In this document: piece after piece, positions 1 through 64,000 of the stretch | How the letters are laid out: each line of letters starts with the position of its first letter | Position numbering within the stretch: position 1 is the stretch's first letter | NCBI RefSeq assembly: GCF_904846685.1 | Contig: NZ_CAJHBQ010000001.1 | Coordinates: 496,001-560,000 of the forward strand | Direction of reading: 5' to 3' | DNA length: 64,000 nucleotides | From: Psychrobacter submarinus | GTDB lineage: Bacteria > Pseudomonadota > Gammaproteobacteria > Pseudomonadales > Moraxellaceae | The notes under the pieces: generated by a model | Database searches by the model: none | Seen by the model: only the letters and a program-made list of their open reading frames with translations | What the model was told of the DNA's origin: nothing | Position numbers and translations under genes: made by a program

Positions 1-479
1 TGGTTATTAATCGTGCTAAATATCAACGCCTTTGCCATCTTAGAGTCATGTACTTGCCCACCTGACAGCTCAACATGTATAGGGTTGCCACAAGCATCGA
101 CCACTAAGTGCAGTTTGCTGCTATTACCTGCAACGCTTTTACCAATGGCCTCATCAAGATGACTGGCTGCGCCTGTACTATGCTGATGAGCTTTGACCAC
201 GCTACCGTCTATAAATAACCATTCACTATCATAGTTTGCTGTGACTATCTTCATGAGCTTTTGCCATTTACCGGTTTTACGCCAGTAACGGTATTGATGA
301 TATATGCTAGACCAATGACCAAAATAAGAAGGTAAGTCTCGCCATGGACAGCCTACTCGTATGCGGTACAACATGCCTTCAACGGTACGTCTTAGATTGG
401 GCTTGTTATATACGTTAATTTGTCGCAATATAATAAATAGCTTGTGCCAATGTTCATCGTTGAGCTTGGTGCGAGCCAT
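1..479 (-). CDS. IS5-family transposase, partial (N-terminal 159 codons)
   Basis: DDE transposase fragment that begins with MARTKLNDEHW and is still open at the window edge. It has the N-terminal insertion-element HTH region (residues about 1-80, including the GCPWRDLP motif typical of IS5 transposases). It then has the first catalytic Asp in WLFIDGSVVKAHQ, followed by the KLHLVVDACGNP strand and GGQVHD motif. The later catalytic residues lie outside the window, so whether the gene is intact cannot be judged. No frameshift is seen in the part present. Confidence 0.85.
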   Translation of the reverse strand, partial: MARTKLNDEHWHKLFIILRQINVYNKPNLRRTVEGMLYRIRVGCPWRDLPSYFGHWSSIYHQYRYWRKTGKWQKLMKIVTANYDSEWLFIDGSVVKAHQHSTGAASHLDEAIGKSVAGNSSKLHLVVDACGNPIHVELSGGQVHDSKMAKALIFSTINN

Positions 480-570
480 AAGTGACGCCTTGTTTCTTTG
501 TTGTGGTAAACATTAGAGTAAGGCGTTGCTTATTTTTTTCAATGTTTTCTCAATTCTATACAGCCCCTAG
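1..570 (-). mobile_element. IS5-family insertion sequence, left-truncated by window edge
   Basis: This is the 5' end of an insertion sequence that continues beyond the left edge. It contains the start of an IS5-type transposase gene on the minus strand and a non-coding end reading GGGCTGTATAGAATTGAG on the minus strand, which ends at 566. It is followed directly by CTAG (567-570), a target motif seen for several IS5-family members. The element end supplies the last codons of the neighbouring small gene, so the insertion came after that gene. The other terminal repeat is outside the window, so the repeat and target duplication could not be confirmed. Confidence 0.75.
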
Positions 571-744
571 GTAACCGAAAAAATAGATGCACATCCCACC
601 TATAATAACGCTTACGCCATTAGAAGCTAAATAAACATATGCTTCCCACCCAGCACTGCGTCTAAGTACGTTTTTTTTAGTAGGCTTAGACGACGCCTCC
701 ATATATCCTAAAATTAAAATATATACTACTGCTAATAGGCCCAT
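556..744 (-). CDS. small hypothetical membrane protein, 3' end replaced by IS sequence
   Basis: A 62-residue protein with two hydrophobic segments (about 1-14 and 43-58) joined by a basic loop containing KPTKKNVLRR. No family is recognised. Its stop codon and last four codons lie in the terminal sequence of the adjacent IS5-type element, so the original C-terminus has been lost or altered. It begins 6 bases after the stop of the upstream 71-codon gene, so the two are probably co-transcribed. Whether it is expressed or functional is unknown. Confidence 0.45.
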   Translation of the reverse strand: MGLLAVVYILILGYMEASSKPTKKNVLRRSAGWEAYVYLASNGVSVIIGGMCIYFFGYLGAV

Positions 745-750
745 AGTACA

Positions 751-966
751 CTAACCAGCTTCACCCTCGGTTTCAGATAATTTTCTGGCTTCCATTCTTT
801 TCAATGCTTGGATCTGCTTTGTCATTCCCTCTTGCACACTCTTGTTCTCATAGTTCACACGTAAGTTACCATATTCGTCAACGATAAGACGCTCATTCAT
901 ATCTTTTTTACAACCTTTCGGGTTTGCAAATATATTAAGTGCTTTGTTTACAATGTTCATTGCCAT
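751..966 (-). CDS. hypothetical protein, 71 aa
   Basis: Small charged protein of unknown function. The middle contains a VDEYGNLRVNYENKS stretch and the C-terminal half is a predicted amphipathic, basic-acidic helix (KQIQALKRMEARKLSE). There is no signal peptide or clear membrane segment. It forms a two-gene unit with the small membrane protein downstream (6-base gap). It lies in the accessory patch between the IS element and the toxin-antitoxin pair and may be foreign cargo. Confidence 0.45.
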   Translation of the reverse strand: MAMNIVNKALNIFANPKGCKKDMNERLIVDEYGNLRVNYENKSVQEGMTKQIQALKRMEARKLSETEGEAG

Positions 967-1209
967 AGTCCTTATACAAGCTAGAACTTGCTAATCCAGC
1001 AATTCTATAGGGTAATAAGTAGTTGCCTTGATTATTTATAATATACTAAACGCATAAAGTCAGCAATTACTTCTCATTATGCGAATGTTTCTTCTGTAAT
1101 GGAAAACACGTTAATTGTTAAGAAAAATTTTTTCTGTCGTAATGGACAAAGTTCACGCTTGAAATAAAAAGGCGGGAAATGCTCCCAAATAAAAGCAAAT
1201 TCCAAACAC

Positions 1210-1240
1210 AAAAAAGGTGAGCCGAAGCCCACCTTTTTTT
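1210..1240. terminator. intrinsic terminator, copy 1 of the purL-type terminator
   Basis: A 10-bp stem, AAAGGTGAGC/GCCCACCTTT, closes a CGAA loop (TTCG on the minus strand). It has A/T tracts on both sides and so works in both directions. It is nearly identical to the terminator at 2093-2119 downstream of purL, and both are preceded by the same AAACACAAA sequence, so the two are duplicates. Confidence 0.8.
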
Positions 1241-1272
1241 ACGTCTAAAACAATTTTCTAAACCAACTTAGC

Positions 1273-1326
1273 CTATCTAAACCAAGCACAAGCGTTACGG
1301 AACATACGCATCCAGGCGTCATCGCT
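1273..1326 (-). pseudogene. decayed copy of the purL 3' end
   Basis: On the minus strand this reads DDAWMRMFRNACAWFR then a stop, matching the last 16 residues of PurL (DGAWMRMFRNARAWLR, gene end at 2151). The reading upstream of it is unrelated to PurL. Together with the duplicated terminator at 1210-1240 it forms a degenerate direct repeat of purL's end. The toxin-antitoxin pair lies between the repeats. It is a scar, not a gene. Confidence 0.8.
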
Positions 1327-1389
1327 TTCACACACATCCATAATCCCACCGAGTGCGTGACCAAGATAAGATTGACTGTTTTTGATCAA

Positions 1390-1671
1390 TTAAGCTTCGG
1401 TAATTAACTCAGGCTTTTTATTCAATAAGCGCATTAATGTGACGGCAGCCCCTGTTGGGTTTCTAGTACCTTGCTCCCAATTTTGTAAGGTACGCGAACT
1501 GATATTGAGTTTATCGGCAAACTGCTGTTGCGATAGCCCTGTCTTAGTTCTTATTTCCTTAATACTAGGCACGTCATGGGTAAACTGGCGGCTAGGCTGA
1601 GCCTGTCCTTTAGCAATCGCCAATGCTTGATTTAGTGATGTAGATAAATCATCGTAAAATTCATTGCTCAT
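1390..1671 (-). CDS. XRE-family antitoxin (HigA/NadS-like)
   Basis: A 93-residue HTH protein. The C-terminal half (about 37-85) is a Cro/C1-type helix-turn-helix with IRTKTGLSQQQFADKLNIS followed by the recognition segment around TLQNWEQGTRNP. This is the arrangement found in antitoxins partnering RelE/HigB-type toxins. The N-terminal half (residues 1-35) would bind the toxin. Its start overlaps the end of the toxin gene by 11 bases, so the pair is translationally coupled in the toxin-first HigBA order. By family knowledge the complex would repress its own promoter, upstream of the toxin gene near 2020-2050. The module lies between two copies of the purL 3' end. Confidence 0.85.
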   Translation of the reverse strand: MSNEFYDDLSTSLNQALAIAKGQAQPSRQFTHDVPSIKEIRTKTGLSQQQFADKLNISSRTLQNWEQGTRNPTGAAVTLMRLLNKKPELITEA

Positions 1672-1996
1672 GGCTATACACCTCTTTAATTTGTTGAGTC
1701 AGTTTGTATAAACCAGACTTCTCTTCGCTTGATAGAGAGGCTTGTTTATTCTTCGGATAAGCTAGCAGCATAAAAAATATGCCTTGACTATTCACAAAAT
1801 AATAGATAATCCGAATACCGCCACTCTTACCTTGGTTAAGTGCCCATCTGGTTTTTCGAACGCCCCCTGTACCTTGAATCAAATCACCTTGTTCTGGATT
1901 ATTGATTAGATTTTCCTGTAGCTCTTTATAAGCTTCATCATCTAATAGTTTCAGTACTTGCTTAGTAAATATTGGCGTTTCGATGAAATGTAACAT
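1661..1996 (-). CDS. RelE/HigB-type toxin of a type II toxin-antitoxin pair
   Basis: A 111-residue protein with the RelE/ParE-superfamily fold: an N-terminal helix (FTKQVLKLLDDEAYKELQENLI), a central strand region with GGVRKTRWAL and GGIRIIYYF, and the C-terminal strand FFMLLAYPKNKQASLS. The family consists mostly of ribosome-dependent mRNA endonucleases; activity here is inferred from family. An AAGGATATT ribosome site lies 5' of the ATG, and a TATAAT-like -10 (ATTATA on the plus strand, 2022-2027) lies further upstream. It is first in the operon and overlaps the antitoxin gene. Confidence 0.85.
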   Translation of the reverse strand: MLHFIETPIFTKQVLKLLDDEAYKELQENLINNPEQGDLIQGTGGVRKTRWALNQGKSGGIRIIYYFVNSQGIFFMLLAYPKNKQASLSSEEKSGLYKLTQQIKEVYSHEQ

Positions 1997-2092
1997 TCAA
2001 TATCCTTTATCTTTATGTCTTATTATATACGTCATTGAAGTACTTATCTATATGTTTTTTCTGGATCTAATTAAGCTAAATATCATAAACAC

Positions 2093-2119
2093 AAAAAAGG
2101 TGAGCCAAAGCCCACCTTT
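2093..2119 (-). terminator. purL intrinsic terminator, copy 2
   Basis: Stem AAAGGTGGGC/GCTCACCTTT with a TTTG loop on the minus strand, followed by a run of six T. It lies 31 bases beyond the purL stop. It is the intact counterpart of the copy at 1210-1240. Confidence 0.8.
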
Positions 2120-2150
2120 TCCTAGGTTTAAACATGATTTGAATCTAAGC

Positions 2151-5100
2151 TTAACGCAACCAAGCACGGGCGTTACGGAACATCCGCATCCATGCACCAT
2201 CTTCATCCCACTGCTCAGGTTTCCAGCTATGGTTATACGCTTTTAGATTACGCTCAGGATGCGGCATCATGATCGTGACGCGACCGTCGGTGCTACATAG
2301 ACCCGTGACCCCGCCGAGCGAACCGTTTGGATTGAGCGGATAGGTCTCGGTTGGATGGCCTTGGCTATCGACATAACGCATCGCCAGCTGACCATGTTTT
2401 GCCATACCGTCAATTTCAGTAGCGTTTAGGGTGGCAAGACCCTCACCATGCGCCACCGCAATTGGCAAGATGCTGTCTTGCATGCCTTTGAATAAGATAG
2501 ACTTGGTACGCTCGATTTTGACATTGACCGTACGCGCTTCAAAACGCGCCGACTCATTTGCGATAAAGCGTGGAAAGTTTTCCGCACCTGGGATCAGGTC
2601 TTTTAACTGCGCCATCATCTGACAGCCATTACAGACGCCAAGTGAGAACGTATTCGGACGGGCGAAGAAGCGCACGAACTGCATACGCAGTTCGTCATGG
2701 AATAAGATAGAGTTGGCCCAGCCAGAACCTGCGCCGAGGACGTCACCGTAACTAAAGCCGCCACAAGCGACCAAACCGTCGAAGTCACGTAGATTGATGC
2801 GGCCTTCTAATAAGTCGCTCATGTGCACATCGACCGCTTCAAAGCCAGCTTGGGTAAAGCCTGCTGCCATCTCCAGCTGTCCGTTGACGCCTTGCTCGCG
2901 TAAGATAGCGACTCTTGGCTTGCTGTTATCAGAATCAGCACGACTGTTCAGATATGGCGTCTCGATCTTTTGATTGAGATCGAAGTTTGGCGCAGCGATA
3001 AGACCTTTATGATTAGTATCGGCAATCAAGTCATATTCTTGTTGCACGCATTCTGGATTATCACGGCGGCGGGCGATTTGATAGCTGACTTGACTCCACT
3101 CTTGTTGCAGCTCAGAACGCTTAAAGCTGAGGGTTTTATCGCCTTGATGTAGCGGCGTTTGGATAATGAGGCTATCTTCCTCAGTGCTTTGACCGACGAG
3201 GCTGAGCATATCGCTGACGTTATGCTCTTCTGCTAGCGTTATCAGATCGGCGACGTTTTCCGGCAGCACTTGAATGACCGCGCCCAGCTCTTCGCTGAAC
3301 AGCTGACCGAGTAGATTATCATCACTGAGTGATAGCTTAATGCCTTGACGACTAGTGAACTGCATCTCTGCAATGGTCGCAAGCAAGCCGCCATCACCGA
3401 TATCGTGGTAGGCGCTGATAATGCCTTGCTCATTACCCGCCTGTACGAAGTTAAAGAAGTCGACTAAGTCGCTAGGCTTATCAAGGTCGGGGCACTCGTT
3501 ACCAAGCTGGCTTGCCGTTTGCGCAAGGATAGAGCCCCCAAGACGCAATTTACCTCTAGAGAGATCAAGACGATAAAACGCGCTATCGCCGTTGATCAGC
3601 TCAGGCGTGAGCGTTTTTGCCACATCAACGACTGGGGCAAAGGCAGTAATCACAAGGCTCATGGGTGAGACCACAGATTTATCTTGGCTATCCTCCTTAG
3701 CATCGTTATCATCTCTCCAATTGGCACGCATCGATAACGAGTCTTTACCGACTGGAATGGCAATCCCCAAAGCGGGACACAGCTCTTCACCGACAGTATG
3801 GACCGCATCAAATAATGCGGCGTCTTCCGCATCATCACCGCAAGCCGCCATCCAGTTCGCCGACATGGTGATGTCAGATAACTGGGAGATGCGCGCGCCT
3901 GCGATGTTGGTAATGGCTTCACCAACCGCTAATCTTGCCGAGGCTTTTGGGTCAATGAGTGCCACTGGGGTACGCTCGCCGATACTCATCGCTTCACCGG
4001 TCATCGCTTGACCATCAAGCGTTATAAGACCTGAAGCGGTAATCGCGCAATCTGCCACAGGCACTTGATAGCGACCAACATACTGATCGCGCACCACCAT
4101 ACCAGTGATTGAGCGGTCACCAATGCTAATGAGGAACGACTTGCTCGCGACAGTCGGATGACGCAGCACGTCTTTGACCGACTCGCTTAGGTCAAAATCA
4201 TTGAGCACTAACGGCGCCAGCTCATTTGCTTGCACCTCGAAGCTGCGCTGCATCTTTGGCGTACCACCAAGCAATACTTGCATCGGCATATCGACAGGCT
4301 GATCATCGAGCAATTCATCATCGACTCTAAGCTGACGCACTTCAGTCGCCTCTCCCAATATCGCATACGGGCAGCGCTCACGGGCACAGATCGCATCGAA
4401 CTGATCTTTGCTCTCTGGACGAATCGCCAGCACATAACGCTCTTGCGCCTCATTTGACCAGATCGCCATCGGTGACATGCCCGCCTCAAGCGATGGAATA
4501 TGACGCAAGTTGAGCACCGCGCCCATATCGTGATCATCGACCAGCTCAGGCATGGCGTTAGACAGACCACCTGCGCCGACATCATGGATAGAGACGATGG
4601 GGTTGCCGTCTTGACTGGCGTTACTCACCTCAGCATCGTTACCGGCTAAGGCCCAGCAGCGATCGATGACTTCCTGACAGCGACGCTCCATCTCCGCGTT
4701 ATCACGCTGCACCGAGGCAAAGTCTAAGCCTTCGTCAAGTGCGCCACTATCGACTGATGATGCCGCGCCGCCGCCAAGACCGATTTGCATTGCAGGACCA
4801 CCAAGGACGATCAGCAGATCGCCCGCGCGGATGGGATTTTTCTCAATCAGGTTACGTTTAATATTACCGTAACCACCTGCCAGCATGATGGGCTTATGAT
4901 AGCCACGCATCTCGCTACCGTCTTTGGCGGCTGAGGTATCTAACTGAAAGCTGCGGAAATAACCGCAAAGGTTGGGGCGGCCAAACTCGTTAGAGAAATT
5001 GGCACTACCTAATGGCGCCTCCGTCATAATCTCAAGGCTCGTTGCCATGCGCTCCGGCGTACCATAGTCCTGCGTGCTCACTTGTCCTGACTGCTCCCAC

Positions 5101-6167
5101 TTCTCGGCAAGCTCTGGAATATGCAAGTGCGACACGTGGAAGCCTGTGAGACCCGCTTTGGGTTTACCGCCGCGGCCGGTGGCACCTTCGTCACGAATCT
5201 CACCGCCCGCGCCTGTTGCCGCGCCAGCATAAGGGGCAATGGCGGTTGGATGGTTGTGAGTTTCGACTTTCATAAGGATATCGATAGCTTCTTGATGAAA
5301 ACCATACGGATGCGCAGCATTAGGGTTTTTAGCGTCTTCAGGAATAGGATAGTAACGCATGCCCTCAGCGCCAACCATCACCGCCGCGTTGTCTTTATAA
5401 GCGGAGAGGATACCTTCTGGATTTGATTGATAAGTATTCTTAATCATCTGAAACAAGGACTTTGGCTGTACTTCACCGTTAGCCGTCCACTCAGCGTTGA
5501 ATATCTTGTGGCGGCAATGCTCTGAGTTGGCTTGGGCAAACATCATCAGCTCAACGTCGGTTGGATTGCGCTGTAGGTCATTGACATAAGCATGCAACAA
5601 GTAGTCGATGTCTTCGCTCGATAGCGCAAAACCAAACTGAGTATTGGCCGACTCAAGCGCACTGCGTCCTTCACCCATCACATCGATATGATTCAATGAC
5701 GCTGGCGGTTCATCGTCAAACAGTTTATTCACGTCGTTTAAATCATAAACCAAGCTTTGGGTCATACGGTCATAGAGTAAACGCTCAGCCGCCGTTGGCA
5801 GCTTGTCTTCGGTAGCACCTTCTAGCGTCAGCGTATAAACAATCACCCGCTCAATACGATTGATCTTCAGCTCGCAGTTATTAAAAATATCGGTGGCTTT
5901 ACTCGCCCATGGCGATATCGTGCCAAAACGCGGACTGACGATGACTTGGACTTGACGCTCTGTCGCAGCTTCTAGCGAGGTTTGCTCTTTTACCCCTAAA
6001 AGATCCAAAGCCTTTTTTTGCTCTTCACCTAAGAGCTCTCTTGAGAGTACAAAAACCTGCTGAGTACTGATTTGGGTCACGTTTAGATCGGTTTTTTGGG
6101 CAAATTGATTGATCAGTTGCTGGGTCTGAAAATCGGTCAAAAACGGCTGTCCGGCGATGGTCATCAT
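2151..6167 (-). CDS. purL: phosphoribosylformylglycinamidine synthase (FGAM synthase)
   Basis: Large single-chain PurL (1338 residues from the chosen start; E. coli about 1295). It converts FGAR, glutamine and ATP to FGAM in step four of cytosolic purine synthesis. The order is an N-terminal PurS-like domain, two AIRS-like ATP-binding halves (landmarks KVETHNHPTAI, RGYHKPIMLAGGYGNIK, HDVGAGGLSNAMPELV) and a C-terminal class I glutamine amidotransferase. The amidotransferase has GVCNGCQMM (nucleophile Cys near residue 1179) and the acid/base segment MMPHPER. The frame extends 29 codons further to 6254, but MMTIAGQPFL at 6167 matches the usual PurL start and follows an AGGA. It is followed by its own terminator at 2093-2119. 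Confidence 0.97.
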   Translation of the reverse strand: MMTIAGQPFLTDFQTQQLINQFAQKTDLNVTQISTQQVFVLSRELLGEEQKKALDLLGVKEQTSLEAATERQVQVIVSPRFGTISPWASKATDIFNNCELKINRIERVIVYTLTLEGATEDKLPTAAERLLYDRMTQSLVYDLNDVNKLFDDEPPASLNHIDVMGEGRSALESANTQFGFALSSEDIDYLLHAYVNDLQRNPTDVELMMFAQANSEHCRHKIFNAEWTANGEVQPKSLFQMIKNTYQSNPEGILSAYKDNAAVMVGAEGMRYYPIPEDAKNPNAAHPYGFHQEAIDILMKVETHNHPTAIAPYAGAATGAGGEIRDEGATGRGGKPKAGLTGFHVSHLHIPELAEKWEQSGQVSTQDYGTPERMATSLEIMTEAPLGSANFSNEFGRPNLCGYFRSFQLDTSAAKDGSEMRGYHKPIMLAGGYGNIKRNLIEKNPIRAGDLLIVLGGPAMQIGLGGGAASSVDSGALDEGLDFASVQRDNAEMERRCQEVIDRCWALAGNDAEVSNASQDGNPIVSIHDVGAGGLSNAMPELVDDHDMGAVLNLRHIPSLEAGMSPMAIWSNEAQERYVLAIRPESKDQFDAICARERCPYAILGEATEVRQLRVDDELLDDQPVDMPMQVLLGGTPKMQRSFEVQANELAPLVLNDFDLSESVKDVLRHPTVASKSFLISIGDRSITGMVVRDQYVGRYQVPVADCAITASGLITLDGQAMTGEAMSIGERTPVALIDPKASARLAVGEAITNIAGARISQLSDITMSANWMAACGDDAEDAALFDAVHTVGEELCPALGIAIPVGKDSLSMRANWRDDNDAKEDSQDKSVVSPMSLVITAFAPVVDVAKTLTPELINGDSAFYRLDLSRGKLRLGGSILAQTASQLGNECPDLDKPSDLVDFFNFVQAGNEQGIISAYHDIGDGGLLATIAEMQFTSRQGIKLSLSDDNLLGQLFSEELGAVIQVLPENVADLITLAEEHNVSDMLSLVGQSTEEDSLIIQTPLHQGDKTLSFKRSELQQEWSQVSYQIARRRDNPECVQQEYDLIADTNHKGLIAAPNFDLNQKIETPYLNSRADSDNSKPRVAILREQGVNGQLEMAAGFTQAGFEAVDVHMSDLLEGRINLRDFDGLVACGGFSYGDVLGAGSGWANSILFHDELRMQFVRFFARPNTFSLGVCNGCQMMAQLKDLIPGAENFPRFIANESARFEARTVNVKIERTKSILFKGMQDSILPIAVAHGEGLATLNATEIDGMAKHGQLAMRYVDSQGHPTETYPLNPNGSLGGVTGLCSTDGRVTIMMPHPERNLKAYNHSWKPEQWDEDGAWMRMFRNARAWLR

Positions 6168-6551
6168 AGAGGCATATTTCCTAGGATATGAGCAGTAACT
6201 GGCATCACTGCCATGCAAAGTAAATGGTCGCTGCATTATAACAAGAAGAGGCAAAATAAGCAGGAATAAAGCGGTACAATTTTACTCTTTACCCATCAAA
6301 GAACTTAAAGCCTGTCAATGAAGAGGGTAATAATCGCCCTTTTAAATTACCTTGTTAAACAAGCGGCTAAGTTGTTTTACTTAATGTTTATAGAGCTTAC
6401 AAACACTCACATCGCCTTACGGGCAACCTATATAACTTCTCTACCTTCTTTCGTTATGTTGTAAAAGCTCAAGTATCAATAGACATTCATTTATAACGCA
6501 GCAATAACAATAATAACTGATCTAAATCAATTCAATAAAAAAGGACATATT
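6168..6551. other. 384-base intergenic region between divergent genes
   Basis: AT-rich spacer between the purL start and the split-barrel gene. It must hold both promoters. No hairpin, repeat or clear pair of promoter hexamers stands out. Confidence 0.5.
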
Positions 6552-7046
6552 ATGAATAAGCAAGATAAAATCGATAAAGTACAAGAGATCGTTAAAGACA
6601 TTAAATTTGCCATGATGACTACTGTCAATGGTAAAGGTGATTTGCATGCTTGGCCAATGACAACGACTGAGACCAGTATCGGCGGAAGAGAGATTTGGTT
6701 TATCGGTGATAAAACCTCAGATGTGGTCAAAGATATTCAGGACAATAAAAAGGTTGGCCTAACGTATTCGAGTCAAGATGCGAAGAACTATGTCTCTGTA
6801 AGCGCCAATGCTGAGTTACCAACAGACAAAAACAAATTAGAAGAACTGTGGTCACCAGTTTACAATGCCTTCTTTGAGCATGGTAAAGAAGATCCAAACG
6901 TTCAATTAATAAAAGTCGTACCCCATGGCGTAGAGTGCTGGATCAGCGGTAGCACAACGGTCAATATGTTTAAGATGGCAGCCGCTGCTGTACAAGACGG
7001 CGAAACGGCAGAAGATATTGGTGAAACCTTTGAGATTGAGCTATAA
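6552..7046 (+). CDS. pyridoxamine 5'-phosphate oxidase-like general stress protein
   Basis: A 164-residue single-domain FMN-binding split-barrel protein of the general-stress-protein-26 type. Landmarks are FAMMTTVNGKGDLHAWPMTT near the N-terminus, REIWFIGDKTSDVVKDIQ, and the VGLTYSSQDAKNYVSVSANAEL strand pair. The C-terminal part carries VPHGVECWISG, as in this subgroup. Members bind flavin or B6 compounds, but the reaction is unknown, so the true PNPOx reaction is not claimed. An AAGGA ribosome site lies 9 bases before the ATG. It is a single-gene unit with a strong terminator shared with convergent pgsA. Confidence 0.85.
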   Translation: MNKQDKIDKVQEIVKDIKFAMMTTVNGKGDLHAWPMTTTETSIGGREIWFIGDKTSDVVKDIQDNKKVGLTYSSQDAKNYVSVSANAELPTDKNKLEELWSPVYNAFFEHGKEDPNVQLIKVVPHGVECWISGSTTVNMFKMAAAAVQDGETAEDIGETFEIEL

Positions 7047-7077
7047 GCTATCGACAGTTACAACCAAACATATTAAT

Positions 7078-7112
7078 AAAAACGCCAGTAAGGTTCACTT
7101 ACTGGCGTTTTT
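7078..7112. terminator. bidirectional terminator between convergent genes
   Basis: A perfect 15-bp stem, AAAAACGCCAGTAAG/CTTACTGGCGTTTTT, with loop GTTCA. The A and T tracts flanking the stem core let it end both the split-barrel gene (plus) and pgsA (minus). Confidence 0.92.
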
Positions 7113-7152
7113 GCTTGGGTATATTGAAATTACTAAATTCTATAGCGGATAT

Positions 7153-7833
7153 TTAACCGCTACGTTTAAGATAAGGCCATGCCGCCTTTAGGTAAATCAT
7201 CATTGACCAAAGCGTTAGTATCACCGCTGCCACCATCAACGCATAACCGATAGTCTCAAGCGACTCCCAATTGAGTAACAATACAGTAATAGCGACCATC
7301 TGAAAGGTGGTTTTTAGCTTGCCCACATAGGACACAGCGACGCTGGTACTATTACCCAATTCTGCCATCCATTCACGTAATGCGGATACAGCGATCTCGC
7401 GCGAGATAATCACAATAGCGGCAATCGCCATAATGATATTAGGATGCCACTGCACCAAAATGATGAGCGCGGCGGCGACCATAAGCTTGTCGGCGACCGG
7501 ATCTAAAAACCGTCCAAAAGCCGATGTAACGTTGAGCTTACGCGCAAAGTAACCATCGAGCCAGTCGGTAATCGCAGCGATAATAAACACAGCCGTCAGT
7601 AGTAAATGACGCAATAAGCTGTCGCTAAATTCGCTCATTCCGACCCGGGCAATCACGTTATCAGAGATCGCAGGCATACCGATACCCATTGCAGGCGGCC
7701 AATAAGCTATCGCAACAAACAGCGGAATCATCAAAATCCGCGCAATCGTCAGATTGTTCGGTAAGTTGAAGATGCTTTTATCATCTTGCATCGGTGGTGA
7801 TGGCGGGGTGTGCAGCTTTGTAGTTTCGGTCAT
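7153..7833 (-). CDS. pgsA: CDP-diacylglycerol--glycerol-3-phosphate 3-phosphatidyltransferase
   Basis: Inner-membrane enzyme making phosphatidylglycerol phosphate, the first committed step to phosphatidylglycerol and cardiolipin. It has the complete CDP-alcohol phosphotransferase signature D93-G94-x2-A97-R98-x8-G107-x3-D111-x3-D115. Several membrane helices follow, including LMVAAALIILV and the C-terminal MVAITVLLL and LMVAAVILTLW. At 226 residues it is longer than E. coli PgsA (about 182), because of a polar N-terminal extension (residues 1-22) and an insert at about 46-72 between the first two helices. It ends at the shared terminator 7078-7112. Confidence 0.95.
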   Translation of the reverse strand: MTETTKLHTPPSPPMQDDKSIFNLPNNLTIARILMIPLFVAIAYWPPAMGIGMPAISDNVIARVGMSEFSDSLLRHLLLTAVFIIAAITDWLDGYFARKLNVTSAFGRFLDPVADKLMVAAALIILVQWHPNIIMAIAAIVIISREIAVSALREWMAELGNSTSVAVSYVGKLKTTFQMVAITVLLLNWESLETIGYALMVAAVILTLWSMMIYLKAAWPYLKRSG

Positions 7834-8082
7834 GACAAAACCAGTTCTATATCGACATAATGATGGGCGCTAGCTTAGCATTTTTTAGCCTTGTCGTCAT
7901 GAATACTATTTTTGCTTATCTCTACTATAGTATCTGAAACGCTTATACGGTATGCGATAGAAACAAAAGCATTTATCGATTTTAATTTGCAATAACTTTT
8001 ATTATTGATAAGCGCAATTTAAAACAGATAAAAGCATAGGTACAAGTGTTCACTATAAGTTGTAAGCAGATGTAAGAAACAA

Positions 8083-8110
8083 TTGATTAAGTAGCGATAG
8101 GCCTTATCTT
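8083..8110 (+). promoter_or_regulatory. possible promoter for an orphan small transcript
   Basis: TTGATT (8083-8088) and TATCTT (8105-8110) are separated by 16 bases on the plus strand, in the gap between two minus-strand genes. The hexamers are imperfect. The call rests mainly on the terminator downstream. Confidence 0.3.
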
Positions 8111-8116
8111 TAACTA

Positions 8117-8259
8117 TATAACTGTCTGTGAATAGACGTATAAAAGCACAGTGAAAGAAAAATAATAAGAAGTAAGAACCAGCTATAAATAAGCCTAGCT
8201 ATACAGTAATATAACCCTTTTTCCTCAGCCCGCAGTTCCTCCTCTGTGGGCTTTTTTTT
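8117..8259 (+). ncRNA. candidate small RNA (orphan terminator in a gene-free gap)
   Basis: The 498-base gap 7834-8331 separates two minus-strand genes, yet holds a strong plus-strand terminator at 8227-8259 with no plus-strand ORF before it. A weak promoter at 8083-8110 would give a transcript of about 143 bases. No known RNA family is recognised. The start position is a guess; only the 3' end is well supported. Confidence 0.3.
8227..8259 (+). terminator. plus-strand intrinsic terminator without an obvious gene
   Basis: Stem AGCCCGCAG/CTGTGGGCT (one G-U pair) with loop TTCCTCCT, followed by seven T. On the minus strand there is no T tract, so it terminates plus-strand transcripts only. Confidence 0.8.
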
Positions 8260-8331
8260 GCTTTTATATTGAAAACATCAATATCAAAGCCAGCCAAGCT
8301 GAGAGACAAGCTATAAATAATCTCTAAAACT

Positions 8332-9543
8332 CTATACCTCTAAAGTTGCCGCGATTACTTCTACCACCTCTTCGGCCATCTGGTAGCAGCTCTCGATGTT
8401 GCCGCGCCCGCACCAATCCCCACTAACTATCCATTGCTGCTCGTTATCTACTAAGATACCTAATGGCTGCTCATCATCTTTGTCATTTAGCGCCATCGAT
8501 GTTGCTGCATAGCGCCAACGATGACAGTCAATTTGACTTGGCGCAGTTTGCTCAGTCCAGCTTAGCGCCTCTTTAGCTTCTGCTAGCAGCCGAGCCGTTA
8601 CCTCGTCAATATCCTGGTCTACTTGCTGCTCAGACCAGTCGTTATCGGCGTGAATCGTGACACTTGGTAATAGCCCCTCATGATTAGGCTTATGATGCTC
8701 AACAAATATCTTAGCCAAAATAGAGTCTTGTAGATGCGCGACATCCCACAATTTTAAATCTTGACGCTTACTTGAGCTTTTTAAGCTAGCAGGTAGCTTT
8801 GACTCCTCATCCCAGCCAAGCATAAGCGTATAGCAAGCTCGCATTTTTGGCTGCATAATTTTCGCTTGTTCTGTGAAGCTGCTATCTGCCATCAGCTCAG
8901 CCGTTTGCACGTTCGGCGCGGTGCAAACAACCCAATCAAAAAGCCCTAAACTCTCGCCATTATCATCAAACAGCTCTGTTGGTTGACCTGCCTGCGGATT
9001 GGCATATTGCGTCAGCGGTGCCACGCGAGTTTGGAACTGTATCTTTGTCTGCTGCAACTGATCTGCTAACGCTCGGCCCCAACTGGTCATCTTTGGTGTA
9101 CTAACGTAACGGGCCTGCTCAGTGCCCCACTGCTCTTTTGGCTCGATGTGCGGCGCCTGCTCGCTCTTATTCGTGATAGATAAATTGACCACTTGCGCGC
9201 ACCATGGCTGCAACAACCCTGAGTCTAACCAAGGCGCTATAAACTGTTGGAAGCTATCGGTCTTGGCGGTGAAGAACTGCGCGCCAAAGCTCCACTGCCA
9301 GTTTTTACCTGTTACGCTATCGCTACGATAGCGCGTCGCTAACCGTCCCACGCCGCGCGATTTCTCAAAAACGGTGATTTGCAGATCTGAGTGCTGATTC
9401 TGATACTGATGTTGAGCAAACTTGCGCTCTAATAAAATGGCGGTAAATAGACCGCTTAAGCCGCCACCGATGATGGCTATCTTGGGGTATGAGGATAACG
9501 CTTTACTCTTGTCTTGCTCGTTATGTATTGCATAATCAGTCAT
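8332..9543 (-). CDS. renalase-like NAD(P)/FAD-dependent oxidoreductase
   Basis: About 403 residues with an N-terminal Rossmann dinucleotide fold (KIAIIGGGLSGLFTAILLE, residues about 21-39). It then has the FEKSRGVGRLATRYR and FGAQFFTAK segments characteristic of bacterial renalase-like amine-oxidase-fold flavoproteins. The C-terminal HRWRYA and a final FAD-binding strand around WIVSGDWCGRGNIESCYQ are also typical. In studied bacterial homologues the substrate is an aberrant dihydro-NAD(P); here the reaction is not known. The frame is open to a TTG at 9582, but the ATG at 9543 starts MTDYAIHNEQ and matches the family better. A transcript from acs is cut off by the hairpin at 9627-9668, so this gene is probably separate. 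Confidence 0.85.
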   Translation of the reverse strand: MTDYAIHNEQDKSKALSSYPKIAIIGGGLSGLFTAILLERKFAQHQYQNQHSDLQITVFEKSRGVGRLATRYRSDSVTGKNWQWSFGAQFFTAKTDSFQQFIAPWLDSGLLQPWCAQVVNLSITNKSEQAPHIEPKEQWGTEQARYVSTPKMTSWGRALADQLQQTKIQFQTRVAPLTQYANPQAGQPTELFDDNGESLGLFDWVVCTAPNVQTAELMADSSFTEQAKIMQPKMRACYTLMLGWDEESKLPASLKSSSKRQDLKLWDVAHLQDSILAKIFVEHHKPNHEGLLPSVTIHADNDWSEQQVDQDIDEVTARLLAEAKEALSWTEQTAPSQIDCHRWRYAATSMALNDKDDEQPLGILVDNEQQWIVSGDWCGRGNIESCYQMAEEVVEVIAATLEV

Positions 9544-9626
9544 AAAAAGGTTGCGCCTTATAAATAAAATTGCAAAAAACAATAGCTAAAGATAGCACAA
9601 AACTATCCTTAAAAATCATATGCAAA

Positions 9627-9668
9627 AAGTCATGCTCTTTTTTGCTATGATAAAAAAGAGCATGACTT
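9627..9668 (-). terminator. acs terminator
   Basis: A 17-bp perfect stem, AAGTCATGCTCTTTTTT/AAAAAAGAGCATGACTT, with a short loop. It is followed on the minus strand by TTTGC and lies 28 bases past the acs stop. The stem is unusually long. Confidence 0.8.
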
Positions 9669-9696
9669 GTATAATACTTAAAGCTGAAACTCGCCG

Positions 9697-11661
9697 TTAG
9701 AGACCGTCCGTACGTTCAGCTTTCACTGCCTCAATGAGTTTATTAATCACTGAGCTATCTGCTAAGGTGGACAAATCACCGAGACCGACATACTGACCGG
9801 CAGCAATACTGCGCAGAATACGGCGCATGATTTTGCCAGAGCGAGTTTTAGGTAGAGCATTAACGATAAAGATAGCATCTAAGTTGGCAATAGGACCAAT
9901 CTCACGACGCACATGGCGATTAAGCTCAGCTTTGAGACTATCATCTGCGCTCTCACCTGACTTTAGGATGGCAAACACACAAATGCCAACGCCGCGTATC
10001 TCATGTGGCATCCCGACCACGGCAGCTTCCACGATGGAGGGATGCTCATCGAAGGCGCTTTCGATCTCAGCCGTGCCAAGCCTATGTCCTGAGACATTGA
10101 GGACATCATCAACACGCCCTGTAATCCAGTAATGACCATCTTCATCACGCTGCGCGCCATCACCTGTGAAATAGTAACCCGGATACTCAGCAAAATAAGT
10201 CTCCAAAAAACGCGCATGATCATTATAAATCGTACGCATTTGACCCGGCCAGCTATTACTAATCGCTAAGTTACCTGAGGCCGGACCCTCAAGCTCATAG
10301 TCATCTTCCATGATGGCAGGCTCAATACCGTATAGCGGATTCATCGCAGCACCCGGTTTGAGCGCGACTGTACCGGGAATAGGTGCCAGCAAAATCCCCC
10401 CGGTTTCTGTTTGCCACCACGTATCGACGATAGGGCAACGCGCGCCGCCGACGACATTATAGTACCAGTCCCACGCTTCAGGGTTGATCGGTTCGCCGAC
10501 CGTGCCAAGCAAACGCAAACTTGAGCGATCTGACTCACGCACAAAAGCATCGCCCTCTTTCATCATTGCACGAATGGCGGTTGGCGCGGTATATAATATA
10601 CTGATATTGTGCTTATCTATGATATTACCGACGCGCGCCCAAGTGGGGTATTCGGGCACACCTTCGAACATCACTGTTGTGGTGCCATTGGCCAACGGCG
10701 CGTACGTGGCGTAAGTGTGGCCAGTGATCCAGCCGACATCAGCGGTGCACCAGAAGATATCATCGTCTTTGATATCGAAGACATCACGAAAGGTCGATAG
10801 CGCATAGACGATATAGCCGCCGGTAGTATGGACGACGCCTTTGGGCTTACCTGTTGAGCCGGAGGTGTATAATAAAAACAGTGGGTCCTCGGCATTCATA
10901 ACCTCAGGCTCACAGTGCTCGCTTTGCGCGTCGATGAGGTTATGATACCAGTGATCGCGGCGACCACTCATCGGCACTGAGTTGCCCGTACGGTGTACGA
11001 CGATGACGTTTTCTACGCTATCTGTGCCCTCAGCATCCAAAGCGCGATCGACATTGGCTTTGAGCGGCGTACGGCTATTACCACGCAGGCCCTCATCAGC
11101 CGTAATCACTAGTTTGGACTGACTATCGACGATGCGGCTACTTAAACTCTCAGCAGAGAAGCCGCCAAAGACCACCGAATGCACCGCGCCAATGCGAGTA
11201 CACGCCAGCATAGCGACCATAGCTTCAGGTATCATCGGCATATACAGAGTCACGCGATCGCCTTTTTTTATCCCTAAGTTACGCATAGCGTTACCTAAGC
11301 GGCAGACCTCGGCATATAGCTCTTTAAAAGAAATGATTTTATTTAAAGAGGGGTGATCGCCCTCCCAAATGATGGCAGGCTTGTAAGGGTTGTTTTTTAG
11401 ATGACGATCGAGGCAGTTGACCGAGAGGTTAAGCTCGCCGTCCTCAAACCACTTAATACGAAAATCCTCCAAGTCATAGCTGACATTACTGATCTTGGTA
11501 GGTTTGGTGATCCAATCGATGCTCTCAGCGCGCTCAGCCCAATACGCATCGTTGTCTTCAGTCGAAGCGATGGAGCGCTGATAGTCCTTTTTGTATTGTT
11601 CAGGACTGGTATTTGCAGTGGCGATAAATTCAGCCGGAATAGAAAACGATTCTTGAGTCAT
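9697..11661 (-). CDS. acs: acetyl-CoA synthetase (AMP-forming)
   Basis: Cytosolic enzyme activating acetate to acetyl-CoA through acetyl-AMP. It has an N-terminal ACAS segment ([15 protein letters not shown]), the phosphate-binding loop [12 protein letters not shown], the [11 protein letters not shown] motif and the adenylate motif [21 protein letters not shown]. The C-terminal SGKIMRR holds the acetylation-regulated catalytic Lys near residue 610. The length (654) is standard. Two ATGs lie 6 bases apart; AAGGAAG sits 8 bases before the second, so 11661 is preferred over 11667. Acetylation control is family knowledge; no Pat/CobB gene is in view. It ends at the hairpin 9627-9668. Confidence 0.97.
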
Positions 11662-11893
11662 GGTCATCTTCCTTTTTGATTATCACTACCTTATAAATCG
11701 CGGTTGATAATAGTCACGCGTCTATATCGGTAATGCATGCCATCGTCCATAATGTATGACGTTTAACGATAGTTTGGCAAATAAGCAAAAAGGTTGCAAG
11801 CCATTGACTATGAATAATAACAATTTCAATATACAACTGTGCACTTAAAATTAGATTAACATCATATATAAAACGCAAAGCCTATGACCCAAA

Positions 11894-11917
11894 CAAGCCA
11901 TACCTAAGTATGACTTG
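11894..11917 (-). terminator. probable terminator of the liv-type operon
   Basis: CAAGTCATAC/GTATGGCTTG stem with one G-U pair and a TTAG loop on the minus strand, followed by a weak T stretch. It lies about 43 bases beyond the stop of the binding-protein gene. Confidence 0.45.
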
Positions 11918-11959
11918 TGATTCGTCCAACGGCATTAGAGTATTAAAGGCACTCGCTTT

Positions 11960-13189
11960 TTATTTGAGCTGAGTGACCGTTTTCCATTGACCATCTTGTA
12001 CTTGCGATAAATAAATATCGTTAATAGCGACATGGCTCTCAGGTGTGATAGCGACCGTAGATCCGGTAATGCCATCAACGAAGCTTACCGTTTCAAGACC
12101 GCTGTTAAAAGTATCGGCATTGAGATCAGCACCTGCTGCTTTTAGCCCTTCAACGGTGACCTTAGCAGATAGATAGCCAAGAATAGCGCCGGCTGATACG
12201 TCCTCACCTGTGGTTGCTTCATACTTTTCTACCCAAGCTTTGGTCTCAGGCTCATCCGCTCTTAAGTCTAGATCATTGTAGTAAGAGACTGCATACAACC
12301 CTTCACTAGCGCCGCCTGGCGCTTCAGCAACGGCCGGGTGGAACCCAGTAACCGGAGCGATGAATTTGACATCATCCCAGCCCATAGCGTTTGCCGTGCC
12401 GACTGCGGTAATAGCGCCGCGGATGGTTAAGGATAAGGCCACAAGCTCACAACCTGAATCTTTGAGCTTAGCGATTGCGCCTGAGAAGTCCGTTTCATCA
12501 GGACGATGTGAGCTAGCCTCAACTAAGGTGACATTAGGGTTATTATTCGTAATATCCATAGCCGCTTCATTGGTCTCCTCACCATAGTCTGATGGGATGT
12601 ACATGACGCATAGATTAGTCACATTATTCTCAGCAATCAGATTCTCCATCCCTAACTTGATAGAGTCATAATAGGTACTACCAGAAGTATAGCGGCGATC
12701 AAAGTCGCCCTCTTCTTGCATGGCGCGGGCAAAGGTGAGCGGCATGACGCTTGGTACGTTGGCGCGATCCATAATGGGGAAGCTTGCTAAATTGTGCGGG
12801 GTGCCAAGCGACATCAGCATAGCAAATACTTTGTCGCGGCTTACCAGCTTATTAGCGGCCTGTACCGCTTTTGGTACTTGATAAGAATGGTCTTCGACAA
12901 TGTAGCGAATGGTGCGACCATTGACGCCGCCTGCTGCATTGACTTCATCAAAATACATATTCGCGCCTGCGACCGCAGGATTACCAAAACCTGCAAACGG
13001 ACCTGATAAGTCATTTGCACTACCTAGAATAATCTCCGTGTCAGTTACGCCTTGCACGGGTATATCGCTAGTTGAGGTGGTGGTCTCAGTATCCGTACCA
13101 GTCGCTTCTGTAGTTTTAGGATCGCTACAACCCACCAAACCTACGGTAACCGTTAGCGCCATTAGCGTCGTCTTGACTGTCCATTTCAT
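11960..13189 (-). CDS. ABC transporter substrate-binding lipoprotein, branched-chain amino acid type
   Basis: A 409-residue periplasmic-binding-protein (type 1 fold, Peripla_BP_6) lipoprotein. The signal sequence ends in LVGC, with the acylated Cys at residue 21, and is followed by a Thr/Glu-rich linker. The mature part begins with TEIILGSANDLSGPFAGFG, typical of LivK-like proteins. It is last in a six-gene operon and captures the importer's substrate. The neighbouring acyl-CoA ligase makes an organic acid at least as likely as an amino acid, so no symbol is given. A strong AAGGAG site precedes the ATG. The gap from the ligase gene (170 bases) leaves room for a separate internal promoter. Confidence 0.9.
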   Translation of the reverse strand: MKWTVKTTLMALTVTVGLVGCSDPKTTEATGTDTETTTSTSDIPVQGVTDTEIILGSANDLSGPFAGFGNPAVAGANMYFDEVNAAGGVNGRTIRYIVEDHSYQVPKAVQAANKLVSRDKVFAMLMSLGTPHNLASFPIMDRANVPSVMPLTFARAMQEEGDFDRRYTSGSTYYDSIKLGMENLIAENNVTNLCVMYIPSDYGEETNEAAMDITNNNPNVTLVEASSHRPDETDFSGAIAKLKDSGCELVALSLTIRGAITAVGTANAMGWDDVKFIAPVTGFHPAVAEAPGGASEGLYAVSYYNDLDLRADEPETKAWVEKYEATTGEDVSAGAILGYLSAKVTVEGLKAAGADLNADTFNSGLETVSFVDGITGSTVAITPESHVAINDIYLSQVQDGQWKTVTQLK

Positions 13190-13359
13190 TGTTTATCTCC
13201 TTGCGACTTCAGTCGCTGTTAGTTTGATGCAGTTACTACTCTTTGTACTCTCAAGCTTTCCCTTACTCTCTACACTTGCACTAGACTCGATACTGTTATT
13301 AATGTTATTTCCATTATTACTGTTATCAACCAAGCTGCTCTGAACTAGAAACATTCAAA

Positions 13360-15270
13360 TCAGTACATAGAGTCGATAAGCGTATGGTGCTTTTTCTCAA
13401 CTAAACTCCTTTTTAGTTTCATCGTCGCGGTAAGCTCCTCATCTTCGGGATTTAAGAGTACATCAATGAGTCGAAAGCGTTTGATCTTCTCGACCTGCGC
13501 TAGGCTTTCATTGACAGACTGTATGACCTCATCGATCAAAGCGATGACTTCTGGCGCATGACATAAGGAGCGAAAGTCTGAGAACATCACTTGATTGTCT
13601 TGAGCGAATTTTTCGACATTTTCTTGATCAATCATAATCAAGCAGCTCAGATATTTGCGCCTATCGCCGATGATAATGGCATCTGAGATATAGGAGGAGA
13701 ATTTAAGCTTACTCTCTATCGCAGCTGGGGTGACATTTTTACCGCCGGCGGTGATGATAATGTCTTTGATACGGCCGGTGATAAATAGATAGCCGTCTTT
13801 TAATTCGCCAACATCGCCAGTATGTAGCCAGCCATCGCGTAAGTCCTCTGCTGTCTTTTCAGGTTTATTCCAATACCCTGCAAAGACATTACCGCCTTTG
13901 ACAAGTATTTCACCATTATCAGCGATACGTACCTCGGAGTTTGGCAATATCTTACCGACGCTACCCGCTCGGTTTGCATCCGGGGTGTTTATCGATATGA
14001 CTCCCGAGCTTTCGGTCATACCGTAACCTTCGTAGATAGGTACGCCTATAGCGTGAAACCAGCGGATAATATCTAACGATATTGGCGCAGCCCCAGTTGC
14101 CGCGCGGCGGATATTGGTCATGCCGATAAGGTCGCGCAGCTTACGTAGTACTAGCTTGTCCCAAAACTCATAGCGCAGTTTTTGGGCGGTCGTAGGTGTG
14201 TTGCCTGCCATAATCACGTCGGCATAGTCATAGCCTGCTTTTATGGCTTTATCAAATGCCCAGCCGTTAAAGGCGCTGGCGTCGCTGCGCATATTAGCGA
14301 TAACAGCATACATCTTCTCCCACAGCCTAGGCACAGCTGTAAAGGTATTCGGCGAGACTTCTTTCATATTTTCAAAGACCGTCTCGGTACTCTCGGCAAA
14401 ATTGACGATACAGCCGCGATGAATAGGCAGATCCACTGACGTTAGACGCTCTAGTACATGACAAAGCGGTAAAAAGCACAGCTGCTCATCGCTAGGTAAG
14501 ATAGTGAGCACCTCGATACTGTTTCTGAGCCCAAACAGCACATTAGCATGGGTCAATATGGCCCCTTTTGGGTCGCCTGTGGTACCTGAGGTATAGATTA
14601 GGGTACGGACATCGTTAGGCGTGCTTTGATCAATATAATCGCTAAAGCGCTCCAAAGCATATTCCACACTTTGACCGAGTAGATATAGTTCGTCTAAGAA
14701 CATCACCTGCTCGTCTTTTAGACTACGTAGGCCTTTATCGTCAAAGACAATCACCTTTTTGACATTAGGTACCTGTTCACGTATCTGCAAAAACTTATGC
14801 AGCTGCTCATCGTTTTCGACAATCAAAAACTTAGAGCGGCTGTCGCTGAGTATATAAGCAAGCTGCTCTGGACTGTCTGTCGTATAGACGCCGTTAGGTA
14901 TGCCGCCGACGGCGCAAACTCCTAGATCGCAATAGAGCCACTCTTTATTGTCTTCACTTAAGATAGAGACGGTGTCGCCTTTATTCAGACCAAGCTCGGC
15001 AAGTGCCATACCAATATCACAGCTGCGCTGATAATAATCCGTCCAGCTGTAGCTTTGCCAGATACCAAACGCCTTTTCGCGATGAGCGATTTTGTCGCCT
15101 CGATCTAAGCACATCTGTCGCCAAAGCTTGGTCAAGGTATCACAGCCCTCTAAGAGCTGCGGCGCATGATCATAAGGGGCATTATTTATCGTGCGGCGAG
15201 TACCAGTAGAAGCCGGTGAATCATTCGTTAAAGTATCCGTTACAGTATCGATGGAGGTCGTCATGATCAT
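13360..15270 (-). CDS. AMP-dependent long-chain acyl-CoA ligase embedded in an ABC importer operon
   Basis: A 636-residue ANL-superfamily ligase of the long-chain FadD/ACSL type. It has the P-loop LIYTSGTTGDPKGAIL, the FLPLCHVLERLT and YGMTESSGV motifs, the adenylate motif DGWLHTGDVGELKDGYLFITGR and KDIIITAGGKN near the hinge. A C-terminal catalytic Lys would be expected in TATMKLKRSLV. The frame opens with a TTG at 15279, but the ATG at 15270 overlaps the livF stop as TAATG, which is classic coupling. Position in the operon implies that it activates the substrate the importer brings in. Substrate length or type cannot be read from sequence. Confidence 0.9.
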   Translation of the reverse strand: MIMTTSIDTVTDTLTNDSPASTGTRRTINNAPYDHAPQLLEGCDTLTKLWRQMCLDRGDKIAHREKAFGIWQSYSWTDYYQRSCDIGMALAELGLNKGDTVSILSEDNKEWLYCDLGVCAVGGIPNGVYTTDSPEQLAYILSDSRSKFLIVENDEQLHKFLQIREQVPNVKKVIVFDDKGLRSLKDEQVMFLDELYLLGQSVEYALERFSDYIDQSTPNDVRTLIYTSGTTGDPKGAILTHANVLFGLRNSIEVLTILPSDEQLCFLPLCHVLERLTSVDLPIHRGCIVNFAESTETVFENMKEVSPNTFTAVPRLWEKMYAVIANMRSDASAFNGWAFDKAIKAGYDYADVIMAGNTPTTAQKLRYEFWDKLVLRKLRDLIGMTNIRRAATGAAPISLDIIRWFHAIGVPIYEGYGMTESSGVISINTPDANRAGSVGKILPNSEVRIADNGEILVKGGNVFAGYWNKPEKTAEDLRDGWLHTGDVGELKDGYLFITGRIKDIIITAGGKNVTPAAIESKLKFSSYISDAIIIGDRRKYLSCLIMIDQENVEKFAQDNQVMFSDFRSLCHAPEVIALIDEVIQSVNESLAQVEKIKRFRLIDVLLNPEDEELTATMKLKRSLVEKKHHTLIDSMY

Positions 15271-16112
15271 TATCGCCAAGTCTTTTTGCGTGTCCAGCGA
15301 GTGGCCGGCGCAGTGTTGTCTTTGGTTTGTCCTAAGTAGAACTCTTTAATATCATCAGAGAGCATCAGCTTGTCCGCTGAGCCTGCCATGACGATGCGCC
15401 CAGTCTCGAGTACATAACCGTAGTCCGCTGCTGCAAGAGCCACTCGCGCATTTTGCTCAACAAGTAAAATCGTCACCCCTTGCTCTTTATTGAGTCTGCG
15501 GATGATAGTAAAGATCTCTTGTACCAGTAGCGGCGACAGTCCAAGCGAGGGCTCGTCTAGCAGCATCAATGAAGGGCGTGACATCAGCCCGCGTCCAATC
15601 GCCAGCATCTGCTGCTGACCGCCAGACATGGTGCCAGCGGCTTGGTCGCGGCGCTCTTTTAGAATAGGAAAATACTCATAGATCATCTCGACATCGCGCT
15701 GTATCTCAGCCTTGTCGCGGCGAGTATAAGCGCCCATCGCTAAGTTTTCAGCGACGCTTAAGAAGGGAAAAACTTCGCGGCCTTCTGGTACGTGCGCGAG
15801 ACCCTTTTTGACTAGTCGATCCGGCTCGGTGCCATCGATACGCTCACTGTGGAACCAAACCGCGCCTTTACGAGGATTAATGACGCCAGAGATGGTCTTC
15901 ATCAAAGTGGTTTTACCCGCCCCGTTTGCACCTAAAATAGTAACCACTTTGCCTTTTGGCACCTCTAAGCTTACGCCGCGTAACGCCATTACAGGACCAT
16001 AAGCGGATTCTAAGTTGCGCACCTCTAACACGTTGTTTGCAACTTCTGAGTCGACTAGGTTCATATCGGTCGCAGGCGCTGCAGAGGATAGCGGTTTTTT
16101 GACTGTTGACAT
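15270..16112 (-). CDS. livF: branched-chain-type ABC importer ATPase 2
   Basis: A 280-residue ATPase of the HAAT importer class. It has Walker A GANGAGKTT, signature MSGGQQQMLAIGRGL, Walker B LMLLDEPSLGLSP and the H-loop region replaced by LLVEQN, as usual in LivF. It is about 40 residues longer than E. coli LivF: 27 extra at the N-terminus and a basic tail (TRWTRKKTWR). The ATG at 16112 overlaps the livG stop as TGATG, and its own stop overlaps the ligase start, so translation of all three is coupled. It works at the inner membrane with LivG, LivH and LivM. Confidence 0.93.
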   Translation of the reverse strand: MSTVKKPLSSAAPATDMNLVDSEVANNVLEVRNLESAYGPVMALRGVSLEVPKGKVVTILGANGAGKTTLMKTISGVINPRKGAVWFHSERIDGTEPDRLVKKGLAHVPEGREVFPFLSVAENLAMGAYTRRDKAEIQRDVEMIYEYFPILKERRDQAAGTMSGGQQQMLAIGRGLMSRPSLMLLDEPSLGLSPLLVQEIFTIIRRLNKEQGVTILLVEQNARVALAAADYGYVLETGRIVMAGSADKLMLSDDIKEFYLGQTKDNTAPATRWTRKKTWR

Positions 16113-16879
16113 CACGCGCCCTCCTGACCCAGATAGGCCTCAATAACTTGTGGATCGGCTTGCACCTCGGCGGCGCTACCTTGCGCCAAAAACTTACCCT
16201 CAGCGACGGCCAACACGCGGTTTGATACCCGATTGACGAGACTCATGTCGTGCTCCACCATTAAGATAGTTAAGCCCAGATCTTTTTGCATATCTTCAAT
16301 CCACCATGCCATCTCTGAGGTCTCCTCAACACTAAGGCCTGATGCCGGCTCATCGAGTAAAATAAGCTTTGGATTAGCGGCTAAGGCGCGTGCAATCTCG
16401 ACAACTTTTCGAATACCATAAGGCAGACCGGCAATGAGCTTGTCTCTATAAGGCGCCAACTCCAAAAAGTCGATAATTTTTTCGACTTGCAAACGATGCT
16501 CGCGCTCGCTACGACGTACTTTTGGCAAAAACAACAAATCTTGTATCCAATTGGTATCGCGCTGTGAGTGCCGACCGATAAGCAAATTTTGTAGCACGCT
16601 TGAATGATCAAACAATTCAATATTCTGAAAAGTACGGGCGATACCTAGTTTGGCAATATCGTGAGCCGGCAGACGCGTAATATCTTTACCATCAAAGACA
16701 ATGCGACCATTAAGTGGCTCATATAAGCGGCTGATTAAGTTGAAAATAGTCGATTTACCCGCGCCATTAGGCCCAACGATAGTGAATATCTCGCCTTCAT
16801 TGACCTCAAAGCTGACGTTATCAACGGCTTTTACCCCGCCAAACGCGATAGACAAGGCGTCCACTTGCAATAAGCTCAT
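16112..16879 (-). CDS. livG: branched-chain-type ABC importer ATPase 1
   Basis: A 255-residue HAAT-type ATPase with Walker A GPNGAGKST (residues about 34-42), the LivG-characteristic FQNIELFD after the Q-loop and Walker B LILLDEPASGLS. It also has the H-loop LMVEHDMSLV and a C-terminal AAEVQADPQVIEAYLG tail. The canonical signature motif is replaced by LPYGIRKVVEIARAL, which is normal for LivG. Its ATG overlaps the livM stop (ATGA), giving translational coupling. Confidence 0.94.
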   Translation of the reverse strand: MSLLQVDALSIAFGGVKAVDNVSFEVNEGEIFTIVGPNGAGKSTIFNLISRLYEPLNGRIVFDGKDITRLPAHDIAKLGIARTFQNIELFDHSSVLQNLLIGRHSQRDTNWIQDLLFLPKVRRSEREHRLQVEKIIDFLELAPYRDKLIAGLPYGIRKVVEIARALAANPKLILLDEPASGLSVEETSEMAWWIEDMQKDLGLTILMVEHDMSLVNRVSNRVLAVAEGKFLAQGSAAEVQADPQVIEAYLGQEGA

Positions 16880-17979
16880 CGCATACGCTCCGTTTTTAGA
16901 TAAGTTTTGGAGCGGCGAAACAGCCCTTTTCGGTATAGTGGAAACATCTCAAACCAAGTACGTATTTTGATCCACATTCCATATATACCGCGCGGCTCAT
17001 AGATGATCATAATGACGATGACTAAAGCGAAAAGCGCCGTATCTACTCCAGCAATACTAGCAATATTGGCGCCGGTGCTTTGAGCAATGGCGTCGCCTAA
17101 AATCGCAATCAATTGAGGTAGTAAGACAACAACGACCGCACCAAAAAACGCGCCATGAATAGAGCCCAAACCGCCAATGACAATCTGCAATAAGATGGTG
17201 ATGGAGATGATAACGGTGAAGCTCTCATAGTTGACCGCTTGCACAAAATGCCCATACATAGCGCCGCCAATAGCGGTAATCGCGCACGATAAGCTAAAAG
17301 CTAAGGTTTTGGCCTGCGCTACGTTGACGCCAAGAGCGCGAGCGGAGACTTCGCTGTCTCTAATCGCCAAAAACGAGCGGCCCGTACCGCTTCTGAGCAA
17401 GTTGATATAGCCAAGGGTAATCAGTACCACTAACGCCAGACATAAGTAATAAAAGGCTTTTGGCGTGATATAACGATCGATGGTCAGCCCAAAGATATTG
17501 ATAGGAGAAGCAAAGGTGCCTGAGATGCCGCCAGTGATGGGCTCAGCAACGATCGCAATGTCTTCGACGATAATACTTAACGCCAGTGTTGCGATTGCCA
17601 AATAAATACCACTAGTGCGCAGTATAGGTCTGGCAATGATGGCCCCAATAACACCTGAGATCAAAGCGCAAGCAATCAGCGCAGGAAAGAAGTTCCAACC
17701 GCGGATCATCAGCGCCATGTGACTAAAGGCGCCTATCGCCATAAAGGCGGCATGACCTAAGCTGACCTGTCCGGTATGCCCGGTTAGCAGCATCAGCCCA
17801 AGACCCGTGATGGACCAGATAAATATGGCACTCAGCTCGCTTATGTAGTAGTTACTAAGCAGTAAAGGCGCAATGATAAGAAGCAAGAGCAGCAGACCAT
17901 ACTTTATAAGCTGGCGCTTGTCCTCAAAGATATTGATATCTTGATCGTAGCTGTGTTTAAACTGGGCTTTCATTGACAA
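16876..17979 (-). CDS. livM: branched-chain-type ABC importer permease LivM
   Basis: A 367-residue inner-membrane permease with about nine hydrophobic segments after a polar N-terminal region (1-25). The LivM hallmark GLGLMLLTGHTGQVSLGHAAFMAIGAF is near residue 60-85. The inner-face loop SGTGRSFLAIRDSEVSARALGVN is the EAA-like contact to the ATPases. It pairs with LivH to form the channel. The C-terminus has a basic cytosolic tail. A 65-base gap follows livH, and it overlaps livG by 4 bases. Confidence 0.93.
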   Translation of the reverse strand: MSMKAQFKHSYDQDINIFEDKRQLIKYGLLLLLLIIAPLLLSNYYISELSAIFIWSITGLGLMLLTGHTGQVSLGHAAFMAIGAFSHMALMIRGWNFFPALIACALISGVIGAIIARPILRTSGIYLAIATLALSIIVEDIAIVAEPITGGISGTFASPINIFGLTIDRYITPKAFYYLCLALVVLITLGYINLLRSGTGRSFLAIRDSEVSARALGVNVAQAKTLAFSLSCAITAIGGAMYGHFVQAVNYESFTVIISITILLQIVIGGLGSIHGAFFGAVVVVLLPQLIAILGDAIAQSTGANIASIAGVDTALFALVIVIMIIYEPRGIYGMWIKIRTWFEMFPLYRKGLFRRSKTYLKTERMR

Positions 17980-18044
17980 TTCTCATCCTTGAAATGGTTT
18001 ACAGAAAGCTTAACTATCCTAGTATTGAAATAGTATTAAAACCT

Positions 18045-18923
18045 CTATACCTTTTTCTCTTTCACTTGCGAGAAAATACCGCCTGGACGTACGATTAATA
18101 CAATAAGCATAACGACATAAGGTGCAATTTGACTCAGACCTAGTGGTAAGTAGCGACCTGCAAAAGGCTCTATCACCCCTACGAGCAAGCCCCCTGCCAG
18201 CGCGCCTGGCAAAGAGCCTAAACCGCCAATCACCGCCGCGGCGAATGCCTTGATGCCAAAGAGTAAGCCAACCGAGGGCTCAATCGCCCCTTTTGCCGCA
18301 AATAATATACCGGCAAGAGCCGCAACCACACCGGATAAGGCCCAAACGATACCGTTAACGCGCTTGACCGGGATGCCCATATAGTAAGCGGCCATCTGGT
18401 TTTGGCTGCTCGCTTGCATCGCAATGCCGAGGCGCGTATGGGCGAAGAAAAAATACAAAATAGAGGTTAAAGCGATGGTAGATACGATGATAATGATATC
18501 AACATAAGCGATACTTAGCGTGCCAAGCGCCAGCATCTTGCCCGAAAACGGCGTTTGCAGTGAAACGGGGTTGTGTCCCCATACCACACCGGCGCCAAAG
18601 CGGATCAAAAAGCCGATCGAGATGGTCAAAATGACCATGGCGAATTGCGGCTGACCGAAGATGCCACGAAGCACAAATCGATCTAGTAGATAGCCGAATA
18701 TCCCCATAATAATGGCGGCAAAAGTAATACCTAATAAAAAAGGAAGGTTTGCTTCATCGGTATTGATAAAGGCGATGCCCAAAAAAGCACCGAGCATCAG
18801 CATATCGCCTTGAGCAAAGTTTACGGCTTCAGAGGCTTTGTAAATGAGTACAAAACCCAGCGCTAAAAGCCCGTAGATACAACCATTAGCAATCCCGCTA
18901 ATGAGCAGTTGTAGGATATCCAT
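18045..18923 (-). CDS. livH: branched-chain-type ABC importer permease LivH
   Basis: A 292-residue permease with about eight hydrophobic segments. It begins with LLISGIANGCIYGLLALGFVLIYKASEAVNFAQGDM, the typical LivH N-terminus. The coupling loop is HTRLGIAMQASSQNQMAAYYMGIPVKRVN. It is the first gene of the operon, so the main promoter should lie in 18924-19100. The order livH-livM-livG-livF-ligase-binding protein differs from E. coli, where the binding protein is first. Confidence 0.93.
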   Translation of the reverse strand: MDILQLLISGIANGCIYGLLALGFVLIYKASEAVNFAQGDMLMLGAFLGIAFINTDEANLPFLLGITFAAIIMGIFGYLLDRFVLRGIFGQPQFAMVILTISIGFLIRFGAGVVWGHNPVSLQTPFSGKMLALGTLSIAYVDIIIIVSTIALTSILYFFFAHTRLGIAMQASSQNQMAAYYMGIPVKRVNGIVWALSGVVAALAGILFAAKGAIEPSVGLLFGIKAFAAAVIGGLGSLPGALAGGLLVGVIEPFAGRYLPLGLSQIAPYVVMLIVLIVRPGGIFSQVKEKKV

Positions 18924-19407
18924 AAATTCCCTTTTGTCTTAGCATTGCTATCCATTGCAATGTTTAAAGAAGTCGTTAGCTGAACCGACTCTATAATCAG
19001 ACTGCTTTTAAAGAACAATGTTTATTTAGGTTCAAACCATAAAATAAGTTAATAATAAACAAGATACATATACAAAAAAGCGGTACTAATAAATCATGCT
19101 ACATTTTTACTTTATAGCAACTCATTATCCCTGTCTACAAAAAATATACACTCATTTACCAAGGCTAGTCATTTGTTTATAAGCAGCACACAAAGACGAA
19201 TAAAATTTTGGTACATATTGATGCGATCCACGAGCGTCATAATGAGTGCAATACGGAAACTCTGCTTAAAAACGCATAGCTTAAAACACGTAGCTTAAAA
19301 CGTTCTGTATGATGTCACCATAGCGTAGCTTTTGAATTTTTAAACGGCTAGCATGCTATAATTTAGCCCATAATTTTTATCTATTCGCCCCATTTTAAGT
19401 AGTCATC
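18924..19407. other. 484-base divergent intergenic region
   Basis: It must hold the promoter of the liv-type operon (minus) and of the HI0933-type gene (plus). A TATAAT lies at about 19356-19361 on the plus strand with only a poorly spaced TTGAAT upstream. A short AGCTTAAAAC motif repeats three times near 19264-19300. No regulator gene or hairpin is seen. Confidence 0.4.
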
Positions 19408-20718
19408 ATGAGTCAACGGCAAAACCCAGCGTCAGCAGTTAAGTTATCTAATAAAGGTCATTTCGATGTCATTATCATCGGTGCAGGTGCGTCAGGACTC
19501 TATTGCGCGCTGACCGCAGGCCGCCGAGGCCGGCGCGTACTCGTGCTTGATCACGCCAATAAGGCGGGCAAAAAAATCCTGATGTCAGGCGGCGGACGCT
19601 GCAACTTTACCAATTACTTTGTTGAGCCTGAGCACTTTATCGGTGCTAACGAGCATTTTGCTAAATCAGCGCTGAGCCGTTATCCGAGTTGGGAGTTTAT
19701 CGGGATGGTAGAGCAGCATAAGATTGCTTATCATGAGCGTGAGCATGGCCAGTTATTTTGTGATAATTCTGCGCAAGATATCGTGACGATGTTACTTGCT
19801 GAATGTGCCGCCACCGGAGTGCAAGTTCGCCTCAACACCCAAGTTAATGCGGTTACCGCTCATCAAAATGAAAACGAAAAACGCTTTCAATTACTTACCA
19901 GTAAACAGCTGAGCAAAAAAGAGCTTAAAGAAGCCAGCAGTGAGCCAAAACTCCCTAAAACCACTTATCATTGCCAGTCTTTGGTTATCGCAACGGGCGG
20001 ACTCTCTATCCCGACAATGGGCGCAAGCGGCTTAGGTTACGAGCTGGCGCAGCAATTTGGGCATACGCTGACACCAATTGATGCAAGCCTTGTGCCTTTT
20101 ACCTTTACCGATAAGACAGGTGAGCTGCTGCGAGCGCTATCGGGTATTAGCTTGCCTGTGGTGGCCAGTAACACGCGCATTTCGTTTAAGCTACCGCTAC
20201 TCTTTACTCATCGCGGCCTGTCTGGCCCTGCTATGCTCCAGCTTTCGAACTACTGGCACACGGGTGAGACTATCGAGATTAATTTGCTCCCTGACTTTGA
20301 TATTACTGAGCTATTACTCACTCATAAAAAACAGCATCCAAAGCAGCTTATTCGCACGGTGCTAAGCGAAAATACTGACAACGCTTTGCCCAAAAAATTA
20401 CTAGTAGCATTACAAACTATGTTATGGGAAGACGTCAAAGAGATTGAGCTTGCAAATATCAAAGACGAGCGTTTGACTCAGATAGGTCAAGCGATCAATG
20501 GCTGGCAGCTTAAACCCTCTGGCACTGAGGGCTATCGCACCGCTGAGGTCACGCGCGGCGGCATTGATACTGACGAGGTATCATCAAAAACAATGGAGAG
20601 TAAATTGCAAGAAGGACTATACTTCATCGGTGAAGTGCTCGATGTTACCGGCTGGCTTGGTGGTTATAACTTTCAGTGGGCTTGGGCCAGCGGCTTTGTT
20701 TGCGGCGAGGTGGTATAG
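19408..20718 (+). CDS. HI0933-type NAD(P)/FAD-dependent oxidoreductase
   Basis: A 436-residue flavoprotein of the HI0933/YhiN group. It has an N-terminal Rossmann motif DVIIIGAGASGLYCALTAG (residues about 20-38), the family hallmark NKAGKKILMSGGGRCNFTN, and the second FAD segment LVIATGGLSIPTMGASGLGYELAQQFGH. The C-terminal signature is LYFIGEVLDVTGWLGGYNFQWAWASG. The fold is known but the physiological reaction is not established. It has a Lys/Glu-rich insert at about 150-185. It is a single-gene unit ending at the terminator 20747-20781 shared with nemA. Confidence 0.9.
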   Translation: MSQRQNPASAVKLSNKGHFDVIIIGAGASGLYCALTAGRRGRRVLVLDHANKAGKKILMSGGGRCNFTNYFVEPEHFIGANEHFAKSALSRYPSWEFIGMVEQHKIAYHEREHGQLFCDNSAQDIVTMLLAECAATGVQVRLNTQVNAVTAHQNENEKRFQLLTSKQLSKKELKEASSEPKLPKTTYHCQSLVIATGGLSIPTMGASGLGYELAQQFGHTLTPIDASLVPFTFTDKTGELLRALSGISLPVVASNTRISFKLPLLFTHRGLSGPAMLQLSNYWHTGETIEINLLPDFDITELLLTHKKQHPKQLIRTVLSENTDNALPKKLLVALQTMLWEDVKEIELANIKDERLTQIGQAINGWQLKPSGTEGYRTAEVTRGGIDTDEVSSKTMESKLQEGLYFIGEVLDVTGWLGGYNFQWAWASGFVCGEVV

Positions 20719-20746
20719 AAGAGTATTTTATAAATAACAAACAGTA

Positions 20747-20781
20747 AAAAGCCTCGACAACATGAAGCTATCGAGGCTTTT
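20747..20781. terminator. bidirectional terminator between convergent genes
   Basis: Stem AAAAGCCTCGA/TCGAGGCTTTT with a 13-base loop. It serves the HI0933-type gene on the plus strand and nemA on the minus strand. Confidence 0.88.
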
Positions 20782-20870
20782 GTATCTTGTGAATGATACT
20801 ATTTAAAGTTTTTGCGTAGGCTGGGTTTTTAACCCCCTACAATAGTTTATGCTAAGTTAAAGGTTACGGA

Positions 20871-21980
20871 CTAAGCCTGCTTTTGTTCCAAATAAGGATA
20901 ATCAGTGTAGCCAACCGTGCTGCCACCATAGAAAGACTCTGGATGCTGCTCATTGAGCGGTGCGCCTTTTTGGATACGCTCAGCGAGATCAGGGTTGGCA
21001 ATATAGTCACGACCGAATGCTACCGCATCGATATAACCTGCCTTGATATTTTTTTCTGCTTTATCGGCATCGTAGCCACCCGCCGCGATGATGGTCTGAT
21101 CGAACGCATCACGGACACGCTGACGGAACTCATCGCTATAAGGCGTACCACCTGCCCAATCTGGCTCTGACAGATGCAAATACATTAGACCACGCTTATT
21201 GATTTGCTCAATCAGCCAAATGTTATCGTCTTCTTCGTAGCCTCCCTCAACATTGTTGAATGTGCCCAGTGGCGAGATACGAATACCAATATGATCTGCA
21301 TCCCAAGCATCCACACATGCATCGATAACATCTAAGGTTAGACGCGCGCGGTTTTCGCGGCTGCCACCGTACTCATCATCACGCTGATTGGTATGCTCGG
21401 CCCAGAACTGATGTAGCAAGTAACCATGGGCCCCATGAACCTCTACCCCATCAAAGCCAGCTTCTTGAGCGTTTTTGGTTGCTTGAGCAAAATCAGCAAT
21501 GACTTGCTTGATTTCGTCTAGCGTGGCTGGGCGCGGCGGCGTGGCATCGACGCGGATGGCTTGGTTGTCACTATCACGCAATGAGGTACGGATACCTACA
21601 TCGACATCTGAGGCTGAAATTGGCGCACGGCGCTCAGGTTGTACGCTTTCGTGTGAGACAAGTCCTGTGTGCCATAGCTGGACGACAATCTTGCCACCTT
21701 TGGCATGGACATTGTCAACGATGGCTTTCCATGCAGTGACTTGATCTTGAGTATGTAGCCCTGGTGCGCCTGCATAGCCTTTTGCTTGAAACGATACCTG
21801 CGTCGCTTCAGTGATGACAAGGCCCGCCCCTGCACGCTGCGAGTAGTACTCTGCTGCCCATGTGATAGGGACATCGCCTGGCTCGACTGCGCGCAGACGG
21901 GTCAGAGGTGCCATAATGATACGGTTTTTGAGTGTTTGGCTGCCCATTTTGACAGGTTCAAATAAACTATCGTGTGCCAT
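20871..21980 (-). CDS. nemA: alkene reductase, Old Yellow Enzyme family
   Basis: A 369-residue FMN-dependent TIM-barrel ene-reductase (NemA / N-ethylmaleimide reductase type), reducing activated C=C bonds with NADPH. Landmarks are SLFEPVKMGSQTLKNRIIMAPLTRLRA at the N-terminus, QLWHTGLVSH, and the barrel motif GFDGVEVHGAHGYLLHQFWAEHTNQRDDEYGGS. The FMN-phosphate segment is IIAAGGYDADKAEKNI followed by VAFGRDYIANPDL. The length is normal. An AGGACA site precedes the ATG. In many proteobacteria nemA is controlled by an adjacent TetR gene (NemR), but none is next to it here. Confidence 0.93.
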   Translation of the reverse strand: MAHDSLFEPVKMGSQTLKNRIIMAPLTRLRAVEPGDVPITWAAEYYSQRAGAGLVITEATQVSFQAKGYAGAPGLHTQDQVTAWKAIVDNVHAKGGKIVVQLWHTGLVSHESVQPERRAPISASDVDVGIRTSLRDSDNQAIRVDATPPRPATLDEIKQVIADFAQATKNAQEAGFDGVEVHGAHGYLLHQFWAEHTNQRDDEYGGSRENRARLTLDVIDACVDAWDADHIGIRISPLGTFNNVEGGYEEDDNIWLIEQINKRGLMYLHLSEPDWAGGTPYSDEFRQRVRDAFDQTIIAAGGYDADKAEKNIKAGYIDAVAFGRDYIANPDLAERIQKGAPLNEQHPESFYGGSTVGYTDYPYLEQKQA

Positions 21981-22221
21981 AATCTGTCCTATTGGTTATT
22001 GTTGCTATTTATGATCTTTAGTTATAGCAACCATCAATCATACTAATTATCATCGCATGCTGTTTAGAAAAACTTATAATATCATTAGTAAATCTACGTT
22101 CAGCGCCTACCTTTATAGGGGACAGATTTCCTTATTCCAAGCAATATTTACAAACAGATACAGTAATATTCACCCATACAAATATTCGTATTTATTTACT
22201 ACGAAGACTGTTTACTAAGCC

Positions 22222-23151
22222 TTAAATACTGTTCGTCTGCGTCTTGTCTTTTGGCTTTAGCATTTTCTTAATTGACAGCTCTAGTGACAAATACGTGCCG
22301 ATCAATATCACAATCGAACCAATGATGGCTTGTATATTTAGCGCCTCGCCAAGCAATAGATAGCCCAAAATAATCGCAAAAATTGGAATGACTAACGTGA
22401 TACTCGTGGCACGCGTTGGCCCAATATTTTTGATCAACTGATTCATAAAAATAAGGGCAATGGCGGTTGAAAACACACCAATACAAATCACCGAAACCCA
22501 TGCCTTTATGCTGATCGCTTTGCCATAAGGAAACTCTGTAAAAGCCACCGGCAGCATGATAAGGCTACCGATGATGAGTGAGCCTGCCGTGATCGCAACA
22601 GGGGAGACATTAAACAGATAATTTTTGGTGATGTTTGCGCCAAGCGCGTAACCCACACAAGCGAATAGCGCGTAGCCCATCGGTAATAGCCCTTCAATCA
22701 AGCCTTTACCCTGCTCCCCGCCACCAAATAAGTTTTCGCTCATCAATATAATCACCCCAACTACCCCAATCACCAATCCAAGCGCTTGTTTTTTGGACAG
22801 TCTGTCTTTAAAGAAGACGCGAGCGATAAAGCCGCTCATCATCGGTACGGAAGCGTTTAGTACGGCGAGTACGCCTGCATTCACTGACTGCGCAGAAAAA
22901 GAGAACAATACAAATGGCAATGCGGCGGAGAATAAACCAACCAGCGACAGCATTTTCCAGTGCTGTTTGATACCGTCTCTGTTTTTCTTTTTTAGCAGTA
23001 CAAAGACGAGCATGACCAATCCTGCAAAAATCACCCGCAAACTGGCAAATGCCAACGAACCAAACTCAGGCACGCCGATCCGATAAAACACAAAAGAAAG
23101 TGACCACATGAAAGAGAGGGTCACAAAGATGATGAGGTCACGGTTGGTCAT
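22222..23151 (-). CDS. DMT-superfamily transporter (EamA type)
   Basis: A 309-residue inner-membrane protein with ten hydrophobic segments in two EamA repeats. The first begins FVTLSFMWSLSFVFYRIGVPEFG. The second, after about residue 155, includes YALFACVGYALGANITKNYL and ends with IGSIVILIGTYLSLEL. Such proteins usually export metabolites or amino acids; the substrate is not predictable. AGGATT lies before the ATG. It is a single gene with no obvious hairpin just after its stop. Confidence 0.88.
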   Translation of the reverse strand: MTNRDLIIFVTLSFMWSLSFVFYRIGVPEFGSLAFASLRVIFAGLVMLVFVLLKKKNRDGIKQHWKMLSLVGLFSAALPFVLFSFSAQSVNAGVLAVLNASVPMMSGFIARVFFKDRLSKKQALGLVIGVVGVIILMSENLFGGGEQGKGLIEGLLPMGYALFACVGYALGANITKNYLFNVSPVAITAGSLIIGSLIMLPVAFTEFPYGKAISIKAWVSVICIGVFSTAIALIFMNQLIKNIGPTRATSITLVIPIFAIILGYLLLGEALNIQAIIGSIVILIGTYLSLELSIKKMLKPKDKTQTNSI

Positions 23152-23756
23152 TAGGTAATCCTATTAAGTGCTTAGACTGCATTTGCCAACTCGTGTCGGT
23201 CATAACCGTCTGATATGTGGTGGAGGCTAACGTGCTAATAAGGCACTATGATGGTAAATCTATAACCACATTGTATATCGCTTTTTATAGGTGTTATCGC
23301 GCACTCTTATGGATTAACCTGTCTTACTTAAAGCCATTTCACGATGTCTAGCTTTTCTATATCTTAGATAATTGGGTAAAATACTTTATCGAGCGAAAAA
23401 CCAGCAGACGCTGCTACCCTAAAATTTGTCTACTTTAGCTTATTTTAGCGCTTTATTATTTATATACTGGCAAACTCCAAAGTCACTCTTGAGTCATTAC
23501 CCTCATCAGTATGTATAAGAATAGAACCTATCTTGATATCGAAGCTTTCTAACAATAAGACTCATTGATAGATAATCTTAATAATATCAAAGTACAACCA
23601 ATACCATCTAATCAGTAGGAGTTTTCCTTAAAAATATAATAATTGATATTTGTTTGCTAATTTTTTACTATCTAAGAGGTATTGGCTCGTATCTGGCGAT
23701 ACAAAAATAGATGACAAATATGATTAGTAAGATTTATAAATTATTGAGGAATGATT
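23152..23756. other. 605-base AT-rich intergenic region
   Basis: It separates divergent genes. No ORF, clear hairpin, tRNA or repeat was recognised. It should include the promoter of the secreted protein at 23757. Confidence 0.5.
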
Positions 23757-24170
23757 ATGAAAAGGATAGCTTTATGCATCAGTGCTATGTCAGTTGCAAC
23801 GGCAGGATTTTGCGGGGTTGGTCAGTTCTCAGATGAGACCACCTGCTACGTTTATAAACAAGAAAAATTACACAAAAAGCTAAACTGTCAGTATGAGGGC
23901 GCTGAAGGTGCAGCGATGAGTTATAGCTTTAGGCAGGTCTCTTATAACCTGCCAGGACTTGGCAAAATGGCCACATCTAATCAAGCAAACTACAATGACC
24001 GTAATGAAATCACTGGATGGACGACCACCGTCAATGATGAGCCAGCCATTATCAGATATCGTTTGCCAAGCAATCAGCGTATCGTCAGTGATGCCTATGC
24101 GCAGTCTGGCAAAACGGTGATGCATTGTTATCTTAGTACCAAATCGCAGTGGGAAATTTGTGCTGAGTAG
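23757..24170 (+). CDS. hypothetical secreted protein
   Basis: A 137-residue protein with a signal peptide (MKRIALCISAMSVATAGFCG, cleavage near residue 20). The mature part has four Cys (around TTCYVYKQ, KLNCQYEG, MHCYLST and EICAE), suggesting two disulfides in the periplasm. An ATG two codons upstream (23751) is only one base from GAGGA, so 23757 with proper spacing is preferred. No family is recognised. It is a single gene with a hairpin at 24202. Confidence 0.65.
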   Translation: MKRIALCISAMSVATAGFCGVGQFSDETTCYVYKQEKLHKKLNCQYEGAEGAAMSYSFRQVSYNLPGLGKMATSNQANYNDRNEITGWTTTVNDEPAIIRYRLPSNQRIVSDAYAQSGKTVMHCYLSTKSQWEICAE

Positions 24171-24201
24171 CGCTGAATGCTTCTGAAGGTTAAGATGTAC
24201 C

Positions 24202-24226
24202 AAAGCTGAGTATTTTACTCAGCTTT
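24202..24226 (+). terminator. probable terminator of the secreted-protein gene
   Basis: A perfect 11-bp stem, AAAGCTGAGTA/TACTCAGCTTT, with a 3-base loop. The T tract is short. Confidence 0.6.
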
Positions 24227-24429
24227 ATGATGAGTATAACCAAGAACTAATGGGTTACCTTTATCAGCCCAACTCTAATTATCCCATTAACACTCTTTAC
24301 TCTTCTAAAACTACAAATAACCTTTCCTACTCCCTACCACACTCATTGAACTCCAGCTCTGTATCATTAAAAATATCAGTATCTATTTGTAGCACTCCCC
24401 TATAAAAACGATTTGAAAAAGGATCCATC

Positions 24430-25449
24430 ATGAAACTACGCATCCTAAAATCTGCCGTCACCAACCCGTGGTTTAACCTCGCCACCGAAGACTGGATATT
24501 TAACACCCTCAACCCCGACTCGCACACGCTTTTCCTATGGCGCAATAGCGAGACCGTGGTCATTGGCCGCTCACAAAATCCATGGGTAGAATGCAAAATC
24601 GATAAGATGGAAGCAGACGAGGTGTTTTTGGCGCGGCGACAGAGTGGCGGCGGCGCGGTGTTTCATGATTTGGGCAATACCAACTTTACCTTTTTGTCAC
24701 CCAAGTCCGACTACGACCAAGATGCTAACTTCACTATTATCGTCAATGCGCTAAAAAAACTCGGTATCGATGCTGAGCAGTCCGGACGTAATGACATGCA
24801 AGTCGGCGATAAGAAAATATCAGGCAGCGCCTTTAAGCATGCATCTGACCGTAGCTTTCATCATGGCACATTGCTCGTGAACGCTAATATGCAAAAACTC
24901 GGCGATTATCTCAATCCTCATCCGCTCAAGCTGCAAGCCAAAGGCATTAAATCAGTGCGTTCTCGCGTTGCCAACCTAGTTGAGTTTAGTGAAGACATTA
25001 ATCACGAAGTACTATCTGCGGCTCTTATCGAGGCGTTTCGTGAGTACTATCATGACACTGATTATGGCGACACCGCGCCAGTAGAAGAGTTGGATGAAGC
25101 CAGTCTCGCCAAGCAACCTAACTTGAATAAATACTATCAGCAAATGGCAGATTGGGATTGGCGCTTTGGTAAGACGCCGCAGTTCAGCCATCATATAGAA
25201 ACCCGCTTTGATTGGGGCATTATTGATTTACATATGGACGTTCAACAAGCTGTCATTAAAGAGGTGGTTGTTTTCTCTGATGCTTTGAATGTTGAATTGA
25301 TTGACCTATTAAAAGAGACTTTGACAGGTATTAAATATGATAGACATGAAGTAAGAGCCAAGCTTGCTGAGTTAGCCAAAGCGCATCCTGATTTGGCAGC
25401 GCAAATTGATGACGTATCTGCATGGTTGCTTAGCGAGATGGAAGGGTAA
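24430..25449 (+). CDS. lplA: lipoate--protein ligase A
   Basis: A 339-residue enzyme attaching free lipoate, via lipoyl-AMP, to the lipoyl domains of 2-oxoacid dehydrogenases and the glycine cleavage H protein. The N-terminal catalytic domain has TLFLWRNSETVVIGRSQNPW, the lipoate-binding RRQSGGGAVFHDLGNTNFTF and DKKISGSAF with its catalytic Lys. The C-terminal accessory domain (about 255-339) is present, so this is the full LplA type rather than LplJ. AAAGGATCC precedes the ATG. It ends at a strong terminator and has no lip genes nearby. Confidence 0.95.
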   Translation: MKLRILKSAVTNPWFNLATEDWIFNTLNPDSHTLFLWRNSETVVIGRSQNPWVECKIDKMEADEVFLARRQSGGGAVFHDLGNTNFTFLSPKSDYDQDANFTIIVNALKKLGIDAEQSGRNDMQVGDKKISGSAFKHASDRSFHHGTLLVNANMQKLGDYLNPHPLKLQAKGIKSVRSRVANLVEFSEDINHEVLSAALIEAFREYYHDTDYGDTAPVEELDEASLAKQPNLNKYYQQMADWDWRFGKTPQFSHHIETRFDWGIIDLHMDVQQAVIKEVVVFSDALNVELIDLLKETLTGIKYDRHEVRAKLAELAKAHPDLAAQIDDVSAWLLSEMEG

Positions 25450-25455
25450 CGGATT

Positions 25456-25498
25456 GCGGTTGTAAACCCAATATAGGCTTACAACCGCTTTTATTTTT
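25456..25498 (+). terminator. lplA terminator
   Basis: A perfect 10-bp stem, GCGGTTGTAA/TTACAACCGC, with a 13-base loop and a TTTTATTTTT tail, starting 7 bases after the lplA stop. Confidence 0.88.
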
Positions 25499-25774
25499 AT
25501 TCTAAGCCATCCAAAATCATCTTCACTTCAGTCACATACTGACCCAAATCAGGCTCTAGATGAAAACCCTCTATTGGCGTCGGCAAGCCTTTTTGTTTGC
25601 CGAGTCTCACGATAATCGCATTCTCTTCAGGGAGCACGAGCACCCGCTGTCCTAAGTGTCCAAGCATCGCGTAATATAGGCATTGCCAGTCACGACCAAG
25701 CCTAAACTGATAATAATCAGTAGCGCTACAATAGGTAAAATAATCCATTTAAATAGAGTCTTTAACACTACCAT
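25497..25774 (-). pseudogene. serine hydrolase (beta-lactamase family) gene with internal deletion
   Basis: Two frames together show the ends of one gene. From an ATG at 25774, preceded by AAGGA, the frame reads a membrane anchor starting MVVLKTLFKWIILPIVALLI, then runs into a stop after about 38 codons. In the next frame the C-terminal part of a beta-lactamase-fold serine hydrolase follows (LYYAMLGHLGQRVLVLPEEN then IIVRLGKQ). The catalytic SxxK and YxN region is missing. The join falls near 25680, where the two frames overlap in GCCTATATTACGCG. A large in-gene deletion with loss of frame is the simplest reading. Confidence 0.7.
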
Positions 25775-26425
25775 TATAAAATCCTTTTTTATGGCGTGGT
25801 TGATGAGGGCGATTGAGTAACGTTGACAGGGTTTAATTTAACATGGATGTGAAATTTTGGGAGGTGGATTTTTAGGTAGTGAGCTTAGAATTTGGGCTGA
25901 GCTTTTATTTAAGCGAATCAACGAGACAAACCAACTAAAGCTATGTTGCTCTATGGTAGGCTGATATAGTTTGATGATTATAAGTTCGTTTGTATTCCAT
26001 AAATAGAGCGGGGCTAAAAGCCCAACCTACGCTTGCTTTATCCATTTATAGTATCACTAATAAAGCTAAACTTTCATTTATTGAGTGTGTGCTCATTTTT
26101 ACCAATGCACATACGTGTGAGGTTGCAGAGAGTAAAGCGGCATGGATATAGAGCCATTGGGTCATAAGAAATGGTCTACAAGATGCAAGTACTGAGCTTC
26201 GTTTGTAGCCAAAGTCTCATAATGGCAATACGCTGCTATTATTAAGAGATATGAACAATCGATACAGAGGACTGCACTGTGATATGCGCGGGTACTTTGA
26301 CGGTGTAGTTTTGGGCTGTAAGATATATTAGTGCGTAGATAGAATATAAAAACATTGCTTTACAAAAATCTATAGCGTAGTATATTACTCTTATAAAATG
26401 CAAAACATTTATCGAGTATGGAATT
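25775..26425. other. 651-base gap with no recognised gene
   Basis: AT-rich. It contains a short GGGGCTAAAAGCCC palindrome-like piece near 26009. No coding region or transposase relic could be supported. It probably belongs to the same accessory patch as the broken hydrolase and the unknown lipoprotein. Confidence 0.4.
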
Positions 26426-27373
26426 ATGAATTTAAAGGTTAATTTTTTAGTGATAGCTTTAGCAGCATCACTAGTTGGTTGTGGATCAGATAGTGATTCT
26501 TCAAATACTAATGTTTCAGACAGTATACCACCTGAAATAACAAATCCGAACCCTGATCCAAACCCCGATCCAGTTCCAAACCCTTCTTTTACTTCAAACA
26601 TATTAGGGGATGCTCTAAATAGAGGTTACGCTGGTAGTTACAGTCTTACTTGCGAACAGTTTGTAGCACTTGGAGAGACTAAAACGATAAACAGGACTTT
26701 GACTATTGACGCATCTGGAATAAAAATCAATGGTGACACTTTATACAATAATAACGATAAAGGTAGTATTCAAATTCTCAAAGAGGACGTTCTAAATCAC
26801 GATGCTTTTCTAATTACTCCCCCAGAGGAATCAAAATATTCTCTCTCTTCTATCAGTTATGATGAAGATTTGCGTTCAGAAATCATCACTATAAGTGAAA
26901 AGGCCAACAATGATTTTGGTAGTATTAGCTATTCTTGCCCTGTTGCTTTCAGTAATCCTAGCTACTTCGCAAACAACATAGGTAACATTCTAAGTAAATA
27001 CGTGGATGAACCTCTAAATGTAGAATGTATTGATTACGCTACTCCCAGAGATCTTATTACCCTTAATGGTGGGCCCAAAACTAATAGAGAGCTTTATATA
27101 GACGATAACAATTCATTACATGTAGATGACATGGTTTACTATGGTTCGGACTTTAAAAACAATAATTTTTTAGTCCTCAGTTTCCGCGTTTTAGATTCTG
27201 ATAATAAATTCCAGAACCAGTTTACAAGCACTAATGAAGTTAAAGCTGATAGTCCAAACTCAGACCAAAAGAGAAATTCCGTTACGGTATTTTTTGATGG
27301 AGATGATAAGTTTACTGCATTGACTATTAGCACTCCAGATACTCAGGGTATTAGAACTTGCGGTCCTAGATAG
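26426..27373 (+). CDS. hypothetical lipoprotein with Asn-Pro-Asp-Pro linker
   Basis: A 315-residue predicted lipoprotein. The signal sequence ends in LVGC with the acylated Cys at residue 19. A Ser/Asp-rich stretch follows, then a repetitive linker NPNPDPNPDPVPNP (about 41-54) and an acidic, Asn-rich domain. Four Cys in the mature domain (SLTCEQF, SYSCPVA, NVECIDY, IRTCGPR) could form disulfides. No known domain is recognised. The gene is more AT-rich than its neighbours, which fits acquired DNA. The lipid anchor implies a periplasmic or outer-membrane location. Confidence 0.7.
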   Translation: MNLKVNFLVIALAASLVGCGSDSDSSNTNVSDSIPPEITNPNPDPNPDPVPNPSFTSNILGDALNRGYAGSYSLTCEQFVALGETKTINRTLTIDASGIKINGDTLYNNNDKGSIQILKEDVLNHDAFLITPPEESKYSLSSISYDEDLRSEIITISEKANNDFGSISYSCPVAFSNPSYFANNIGNILSKYVDEPLNVECIDYATPRDLITLNGGPKTNRELYIDDNNSLHVDDMVYYGSDFKNNNFLVLSFRVLDSDNKFQNQFTSTNEVKADSPNSDQKRNSVTVFFDGDDKFTALTISTPDTQGIRTCGPR

Positions 27374-27469
27374 TATATCGTATTGATTCTTTGCTAATAC
27401 TAATATGATAATAAAAGCTGAACATTACGTTTAGCTCTTATTATCTATAAAATATGAAGAATTAAACCC

Positions 27470-29954
<2,485 letters not shown>

Positions 29955-31619
29955 ATGACAGACTTTCATACCGGTCTTGGCAAAACGCCTGCCAATCACC
30001 AACCGCTCACTCCTATCGACTTCATCATCCGTAGCGCGCAGGTCTACCCTGACAAAACCGCTATTATCTACGACGATCTGACGCACAACAACCTCACCCA
30101 GAGCTGGCAACAGACTTATGATCGCTGTCGTCAGTTATCAGATGGCCTGCGCAAACTGGGTATCGATAAAAACGACACCGTAGCCGTCATGCTGCCTAAT
30201 ACCCCTGCTATGGTTGAGGCTGCTTTTGGGGTGCCGATGTCGGGCGGTGTGCTTTGTACATTGAATACTCGGCTCGATATCAATGCCTTAACCTTTTGCG
30301 TGCAGCATTCTGAGGCCAAAGTGCTGATTATGGATAGCGAATTTGCGGATTTGGCGGAGATTATCGACGAGACTTTTCCTAATCTGATCGTCATTCATGC
30401 CACAGATGCAGCCATTGAGGTAGAAGATTTTGGCAAAATGACTTACGAGGAATTGATTGCCAGCTCAGATGATTTGGATAATTGGGAAAAACCTGAGGAT
30501 GAATGGGAAGCTATCGCGCTCAACTATACTTCTGGCACGACTGGTAAGCCAAAAGGCGTGGTCTACCATCATCGCGGCGCGACGCTAAACGCCGTATCCA
30601 ATATTCTAGATTGGGATATGCCTAAGCATCCGACCTACTTGTGGACACTGCCGCTATTTCATTGTAATGGCTGGTGCTTCCCGTGGACGATCGCCGAGCG
30701 CGCAGGCGTCAATGTCTGCTTACGCCAGATTGATGCCGAGCTGATTTTGCAATTAATCGCTAAGCACAAGGTCACTCATTACTGCGCGGCGCCTGTGGTG
30801 CATAATATGATAGCGGGCGGTAAACAAGAGTACAAAGACGCGATTGATCATAAGGTCAAAGGCTGGGTCGCTGGCGCGCCGCCATCAGAGACGATGCTGA
30901 CGGCAATGGAGGCGATGGATTTTGATATCACCCATGTTTATGGCTTGACCGAAGTCTATGGACCCGTCACCGTCTGCGCTGAGCAGCCCGAATGGCAAGA
31001 CATGGACGTCGCTGAACGCGCGCAAAAAAAATCGCGTCAAGGCGTGGTTTCACACTTAATGACAGGCTTTGAGGTCTTTAAACAAGGCACGACGGATCCG
31101 GTTGAAGCCAATGGCGAGGATATGGGCGAGCTGGCGCTGCGCGGTAACATGGTGATGAAAGGCTATCTAAAAAGCCGTAAAGCCACTGATGAAGCGCTAA
31201 AAGATGGCTGGTTTCGCACCGGTGACTTGGGGGTCAAATACCCTGATGGCTATATCAAAATTATGGATAGGCTAAAAGACATCATCATCTCAGGCGGCGA
31301 GAATATCTCAAGTATCGAGGTCGAAAACGTCTTATACAAACTACCTGCCGTGCAAAGCTGCGCTGTCGTTGCCGCCCCTCACGACAAGTGGGGCGAAGTA
31401 CCCGTTGCCTTTATCGAGATTCACGAGGGCAGCACCTTACAGCGCGACACTGTCATGGCACACTGCAAGCAGCATTTGGCAGGCTTTAAAGTACCCAAGT
31501 ACATTATCTTTGCTGAAATACCTAAGACCAGTACCGGTAAAATACAAAAGTTTGAGCTACGTCAAGCGGCCAAGTCATTAGCCCATGAGACACCAAAAGT
31601 CACGGCTAGCTCCGAGTAG
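29955..31619 (+). CDS. acyl-CoA synthetase (AMP-forming), medium-chain type
   Basis: A 554-residue ANL ligase. P-loop [21 protein letters not shown] and the LWTLPLFHCNGWCFPWT segment are typical of the AAE / AlkK / methylmercaptopropionate-CoA ligase branch. It also has VYGLTEVYGP, the adenylate motif DGWFRTGDLGVKYPDGYIKIMDR and the C-terminal PKTSTGKIQK with the catalytic Lys. It activates a short-to-medium carboxylic acid; the exact substrate is not predictable. AAGGA precedes the ATG. The terminator after it is split by a small mobile repeat at 31700-31869. Confidence 0.93.
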   Translation: MTDFHTGLGKTPANHQPLTPIDFIIRSAQVYPDKTAIIYDDLTHNNLTQSWQQTYDRCRQLSDGLRKLGIDKNDTVAVMLPNTPAMVEAAFGVPMSGGVLCTLNTRLDINALTFCVQHSEAKVLIMDSEFADLAEIIDETFPNLIVIHATDAAIEVEDFGKMTYEELIASSDDLDNWEKPEDEWEAIALNYTSGTTGKPKGVVYHHRGATLNAVSNILDWDMPKHPTYLWTLPLFHCNGWCFPWTIAERAGVNVCLRQIDAELILQLIAKHKVTHYCAAPVVHNMIAGGKQEYKDAIDHKVKGWVAGAPPSETMLTAMEAMDFDITHVYGLTEVYGPVTVCAEQPEWQDMDVAERAQKKSRQGVVSHLMTGFEVFKQGTTDPVEANGEDMGELALRGNMVMKGYLKSRKATDEALKDGWFRTGDLGVKYPDGYIKIMDRLKDIIISGGENISSIEVENVLYKLPAVQSCAVVAAPHDKWGEVPVAFIEIHEGSTLQRDTVMAHCKQHLAGFKVPKYIIFAEIPKTSTGKIQKFELRQAAKSLAHETPKVTASSE

Positions 31620-31686
31620 CGCTATGCAGAATACTTATTGATGCTAAGTATTTATTAGTGATAAGTACTTATTAACACTAAATAAT

Positions 31687-31892
31687 AAAGCTCAGCCTAG
31701 GGCGTGTCCCTATTTTAAAAATGGTGATAAAAATGAGATAAATCGCAGGCAAACAAGGAAAATAGCGCAGGTAATATCAAGATATTGGCCAACTATTTGA
31801 CACCGTTTGCCAAAGATTTAGCCATTTTTAGCCCATTTAGTCATAAACGCTTGAATTAGGGACACGCCCTAATTGTCTTAGGCTGAGCTTTT
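31687..31892. terminator. terminator split by a MITE insertion
   Basis: The two half-stems AAGCTCAGCCTA (ending 31699) and TTAGGCTGAGCTT (starting 31879) lie on either side of the element. Removing 31700-31869 and one TA joins them into a perfect 13-bp stem with loop TTGTC and a T tail. In its current state the loop is about 175 bases long, so termination may be weakened. Confidence 0.75.
31700..31869. mobile_element. 170-bp MITE with GGGCGTGTCCC termini
   Basis: Non-coding element bounded by exact inverted repeats GGGCGTGTCCC (31700-31710) and GGGACACGCCC (31859-31869), extended imperfectly inward, with TA on both sides (31698-31699 and 31870-31871). A TA target duplication is typical of IS630/Tc1-mariner-type transposition; that family assignment is inference. 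It sits in the loop of the ligase terminator. No transposase with these ends is in the window. Confidence 0.8.
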
Positions 31893-31929
31893 TACTATCA
31901 ACAGATTGCGATATTACCAAGCGCAACTA

Positions 31930-32349
31930 TCAATTCATCTTTGGCTCAAGCCATTGAAATACCAGCATCCCAACTAGCATCGCAGGAATAAACACATAAG
32001 CCTGCCATTGGCCCGTGCCTAATAGTACGACACCGGGCCCAGGGCAGATACCGACAAGGCCCCAACCGATACCAAACAGCATCGCGCCGATGACAAGCTT
32101 GCTAGTAACCTTAGTTTTGGTCGGCATCTCAATCTCATCGCCTACCCAGCTGCCCCGCTGCCGCCGAGCCCATTGCACCCCAACGATAGCGACAGCAAGG
32201 CCGCCGCCCATCACTAAGGCCAGTGAGATATCCCACGCGCCAAAGACGTCTAAAAACCCTTGCACCTTAACCGGATCGGTCATACCCGATATCAGCAGTC
32301 CTAAGCCAAACAGCAGGCCTGTAAGTAAGCCGATGATATTTTTTAGCAT
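31930..32349 (-). CDS. YeeE/YedE-type sulfur transporter half (DUF6691 type)
   Basis: A 139-residue membrane protein with about four hydrophobic segments. The N-terminal GLGLLISGMTDPVKVQGFLDVFG and GIGWGLVGICPGPGVVLLGTG motifs, the latter with its conserved Cys, mark the second half of a split YeeE/YedE pair. Such proteins take up thiosulfate or other reactive sulfur species at the inner membrane. It follows the partner gene by 56 bases, forming a two-gene operon. No sulfur-sensing regulator or persulfide dioxygenase gene is adjacent. Confidence 0.88.
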   Translation of the reverse strand: MLKNIIGLLTGLLFGLGLLISGMTDPVKVQGFLDVFGAWDISLALVMGGGLAVAIVGVQWARRQRGSWVGDEIEMPTKTKVTSKLVIGAMLFGIGWGLVGICPGPGVVLLGTGQWQAYVFIPAMLVGMLVFQWLEPKMN

Positions 32350-32405
32350 AGTTCATTCTCACTATTTATTTTCTTTTTCTCAAAACCTCTAGCCATAACA
32401 GCCAT

Positions 32406-32843
32406 TTAAATCAAGCCCAATACTTGCCGGCCGATAAACACGGTGATGATGCCAAACGCCATAAAAGTCGCTGTGGCTACCATCGAGCGCGGCGACAAGC
32501 GCGCATTACCGCAGATGCCGTGACCACTCGTGCAACCTGAGCCTAAGCGCGTACCAAAGCCGACTAACAACCCTGCTGCAATCAGCAGCGGTAAAGAGGT
32601 CGTAACCTCTATATCAGGTAGCGGTCTGAACACACTATAGAGTAAAGGCGAGAGAACTAAACCTGCAATAAACAGTACTTGCCACATCTCGACGCGCTTT
32701 GGCTGTAGCAGGCTTGAAGTAATACCGCTGATACCGGCTATACGGCCAATACCTAAGAGTAAGATAACCGTCGCTACGCCTAATATGAGGCCGCCTACCA
32801 ATGAAATAGGCGTGAAAACTTGCCAATCTATTTGTATACCCAT
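32406..32843 (-). CDS. YeeE/YedE-type sulfur transporter half
   Basis: A 145-residue membrane protein with about four hydrophobic segments. The family motif [26 protein letters not shown] (residues about 95-120) contains two Cys thought to relay sulfur. It is first in the two-gene operon with the DUF6691-type partner; together they equal one full-length YeeE. The sulfur role is family knowledge. Confidence 0.9.
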
Positions 32844-33014
32844 AATGAGAGATCCAAAAGCTACTTTGTTTTATATAAAAACATTATATATTAAAATATA
32901 ATAAATAGCTAAAAAATACTGAGCGACTGCATTAACAGGCTCAGTATTTTTAAATGCTTGGGTTGTTGACGGTTATATTCTCCAATATGAAGCCTGTAAG
33001 CGCCAAAGTAGCTA

Positions 33015-34157
33015 TTAAGCAGACTGCTCTGCTAATACTTGCTCAAGAGCGCTTTCAAAACGCTGAACCGCACCGTCGATATCGGTTAACTTATCGAGAC
33101 CGAATAGTCCTACGCGGAACGTTTTGAAGCTATCAGGCTCGCCTACTTTCAAAGGCACACCAGCGGCAATCTGTACGCCAGCTTCGGCGAAAGCGCTACC
33201 TTTATGCATATCATCACGGTCGGTGTAGCATACCACCACGCCTGGTGCTTTGAAGCCTTCAGCTGCGACACTCTCGATGCCTTTAGCTTGTAGTACTTCG
33301 CGGACACGGTTACCCAGCTGCCACTGCGCATCGCATAGTTTATCAAAACCGATCTTTTTAGACTCTGTAATAGTATCGCGGAACTGGCGCAAGCTATCGG
33401 TTGGCATTGTCGCATGATAAGCGTGACCACCATTCTCATAAGCGCGCATAATCTCTAACCACTTCTTTAAGTCCAGACTAAAGCTATTAGATTCTGTATT
33501 TTCTACACGCTGGACGGCCGCATCGCTCATCATTACAAGCCCGGCGCAAGGCGTACTACTCCAGCCTTTTTGCGGCGCACTGATCAACACGTCGATACCA
33601 AGCGCTTTCATATCGAGCCAGACACAACCTGAGGCGATACAGTCAATGACCAATAAGCCGCCAACGCTATGAGTGGCCTCGCTCAAAGCTTTGATATAGT
33701 CATTAGGCAAGATCATACCGGCTGAGGTTTCCACATGCGGGGCAAACACCATGGCAGGCTTGGTCTCTTTAATTTGAGCGACCGCTTCATCGATATCGAC
33801 CGGTGAAAAAGGCTTTGGCGCGTCGCTATCTTCGCGCTGGGCGTTTAATACCGTAGAGGATTTGGCAAGATTGCCTTTTTCTAAAATTTGCGTCCAGCGA
33901 TAACTAAACATACCGTTGCGAATGATTAAGCAGTCTTGATCTTTGGCCAGCTGATTGGCTACCGCTTCCATGCCATAAGTACCCGAGCCAGGAACGATGG
34001 CGACCGCATCGGCGTTATAGACAGATTTTAGGTCAGCAGATAAGTCATTCATCACTTGCTGAAAGACTTCTGACATATGGTTAAGGGCACGGTCAGTATA
34101 GACCACTGAATACTCTAATAGACCGTTTGGATCGATATCTTGGCGTAATGCAGGCAT
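33015..34157 (-). CDS. class V aminotransferase, alanine--glyoxylate type
   Basis: A 380-residue PLP enzyme. The phosphate-binding stretch VPGSGTYGMEAVANQL is near residue 55. LVIDCIASGCVW holds the conserved Asp, and SAPQKGWSS supplies the PLP Lys at residue 197. GLFGLDKL near the C-terminus is typical of this group (alanine-glyoxylate or serine-pyruvate type aminotransferases). The amino donor is not certain. AAGGAGTG precedes the ATG. It is a single gene in the region between the sulfur transporter and hemA. Confidence 0.87.
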   Translation of the reverse strand: MPALRQDIDPNGLLEYSVVYTDRALNHMSEVFQQVMNDLSADLKSVYNADAVAIVPGSGTYGMEAVANQLAKDQDCLIIRNGMFSYRWTQILEKGNLAKSSTVLNAQREDSDAPKPFSPVDIDEAVAQIKETKPAMVFAPHVETSAGMILPNDYIKALSEATHSVGGLLVIDCIASGCVWLDMKALGIDVLISAPQKGWSSTPCAGLVMMSDAAVQRVENTESNSFSLDLKKWLEIMRAYENGGHAYHATMPTDSLRQFRDTITESKKIGFDKLCDAQWQLGNRVREVLQAKGIESVAAEGFKAPGVVVCYTDRDDMHKGSAFAEAGVQIAAGVPLKVGEPDSFKTFRVGLFGLDKLTDIDGAVQRFESALEQVLAEQSA

Positions 34158-34606
34158 GAAGCACTCCTTGTTTTTAGATTATTTAGATTGTGTGGTTGAG
34201 ATAACTGCGTTAATGAGACAGTCATTTAGACACTAATAAGGGCTGAGACGGTTAGGTTTCAACTCATAAAAGAGACAATTTAGAATAGACGATATAGCGC
34301 TTTATCCTAGCGCTATTGCCGTTGGTAGATATTACCAGAGGACTACAGGCCCAAGACACTACAGGTGAGCTATCTGGGTTTATGCAGGGCTTACTGTCAT
34401 GTACAGAGCGCAGGCATAATATAGGCGATATCATTTGATATTATCACTGTTATGCCACACTGGCAATAGTCTGCTAGCGGTTCTATTGAGGGCTTACGTT
34501 AGCGTTTGTTCGCTTATTTCGCCCTAGTATATCACTACAGTATTTCGCCCTAGTATTTAAGCTTAACATCTAGCCTTAACATCTAGCCTTAGTATCTTGA
34601 CCCTAT
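34158..34606. other. 449-base intergenic region between same-strand genes
   Basis: It holds the promoter of the aminotransferase and the 3' flank of hemA. Short tandem repeats lie at 34515-34587. No gene or clear terminator for hemA was seen. Confidence 0.45.
34515..34587. repeat. two short tandem or near-tandem repeats after hemA
   Basis: TATTTCGCCCTAGTAT occurs at 34515-34530 and 34541-34556. CTTAACATCTAGC occurs twice head to tail at 562-574 and 575-587 within the 34 kb block. Likely slippage products with no clear role. Confidence 0.7.
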
Positions 34607-36022
34607 TTAGCCCTTATCGCGATAGGCATCATGTAACCCTGAAACCACAAAATCTAACAACTCGCTATCACCTTCACTGGCCGCTTTGCGCATTAATTTT
34701 GAGGGCGCATGAGACAATGTCTGCGTAAGGCGTCTGGAGAGCTCCGTGATGACTTCTTCAGCATTAACCTCACCATTCTCTAATCTAGCGATGGACTCAG
34801 AGAGGATTTTATCGACTTGCGTGTGCGTGCGATTACGATACTGTTCGATGTCACGGCCGACTTTGCGCACCGCAAAGCTCTGCTCCATCTCCACCACCAG
34901 CTGGCTGACGAGTAGCTCTGCATCGACGGCCGCTTGCCGACGCTGCTCAAGGTTACCGGCGATGACGTGCTGCAGATCATCGACAGAGTATAAATAGATA
35001 TCATCCATCTGACTGATAGTAGAATCGATATCACGCGGTACGGCTAAGTCGATCATCAGCATCGGCTGATATCGGCGACGCTTAAGCGCCTGCATCGTCA
35101 TGGTTTTATCAATCAGCACACTCATGCTGCCGCTACAGCTACTGACAATATCCGCCTCGCTGAGCATCTGCGGTAAAGCGTCTAAGGGCTGTACCTCAAC
35201 CCTACGCCCCGGCTGCTGCAGCTCGGCCGCTAAGGCCTCGGCGCGTTCTGGACTACGGTTACAGATAATGATGCGCCCAACCCCAAGCCCTGCGATATGC
35301 GTCGCGACTAAGCGATTCATCTCGCCTGCCGCCACGACTAACAGCGTGCGTTTCGCAAAATCATCAAATATCTGAGTGACTAATTTGGCTGCCGCAAAAC
35401 CAAGCGACACCGCTTGCGCGCCAACATGAGTCTCGTTACGTACGCGTTTGGCCGCTGCAAATACTTGATCGACTATCCAGCCTAGCTCAGTATTGAGTAC
35501 TTTTTCGTTTTGCGCGAGATGTACCGCTTGTTTTATTTGACCTAATATTTGCGGCTCGCCCAATATCATCGAGTCAAGCCCCGCCGCGACTCTAAGCCAA
35601 TGGGTTAAAGCGTGGACATCACGGTGCACATAAAGGTAGGGATCCACCTCGCTCAGCGGTAATTGTTTAAACTCAGCGAGCCAGTTTTTGATCTTTAGAA
35701 TATGAGCGCTGACAGCCGCTGGTGAGACGCTAGCGCTACTAGTGTGAGACGCTTTACTGGTAGCAGCGACGCTCGCAGAAGCACTCGTTGGCGTGACGTT
35801 TTTGATATTTGATGAAGTGGCTGGCGTGACTGTTTGCGGAATTGTCTGAGGAACTAGCGCATAGATTTCCGTGCGATTGCAGGTGGAGACAATAATGCTG
35901 CCATCAGTGAACTGCTCTAATTGCTCAAGCGCCGTATTTACATCAGCGCCCACAAGTGCCAAGCGCTCACGCAAAGCGACTGGTGCAGTTTTGTGATTGA
36001 CCCCAATGACCACTAATCTCAT
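34607..36022 (-). CDS. hemA: glutamyl-tRNA reductase
   Basis: A 471-residue enzyme that reduces Glu-tRNA to glutamate-1-semialdehyde, the first step of haem synthesis in this lineage; hemL at 55095 does the next step. The N-terminal catalytic domain begins MRLVVIGVNHKTAPVALRER, with the nucleophile at Cys48 in STCNRTE. The NADPH domain has LLVVAAGEMNRLVATHI, and a C-terminal dimerisation helix bundle follows. The frame opens 20 codons upstream (36082), but family alignment favours 36022; neither start has a good ribosome site. Odd feature: a Ser/Ala/Thr-rich insert (about residues 58-106) within the catalytic domain. It is divergent from the TPR gene. Confidence 0.95.
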   Translation of the reverse strand: MRLVVIGVNHKTAPVALRERLALVGADVNTALEQLEQFTDGSIIVSTCNRTEIYALVPQTIPQTVTPATSSNIKNVTPTSASASVAATSKASHTSSASVSPAAVSAHILKIKNWLAEFKQLPLSEVDPYLYVHRDVHALTHWLRVAAGLDSMILGEPQILGQIKQAVHLAQNEKVLNTELGWIVDQVFAAAKRVRNETHVGAQAVSLGFAAAKLVTQIFDDFAKRTLLVVAAGEMNRLVATHIAGLGVGRIIICNRSPERAEALAAELQQPGRRVEVQPLDALPQMLSEADIVSSCSGSMSVLIDKTMTMQALKRRRYQPMLMIDLAVPRDIDSTISQMDDIYLYSVDDLQHVIAGNLEQRRQAAVDAELLVSQLVVEMEQSFAVRKVGRDIEQYRNRTHTQVDKILSESIARLENGEVNAEEVITELSRRLTQTLSHAPSKLMRKAASEGDSELLDFVVSGLHDAYRDKG

Positions 36023-36565
36023 TATTGATTGACCATAAGCATAACGTTTACTGACTGAGCTCAAACCAGTGAGTGGCGTCATGATAAAAAAGCAAAAGCA
36101 AGCCCATCACGCTTGGATATAAGCGCAGACTGGGAGGCCGCGTTGTTGATTTAAGCCAATTACCGAGCAGCCCGTAGCCGCTCACTGTAATGGTGATAAT
36201 ACAAAGCTAGCTATTGTACCATTGTTATCCGTTTTATTTAATACTACCCCATCATTACTCCGTTACTGCTCGGGCAGCTTATACTCTATCTGGGCTTATC
36301 AGAAAAATTCAACTCGGCAGCATACGTTATCCCTAGTCCTAATAATCAACAGTTTAGTTAATCAATAGCTCCGACAATAACTAGCCCTAACGCCTGCTAT
36401 GTTCCGCCTCTACTGCGATCCGTCGTCAATAACGATTTAAAGATTTATAACCTTAAAATGAATAAGTTAACGCGCGCGGCAGCTTAGGCGACGAGTTACT
36501 TTTTATTTGAAGGTTTGTGGTATTCTTATCATCAACATTCTATATATACGATAACAAGAGTACTA
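36023..36565. other. divergent intergenic region, hemA and TPR-lolB-ispE
   Basis: A gap of more than 500 bases that must hold the hemA promoter on the minus strand. No hairpin terminator, ORF or known regulatory motif was recognised. Confidence 0.4.
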
Positions 36566-36595
36566 TTGTTTAGGATGAATCTAGGCTCGTATAAT
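36566..36595 (+). promoter_or_regulatory. probable sigma-70 promoter of the TPR-lolB-ispE unit
   Basis: TTGTTT (36566-36571), an 18-base spacer and TATAAT (36590-36595), about 35 bases before the TPR-gene ATG. Confidence 0.55.
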
Positions 36596-36636
36596 GTTTC
36601 GATAATGCGCGAACTTATAGGTAATGATCATCAGCT

Positions 36637-38559
36637 ATGATGTTTTTTGGATTAGTATCACAAGCAAAACCTGAGCCGGACGCTGCTTTAAGTCTTGACT
36701 ATCGAGAGCAGTCTCGTATTCAGGTATTACTGCGCAGGGCGATGAGACGTCTGTGGCAACACCGAAAGCTTGCTTTAATGCTGGCGACTGGTTTGTGCCT
36801 GTCTACTTATACTCAAGCAAAAGTGCTCGATCCATTATTGAAGCTTTGGCAGCCTTATCAGACAACATTAGCATCCGTCGCTTCTGAGCCAGTCAGCGAT
36901 AACGACCGCACTACTGAACGTCCTCAATCTCATGATAAGAGCGATTTTAAGAACACAGACAACATCAATGATGAGCCCAGTCTCTACGCTTTATTAGAGG
37001 CTGAATTTGCCGCCGATCGCAGCGATATTGAGCGGGGATTGAGCCTTTATAAGCAGCAAGCCTTTAAAAGAGATGCGACCGCAGTTTTCGAACGTGCCTT
37101 GAGTCTGTCATTGGCTTATGAAGCGGTTGATGAATCCTTAGTGTTTGCTAAAAGTTGGCAAGATCAGAACCCAGATCATGTGCCGGCTTGGTTTTATGTG
37201 GCGCATTTGGCGCTAAAAGCTCATGATTATGCGCTTGCAAGTGAGACTCTGAATCGTATTCTTCGCTATGACCCTCGTGCTGATTTAAGCGAGATCCTCA
37301 TCGGTATTTATCCGAGTACCGATGAGGATCGGCGTGAGCTATTAGCCGCCTTGCAGCCTATCGACAGCGCGCAAAACGCTTCAATTTCTGTTCTAAAAGC
37401 TGGCCTACTTTATCAATTTGACGAACCCAGAGCCGCGCTTATTCATATCGAGCGCGCGCTGGCCAGCCAGCCTGACTACGTGCCTTATATCACCCTAAAA
37501 GCAGATATCTTACGCAAGATTGAACCGGCGCAAACGGTAGTCAATTACGTCAGCCAAGCGCGTTTACGCAATCCTGATAGTAAGAGTCTGTATCTCTATG
37601 AGATTCGCTACTTGTTAGACTTAAAACAAAGCGTGTCGGCTTGGGAGCTACTGCTAGCGGCGCATGAGCGCTTCACCGAGGACCCTGAGATTACCTTACT
37701 GGCCGCGTTGGTCAGCTTAGATATTCAAGAATATTCCAGCGCCGATCAGCTTCTGAACACTTTAGCAAAAAGTCCGACTTATTTGGATCAAGCCTATTAT
37801 TATTTAGGCATCAGTGCTGAGCGCCAACAGCGTTTTGAGCAAGCAAAAAGCTATCTAAAAAGTGTCATGCAAGAAGACTTAGTGCTGGCCGCACGTAAAA
37901 AAGTGGTGGAGCTTGAGCTATTAGCCGATAATGCCGATGCAGCGATAGCCACCTTACGCAATCTGCGTGAGGATTTTGAGGTCTTCGCGCCTGATACCTT
38001 TGTGCTACAAGCAGATATTTTGTGGCAACAAGGTAAAGCTGACGAAGCACTAGAGCTGTTGAGCCGTGCCAGTCGCAAGCATCCAAATAGCGAGGCGATA
38101 CTATTTGCGCGGGTACAATTGCTCGATGATCGCAATGACTATGTGGTGAAGCGCACCTTGCTCAATCATTTGCAAAACCTCAATCCGGATAATTTATCGT
38201 ACCAGCTTAGCTACGCACAGCTGTTATTAGCCAATGATCGCAACTCCACTCAAGGCTTAGATCTGGCGCAAACGATTATTCAAATTCGCTATGATGATCC
38301 GCGTTATGATAATGAGCTGCACTTGCAAGCGCTGAATGTATTGGCTAGTAATGCCTTAGCTAATGATAACTTCACGCAAGTTATCGACTATCTACAAACG
38401 CCTTATGAGGTACTGCCAACACTACGCTCAGGCGTGCTGTTGCTACGAGCCTATCAAGGGCTTGAGAATAACGAAAAGGTCGCCGAGCTGTTAGCCGATT
38501 TACAACAGCGCTTTGCTTTTGGTCAACAAAACGTCAATGACCGTATTCAACTTTACTAA
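36637..38559 (+). CDS. tetratricopeptide-repeat protein upstream of lolB
   Basis: A 640-residue protein. After a basic N-terminal stretch (RRAMRRLWQHRK) it has a signal or anchor segment LALMLATGLCLSTYTQA (about 45-62), so the rest is probably periplasmic or outer-membrane linked. From about residue 120 to the end it is made of helical TPR-like repeats, for example YDPRADLSEIL, QPDYVPYITLKADIL, PTYLDQAYYYLGISAERQQRFEQAKSYL and ADEALELLSRASRKHPNSE. A TPR protein in this place (hemA / TPR / lolB) is common in pseudomonads and relatives; its role is unclear. A terminator-like hairpin lies between it and lolB. Confidence 0.85.
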   Translation: MMFFGLVSQAKPEPDAALSLDYREQSRIQVLLRRAMRRLWQHRKLALMLATGLCLSTYTQAKVLDPLLKLWQPYQTTLASVASEPVSDNDRTTERPQSHDKSDFKNTDNINDEPSLYALLEAEFAADRSDIERGLSLYKQQAFKRDATAVFERALSLSLAYEAVDESLVFAKSWQDQNPDHVPAWFYVAHLALKAHDYALASETLNRILRYDPRADLSEILIGIYPSTDEDRRELLAALQPIDSAQNASISVLKAGLLYQFDEPRAALIHIERALASQPDYVPYITLKADILRKIEPAQTVVNYVSQARLRNPDSKSLYLYEIRYLLDLKQSVSAWELLLAAHERFTEDPEITLLAALVSLDIQEYSSADQLLNTLAKSPTYLDQAYYYLGISAERQQRFEQAKSYLKSVMQEDLVLAARKKVVELELLADNADAAIATLRNLREDFEVFAPDTFVLQADILWQQGKADEALELLSRASRKHPNSEAILFARVQLLDDRNDYVVKRTLLNHLQNLNPDNLSYQLSYAQLLLANDRNSTQGLDLAQTIIQIRYDDPRYDNELHLQALNVLASNALANDNFTQVIDYLQTPYEVLPTLRSGVLLLRAYQGLENNEKVAELLADLQQRFAFGQQNVNDRIQLY

Positions 38560-38611
38560 CATCTTCCATAATCGAGTAACATCTACAGCTTAGACTAAGG
38601 ATTATATTTTG

Positions 38612-38637
38612 AGCGACTCTCTTTGAGTTGCTTTTTT
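38612..38637 (+). terminator. terminator or attenuator just before lolB
   Basis: AGCGACTC/GAGTTGCT stem with one G-U pair and a 5-base loop, then five T. It ends 13 bases before the lolB ATG, leaving no room for a downstream promoter. It would therefore attenuate read-through into lolB and ispE. Confidence 0.7.
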
Positions 38638-38649
38638 AAGGGAAAATTT

Positions 38650-39315
38650 ATGTCAACATTTTTATCTACAGCGTTATCCATTCATAATAAAAATTCAAAA
38701 AAATCAGCCTTATTAGCGGCCCTAGTTAGTGGCGCGTTATTGAGCACTGGCTGTCAGTCGATACCTAGCTCACAAGCTGACGCTACCACCACCCCTACCC
38801 TGCAAGCGCAGAAGCTTGAGAGTTTCACTATCAATGGTAAAATCGGTGTGACAATACCAACTGGGGCTTCTGCTTCTTCGGCTGATGGCAGCAATGCTAG
38901 CAAGCAAGGCGGTAGCGCCTTTTATACTTGGGGACAAGAAGATAATCGCTTCGCTATTGAGCTGATGGGTGCGTTAGGCATTGGCAAAACCAACATCGAA
39001 TATGACGGCCAAACGGCAACTTTAGTCAGTGAAAAAACCGGCAGCCTGAGCGCCGAGGATCCAGAAGCATTACTGCAAAAAGCCACCGGCTGGCAAGCAC
39101 CTATCTCGCAAATGCCTTACTGGATATCAGGACGCTCCGCACCCTCGGACACCGCGCCGCAAGTTGATAGTCAAAACCGCCTTATAAGCTCAGTCAATGG
39201 CAACTGGAGCGCTAAGTTCGCCTATGACGGTAATAACAAGCTACCGAACAAAATTATCGCCACTCAGCCGCAAGGTCAAAAAGTAGTCATGACCATTAAC
39301 CATCTAAGTCAGTAA
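38650..39315 (+). CDS. lolB: outer-membrane lipoprotein receptor LolB
   Basis: A 221-residue lipoprotein that receives lipoproteins from the carrier LolA and inserts them into the outer membrane. Signal sequence with lipobox LSTGC (Cys35). The mature part has the LolB core: FTINGKIGVTIPTGA, SAFYTWGQEDNRFAIELMGALGIGKTNIEYDGQ, and the ending NKLPNKIIATQPQGQKVVMTINHL. The frame opens 9 codons earlier, but AAGGGAAAA sits before the ATG at 38650. It precedes ispE as in many gammaproteobacteria. Confidence 0.92.
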   Translation: MSTFLSTALSIHNKNSKKSALLAALVSGALLSTGCQSIPSSQADATTTPTLQAQKLESFTINGKIGVTIPTGASASSADGSNASKQGGSAFYTWGQEDNRFAIELMGALGIGKTNIEYDGQTATLVSEKTGSLSAEDPEALLQKATGWQAPISQMPYWISGRSAPSDTAPQVDSQNRLISSVNGNWSAKFAYDGNNKLPNKIIATQPQGQKVVMTINHLSQ

Positions 39316-39331
39316 CAAAATAGACGCTCCA

Positions 39332-40318
39332 ATGACCCAGACCGTTACTAACTGCTCGCTAGCTGATAATAATAGCCTTACGCGCTTGTCACCGGCAAAA
39401 ATTAATCTGTTTTTGCACATCACAGGTAAGCGAGCTGATGGCTATCATAATCTGCAAACTGTTTTTCGCTTGCTCGATTGGGGCGATTATTTGCAGTTTG
39501 CTTTGACTGACATGATAGATACTCCTAACGCTGCGCAAGTGAATACAAGTATTGATCAGCAAGCGGCGGCGCTTACTCAGCAGTTAATCAGCCTTAAGGG
39601 CGCAGCTAGCATTACTGATAATGTAGCAGATAACCTAATCTTTAAAGCGGCAAAAGCGCTACTAGCTTATGTGATTTCGATAGCACAACTGCCTCACTCC
39701 TTGCACGCTATCAGCATTACCCTAGATAAGCACCTACCAATGGGCGCAGGATTAGGCGGTGGCTCTTCCAATGCTGCTACCACCCTACTCGCCTTAAACG
39801 AGCTTTGGCAACTTAACCTAAATCAAGATGAGCTGCTTAAAATAGCGACGACTATTGGCGCTGATGTACCGATATTTATCTTTGGGCAAGATGCTATCGC
39901 CATGGGCATTGGCGAAGAATTAACCAGCATTGACTTGCCAAATCAGCATTATCTGATTTTGACGCCAAACGCTCATGTCAATACTGCTGAGCTATTCGCT
40001 CATCCTAAGCTCAATCGTGATATCGCGCCTTTGTCTACCAAGACTATTACCCATCAAAGTCGTGATTATCTGTCAAACCTAAATTCGCCTTACCAGAATG
40101 TTTTTACACCAGTAGTGTTAAGTCTGGCTCCTGCGGTCGAAGAAGCTTTGAGTTATTTACAAGGCTTGGAGGCAGACACATTGGGCACAGCAAGGATGAC
40201 CGGCTCAGGCAGCGCAGTGTTTTTACCTTTAGGTGCAAGTGTGGCGGCTGATAAAGCGCTATTTAATCAATGGATTGCAAATGCGCCTTGTGCAGGTTAT
40301 GTGGTTGAGAGTTTATAA
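39332..40318 (+). CDS. ispE: 4-diphosphocytidyl-2-C-methyl-D-erythritol kinase
   Basis: A 328-residue GHMP kinase of the MEP isoprenoid pathway, phosphorylating CDP-methylerythritol. The N-terminal motif SPAKINLFLHITGKRADGYHNLQTVF contains the catalytic Lys and His. The ATP-loop is LPMGAGLGGGSSNAATTLL (about 132-150), and the C-terminal motif is ARMTGSGSAVFLPL. It is somewhat longer than E. coli IspE (283) because of an Asp/Ala-rich insert at about 55-95. It starts 16 bases after lolB and lacks a strong ribosome site, so coupling to lolB is likely. Confidence 0.95.
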   Translation: MTQTVTNCSLADNNSLTRLSPAKINLFLHITGKRADGYHNLQTVFRLLDWGDYLQFALTDMIDTPNAAQVNTSIDQQAAALTQQLISLKGAASITDNVADNLIFKAAKALLAYVISIAQLPHSLHAISITLDKHLPMGAGLGGGSSNAATTLLALNELWQLNLNQDELLKIATTIGADVPIFIFGQDAIAMGIGEELTSIDLPNQHYLILTPNAHVNTAELFAHPKLNRDIAPLSTKTITHQSRDYLSNLNSPYQNVFTPVVLSLAPAVEEALSYLQGLEADTLGTARMTGSGSAVFLPLGASVAADKALFNQWIANAPCAGYVVESL

Positions 40319-40552
40319 TTAAAAACAGCACAAAAAAATTAAGACATACGTAGGCTGCTGTTTTAACCCTAAAAAGCATTCAAAATCGTACTAGAGTTTT
40401 CACTTTTGAGTGAAACTTCTTAAATAGAACTTCGATATTTACTAAATTTGGACCACGATGGCTTGAGTTGTAGCACTATTAGTTGTTTGGAGTCTGTCAT
40501 TATCTGCTAAGCTTTACTATTATAAATAATCCAAAGAAAAAGGCGAAAAGCC

Positions 40553-40580
40553 TTGCAAAATTTAAAAATTTACTTATAAT
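40553..40580 (+). promoter_or_regulatory. promoter of tRNA-Gln copy 1
   Basis: TTGCAA (40553-40558), a 16-base spacer and a consensus TATAAT (40575-40580), 13 bases upstream of the mature tRNA 5' end. Confidence 0.8.
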
Positions 40581-40593
40581 AGGTCGCCACAAT

Positions 40594-40669
40594 AGGGGTA
40601 TAGCCAAGTTGGTAAGGCATCAGGTTTTGATCCTGACATCCGTTGGTTCGAGTCCAGCTACCCCTGCCA
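40594..40669 (+). tRNA. tRNA-Gln(UUG), copy 1
   Basis: A 76-base tRNA with encoded CCA. The acceptor AGGGGTA pairs with TACCCCT. The anticodon arm TCAGG-TTTTGAT-CCTGA gives anticodon TTG, and the T-loop reads GGTTCGAGTCC. It is identical to copy 2. It sits between ispE and prs, the usual place of tRNA-Gln in related genomes. Confidence 0.97.
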
Positions 40670-40759
40670 TTTTTTGTTTGTCTTCATTGTTTATCATACG
40701 AGTACAGCATTGATACTCAGTCCTGGTCACTAATGTGATCTTGATTTTAGTGATAGCAA

Positions 40760-40789
40760 TTGACAACACCTTCGTATTTTCGGTATAGT
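40760..40789 (+). promoter_or_regulatory. promoter of tRNA-Gln copy 2
   Basis: TTGACA (40760-40765), an 18-base spacer and TATAGT (40784-40789). Transcription would begin near 40796 and give a leader of about 97 bases before the tRNA. Confidence 0.65.
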
Positions 40790-40892
40790 TCGCAACGAAC
40801 ACCGTAAATCTCGGTCGTCACAAAGAGTGCAAGCTCGTAGCGATGACACGTTAGGTAAGCGTAGCGATAACAGCTACGATACCGAGCATTAC

Positions 40893-40968
40893 AGGGGTAT
40901 AGCCAAGTTGGTAAGGCATCAGGTTTTGATCCTGACATCCGTTGGTTCGAGTCCAGCTACCCCTGCCA
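40893..40968 (+). tRNA. tRNA-Gln(UUG), copy 2
   Basis: A 76-base tRNA identical base for base to the copy at 40594-40669, with encoded CCA and anticodon TTG. The flanking sequences of the two copies differ, except for a short shared stretch after the CCA. Confidence 0.97.
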
Positions 40969-41086
40969 TTTTCTGTAATTGCGTTGTTTCATCTTCTGTA
41001 AATTTTTGATACCCACTCTTTTCTATATTTGAGCAGTTTGACACTGCTTAGCGGTCACTGCTTGAGTCACTCAATAGGACTTTGTC

Positions 41087-42034
41087 ATGCCTTATTTGGC
41101 GATTTTTACGGGTAATGCCCACCCTGAACTTGCGAAAACCGTAGCCGACCATCTTCATATCCCTCTTGGGAAAGCTGACATCACCCGTTTTTCTGATGGC
41201 GAAATCGCTGTAGAGGTTAAAGAACACGTACGTGGTAAAGACGTGTTTATCATGCAGCCCACTTGCGCGCCGACCAATGACAATTTGATGGAAATCATGA
41301 TGATGGCTGATGCACTGCGCCGCTCTAGTGCTGGCCGTATCACTGCTGTCATGCCCTACTTTGGTTATGCTCGTCAAGACCGTCGTCCACGCTCAGCCCG
41401 CGTGCCAATCTCAGCCAAAGTCGTCGCCGATATGCTTAACATCGTCAGCATTGATCGCGTCATGACGGTCGATTTGCACTCCGATCAAATTCAGGGTTTC
41501 TTTGATATTCCTGTCGATAATATCTACGGTACGCCAGTATTGTTGAACGAGTTACTCAAGCATGATTATGATAATATCATGGTGGTTTCACCCGACGTTG
41601 GCGGCGTCGTCCGTGCCCGTGCGATGGCAAAGCAATTAGGCGACGCTGATTTAGCGATTATCGATAAGCGCCGTGCCCGTGCTAACGAATCTCAAGTGAT
41701 GCATATTATCGGTGATGTCCGTGACCGTGACTGCGTCATCGTTGATGATATGGTTGATACCGCAGGTACGTTGTGCAAAGCGGCCGCTGCACTCAAAGAA
41801 AGCGGCGCGCGCCGAGTGCTCGCTTATATCACGCATCCTGTCTTATCCGGTAATGCCTTGAAGAACATCAGCGATTCAGAGCTCGACGAGATCGTCGTGA
41901 CCGACACTATCCCATTATCAGATGCGGCAAAAGCTTGCACTAAGATTCGTCAAGTCTCTATCGCGCCGATGCTCGCTGAGAGTCTGCGCCGTATCAATAA
42001 CGAAGAGTCTATCAGCGCCATGTTTGATGCTTAA
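41087..42034 (+). CDS. prs: ribose-phosphate pyrophosphokinase
   Basis: A 315-residue cytosolic enzyme making PRPP from ribose 5-phosphate and ATP for purine, pyrimidine, His, Trp and NAD synthesis. It begins [20 protein letters not shown] and has the ATP-binding [16 protein letters not shown] (the flexible loop). The PRPP-binding signature is [19 protein letters not shown] and the C-terminus closes with [12 protein letters not shown]. The length is exactly that of E. coli Prs. AGGA precedes the ATG, and a strong terminator follows. Confidence 0.98.
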
Positions 42035-42075
42035 GACGGCTCGTTAGTTAGACTAGATTACTGATATCAAAGATT

Positions 42076-42107
42076 AGCGCTAAAGTAACCCTTTAGCGCT
42101 TTTTTTT
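42076..42107 (+). terminator. prs terminator
   Basis: A perfect 10-bp stem, AGCGCTAAAG/CTTTAGCGCT, with loop TAACC and seven T. Confidence 0.93.
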
Positions 42108-42212
42108 GCTCTAAAATTACTATTCGTGACCTTCTGCCAAGGTTTTGAGATCTCAAGTGGAGCAGATCATCTTCTACTCTTTGCTTATCAATTTTTATAA
42201 TCTTTTCAACCC

Positions 42213-42241
42213 TTTATTATTGCAGCAAAAACACGTATAAT
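42213..42241 (+). promoter_or_regulatory. probable rplY promoter with GC-rich discriminator
   Basis: TTTATT (42213-42218), a 17-base spacer and TATAAT (42236-42241), followed at once by GCGCGCC. A GC-rich discriminator is typical of stringently controlled ribosomal-protein promoters. This leaves a leader of about 160 bases. Confidence 0.55.
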
Positions 42242-42407
42242 GCGCGCCTGTGCTGCTCATTGCTTATTATCTATAGTGTTACAGATTTACATGATAGATA
42301 TAGGCAGTTCACTCAGCACTTTTTAGAGTATCCATTATCCAGTAGTAGACTGGTCGCAAGTTTTGACGCTGGTAGATACTTCACATACACTCTATAGGAT
42401 TATATCC

Positions 42408-43115
42408 ATGGCTATTGATCATTTTGCAATTAACGCGGTTGACCGCTCTGCTGAACAACAAGGTAAAGGTGCGAGCCGCCGCCTTCGTAAGCAGAACCTA
42501 GTACCTGCTATCATTTATGGTGGTAATGAGGAGCCAACGGCTATCTCTATCAAACTAAACGAGATGGTAAAGTCGCTTGAATACGAAGCGTTTTTCTCAC
42601 AAGTTTTGACTATTACTACCGATAAAGGCGATGAGCACCAAGTCGTTATTAAAGACTTGCAGCGTCATCCTGCTAAAGGCTTCCCAATGCATGCTGACTT
42701 CCAGCGCATTGTTAAAGGCCAGAAAATCAACATGAATGTCCCTGTACATTTCTCAGGCCGTGAAGACGCACCTGGTACCAAAGACGGCGGTATTCTATCA
42801 ACGCTTGTCTCTGATATCGAAATCGTTGCGCTACCTTCACAGCTTCCTGAATACCTCGAAGTTGATGTATCAGGTATGGAGATCGGCGATCTGTTCCGTC
42901 TATCAGATATCGATCTGCCTGAAGGCGTGATCATCTTTGATCTTGATATGGAAGATGCACACGATCGCACTATCGTTAACATGTTGCCACCAACGCTTGA
43001 AGAAGTGGACGAAGATGCAGACGAAGTGGATGCTGATGAAGTACCAGCCACTGAGCAAGGCGGCGAAGGCGCTGAAGGCGAAGCGCAAGACGGCGACGAT
43101 CAAGACGCTGAGTAA
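42408..43115 (+). CDS. rplY: 50S ribosomal protein L25 / Ctc
   Basis: A 235-residue long form of L25, the 5S-rRNA-binding protein of the large subunit. The N-terminal L25 domain (FAINAVDRSAEQQGKGASRRLRKQNLVPAIIYGG to about residue 95) is followed by the TL5/Ctc C-terminal beta domain (residues about 100-190). A very acidic tail of about 45 residues, rich in Glu, Asp and Gly, closes it. The frame opens 15 codons earlier, but ATAGGA and homology support the ATG at 42408. It lies between prs and pth, as in related genomes. Confidence 0.95.
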   Translation: MAIDHFAINAVDRSAEQQGKGASRRLRKQNLVPAIIYGGNEEPTAISIKLNEMVKSLEYEAFFSQVLTITTDKGDEHQVVIKDLQRHPAKGFPMHADFQRIVKGQKINMNVPVHFSGREDAPGTKDGGILSTLVSDIEIVALPSQLPEYLEVDVSGMEIGDLFRLSDIDLPEGVIIFDLDMEDAHDRTIVNMLPPTLEEVDEDADEVDADEVPATEQGGEGAEGEAQDGDDQDAE

Positions 43116-43168
43116 CCCCCCTTTTGTAAACCCCTACTTTGGTTATACGACGAGTAGGGTTGTTGCAT

Positions 43169-43205
43169 AAAAAACAGCAGGCGATTAAGATCTCCTGCTG
43201 TTTTT
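43169..43205 (+). terminator. rplY terminator
   Basis: AAAACAGCAGG/CCTGCTGTTTT stem with a GAT/ATC inner pairing and a T tail. Confidence 0.88.
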
Positions 43206-43305
43206 GTGAGTATTATTTGAAAAGCGAGTAGTGCGTTATTCAAATAGTATTTGTTGTTAGGCTCTTTATATCGAGCTTATTTCTCTTTTTTAGGCAGAGT
43301 ATGTT

Positions 43306-43887
43306 ATGGCGATAAAACTCATCGTTGGTCTTGGCAATCCTGGTGAGCAGTATATGCTCACGCGGCATAATGCTGGGTTCTGGTTTGTGCAGCATATTGC
43401 TCATCAGTTCAATATTACTCTGAGTCCGGATAAGAAGTTCCATGGCATCACTGGCCGCGGGCAAGTGCACGGTCATGATGTACGTTTGCTACTGCCCCTC
43501 ACCTTTATGAATAAATCGGGTCAATCGGTCGTACCGATGGTCAACTACTATAATATTGCCAATGACGAGCTACTTATCGCTCATGACGAGCTCGATATCG
43601 ATGCCGGTAGCATTAAGCTCAAGACCGCTGGCGGCCATGGTGGACATAATGGCCTGCGTGATATTACCCCGCATATCGGTAACGACTTTCATCGTTTGCG
43701 CGTTGGTATTGGTCATCCGGGCCATAAGTCAAAAGTGACAGGGCATGTGCTCTCAAAGCCCGCTGCCAATGAGCAAATCGCTATTGAGAGTGCGTTAACC
43801 GCGGCTTTTGAAGCACTACCTTTACTGTTGGGTGGCGATATCGAAAAGGCGCGCTCGCAAATCAATAGCTTTAAATTACCAGAATAA
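43306..43887 (+). CDS. pth: peptidyl-tRNA hydrolase
   Basis: A 193-residue enzyme recycling peptidyl-tRNAs dropped from ribosomes. The N-terminus IKLIVGLGNPGEQYMLTRHNAGFWFV holds the catalytic His in the RHNAG motif. TFMNKSGQSV, LLIAHDELDIDAGSIKLKTAGGHGGHNGLRDI and the FHRLRVGIGHPG segment are all as expected. The length matches E. coli Pth (194). It follows rplY after the terminator and so probably has its own promoter in 43206-43300. Confidence 0.97.
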   Translation: MAIKLIVGLGNPGEQYMLTRHNAGFWFVQHIAHQFNITLSPDKKFHGITGRGQVHGHDVRLLLPLTFMNKSGQSVVPMVNYYNIANDELLIAHDELDIDAGSIKLKTAGGHGGHNGLRDITPHIGNDFHRLRVGIGHPGHKSKVTGHVLSKPAANEQIAIESALTAAFEALPLLLGGDIEKARSQINSFKLPE

Positions 43888-43962
43888 TGCTATAAAATTG
43901 CGTCAGCCTTTTATTTTGGCAAAATCATCCCCATTAACCTTTTGATTTCGCTCATTTAATCT

Positions 43963-43998
43963 GTTTTTAATATTCGTTTCGTTTTTAATATTCGTTTC
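43963..43998 (+). repeat. 18-bp tandem duplication upstream of panD
   Basis: GTTTTTAATATTCGTTTC occurs twice head to tail (43963-43980, 43981-43998), ending 16 bases before the panD ATG and so within its leader or promoter. Confidence 0.85.
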
Positions 43999-44014
43999 AC
44001 TAAGGAAGCACCTT

Positions 44015-44395
44015 ATGCTACTTAATATGCTCAAATGCAAACTGCACCGTGCCCGTGTTACCCATGCCGAGCTACACTATGAAGGCTCATGTGGTATCGA
44101 TGGCGACTTATTAGATCTTGCAGGCTTGCGCGAGAATGAATCGATTGATATCTATAATGTCACTAACGGTAAGCGTTTTCGCACTTATGCGATTCGCGCG
44201 GAAGCAGGCTCTGGTATCATCTCTTTGAATGGGGCCGCAGCGCACATGGCCGACTTAGGCGATATCGTCATCATCTGTGCCTACGCGCATTTTGATGAAG
44301 TAGAAGCGTCTACTTATCAGCCCAAGCTTGTGTACTGCAACGAAGATAACACCGTTAAAGACACTGCAAATATCATTCCGGTGCAAGTCGCTTAA
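44015..44395 (+). CDS. panD: aspartate 1-decarboxylase
   Basis: A 126-residue pyruvoyl enzyme making beta-alanine for pantothenate and CoA. It self-cleaves between Gly24 and Ser25 in HYEGSCGID to form the pyruvoyl group. Lys9 and Tyr58-region motifs ([14 protein letters not shown]) and [19 protein letters not shown] are conserved. The numbering matches E. coli PanD, which supports the start. A good AAGGAAG site precedes it. Confidence 0.97.
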
Positions 44396-44490
44396 CGCGT
44401 CCGACACTATTAGATATTAGAGTCGATGTTATGGCAACTATCGATAATTTGTTGTTTCGCTTTATTGCTAGCTGACTATTGACTATAATT

Positions 44491-44522
44491 AAAAACTGAG
44501 TCCCTTGAGGCTCAGTTTTTTT
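44491..44522 (+). terminator. panD terminator
   Basis: AAAACTGAG/CTCAGTTTT stem with a 10-base loop and a T tail. Confidence 0.85.
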
Positions 44523-44615
44523 ATGCGCTTTTGTTAGGGTAAGACACTGTGCAGCGCTGTTTTTAAGATAAAATACTTACCCTTAAAAGTTGACTCTATT
44601 TAAAGGATGACCCTA

Positions 44616-45581
44616 ATGTGGTTGGCAATTGTTGCAGTAATCGTGGGCTTGGCTATTTTGGTTTGGAGCGCGGACGTTTTTATTGATGGCGCGGTGGTAT
44701 TGGCCAATAAATTAAATGTGCCGAGCTTTTTGATCGGGGTGGTGATATTAGGCTTAGGAACCTCAGCTCCTGAGATGGTGGTCTCAGTATTAGCGGCGCT
44801 AGAAGGTAGCCCTGAGCTGGCTTTAGGTAATGCTTATGGCTCTAATATTATTAATATTGCGCTAGTGCTTGGTGCGACAGTACTTATAAGCCCAATCATT
44901 ATCCGTAGCAGCATCATCAAACGAGATATGCCACTATTATTACTAGTGACAGCAGTGGCCGCGTGGCAGCTCAGTGATGGCGTCTTAGGTCATACCGACG
45001 GTCTGGTGCTCATTGTGCTGCTAGTGATGATATTGGCTATTCAGATCGTCTTAAGCCTACGAGAAGGCAATCATGAGCACGAAGACGATCCGGCGCTAGA
45101 GAGCAGCGAGGAGACTAGCGCTATCCGCGGTATCGGTACGCTATTTTTAGGCCTGCTAGTACTGATATTGAGCTCACGTGCTATTGTGTGGGGCGCGGTA
45201 GGGCTGGCGACGTTTTGGGGCCTCAGTGAGCTGATTATTGGTCTGACGATTGTCGCTGTTGGCACATCCCTACCAGAGCTTGTTGCAAGCTTGTCAGCGG
45301 CGCGTAAGGGCGAGCACGATATGGCTTTGGGCAATATTATCGGCTCTAATATTTTTAATACCTTAGCCGTCGTCGGACTTGCTGCGCTTATTGCGCCAAT
45401 CACTCCGAATGCCATTATCTTGTCACGCGATATATTGGCAATAGGACTGCTTACTATCTTGCTATTTGTAATGTGTTTATTTGCATTTAACACCAAGCGC
45501 AGCTTTGGCCGCAGCTCTGGTGCCACTTTAGTCTTGTTCTTTGTCGGTTATACGATGTGGTTAATACAGACGGCTGGTTAA
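44616..45581 (+). CDS. calcium/sodium antiporter (CaCA family)
   Basis: A 321-residue inner-membrane antiporter with ten hydrophobic segments. The two alpha repeats are clear. Repeat 1 has GTSAPEMVVS and GNAYGSNIINIALVLG; repeat 2 has GTSLPELVASLSA and GNIIGSNIFNTLAVVG, with the ion-binding Glu residues. An acidic loop (HEHEDDPALESSEE, about residues 148-162) separates the halves. It resembles YrbG. An ATG three codons upstream (44607) touches the AAAGG, so 44616 with a 9-base spacing is preferred. Confidence 0.93.
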   Translation: MWLAIVAVIVGLAILVWSADVFIDGAVVLANKLNVPSFLIGVVILGLGTSAPEMVVSVLAALEGSPELALGNAYGSNIINIALVLGATVLISPIIIRSSIIKRDMPLLLLVTAVAAWQLSDGVLGHTDGLVLIVLLVMILAIQIVLSLREGNHEHEDDPALESSEETSAIRGIGTLFLGLLVLILSSRAIVWGAVGLATFWGLSELIIGLTIVAVGTSLPELVASLSAARKGEHDMALGNIIGSNIFNTLAVVGLAALIAPITPNAIILSRDILAIGLLTILLFVMCLFAFNTKRSFGRSSGATLVLFFVGYTMWLIQTAG

Positions 45582-45638
45582 TACAAACAGTCGGCTAATA
45601 CAAAGGATTAATTAATATAAACGGCTGGCTAATATATG

Positions 45639-45775
45639 TATAGTCGATACACTCTAAAAATGTCATAGCGCTACTGGGATGAATTTTGCGCAGCCTCTGG
45701 GAACGCAGCACGCAAGTAAAATTTATACCAGTAGCGCGTTTAAATCCATAACAGTTTTACATTCAGCTAACTATA
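45639..45775. mobile_element. MITE copy A, 137 bp
   Basis: Non-coding repeat from TATAGT to ACTATA, identical base for base to the copy at 51411-51547. The ends are imperfect inverted repeats (TATAGT...TAAAA...TGT on both). The inner arms CTACTGG/CCAGTAG allow the whole unit to fold into one long hairpin. The outermost TA on each side is probably the target duplication. It lies between the convergent antiporter and RDD genes. Confidence 0.85.
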
Positions 45776-45821
45776 GTCTCTGTATCAGCGCTGGCTTTTT
45801 AAGTCGCATATAGACACACGG

Positions 45822-46469
45822 TTAGTCTTTACGATTTCTAATCACTCGCCATAAGCTCTCATTTTCAGTCTTTGGCATCTTTAAGGTGACAGTGTTAGAG
45901 ATCATATCTTGAACTGCCAGACCGCGGCGATTGAACAGACAAAAAGCATAGTTGAACACCAGTCCCAAAAACGCGCTAGTCAAGATAATAGCGCGTGACC
46001 CGCCGATTAAGCTGCCGATAACGCCGAAGACGAGCGGCATTAAACTTGCCGCCATAATTCGCTTAAAAGACTGTCCCCAACTGAGCAGACGGCCTGAGTC
46101 ATTGACCGTTTTTAGTCGCCAAGTCTGCATCCCTAAAGTCTGACCACCGCGCCGCCAAAACAAACCATAAAAACCCACTAAGGTTAAGATAAACGATGGC
46201 GTCATCACTATGTTTTGATACCAAACAGGTAGCGAGCGGGCTTGTGCGGACTCTGTACCCGTCTGCATAGTCAGTAGCGTGCCTATTACTGTCAGTACCG
46301 TGCCTACTAAGAAGAGCAAGGCCAGTATAAGCATGCCATCATAAACGATAGCGGCAAGCCTAGTGGTTGGATTGGCGATAGTAGGCTCTTCTACTGCTGG
46401 CATAGCCGTAGTCGCTTGGCGGCGTGGCTTTTTTGTTTTGACAATGGCTCTTTTTTTACTCTTTGGCAT
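45822..46469 (-). CDS. RDD-family membrane protein
   Basis: A 215-residue membrane protein with a polar, very basic N-terminus (MPKSKKRAIVKTKKPRRQ). The RDD domain begins at TTRLAAIVYDGMLILALLFLVGT, where the usual Arg-Asp-Asp is represented by R and a YDG. The second half has GQTLGMQTWRLKTVNDSGRLLSWGQSFKR, typical of the family. Three or four hydrophobic segments are present. RDD proteins are of unclear function; some transport ions. It is a single gene. Confidence 0.87.
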   Translation of the reverse strand: MPKSKKRAIVKTKKPRRQATTAMPAVEEPTIANPTTRLAAIVYDGMLILALLFLVGTVLTVIGTLLTMQTGTESAQARSLPVWYQNIVMTPSFILTLVGFYGLFWRRGGQTLGMQTWRLKTVNDSGRLLSWGQSFKRIMAASLMPLVFGVIGSLIGGSRAIILTSAFLGLVFNYAFCLFNRRGLAVQDMISNTVTLKMPKTENESLWRVIRNRKD

Positions 46470-46580
46470 AGCTTAAGCTCATAGCAGATATCAAATGATA
46501 GCCTATTGTACCGTAATTAAGGGGTTTATCATAAAACTATGAGAGATATTAAGAACCATAGCGATAGAATCAACAAGCAC

Positions 46581-46611
46581 AAAAAAACCGCCAAATGTCA
46601 GAAGACAGGCG
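46581..46611 (-). terminator. tRNA-Arg terminator
   Basis: On the minus strand CGCC-TGTC/GACA-TTT-GGCG with a TTCT loop and a TTT bulge, then seven T, about 50 bases after the tRNA. Confidence 0.65.
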
Positions 46612-46659
46612 ATTGATTTAGGATGTTCTTTATTACTTTTAACACATTGATAATGCAAA

Positions 46660-46736
46660 TGGTGCGCCTGGAGAGATTCGAACTCCCGACCCCTTAGTTC
46701 GTAGCCAAGTGCTCTATCCAACTGAGCTACAGGCGC
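46660..46736 (-). tRNA. tRNA-Arg(ACG)
   Basis: A 77-base tRNA with encoded CCA. Acceptor GCGCCTG/CAGGCGC, D-arm GCTCAGTTGGATAGAGC, anticodon loop CTACGAA (ACG, edited to ICG by TadA in this lineage) and T-loop GTTCGAATC. A consensus promoter lies upstream. Confidence 0.97.
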
Positions 46737-46792
46737 TTATTGCACATCATCTACTACGCAGTATATAACTTTTGTAGCAAATTAGGTTGGTC

Positions 46793-46820
46793 ATTATATA
46801 GATAATTTTGACGTTGTCAA
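46793..46820 (-). promoter_or_regulatory. promoter of tRNA-Arg
   Basis: Perfect TTGACA (46820-46815) and TATAAT (46798-46793) with a 16-base spacer on the minus strand, about 55 bases before the tRNA 5' end. Confidence 0.85.
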
Positions 46821-46888
46821 TAACTTTGCTTATTTAAACAAGATTATTTTCACATTCAATCGAAGTTATCTACAACAAACCGAATAAA

Positions 46889-46978
46889 TGGCGGTGAAGG
46901 AGGGATTCGAACCCTCGATACGCTTACACGTATGGTTCCTTAGCAGGGAACTGGTTTCAGCCACTCACCCACTTCACC
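46889..46978 (-). tRNA. tRNA-Ser(GCU)
   Basis: A 90-base class II tRNA with encoded CCA. Acceptor GGTGAAG/CTTCACC, anticodon loop CTGCTAA (GCT), and a long variable arm with stem ATACG/CGTAT. The T-loop reads GGTTCGAATCC. It reads AGC and AGU codons. Confidence 0.97.
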
Positions 46979-47049
46979 GGACAAGATAAGACTATTAATT
47001 AATAATAACAGTATCGATGCTAACGATACGTCTTATGCTGTGGGCGAGT

Positions 47050-47077
47050 ATTATAACAAAGCCAAAACGAATTGCAA
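47050..47077 (-). promoter_or_regulatory. promoter of tRNA-Ser
   Basis: TTGCAA (47077-47072), a 16-base spacer and TATAAT (47055-47050) on the minus strand. TTGCAA is its own reverse complement and could also serve as a plus-strand -35 for a TATAAT at 47097-47102, ahead of thiD, with a long 19-base spacer. Confidence 0.65.
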
Positions 47078-47142
47078 GCCTTGCAGCCGTATTTGCTATA
47101 ATTTAATTTTTATCTTATGGATTACTACACCAATAACTCTAA

Positions 47143-47952
<810 letters not shown>

Positions 47953-47989
47953 CGAGCACATAAATCTTGACTCTAATGATGACACAGCA

Positions 47990-48027
47990 AAAAGCCCTAC
48001 ACTCATGACAGATGATGTAGGGCTTTT
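47990..48027. terminator. bidirectional terminator between thiD and yggT
   Basis: AAAGCCCTACA/TGTAGGGCTTT stem, with further ATCATC-like pairing in the loop and A/T tracts on both sides. Confidence 0.88.
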
Positions 48028-48051
48028 AATATATTAAGGCATATTAGAAAC

Positions 48052-48621
48052 TTAGCCTAGCATCGGCATCAAGCTCGCTGCGATGGCTCCGACCATTATC
48101 TCCATCAAATAAATAGCAAAAAAAGCAATGATAGGTGATAGGTCAAGCATACCTAAATTCGGTGTGATACGGCGAAATGGTGCTAATATCGGCTCAGCCA
48201 AACGCATGATAATACCGATAATCGGATGTGAGGATTGGGTAAAGACTACAATCCAGCTAACCACAATAGAACCAATAATGAGATAACGACTCAATCTTAA
48301 AAAGTCTAAAATCAGACTGAGTGTACCCTGAAAAAATAGCGGAATCGGTGCAATCCCTCTTTGCATCAAGGCTGCCTTACCAGAGATGTCAATCAATCGA
48401 ATCAAAAACATCAACACGATGGCGGCAACACTGATGCGTCCGCCCCCTAAAGTCGGAAAGATACGGCCAAACACATCAACGATATGGGTGGCTCTATAAG
48501 CCGGCGCAATCATAGGATCGCGCGCATCCATTCCCGCAAACTGTAGCATAAAGCGGATAAAGATCAGCAGCATCGCAAAGGTGGTGACCAAATCAAAAAT
48601 CTGTAATAGTACGTTGTTCAT
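48052..48621 (-). CDS. YggT-family membrane protein
   Basis: A 189-residue inner-membrane protein with two YggT repeats. Each has a hydrophobic segment followed by the motif seen as HPIIGIIMRLAEPILAPFRRITPNLGMLDLSPIIAFFAIYL in the second half. Function is not firmly established; osmotic-stress or ion-related roles have been suggested in E. coli. It lies 43 bases downstream of proC, the usual proC-yggT operon. Confidence 0.9.
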   Translation of the reverse strand: MNNVLLQIFDLVTTFAMLLIFIRFMLQFAGMDARDPMIAPAYRATHIVDVFGRIFPTLGGGRISVAAIVLMFLIRLIDISGKAALMQRGIAPIPLFFQGTLSLILDFLRLSRYLIIGSIVVSWIVVFTQSSHPIIGIIMRLAEPILAPFRRITPNLGMLDLSPIIAFFAIYLMEIMVGAIAASLMPMLG

Positions 48622-48664
48622 TAAAGGCTACTCAAAGTGTCGACATAAAAATACTAGCGCGGTT

Positions 48665-49516
48665 TTATTTCATCTCTTCGCTAAGCGCTTGACTGCGATC
48701 ATAACAAGCTTGCATCGCCTCGCCTATCTGACGACCGACCTCATCAGCTTGCATAGACTCAATCGCCGCTTGCGTAGTGCCATTTGGTGAAGTCACTTTG
48801 CGACGTAGCTCGGCCGGGGTGTCATCGCTACCCATCGCCATCTTCGCCGCGCCTAGCATCGTTTGCATAGCAAGGCTTGAGGCTTGTTCGTTATCTAGAC
48901 CTAGCGCCACGCCGCGATCGATCATTGACTCTAGGAAGTAGAACATATAAGCAGGCGCTGAACCCGACACCGCTGTCACCGCATGTAGATGCTCTTCATC
49001 TTCCACCCACATAACCAGACCTGAGGCCTCCATAGCCGCTGTGGCCAGCTGCTTTTGCGGCTCACTGATGCTATCAGTTGCATATAGACCGGTTGCGCCC
49101 ATCTGTATCATCGCCGGCGTATTAGGCATAGCACGGATGATATTTTGGTAGCCGCCAAGCATATTCGCTAAAAGCTCTGTTGATAGACCCGCAGCTACTG
49201 ACATAACTAATTGCTTATCGAGCACATCAGTGAAGCCACTAACGACCGCTTTCATCACTTGCGGCTTTACAGCAAGGACGACTAGATCCGCATCTTTTAC
49301 TGCAGTGGTAGCATCAGCGGTTGGATCGACTGTTTTAAGACCTTTTGCGCCGAGCTGCTGACGGATATCAGCGCTTGGGTCGGCAACAGTAATCATCTCA
49401 GGCTTGACACCGCAGCCAACCAGACCACTGATTAGCGCCTGCGCCATATTACCGCCACCGATAAAGCTTATTTTTTTATTATTGAGAACTGAGTTATTAT
49501 TTTGTTGTGACATCAT
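48665..49516 (-). CDS. proC: pyrroline-5-carboxylate reductase
   Basis: A 283-residue cytosolic enzyme performing the last step of proline synthesis. The N-terminal Rossmann motif is ISFIGGGNMAQALISGL (residues about 15-31). LVVLAVKPQVM and the RAMPNTPAMIQMGATGLY segment follow. The family signature VTAVSGSAPAYMFYFLESMID and the C-terminal VTSPNGTTQAAIESM complete it. AGGAG is 3 bases from the ATG at 49516 and 6 from the next ATG at 49513, so the latter may be the true start. It leads the proC-yggT operon. Confidence 0.96.
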   Translation of the reverse strand: MMSQQNNNSVLNNKKISFIGGGNMAQALISGLVGCGVKPEMITVADPSADIRQQLGAKGLKTVDPTADATTAVKDADLVVLAVKPQVMKAVVSGFTDVLDKQLVMSVAAGLSTELLANMLGGYQNIIRAMPNTPAMIQMGATGLYATDSISEPQKQLATAAMEASGLVMWVEDEEHLHAVTAVSGSAPAYMFYFLESMIDRGVALGLDNEQASSLAMQTMLGAAKMAMGSDDTPAELRRKVTSPNGTTQAAIESMQADEVGRQIGEAMQACYDRSQALSEEMK

Positions 49517-49641
49517 AGTCTCCTAATAGCAATTTCTAATATAACTTTGTTAGAAATAGTCAAAAGTATTCAAAGTGATAGCGCTAAAATGGGGTCTAGT
49601 TTAGCATACTGCCATTATTGACGTTTGATAAATTCGCAGGC

Positions 49642-51219
49642 TTAGGGTTTGCGTACTTTTTGCAAAGCATTAACACAAGCTTCGCTTAACAAAGTTAATG
49701 TATCGGCAAGGTTGTTAGAAGATAAATCGCTTTTTAACGTCCAGCTCTGAAACGGTGACAAAAGCAGCAATGACACCTCTACTTTTGTATCAGCACTATT
49801 CTCATTGCTCATGTCCGTATCTGTTACAACTGCACTGACCACCACTAAGCTACTGCGCAGCCATACAGGAATGGCTAGCGTTTGATAGAGCTTCTTACCC
49901 GCTTGTGCTCGGCCCATTGTCGTGGTTTGTACTTTACGCAGTCGATCTAATGGCGTTATCTTAAGGCTGGTTTCATTATCTATAAGCTCTTGGTATAGCT
50001 CCCTATCCGCCCTAATATCCGCTTTAGTCAGATCAATTTGTAGCTGCCAAAGATAGCCTGTATCTCTACTTTTACGAATATCGACAGCTAAAATTTCTGA
50101 CAAATCATAGCGGTGCTCAAGCGTCGCTGATGCCAGCCAATCAACAAAGTCGCGGCTTAAACGATACAGCTGCTGACGAAAGCGATAGATGCGGTAGTGT
50201 TGCAAGTGTGCGTGCCAGTCAAGCTCGGTTTGATGATCGTTATCTTGCCGCTGAGTAAGCGCATAGACATCATCGATTAACTGCTTGCTCGGCGGTAGCG
50301 GCTCATCTTGCGCTAGCCAATAGTACAGTAGCTGCTTTTGTCTTGGCGTCGATAAGTCATGCAGCTTATCGATAGCTAATACCCGCTGAACGCTAGCAAA
50401 CTCAAGCGACTTAATAGCTGTCGTCTGCAGATCTTGCTCAGCTTGCGCCTCTACTATCGCTTGCGCTTCACTAAGCAGTTGCGCGCTACGAGCAACGTTG
50501 CCTATGACATTCGCATTATAACTAACAAGTTTGGGCATAATATCACGGCGTAAACCGCTACGCACATTATCACCGCTCGCGTTGGTCGGATCGTCGATAT
50601 AAGGCAGCTGCAGCTGCTTAGCATAATCGCTAATCGCAGCGCGCGTCACCGCCAGCCAAGGCCGCCATAGTGCATAATGCTGGTCTTGCTGACTTTGATG
50701 TATGTGCTCGCGCCAAGGCTGCATAGCAGCTAGACCTTTAATCCCTGCGCCTTGAATCAGGCGCATCAGTACGGTCTCCGCTTGGTCATCGGCATGATGC
50801 GCGAGCATTAACACGTCACCTTGATTGATATACTCTCGCATGACGCGATAGCGAGCTTGCCGCGCGGCTTGTTCATCTTGGCCTTGCACTTGCGCCTTTA
50901 AAATAGTACAAGAAAGCTGCTGAGCGGCGGCCCAATCAGCAACATGGCTGGCCCAAATTGAACTATCAACTTGCAAGCCATGATCGACATGTAACAGCTG
51001 CGGCAAAAAAGGCAGCCTGTCTTGCTGATAAAGCTGTACACATAGCGCAGCTAGGGCCAAAGAATCGCGGCCACCGCTACACGCGAGCCAAATTCGCCGG
51101 CCCAGTAGCTGCTGATGATAATCCGCTAGACTCCTTAACACTGCCGCTGCCAACTGCGCATCGATAGCTAAGTCGGCTATAGGTTTGATTGGATAAGGCT
51201 TAATAGCGCTATTAGTCAT
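49642..51219 (-). CDS. tilS: tRNA(Ile)-lysidine synthase
   Basis: A 525-residue PP-loop ATPase that converts C34 of tRNA-Ile(CAU) to lysidine so that it reads AUA. The PP-loop is ACSGGRDSLALAALC (Ser48-Ser53). LLHVDHGL, QAARQARYRVM, LMLAHHADDQAETVLMRL and GAGIKGLAAM are all present. The C-terminal substrate-binding domains run to the end (LDRLRKVQTT onwards). It is longer than E. coli TilS (432). The frame opens with TTG at 51240, but the ATG at 51219 is more likely. It follows accA as in many gammaproteobacteria, but a MITE and a terminator now separate them. Confidence 0.94.
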   Translation of the reverse strand: MTNSAIKPYPIKPIADLAIDAQLAAAVLRSLADYHQQLLGRRIWLACSGGRDSLALAALCVQLYQQDRLPFLPQLLHVDHGLQVDSSIWASHVADWAAAQQLSCTILKAQVQGQDEQAARQARYRVMREYINQGDVLMLAHHADDQAETVLMRLIQGAGIKGLAAMQPWREHIHQSQQDQHYALWRPWLAVTRAAISDYAKQLQLPYIDDPTNASGDNVRSGLRRDIMPKLVSYNANVIGNVARSAQLLSEAQAIVEAQAEQDLQTTAIKSLEFASVQRVLAIDKLHDLSTPRQKQLLYYWLAQDEPLPPSKQLIDDVYALTQRQDNDHQTELDWHAHLQHYRIYRFRQQLYRLSRDFVDWLASATLEHRYDLSEILAVDIRKSRDTGYLWQLQIDLTKADIRADRELYQELIDNETSLKITPLDRLRKVQTTTMGRAQAGKKLYQTLAIPVWLRSSLVVVSAVVTDTDMSNENSADTKVEVSLLLLSPFQSWTLKSDLSSNNLADTLTLLSEACVNALQKVRKP

Positions 51220-51381
51220 AGTTATTCTTACTATAGTCAATCAATATTAAAAGTGGTACAAGGCAGACGAGTGCAAGTACTACAGTAGTAGGCTAAACGA
51301 GTCTAACGCTGTAACACTTTAATAGTGGTTCGACTATATCTATCGTCTGAAACTCGCCCTGACTATAATAATCAGGCAGCA

Positions 51382-51411
51382 AAAAAAACGCACTAATAAT
51401 TAGTACGTTTT
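51382..51411 (-). terminator. accA terminator, beyond the MITE
   Basis: AAAACG-TA-CTAAT/ATTAG-TG-CGTTTT stem followed by a run of T on the minus strand. It abuts the MITE at 51411, so the element appears inserted between the accA stop and its terminator. Confidence 0.7.
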
Positions 51412-51547
51412 ATAGTCGATACACTCTAAAAATGTCATAGCGCTACTGGGATGAATTTTGCGCAGCCTCTGGGAACGCAGCACGCAAGTAAAATTTATAC
51501 CAGTAGCGCGTTTAAATCCATAACAGTTTTACATTCAGCTAACTATA
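51411..51547. mobile_element. MITE copy B, 137 bp
   Basis: Identical in sequence and length to the copy at 45639-45775: TATAGT...ACTATA ends, with inner arms CTACTGG/CCAGTAG. Located 61 bases after the accA stop, between accA and tilS. Perfect identity to copy A suggests recent movement or gene conversion. Confidence 0.87.
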
Positions 51548-51608
51548 GTTTAGGGCGTGTTGAACATCCACAAATGCGCACTGCTCATCAAAGCCTTTTA
51601 GAACAAAA

Positions 51609-52412
51609 CTAGCCAGGCAACATCACTTCTGAATCAAATGATTTTAACTTTTGATAACGCTGCTCACAGCGCTCATCAGCATCCATATCGACTATCTCAG
51701 CCAGTTGCTCTTCTAACAACGTCTTTAACGCCTCCATTACCGGCTGCGGCTGCATATGCGCGCCCTCGCCTTCATCGATGACAGCATCAATCAAGCCCAG
51801 TTGGTAAAGGTTAACGGCGTTTAGTTTTAAGGCTTCGCTGGCATCTTGCGCTTTTTCAGCGGTTTTCCAAAGAATAGAAGCACAGCCTTCAGGAGAGATG
51901 ACTGAATAGATACTGTTTTGTAGCATATTGACTCTATCGCCAACCCCAATCGCTAGTGCCCCGCCTGAACCACCCTCGCCTATAATAGTGACGATGATAG
52001 GTGCTTTGAGGCTAGTAAACACAGCGATACTCTCAGCGATCGCTTGCGCTTGGCCGCGCTCCTCAGCGCCGATACCAGGGTACGCGCCTTGGGTATCGAC
52101 AAAGCTCATAAGCGGAATGTTAAAGCGCTCAGCCATCTTTGCCAACCGAATCATCTTGCGATAACCCTCAGGATTGGCCATACCGAAGTTATGAGCAATG
52201 CGCTCGCGGGTACTACGGCCCCGGTGCTGACCGATGACCATCACAGGCTGACCATTAAAACGGGCCAAACCGCCCAAAATCGCTTTGTCATCGGCAAAAG
52301 CGCGGTCACCATGCAGCTCATCAAACTCTGTAAATAGCTGATTGACGTAGTCCATAAACAGTGGACGTTTTGCGTGTCGTGCCAGCTGTACGCTGTCCCA
52401 AACAGTACTCAT
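51609..52412 (-). CDS. accA: acetyl-CoA carboxylase carboxyltransferase subunit alpha
   Basis: A 267-residue subunit of acetyl-CoA carboxylase, making malonyl-CoA with AccD in the cytosol. The crotonase-type core begins [81 protein letters not shown] and [17 protein letters not shown] are conserved. Compared with E. coli (319) it lacks about 50 N-terminal residues, as is usual in Acinetobacter and relatives, so this is not a truncation. It is flanked by MITE copies on both sides. Confidence 0.96.
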
Positions 52413-52506
52413 AGACTTATCCTTATGGGTTTTATAAAAAATATCAGTACAAGTGTAAACTCAATTAAACTATAGTAGCACACCTTGAGCGTTATGGCAG
52501 TGTCGA

Positions 52507-52658
52507 TATAGTCGATTCGCTCTAAAAATGGTGTAGCGCTGCTGGGATGCTCTTTTTAAAACATAAGTTGCGCAGCATTGAAGGAACGCAGCACGCAAGT
52601 AAAATTTATACCAGTAGCGTCTCTAAATTTATAACACTTTTATTTCGAACTGACTATA
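52507..52658. mobile_element. MITE copy C, 152 bp, divergent
   Basis: Same family as copies A and B: TATAGT and ACTATA ends, inner arms GCTGCTGG/CCAGTAGC and the shared core GAACGCAGCACGCAAGTAAA. It has a 15-base longer middle and scattered substitutions. It lies in the accA upstream region, 94 bases before its start, and just beyond the ppx stop, so it may affect accA expression. Confidence 0.82.
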
Positions 52659-52678
52659 TCTTTGCTTTTTAGATAAAA

Positions 52679-54205
52679 TTAGTTTTCGATCACGCTCAGC
52701 TCAATACCCCATTTTGCGAACTGCTCGATATCAGCATGAAGATCAGAGTACAAAAAGGCATAGTGCTTTTTATCAGTACTCACAGTGATCTGCCAATGCG
52801 TATCATCTAGAATGACCAGCTCCATCAAAGGTAGCTCATACTCGCTGCGGCTATGATGCGCAGAGACAGCAAGCCTCAAGAGCAAACACAAATACAGCAG
52901 CTGCTCGCCGCCAAGTTGGCAAGTCTGCTCAAGCATATCACTTTTTAGCTTACGTCTATGACTGAGCACCAGCTGCGCCATCCGTTTTTGATCGACCTGT
53001 GAGAAACCCGGAATGTCAGAGTTCTCCAACAGATAGGCACTATGGCGATGATAGTTGCTATGGCTAATCGCCAGTCCTATCTCATGTAAGTAGGCCGCAC
53101 GTCTTAGCAGATCACCGTCATCATTGCTGAGCTGCAAGTCATCTTGCACTTGCCTGAAGAGATGACGACTGGTTCTGACCACTTGCCGGGCTTGTTTTTT
53201 GTCCACTGAATAGCGCTTAATCAAGGCCAGTACGCTACGGTCACGCACATCTTCGCTTGCAAAGCGGCCGAGCATATCGTACATGACGCCCTCACGCAGC
53301 GCCCCATCAGAGTATGCCAGAGTCTCTATGCCGAGCACTTTCATTAAGGCTCGCAGTACCGCGACCCCAGCTGGAAACACCGCTTTTCGGTGCTCTTTAA
53401 CGCCCTCAAGCTCAATATCTTTGACATCGCCAATAGAGATCAGTAGTTTTTCTAATTTTTTGACCCCTTTGTAAGTGATGCACTCTTGCTCATTGGCCCA
53501 GCCTTTGGACACTAAGACATTACGCACCGCCTTGATGGTACCACTTGAGCCGATAACGCTCGTCCATCCTGCCTTTTGGTATTGACCGCTGATAGCGAGC
53601 ACTTCCTTGCGCGCCGCTGCGATAGCAGTCGTAAAAGCTTTATCCGTGATTTGTCCATCAGCGAAGAATTTTTTGGTAAAGGCCACACAGCCCATCTGCA
53701 AACTCTCTGTCAATAACGGCTCAAACCCTGTACCGATAATAAATTCAGTCGAGCCGCCGCCGATATCTATCACTAAGCGCTTATCGCTACTAGCATTAGT
53801 GTGCGACACGCCTAAATGAATCAGCCGCGCCTCTTCACGTCCGGCGATAATCTCAATGGGATTGGGCAAAATATCATTGGCGCGAGCAATGAAGTCATCG
53901 GCGTTTTTGGCTTGGCGTAGAGCGTTGGTCGCGACAATACGCACTCGCTCTGGCGATACCGAGTCTAAGCGCGCGGTAAAACGGCTCAGACAATCAAGTC
54001 CTCGGCGCACCGCTTCGGCGCTGAGGATGTTATGCTCATCGAGTCCCGCTGCCAGCTGCACTTTTTCAGACATGGAGACGACTTTACGTACCTCGCCATG
54101 ATCGAGCCGGCCAATAGCTAAGTGAAAACTATTGGAGCCGATATCTATCGCTGCCATAAGCTCGTTTTCGGCAAGGGGCGGGTTTTCAAGGTAATTAGTG
54201 GGCAT
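52679..54205 (-). CDS. ppx: exopolyphosphatase (Ppx/GppA family)
   Basis: A 508-residue member of the Ppx/GppA phosphatases, cleaving phosphate from polyphosphate ends or from pppGpp. The actin-like ATPase fold has AAIDIGSNSFHLAIGRL, REEARLIHLGV, LVIDIGGGSTEFIIG and VIGSSGTIKAVRNV. A C-terminal HD-type domain (about residues 320-508) includes AAYLHEIGLAISHSNYHRHSAYLL. Length and domain order fit Ppx rather than short GppA-like forms, but the two activities cannot be separated by eye. Confidence 0.93.
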   Translation of the reverse strand: MPTNYLENPPLAENELMAAIDIGSNSFHLAIGRLDHGEVRKVVSMSEKVQLAAGLDEHNILSAEAVRRGLDCLSRFTARLDSVSPERVRIVATNALRQAKNADDFIARANDILPNPIEIIAGREEARLIHLGVSHTNASSDKRLVIDIGGGSTEFIIGTGFEPLLTESLQMGCVAFTKKFFADGQITDKAFTTAIAAARKEVLAISGQYQKAGWTSVIGSSGTIKAVRNVLVSKGWANEQECITYKGVKKLEKLLISIGDVKDIELEGVKEHRKAVFPAGVAVLRALMKVLGIETLAYSDGALREGVMYDMLGRFASEDVRDRSVLALIKRYSVDKKQARQVVRTSRHLFRQVQDDLQLSNDDGDLLRRAAYLHEIGLAISHSNYHRHSAYLLENSDIPGFSQVDQKRMAQLVLSHRRKLKSDMLEQTCQLGGEQLLYLCLLLRLAVSAHHSRSEYELPLMELVILDDTHWQITVSTDKKHYAFLYSDLHADIEQFAKWGIELSVIEN

Positions 54206-54556
54206 AAAGTGGCGTTACCGTAACTGTGGATGAAATAAAAAGTTTGAGATAAGGGCTAATATTAAGTTAGCATCATAAAGATTAGCAAACGCTAAATAGC
54301 GCTATCAGTAAAAGTGCTTATTAAAGCATTTATGCCAAATCCTAGCAAACAACGCGAGCCTTTACCGAAAGGTTGTGTAAAACTGACTTTTAAGTAATCC
54401 GTGATGCTAGTATTGCGGAGCACAGCTTGCTACATTAAAACTTAGTAATATACTTTATAGAACAAGGACTTAAGCGAAACTACTCATGTTTATAGGCTAT
54501 TAAATAAAGCCCAAATCAAGATTGTAGTTCAGATAATTTTAGCAAAGGAAGCTACT
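54206..54556. other. 351-base divergent intergenic region
   Basis: AT-rich, between ppx and the Mpo1-like gene. Nothing beyond expected promoters was recognised. Confidence 0.45.
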
Positions 54557-55009
54557 ATGACTATTCGACATAATACCCAAAACGATACCCAAACTACTAC
54601 TGCGCAAACTACTCATGATAGTAACGCCGCTCGCACTGATCAGCATCTAGCGAATCAAAATCGTCAAGAAATGACAGAAACTAAGCAAAAGGCGCAACAA
54701 AACTTCTATGACTTTTATTTAGAAGAGCATCAAAACATGGCCTGTCGCCGTCTGCACTTTGCCGGAAGTAGCTTTGGTCTATTAGGGCTAGCAAAGTCTA
54801 TCCAAACCCGCTCGCCCAAACCTTTACTCAAAGGTATTGCTGCAGGCTATGGCTGCGCTTGGGTCGGTCATTTTTTCTTTGAAAAAAATAAACCGGCCTC
54901 TTTTAAGTTTCCGCTAAAAAGCTTTGTCAGCGATTTTCGTATGTATACCGACGTCTTGCGCGGCAATCTAAGTTTAAGAGATATTAAGTATGATAAGCGC
55001 GCAAGGTAG
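54557..55009 (+). CDS. Mpo1-like (DUF962) membrane protein
   Basis: A 150-residue protein. A long polar N-terminus (1-48, rich in Thr, Gln and Asn) precedes the DUF962 domain. The domain has FYDFYLEEHQNMACRRLHFAGSSFG, then GYGCAWVGHFFFEKNKPASFKFPLKSFVSDFRMYTDVL. The conserved His residues (EH, LHF, GHFF) match the iron-binding set of yeast Mpo1, a fatty-acid 2-hydroxy dioxygenase. Whether the bacterial protein has this activity is not known. AAGGAAG precedes the ATG. Confidence 0.87.
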   Translation: MTIRHNTQNDTQTTTAQTTHDSNAARTDQHLANQNRQEMTETKQKAQQNFYDFYLEEHQNMACRRLHFAGSSFGLLGLAKSIQTRSPKPLLKGIAAGYGCAWVGHFFFEKNKPASFKFPLKSFVSDFRMYTDVLRGNLSLRDIKYDKRAR

Positions 55010-55040
55010 CTACTGCAGTTAGCATCATATATGAGACATA

Positions 55041-55076
55041 AAAAAAGCCAACACCTCTGACGATGTTGGCTTTTTT
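55041..55076. terminator. bidirectional terminator between convergent genes
   Basis: A perfect 13-bp stem, AAAAAAGCCAACA/TGTTGGCTTTTTT, with a 10-base loop, serving the Mpo1-like gene and hemL. Confidence 0.92.
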
Positions 55077-55094
55077 AGCTTTAAGACATTGCGT

Positions 55095-56396
55095 TTAGGC
55101 CTTTGCTATCTCTGCAAAGATCTCATCGGCCGCCTGTATCGATTTATCCAAATCATCGCTGCTATGCTTAATCGACATAAACCCTGCTTCATACGCAGAA
55201 GGCGCTAAGTAGATACCGCGATCGAGCATACCGTGGAAGAAAGTATTGAATTTATCCATATCACATGCGGTTACATCATCGAAGTTGTGCGGCGTAGGGG
55301 TATCGCTATCTTTCACAAAGAAAATCCCGAACATGCCGCCAAGCTTGTTAGTACGCAAGTGAATACCGTGCTTATCAGCTGCCGCTTGAATACCATCGAC
55401 TAGCTTATCGACTTTCGCTGCTAGCTCGTTATAGAAACCATCGACCGTCAAATCTTCAAACATAGCGATACCCGCGCGCATCGCTAGCGGATTACCTGAT
55501 AACGTACCTGCTTGATAGACACCGCCCATCGGCGCGATGCATTCCATAATCTCACGCTTACCGCCAAAAGCGCCAACAGGCAAGCCTGCACCAATGATTT
55601 TACCAAAGCAGGTCAAATCAGGCTGAATGTTAAAGTGCCCTTGCGCGCCGCCAAGACCAACGCGAAAGCCGGTCATGACTTCATCAAAGATCAGCACCGC
55701 GCCATGAGCCGTGCACTCTTGGCGTAGAGTATCGTGGAAGGCTTGCTCAGGAATGACCATATTCATATTGCCTGCGATCGGCTCCACGATAACGCATGCA
55801 ATAGTGTCGCCCCACTTTTCAAAGCAGTCTTTGATCGCTTGTGGATCGTTATAAGGCAAAGTAATCGTATGCTTAGCAAAGTCAGCAGGTACGCCCTTTG
55901 AGGTTGGCTCACCGATATCGAGCATACCAGAGCCGGCCTTGACCAATAAGCTATCAGAGTGGCCGTGATAGCAGCCCTCGAACTTAACGATATTGTCACG
56001 GCCCGTATAGCCGCGTGCTAGGCGAATAGCGCTCATCGTCGCCTCAGTACCAGAGCTGGTCATACGCACCATCTCAACACTTGACACGATCTCGCAGATT
56101 TTATCCGCAACCGTCGTCTCAAATGGGGTTGGCGTCCCAAAGCTTAGCCCATCATCAGCGGCTTTTTTGACCGCGTCAATCACTTTAGGATGCGCATGCC
56201 CTAAAATCATTGGCCCCCATGAGCCTATATAATCGATATAAGCGTTATCTTCAGTGTCATAAATCTTACTGCCAGAAGCCTTGTGCATAAACACCGGCGT
56301 ACCGCCTACCCCAGCAAAAGCGCGAACCGGCGAGTTGACGCCGCCTGGAATATGTTTGCGGGCTTGGGCAAAGAGTTGTTCGTTTTTAGTACTCAT
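55095..56396 (-). CDS. hemL: glutamate-1-semialdehyde 2,1-aminomutase
   Basis: A 433-residue PLP enzyme converting glutamate-1-semialdehyde to 5-aminolevulinate, the step after HemA. Landmarks are [53 protein letters not shown], the [18 protein letters not shown] segment and [17 protein letters not shown], whose Lys (near residue 270) binds PLP. The length is near E. coli HemL (426). It is a single gene. Confidence 0.97.
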
Positions 56397-56559
56397 AATT
56401 AATCTCTATTATTGTATTGAAGTTTATTTTTAGTCTTGCTTGATTTTGGTTTACTTAGGACAGTTGAATGGAAATATTTTAGATAATTTATTTCCTATCA
56501 GACTCGCTAACAGGAAGTATAAATAAATGTAAACATAAATCGATAATGGGTTGGGCGCT

Positions 56560-56712
56560 ATGTCTGCCAATGCCGGAACGCTTTGGAGCGATGATGAGGA
56601 TCAGCAGTTAGCCAAATCTTTCGATAACGGCAGCTCTATTAGCACGCTAATGACGCAGCATGGGCGCACTAGAGGCTCAATTAACTCGCGACTAGTGAGC
56701 TTGGCAAAGTAA
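56560..56712 (+). CDS. 50-residue SANT/HTH-like small protein
   Basis: A small ORF in the gap between two minus-strand genes. It reads MSANAGTLWSDDEDQQLAKS then FDNGSSISTLMTQHGRTRGS and ends INSRLVSLAK. The pattern W-x-x-x-E/D-D-x-x-L ... G-x-S-I-x-x-L-x-x-x-H-x-R-T-x-G-(S/A)-I-x-x-R-L resembles the small Myb/SANT-like helix-turn-helix found at the ends of bacterial helicases and as stand-alone proteins. The region is conserved in pattern, not just open. The ribosome site is weak. Function unknown; DNA binding is inferred. Confidence 0.6.
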   Translation: MSANAGTLWSDDEDQQLAKSFDNGSSISTLMTQHGRTRGSINSRLVSLAK

Positions 56713-56737
56713 CCGGCTAGCTGACTTTATATTCGCT

Positions 56738-57094
56738 TTAAGCTTTTTTCACCACTGACGATTTGAGCTTCATTTGCCCAAAGCCATCCACTTTACAGTC
56801 AATATCGTGACCATCTACCGGATCATCAAGCAAGCGAATACTTTTGACTTTTGTGCCGACTTTAATGGAGGTTGACGCACCTTTGACTTTTAAATCACGA
56901 ATGACCGTTACCGCATCACCATCTTGCAGCTCATTACCGACAGCGTCACGTACGATGCTGTCTTCCTCAGCTTGATTCTGAGCCGCATCCGCTTCGGCGG
57001 CTGTCCACTCATGAGCGCACATCGGGCACACTAGGAGCGCGCCATCTTCGTAGGTATAATCTGCATCACATTTGGGGCAATTGGGTAAGCTCAT
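56738..57094 (-). CDS. yjdM: zinc-ribbon protein YjdM (formerly PhnA)
   Basis: A 118-residue protein with an N-terminal zinc ribbon ([17 protein letters not shown] ... CPMCAHEW) and a C-terminal PhnA beta-barrel domain ([48 protein letters not shown]). The E. coli homologue was once tied to phosphonate use, but it is not a C-P lyase component; the role is unknown. The frame extends to 57187, but MSLPNCPKC at 57094 matches the family start; 57112 is an alternative. Confidence 0.92.
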
Positions 57095-57380
57095 AGTTGT
57101 CTCATTAGTCATTCTTATTGGCGATATGACCGCCACTATACTGGGCGTATTATCAATAAAGTATAAAATTATCTCTCTATTGCTCATTGTAGCGTAAGTC
57201 GCTATCTTTGACCAATGAGCGCCTGTATTGCTTTGGCTTGAAAATCACTAATAACACCCAATGTAAAAGGTAATCATGATGTTTTTTGAGCTCAGGTTTT
57301 ATGCTACTCTGCTGAGGCCTTTTAGCTGTTCATTAGAATAATTCAAACCTCATCAATCAAAAACTATAATAGGAATACCA

Positions 57381-58145
57381 ATGAGTGACGCAACGTCCAT
57401 ATCTGATCAAAATCAGCTGCCCGCCTTTGTCCAACTGACCCTGCAAGGTGAAGATGCAGAAAAGTTTTTGCAAGGCCAGATTACCTCTGATGTGACTAAG
57501 CTTGGACTGAGCTTCCAGCCGACCGCACTAAGTAATTTAAAAGGGCGTATAGAGTTCGGGCTTTGGATAAAAAAACAGGACGAAAATCAGTTTGATGTCG
57601 TTCTAAGTAGCGACTGCGCTGAAGCCCTGCAAACTCATCTCAATAAGTTTGGTGTTTTTTCTAAATTTGAGACCAGTGCACCAACGCCGATTTATCCTTG
57701 CATAGTGGCGGATGAGCCTACCTTTAGTCATAAAGACGAGCATAATACTGCCGAGGAGACGCAAGCTTGGATGCAGACCAGCATCGCTACAGGTAACTAC
57801 TGGATAGTAGCGGCGACGCAAGGTCAATTCCAACCCCAAGAGCTGCGCCTACATCAGCGTGGCGGTATGGACTATGATAAAGGCTGCTACTTGGGTCAAG
57901 AAGTTATCGCCCGTATTTACTTTAAAGCGTCGCCAAAAGCTTTTCTGCATTATGTAAAAGGTACAGGCGATACGCCGGCCGCAGGTGAGAAGCTGGGTAA
58001 GATACAAGTCGTTAATGCGATAGCGGCAGGCGATAATGGTTTTGAAGCTTTGGTCGTTGCGCGTCCAGAGCAGTTAGCAGATAGTGAGATGACTATTTTG
58101 GATCTGCCAGCTGCCTTGCAGGCTGATGTGGCGCGTCCGCAGTAG
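57381..58145 (+). CDS. ygfZ: YgfZ-like folate-binding iron-sulfur cluster repair protein
   Basis: A 254-residue GcvT-like protein supporting Fe-S cluster assembly through tetrahydrofolate. The N-terminal AFVQLTLQGEDAEKFLQGQITSDV and LSNLKGRIEFGLWI are typical. The diagnostic motif KGCYLGQEVIARIYFK carries the conserved Cys. It is shorter than E. coli YgfZ (326), with a reduced middle. AGGAATACC precedes the ATG. Confidence 0.93.
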   Translation: MSDATSISDQNQLPAFVQLTLQGEDAEKFLQGQITSDVTKLGLSFQPTALSNLKGRIEFGLWIKKQDENQFDVVLSSDCAEALQTHLNKFGVFSKFETSAPTPIYPCIVADEPTFSHKDEHNTAEETQAWMQTSIATGNYWIVAATQGQFQPQELRLHQRGGMDYDKGCYLGQEVIARIYFKASPKAFLHYVKGTGDTPAAGEKLGKIQVVNAIAAGDNGFEALVVARPEQLADSEMTILDLPAALQADVARPQ

Positions 58146-58281
58146 CTGACTTTGTAGCCGACTTTCAATAGACCCGACTTACAGTCGATCTGCTATAAAA
58201 CGTCGCGCCTTATTTTTAGTGACTACTATACTTTTATACTCTGATATACTCTGACGACAGTCGACTAGAGACTTTTTACTT

Positions 58282-59607
58282 ATGAGCCATATTGCGGTAC
58301 TCGGAGCAGGCGTAGTAGGCGTGACAACTGCTTGGTATTTACAAAAGGCGGGCTATCAAGTTACCGTTATTGAGCGCGAGTCGGCCGCTGGGATGCAGAC
58401 GTCATTTGCCAATGGCGGGCAAATCTCAGTTTCTCACGCCACCCCTTGGGCTAACCCTAAAACGCCAATCAAGGCACTCAAATGGTTGTTTCGTGAAGAT
58501 GCGCCACTTCTTTATCGTCTGCGTGCGGATAAAGCGCAGCTAAAATGGGCGATGCAGTTCTTAAAGGAGTGCCGCGCGGATCGCGCCGATGCCAATCTAG
58601 TGCAAATGCTCCATCTAGGGCTTTATTCACGCGCAGCGCTACAGCAACTCAGACGTAGCATCGATATCGAATACGAGCAGCAAACACGCGGTATCATGCA
58701 CTTTTATACGAGCCAAGCAGAGTTCGATGCCGCCGTTGCACCGACCGAGCGTATGCAAGAGCTCGGCTGCGAGCGTCATTTTATCGATGTCAATACTGCC
58801 GCAAGCCTAGAGCCTGCGCTATACCCTATCGCACACAAGCTTATTGGCGCAACTTATACTAGCCGTGATGAGTCTGGTAATGCCCATCTATTTACTCAGC
58901 GATTAGCGGCCAAGTGTAAGCAAGCAGGCGTCAGCTTTCTATACGATACTGATATTGTGGCTTTGAATACCGACGCGCACTCGCAGTGCCCGCATGTGCA
59001 TAGTATTACTATTCGTCCTGCCGGCCAGAACGCGCAGACTTTTAGCGCCGATAGCTTCGTGATCGCACTAGGTAGTTATAGTGTGCCTTTAACCAAACCT
59101 CTAAATATTGATCTGCCGATATTTCCGGCCAAAGGTTATTCTGCCACTTACCGCGTCAATCCGCGCGCGCCGCATTTAGCGCCTTTTGTTAGCCTGATCG
59201 ATGATGAGTACAAGCTAGTGATGTCGCGACTTGGCGATAAGCTACGCGTGGCTGGTACCGCTGAGTTTAACGGCTATAACATGGATCTGAATATGACTCG
59301 CTGCAAAGCCATTACTGAGCGCGTACATCAGATTTTTCCAAAAGGCATTATCGCTAGTTCGGCTAAGTACTGGACAGGACTGCGGCCTATGACGCCATCG
59401 AATGTACCGCTAATAGGCCGCGCGCACTTAGGTCAAGTCCGTCACGGTAGTCAAAATAGCGCGGCAACCTTTGATAATTTATGGCTGAACACCGGACACG
59501 GGACTTTAGGCTGGACACACGCTTGCGGCTCGGCTAAAGCCATTAGCCTGCTGATACAAAATGAGATGCCAAAGGTGCAGTTTGATTTTGTGGGCATCGA
59601 TAAGTAG
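58282..59607 (+). CDS. dadA: D-amino acid dehydrogenase
   Basis: A 441-residue membrane-associated FAD enzyme oxidising D-amino acids (D-Ala preferred in known members) to 2-oxo acids. The FAD motif is IAVLGAGVVGVTTAWYLQKAGYQVTVIE at residues 4-31, followed by SFANGGQISVSHATPWANP, the DadA hallmark. The C-terminal TGLRPMTPSNVPLIGRA and NLWLNTGHGTLGWTHACGSA complete it. No alanine racemase (dadX) or Lrp-type regulator is adjacent, which differs from the E. coli dad operon. It ends at a terminator shared with the convergent oxidoreductase. Confidence 0.94.
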   Translation: MSHIAVLGAGVVGVTTAWYLQKAGYQVTVIERESAAGMQTSFANGGQISVSHATPWANPKTPIKALKWLFREDAPLLYRLRADKAQLKWAMQFLKECRADRADANLVQMLHLGLYSRAALQQLRRSIDIEYEQQTRGIMHFYTSQAEFDAAVAPTERMQELGCERHFIDVNTAASLEPALYPIAHKLIGATYTSRDESGNAHLFTQRLAAKCKQAGVSFLYDTDIVALNTDAHSQCPHVHSITIRPAGQNAQTFSADSFVIALGSYSVPLTKPLNIDLPIFPAKGYSATYRVNPRAPHLAPFVSLIDDEYKLVMSRLGDKLRVAGTAEFNGYNMDLNMTRCKAITERVHQIFPKGIIASSAKYWTGLRPMTPSNVPLIGRAHLGQVRHGSQNSAATFDNLWLNTGHGTLGWTHACGSAKAISLLIQNEMPKVQFDFVGIDK

Positions 59608-59653
59608 TCGTATTCTGCAAGTGCTAAGTTAAAAATGCCAGAACAACACAAAT

Positions 59654-59689
59654 AAAAAAGACGCCTACTTAAAATAAGCGTCTTTTTTT
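59654..59689. terminator. bidirectional terminator between convergent genes
   Basis: A perfect 11-bp stem, AAAAAAGACGC/GCGTCTTTTTT, with a 13-base loop, between dadA and the molybdopterin oxidoreductase gene. Confidence 0.9.
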
Positions 59690-59709
59690 GATTTAGTGCC
59701 AGTTTGTCA

Positions 59710-59741
59710 TTTAATAGGAGTAGCGTTTAATAGGAGTAGCG
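59710..59741. repeat. 16-bp tandem duplication
   Basis: TTTAATAGGAGTAGCG occurs twice head to tail, just beyond the stop of the molybdopterin oxidoreductase gene. No role is evident. Confidence 0.85.
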
Positions 59742-59754
59742 TGCTACATACCTC

Positions 59755-61968
59755 TTAAGCCACGACTTTATCATTAACTGTCGTCTCATTATCCTCTCTG
59801 GCAAACGCAACCGCTTGCAGAGTGACCGGTACGCCATTGACTGCTGCATTCCCGCTTAGCTCATCGATAAGCGTATCATCAGTCAAATCATTGACACTGA
59901 CGCCTGCATTCGCCTGAGCAATTTTTTGTTTGACGCCTTTACGGCCGTGACCGAAGCCATGCGGAATGCTCACCACACCTGGCATCAGCTCATCGGTGAC
60001 CTCAGCGTTGATAGTGACCTCACCGACACGCGAGGTGACTTTGACCGCTTGACCGTCTTCGATGTTATGAGCCTTTGCAGTATCAGGGTGCAACATCAGT
60101 GTACAGCGCGACTTACCTTTGGTGAGACGATGACTGTTATGTAGCCAAGAGTTATTACTGCGCACATGACGACGCCCAATGAGTAAGATCTGGCTCTCAT
60201 CATAGCTTGCCATCATCTCCTCTACCCGCGCAAGATCGGCTTGATAAAAATCAACATTGAGATTGATTTGCTGATCTTTATGCTTGATGGCTTCTGGCAG
60301 CATCGGCTTTAGTGGCCCTAAATCCATGCCGTGAGGGTATTTTTTGAGCTTTTTAAGACTCATTCCATAATAAGGACCACGCTTTAGGCCTTGGTCAAGT
60401 ATAAACTCTGGCCCCAGCTTTTGGATCAGTTTGCGCTCAGCTTTGAGGGGTAAAGGCGCATTCTTATCCAAACGCTCAGCTAGCTCTATATAGATTTGCC
60501 AATCATGCTTAGCGTCTTTGGGCTTAGTAAATAGCACAGGCGAGTATTTAGCCACGTTGTGGGTAGCAAAGCCATTAAAGGTGACATCATAATGATCGCG
60601 CTCAAGCGCTGAGACTGGCGGTAAGATGATATTGGCGTGGCGGCTGGTCTCCGTCACATAATAGTCAAAGCATACCATAAACTCCAAACTCTCAAACGCT
60701 TGATCTAGCTTTTCGCCATTGGGTGTACTGAGCACCGGATTACCCGCCACACACAAAAAGCCTTTGAGCTGCCCTTCGCCCTCGACTAACATCTCATCTG
60801 CCATCGCTGCTACCGGATACTCACCATTGAAGTCAGGTAGATTACTGACGCGGCTGTGACGTTTACCCAAATAGCCAGGACCCGTGTTTTGCACTACGTT
60901 GACGGCAGGGTTTGGGAACATCAGGCCACCGACCTCATCCAAGCGCCCTGTGACGATATTGATAATCATCACTATATATTGACTTAATAAGCCAAACTCT
61001 TGCACCGAGACGCCCATACGGCTATAGCACACTGAGCTTTCAGCCTCACAAAACTCTTTGACCAACCGCTTAATTTCATCGGCGGCGATGCCAGTAATCG
61101 GCGCGACGGATTCTGCGCTATAACCTTTAGCGAAGTCTGCCATGCGCTCAATCTCCGGAGCGAGGTCAGCGGCTCTATTATTGACACGTGCCTTTTTGGC
61201 GTAGCCTTGCGCATAAATCTCATTGAGCATCGCAAGGAGCAGTAACACATCAGTCGCCGGACGGATAAAGTGATGCTCGCTGGCGATATCAGCCGTCTCG
61301 GTACGTCTTGGGTCGATGACCACTACTTTGCCATCTCGAGCTTTGATATCTTTTAGCTTTTGACGCATGTTTGCGGCGGTCATGATACTGCCGTTAGAGG
61401 CTAGCGGATTGCCACCGATGATCAGCATGTGCTGAGTACGATTGACATCAGGCACAGGGATACGCAGCATGTGACCGAACAGATGCAGGCTAATAATATG
61501 ATGCGGCAGCTGATCGATAGAGGTGGCTGAGAAGCGAGTGCGAGTCTTGATGCTGCCTAATAGATGCTTAATGGTGAGCATACCGCCTAAGTTGTGCACG
61601 TTAGGGTTACCTAGATAGACGCCAAAAGCGTTGTTGCCATACTTTTTTTGTATGGACTGTATGCCGGCCGCGACTTTGTCTAACGCCTCATCCCAACTGA
61701 TCTTTTTCCAGCCATCAGCGGTGCGCTCGACAGGATGGCGCAGGCGATCAGGATCTTCGTGCAAATCTTGCAAAGCGGTGGCTTTTGGGCAGATATAGCC
61801 TTTGGAGAATGGATCGTCCTTATCGCCCTTGATAGACAGCACCTTTTCGCCATCATGCTTGACGACGATACCGCACATCGCTTCACACAAGTTGCAGGTT
61901 CTAAAGTGAGTTTGTTCACCCGCTGTGCTTGCGTCTTTGCTTTTATTTTCACGGATACTTTTAATCAT
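59755..61968 (-). CDS. molybdopterin oxidoreductase with N-terminal 4Fe-4S cluster
   Basis: A 737-residue DMSO-reductase-family enzyme. An N-terminal Fe-S motif (Cys25, Cys28, Cys32 and Cys60 in TCNLCEAMCG and YICPK) precedes the bis-MGD-binding body (KKISWDEALDKVA, MLIIGGNPLASNGS, VVVIDPRRTETAD). The C-terminal molydopterin dinucleotide-binding domain starts near VEEMMASYDESQ. It has no Tat signal, so it is cytosolic. Its substrate and partner are unknown; no formate dehydrogenase, nitrate reductase or electron-transfer subunit is adjacent. A TetR gene lies 141 bases upstream. AAGGAAG precedes the ATG. Confidence 0.92.
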   Translation of the reverse strand: MIKSIRENKSKDASTAGEQTHFRTCNLCEAMCGIVVKHDGEKVLSIKGDKDDPFSKGYICPKATALQDLHEDPDRLRHPVERTADGWKKISWDEALDKVAAGIQSIQKKYGNNAFGVYLGNPNVHNLGGMLTIKHLLGSIKTRTRFSATSIDQLPHHIISLHLFGHMLRIPVPDVNRTQHMLIIGGNPLASNGSIMTAANMRQKLKDIKARDGKVVVIDPRRTETADIASEHHFIRPATDVLLLLAMLNEIYAQGYAKKARVNNRAADLAPEIERMADFAKGYSAESVAPITGIAADEIKRLVKEFCEAESSVCYSRMGVSVQEFGLLSQYIVMIINIVTGRLDEVGGLMFPNPAVNVVQNTGPGYLGKRHSRVSNLPDFNGEYPVAAMADEMLVEGEGQLKGFLCVAGNPVLSTPNGEKLDQAFESLEFMVCFDYYVTETSRHANIILPPVSALERDHYDVTFNGFATHNVAKYSPVLFTKPKDAKHDWQIYIELAERLDKNAPLPLKAERKLIQKLGPEFILDQGLKRGPYYGMSLKKLKKYPHGMDLGPLKPMLPEAIKHKDQQINLNVDFYQADLARVEEMMASYDESQILLIGRRHVRSNNSWLHNSHRLTKGKSRCTLMLHPDTAKAHNIEDGQAVKVTSRVGEVTINAEVTDELMPGVVSIPHGFGHGRKGVKQKIAQANAGVSVNDLTDDTLIDELSGNAAVNGVPVTLQAVAFAREDNETTVNDKVVA

Positions 61969-62109
61969 AGTTTAACTTCCTTGTCGTTGACTCTTATTCC
62001 AGTGTAAGATTGCTAGAATGTACTGGGTTAAAATATTGCTAGATACGAGCTTAGGTTTTACATCCAGCCTTAAACTTTGTTTTTTAAACGCTATCTTCAA
62101 ACGCTATCT

Positions 62110-62904
62110 TTAAACGCTGTGTTTTTGCCAAAAACGAATGAATAAAGCATTTAAGTTTTGACATAAGATGGTGATGGCTTGACCTCGAGTATAGCGCTGC
62201 TGGTGACAGCCTAGTATCAGCTCATGGACTTGCGCTGAGGCAATATCGACACACAAATTGACTTCAGACGCCTCAAAATCACAGCCAGATAACGTCAGAC
62301 CTTCGACTAATATCTGCGTCCACTCTTGTTGTATCTCATTGATTAAATGACTCAAGCCGCTGCTTGTAGACAGCTGATTTTCTGTACTGAGTTCTATACT
62401 GGGTTTTGTACTGAGTTCTATACTGAGTTCTAAGCTGGGTTTTGTACTGAGTTTTGTAGTGGGGCCACAGCGCAGACGATCCTCGTTTAAGCGCTGAAAT
62501 AAGTCGATATTAATGAAGGCGGCATCAAAGATGTGGTTAAGACATTGCTCACAGCGCTGGTTGAACTGAGTCTCACTGAGCCAAGCATAGTCTTTAATCA
62601 TTGTTATCCAAGCGGCGCGCATTGGCGAGAGATAATTGTCTTTGAGCTGCGCGCTTAGCTGCTGTTGCAGCTCATCTAAGCTTGCAAAATGATTATAAAA
62701 ACTTGGCTGCGCAATCCCTGCGCCTTTGGCGACTTTATTCATACTCATGCCTGCGCTGCCTTCACTGCTATATAGACGCAAAGCGCTTTTCATTATCGCG
62801 TTACGCGTTTGTGCCTTGGCAAGCTTGCGTGGTGATGCGATGCTCGCTTTTGCAAACCCGCCTTTTTTATCACCTATATCATCGATTATTTGTGTCACTT
62901 TCAC
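62110..62904 (-). CDS. TetR-family transcriptional regulator with coding minisatellite
   Basis: A 264-residue regulator. The HTH domain (about residues 31-76) includes QTRNAIMKSALRLYSSEGSAGMSMNKVAKGAGIAQPSFYNHFASLDEL. The C-terminal ligand domain has FINIDLFQRLNEDRLRCG, then a Ser/Thr/Leu/Lys-rich repeat (LSTKPS, ELS units, about residues 150-174) from six 12-bp DNA repeats, then a normal C-terminal helix set. Translation seems to start at GTG (62904 or 62898), after AAGG. It precedes the molybdopterin oxidoreductase on the same strand and is the likely candidate to control it; this is inference. Confidence 0.88.
   Translation of the reverse strand: MKVTQIIDDIGDKKGGFAKASIASPRKLAKAQTRNAIMKSALRLYSSEGSAGMSMNKVAKGAGIAQPSFYNHFASLDELQQQLSAQLKDNYLSPMRAAWITMIKDYAWLSETQFNQRCEQCLNHIFDAAFINIDLFQRLNEDRLRCGPTTKLSTKPSLELSIELSTKPSIELSTENQLSTSSGLSHLINEIQQEWTQILVEGLTLSGCDFEASEVNLCVDIASAQVHELILGCHQQRYTRGQAITILCQNLNALFIRFWQKHSV
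62384..62455. repeat. six 12-bp tandem repeats inside the TetR gene
   Basis: Units GTACTGAGTTCT, ATACTGGGTTTT, GTACTGAGTTCT, ATACTGAGTTCT, AAGCTGGGTTTT, GTACTGAGTTTT lie head to tail. The unit is a multiple of three, so changes in copy number keep the frame and add or remove four residues (ELST/KPSL type). Confidence 0.92.
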
Positions 62905-63459
62905 GCTTAGCCTTTTATTAAACCACTTTATGCTTATGTTTAGACTATAAGGTTATAGTCATTTGCACGGGCTGTCTATAATTTAATTATCATAAATAAC
63001 AGATTACTAAGATAAGCTAGCAATGCCTTGAGTGAAGCTGTTAGAGAGAAATCATGACGATCTAGAAAGAATAACCGTCTAACGAGGTTTTTTTGCAGAA
63101 TAAGAAGTTGTATATTAAGACGCTTTTTAAAGTACTAGAACTTACGAGTACTAAATATCATAGTTAATAAATAGAACAGCCGTACGGTTACTTTTAATTT
63201 TGCTTACTCTTACAAAGGTTACATACTCATAATAAATTTGCGGCCTTTATTATTGTTGAGCAACACTAAAAACACCGTTAATACAGACAGCGCGAGTCAT
63301 AATTTATATAGTAAGAATCACTAGTTATTGATGCATCGCTTAATAGCGATCTATTGAATGCTAGAGAATATAAACTCATTAATCGGCTATATTATAAAAA
63401 TAGGTAAATAGAAGGACTTTTATTTTACTGAATGAGCCGCTAATACAATGATAATCACT
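62905..63459. other. 555-base divergent intergenic region
   Basis: AT-rich gap between the TetR gene and the CsbD gene. No ORF or clear RNA gene was recognised. It should hold the promoter of the TetR gene and of csbD-like. Confidence 0.45.
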
Positions 63460-63663
63460 ATGAATGAACATACTCTAAAAGGCGAATGGAACCAAATGAA
63501 AGGTTCAGTAAAACAAAAATGGGGCGAGTTGACCAATGATGACCTCGACCAAATCGAAGGTAGCCGTGATAAGCTAGTCGGCCGTGTACAAGAACGTTAT
63601 GGCCATAGTAAAGAGGATGCCGAGCGTGACGTGGACAACTGGCGCCGTGAAAACAACTATTAA
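63460..63663 (+). CDS. CsbD-family stress protein
   Basis: A 67-residue, highly charged, mostly helical protein of the CsbD/YjbJ group: LKGEWNQMKGSVKQKWGELTNDDLDQIEGSRDKLVGRVQERYG, with the usual C-terminal DVDNWRRENNY. These proteins are abundant under general stress; function is unknown. The frame opens four codons earlier at 63448; the ATG at 63460 matches the usual MN-E/K start. Neither start has a strong ribosome site. It ends at a terminator. Confidence 0.92.
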   Translation: MNEHTLKGEWNQMKGSVKQKWGELTNDDLDQIEGSRDKLVGRVQERYGHSKEDAERDVDNWRRENNY

Positions 63664-63696
63664 TAGTTGCAAGATAGAATAGATATTTTTATCTTT

Positions 63697-63728
63697 ACCG
63701 TATTGGCTGATCGTCGATACGGTTTTTA
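63697..63728 (+). terminator. csbD-type gene terminator
   Basis: ACCGTAT/ATACGGT stem with a 13-base loop, followed by five T. Confidence 0.75.
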
Positions 63729-63902
63729 GTATGTCGGTGTTAACTCTCATTGCTCATTCGTAGATAACTTTTGACTAGCGATTACATGCAGCTCAAGAGT
63801 AGAGAATTAGCAATAATAATTGAGAGACAATAACTTAAAAGCTATTATTTAAAGACAAACATTAGAAATAATCACTTAGAAAATATAGCTGAAAAACTGC
63901 AG

Positions 63903-63975
63903 CTTAAAAACGATAAACTTAAAAACGATAAACTTAAAAACGATAAATTAGAAACGATAAACTAAAAACTATAAA
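63903..63975. repeat. tandem array of 15-bp AT-rich units
   Basis: CTTAAAAACGATAAA three times exactly (63903-63917, 918-932, 933-947 within the 63.9 kb block), then two degenerate units to 63975. It is adjacent to a palindrome at the right edge and lies outside any gene. Confidence 0.9.
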
Positions 63976-63977
63976 AC

Positions 63978-64000
63978 CGCATAACAATCATTGTTATGCG
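63978..64000 (-). terminator. palindrome, probable terminator of a gene beyond the right edge
   Basis: A perfect 10-bp stem, CGCATAACAA/TTGTTATGCG, with loop TCA. On the minus strand it is followed by GGTTTTAT, so it could end a leftward transcript from a gene outside the window. Confidence 0.6.

Follow-up and report, generated by a model that had tools for sequence, protein, structure and literature searches.

A 170-bp MITE within a bidirectional terminator between two convergent genes of Psychrobacter

The stretch of 64,000 nucleotides of Psychrobacter submarinus DNA analysed here, in the following called the window, carries a 170-bp MITE inside a transcription terminator that separates two convergent genes. 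The reading we prefer, with a probability of roughly 0.88, is that of an IS427-type MITE moved in trans, which entered a bidirectional terminator in a single insertion guided by its YTAR target and probably left termination in place. The non-autonomous element, presumably of the IS5 family (IS427 type), would be moved by the transposase of an insertion sequence (IS) with the same ends. The insertion would have been a single event, older than the split between the window strain and P. celer, into a loop-side TA of the intrinsic terminator; the site would have been hit for its YTAR (here CTAA) and not for being a terminator. Since the MITE forms a long foldback of its own, the terminator arms could still meet in the RNA at the foot of an extended hairpin, and termination would probably persist. 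The features of the region are as follows.

29955-31619, + strand: acyl-CoA synthetase (ligase) gene, followed by the terminator (NCBIfam NF006020, 828 bits, above cut-off; Pfam AMP-binding)
31687-31697, no strand: left arm (outer 11 pairs) of the interrupted bidirectional terminator (arm complementarity, fold)
31698-31699, no strand: left TA of the target-site duplication (122 of 126 distinct copies are flanked by TA at both ends)
31700-31869, + strand: 170-bp MITE, an imperfect palindrome whose terminal inverted repeats are perfect over 13 bp (own-genome copies, fold)
31870-31871, no strand: right TA of the target-site duplication (same evidence as the left TA)
31881-31891, no strand: right terminator arm, with a T-run reaching to 31893 (arm complementarity, fold)
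31930-32349, - strand: DUF6691 (YeeE/YedE-like) gene, pointing towards the ligase gene (Pfam PF20398, 152.5 bits)
32406-32843, - strand: Sulf_transp (YeeE/YedE) gene, upstream of the DUF6691 gene (Pfam PF04143, 38 bits)

The element begins with GGGCGTGTCCC and ends with GGGACACGCCC; it contains no ORF of at least 80 aa. For the occupied stretch the predicted folding energy is -84 kcal/mol (z = -9.3), and as none of 200 shuffles folded as well, this structure is beyond chance. Judged by its sequence, the element is a MITE: it is short, lacks a transposase gene, has terminal inverted repeats, occurs in many copies of fixed length with a target-site duplication, and has its ends in common with a co-resident autonomous element. 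A sequence-only reading of the window had already described a MITE with matching ends flanked by TA, and the many copies with the same ends bear this out. The genome of the strain (3.0 Mb) contains 18 other near-full-length copies with 88-99% identity in addition to some fragments, and 86 of 105 Psychrobacter genomes gave matches. For a survey of copies we took 130 loci that matched the window element best, which biases the sample towards its relatives. Removal of three duplicates and of one locus without recognizable ends left 126 distinct copies, 119 of them exactly 170 bp long. The 122 copies with TA on both sides corroborate the borders and the TA duplication that had been proposed; the other four were dropped from the counts of hairpins, context and stop codons given below.

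Outside the element, the arms AAAGCTCAGCCTA and TAGGCTGAGCTTT (31687-31699 and 31879-31891) are 100% complementary over 13 bases. When the flanks are joined and one TA is kept, the hairpin AAAGCTCAGCCTAA-TTGTC-TTAGGCTGAGCTTT results, followed by a T-run. The earlier claim that excision restores a hairpin with a TTGTC loop was thus correct, except that the stem has 14 pairs, one above the number counted then. We regard the target as an intrinsic terminator because it combines a GC-containing stem with a T-run and is uninterrupted in relatives (53 of 59 comparable loci). Rfam gave no family match in 31000-33000. A pattern scan of 29500-34500 found no terminator at the MITE site, since the loop limit of the scan is 8. 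Just upstream of the terminator (31632-31684) lie three tandem copies of a 17-bp unit; 17 bp are missing there in P. celer.

The same site was inspected in 65 Psychrobacter loci retrieved with the DUF6691 protein, 59 of which have the convergent ligase gene within the stretch. Among these 59, a hairpin with a score of at least 24 is present in 53, the MITE in one and neither in five. P. celer DSM 23510 carries the MITE at the same site as the window, and the two copies differ in 6 of the 170 nucleotides of the MITE and in a single TA base; a genome of our genus set that is probably the same assembly as this record was not counted as a second case. From so few differences at a shared site, one insertion in a common ancestor of the window strain and P. 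celer would be the simplest reading. The next nearest flanks are only about 78% identical to the window, and the empty sites are therefore homologous, not allelic. Uninterrupted homologous terminators in related species agree with the proposal that the MITE interrupts a terminator; the search for empty sites succeeded at this level, while none was found in the same species. At the same convergent site, Psychrobacter aestuarii SC35 (L122) and Psychrobacter sp. bablab_jr014 (L125) have a 26-bp spacer without a terminator. In these two loci a solo MITE- or IS-like end (TAGGGCGTGTCCTAG or TAGGGCGTGTCTTAG), located just after position 2900, provides the stop codon of the DUF6691 gene and is possibly the relic of an independent insertion.

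Does the terminator still work? The predicted structure shows the MITE folded back on itself, with the two arms of the terminator paired below. On the + strand the 11 outermost stem pairs reach probabilities of 0.72-1.0 both with and without the MITE, and on the - strand their probabilities are near-identical in the two states (0.24-1.0). From this equal pairing we expect that termination persists, and the terminator probably still works with the MITE inside; the prediction describes equilibrium thermodynamics, and the kinetics of termination with arms about 180 nt apart lie outside its reach. Intrinsic terminators normally have short loops. An insert that holds the arms this far apart could delay their pairing past the T-run, disable the terminator and allow transcription into the convergent neighbour, with antisense RNA as the result. 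We consider this unlikely, because, with the MITE folded into its own stem, no more than about 9 unpaired bases separate the arms, and the predicted pairing of the outer stem is as good as in the empty RNA. The 11-bp arms are also identical in the window and in P. celer, at an overall divergence too low for this to be significant. The sequence-only reading had suggested that the insertion lets transcription pass between the ligase and the YeeE genes. The predicted stems do not support such read-through and, as the genes are convergent and not co-directional, any read-through would be antisense. Tentatively, and at somewhat less than even odds, the model would extend to the more general notion that a foldback MITE can enter an intrinsic terminator without breaking it, its own hairpin replacing the loop. 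If so, MITEs could land in terminators and be tolerated there, and about 180 nt of structured RNA would be acceptable as the 'loop' of an intrinsic terminator. The site offers one natural test case for the survival of a terminator with a large structured insert in its loop.

The position of the window copy, together with two further copies (L261 and L297) that also sit in strong hairpins, might suggest that the family prefers hairpins or terminators as targets. The counts make this highly improbable: 3 of 122 MITE insertions lie in a strong hairpin compared to 68 of 1406 control intergenic YTAR sites from the same loci and at the same score, which indicates no preference of the family for terminators, and if a T-run is required in addition to the hairpin the numbers are 1 of 122 and 16 of 1406. 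The landing in a terminator is best taken as chance and YTAR as the real preference; the target consensus of the 126 distinct copies is taYTARta. The hairpins around L261 and L297 belong to a different palindromic repeat, whose arms are GAGTATTAGAAA-like and which may itself be a small mobile element. Between convergent genes we found 24 of 103 intergenic MITE copies and 161 of 1027 control sites (simple ORF models), and 6 or 19 of the 122 copies, depending on the margin, are located inside ORFs. In thirteen of the 122 insertions the target TA is precisely that of a TAA or TAG stop codon in an adjacent ORF (e.g. L002, L017, L142), without significant enrichment over control sites (odds 1.75, p 0.088). 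Because the MITE begins with G, a TAG stop is regenerated at the junction.

A TA duplication is typical of IS630/Tc1 transposons, and the MITE could on this ground be a remnant of such an element. An IS630-type origin had been assumed for the full-length relatives, and a search for them was proposed. The full-length elements with the ends of the MITE instead encode an IS5-family transposase (IS427 type); no IS630-type element with these ends was seen among the loci examined, which had been picked by an IS5-type protein. According to the part of PMC3281130 available to us, a 2-bp duplication and two overlapping ORFs are also usual for the IS427 group, with elements of about 830-865 bp. The IS630/Tc1 origin is hence scarcely credible. 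The partner IS in the same genome (G000:C1:433162-434001) is 840 bp long and has the ends of the MITE and a TA duplication. Its two overlapping ORFs (1581-2027 and 1793-2332 of L035) match DUF4096 and DDE_Tnp_1, and the transposase scores 186 bits with the NCBIfam IS5 model (cut-off 110). By its sequence the partner is an IS5-family element of IS427 type, the group being assigned from size, ORFs and duplication as that part of PMC3281130 describes them; members such as IS1248 and ISPaes1 resemble it in these features and in their short inverted repeats. The MITE lacks an ORF and has only its ends in common with the partner (18 bp matching on the right, 13 bp on the left); no convincing match was found between its interior and the IS beyond these ends. 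Elements with similar ends, mostly 839-845 bp in length, are present in other Psychrobacter genomes. On the strength of these ends, the 840-bp IS427-type element is the likely mover of the MITE in trans. Co-occurrence of MITE and IS ends in 105 genomes was mixed (subtype A, 1 genome versus 1.5 expected; subtype B, 15 versus 8.8, p 0.002; subtype C, 7 versus 7.3), for which reason matching of end subtypes by genome is not used as proof. Positions 1-242 of the window (G000:C1:495736-496242, - strand) contain part of a single-ORF IS5-family transposase of 263 aa. The genome has seven copies of it with equal scores, and its identity to the transposase encoded by the partner IS is about 47%.

The MITE is real and of a kind already known, and its landing site is neat but coincidental. 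Correia elements and other reviewed bacterial MITEs are not known to share its ends. We take ISAba12 elements to belong to the IS5 family. They are thought to move MITEAba12 of Acinetobacter and Moraxella osloensis, likewise a MITE of Moraxellaceae and the closest described element found, which differs from the Psychrobacter MITE in its length of 111-114 bp, its GGCTTTGTTGCACAAA-like ends and its 9-bp duplications (PMC6382973, in the part available). Correia elements and other bacterial MITEs are likewise short, palindromic, intergenic and multi-copy. The accessible part of a review of prokaryotic MITEs (PMC10969869) considers that MITEs may form terminators and cites the SPRITE elements of pneumococci. 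A literature search that covered few subscription journals gave no report that we recognised as describing the 170-bp family of Psychrobacter. The genus thus gains a well-defined, genus-wide MITE family with exact borders, a plausible partner IS and a YTAR target rule; general understanding is changed neither by the family nor by the terminator test case.

Phage records gave no match to the MITE. Diverged copies (74% identity) are present in three Moraxella osloensis plasmid records, and the ends and TA flanks are preserved in both of the records that were inspected. Three end subtypes occur among the MITEs (TCCCTA, TCTTCA and TCCTCA). In an alignment of 33 copies, selected from 101 distinct ones of 170 bp so that their similarity stayed below 97.5%, double changes affect 7 of 58 pairs of the fold. 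We considered this covariation as a sign of a selected RNA and rejected it: the strongest pairs, at the ends (columns 10-12 with 160-162), more plausibly reflect end subtypes, since the same subtypes are also seen on the IS ends.
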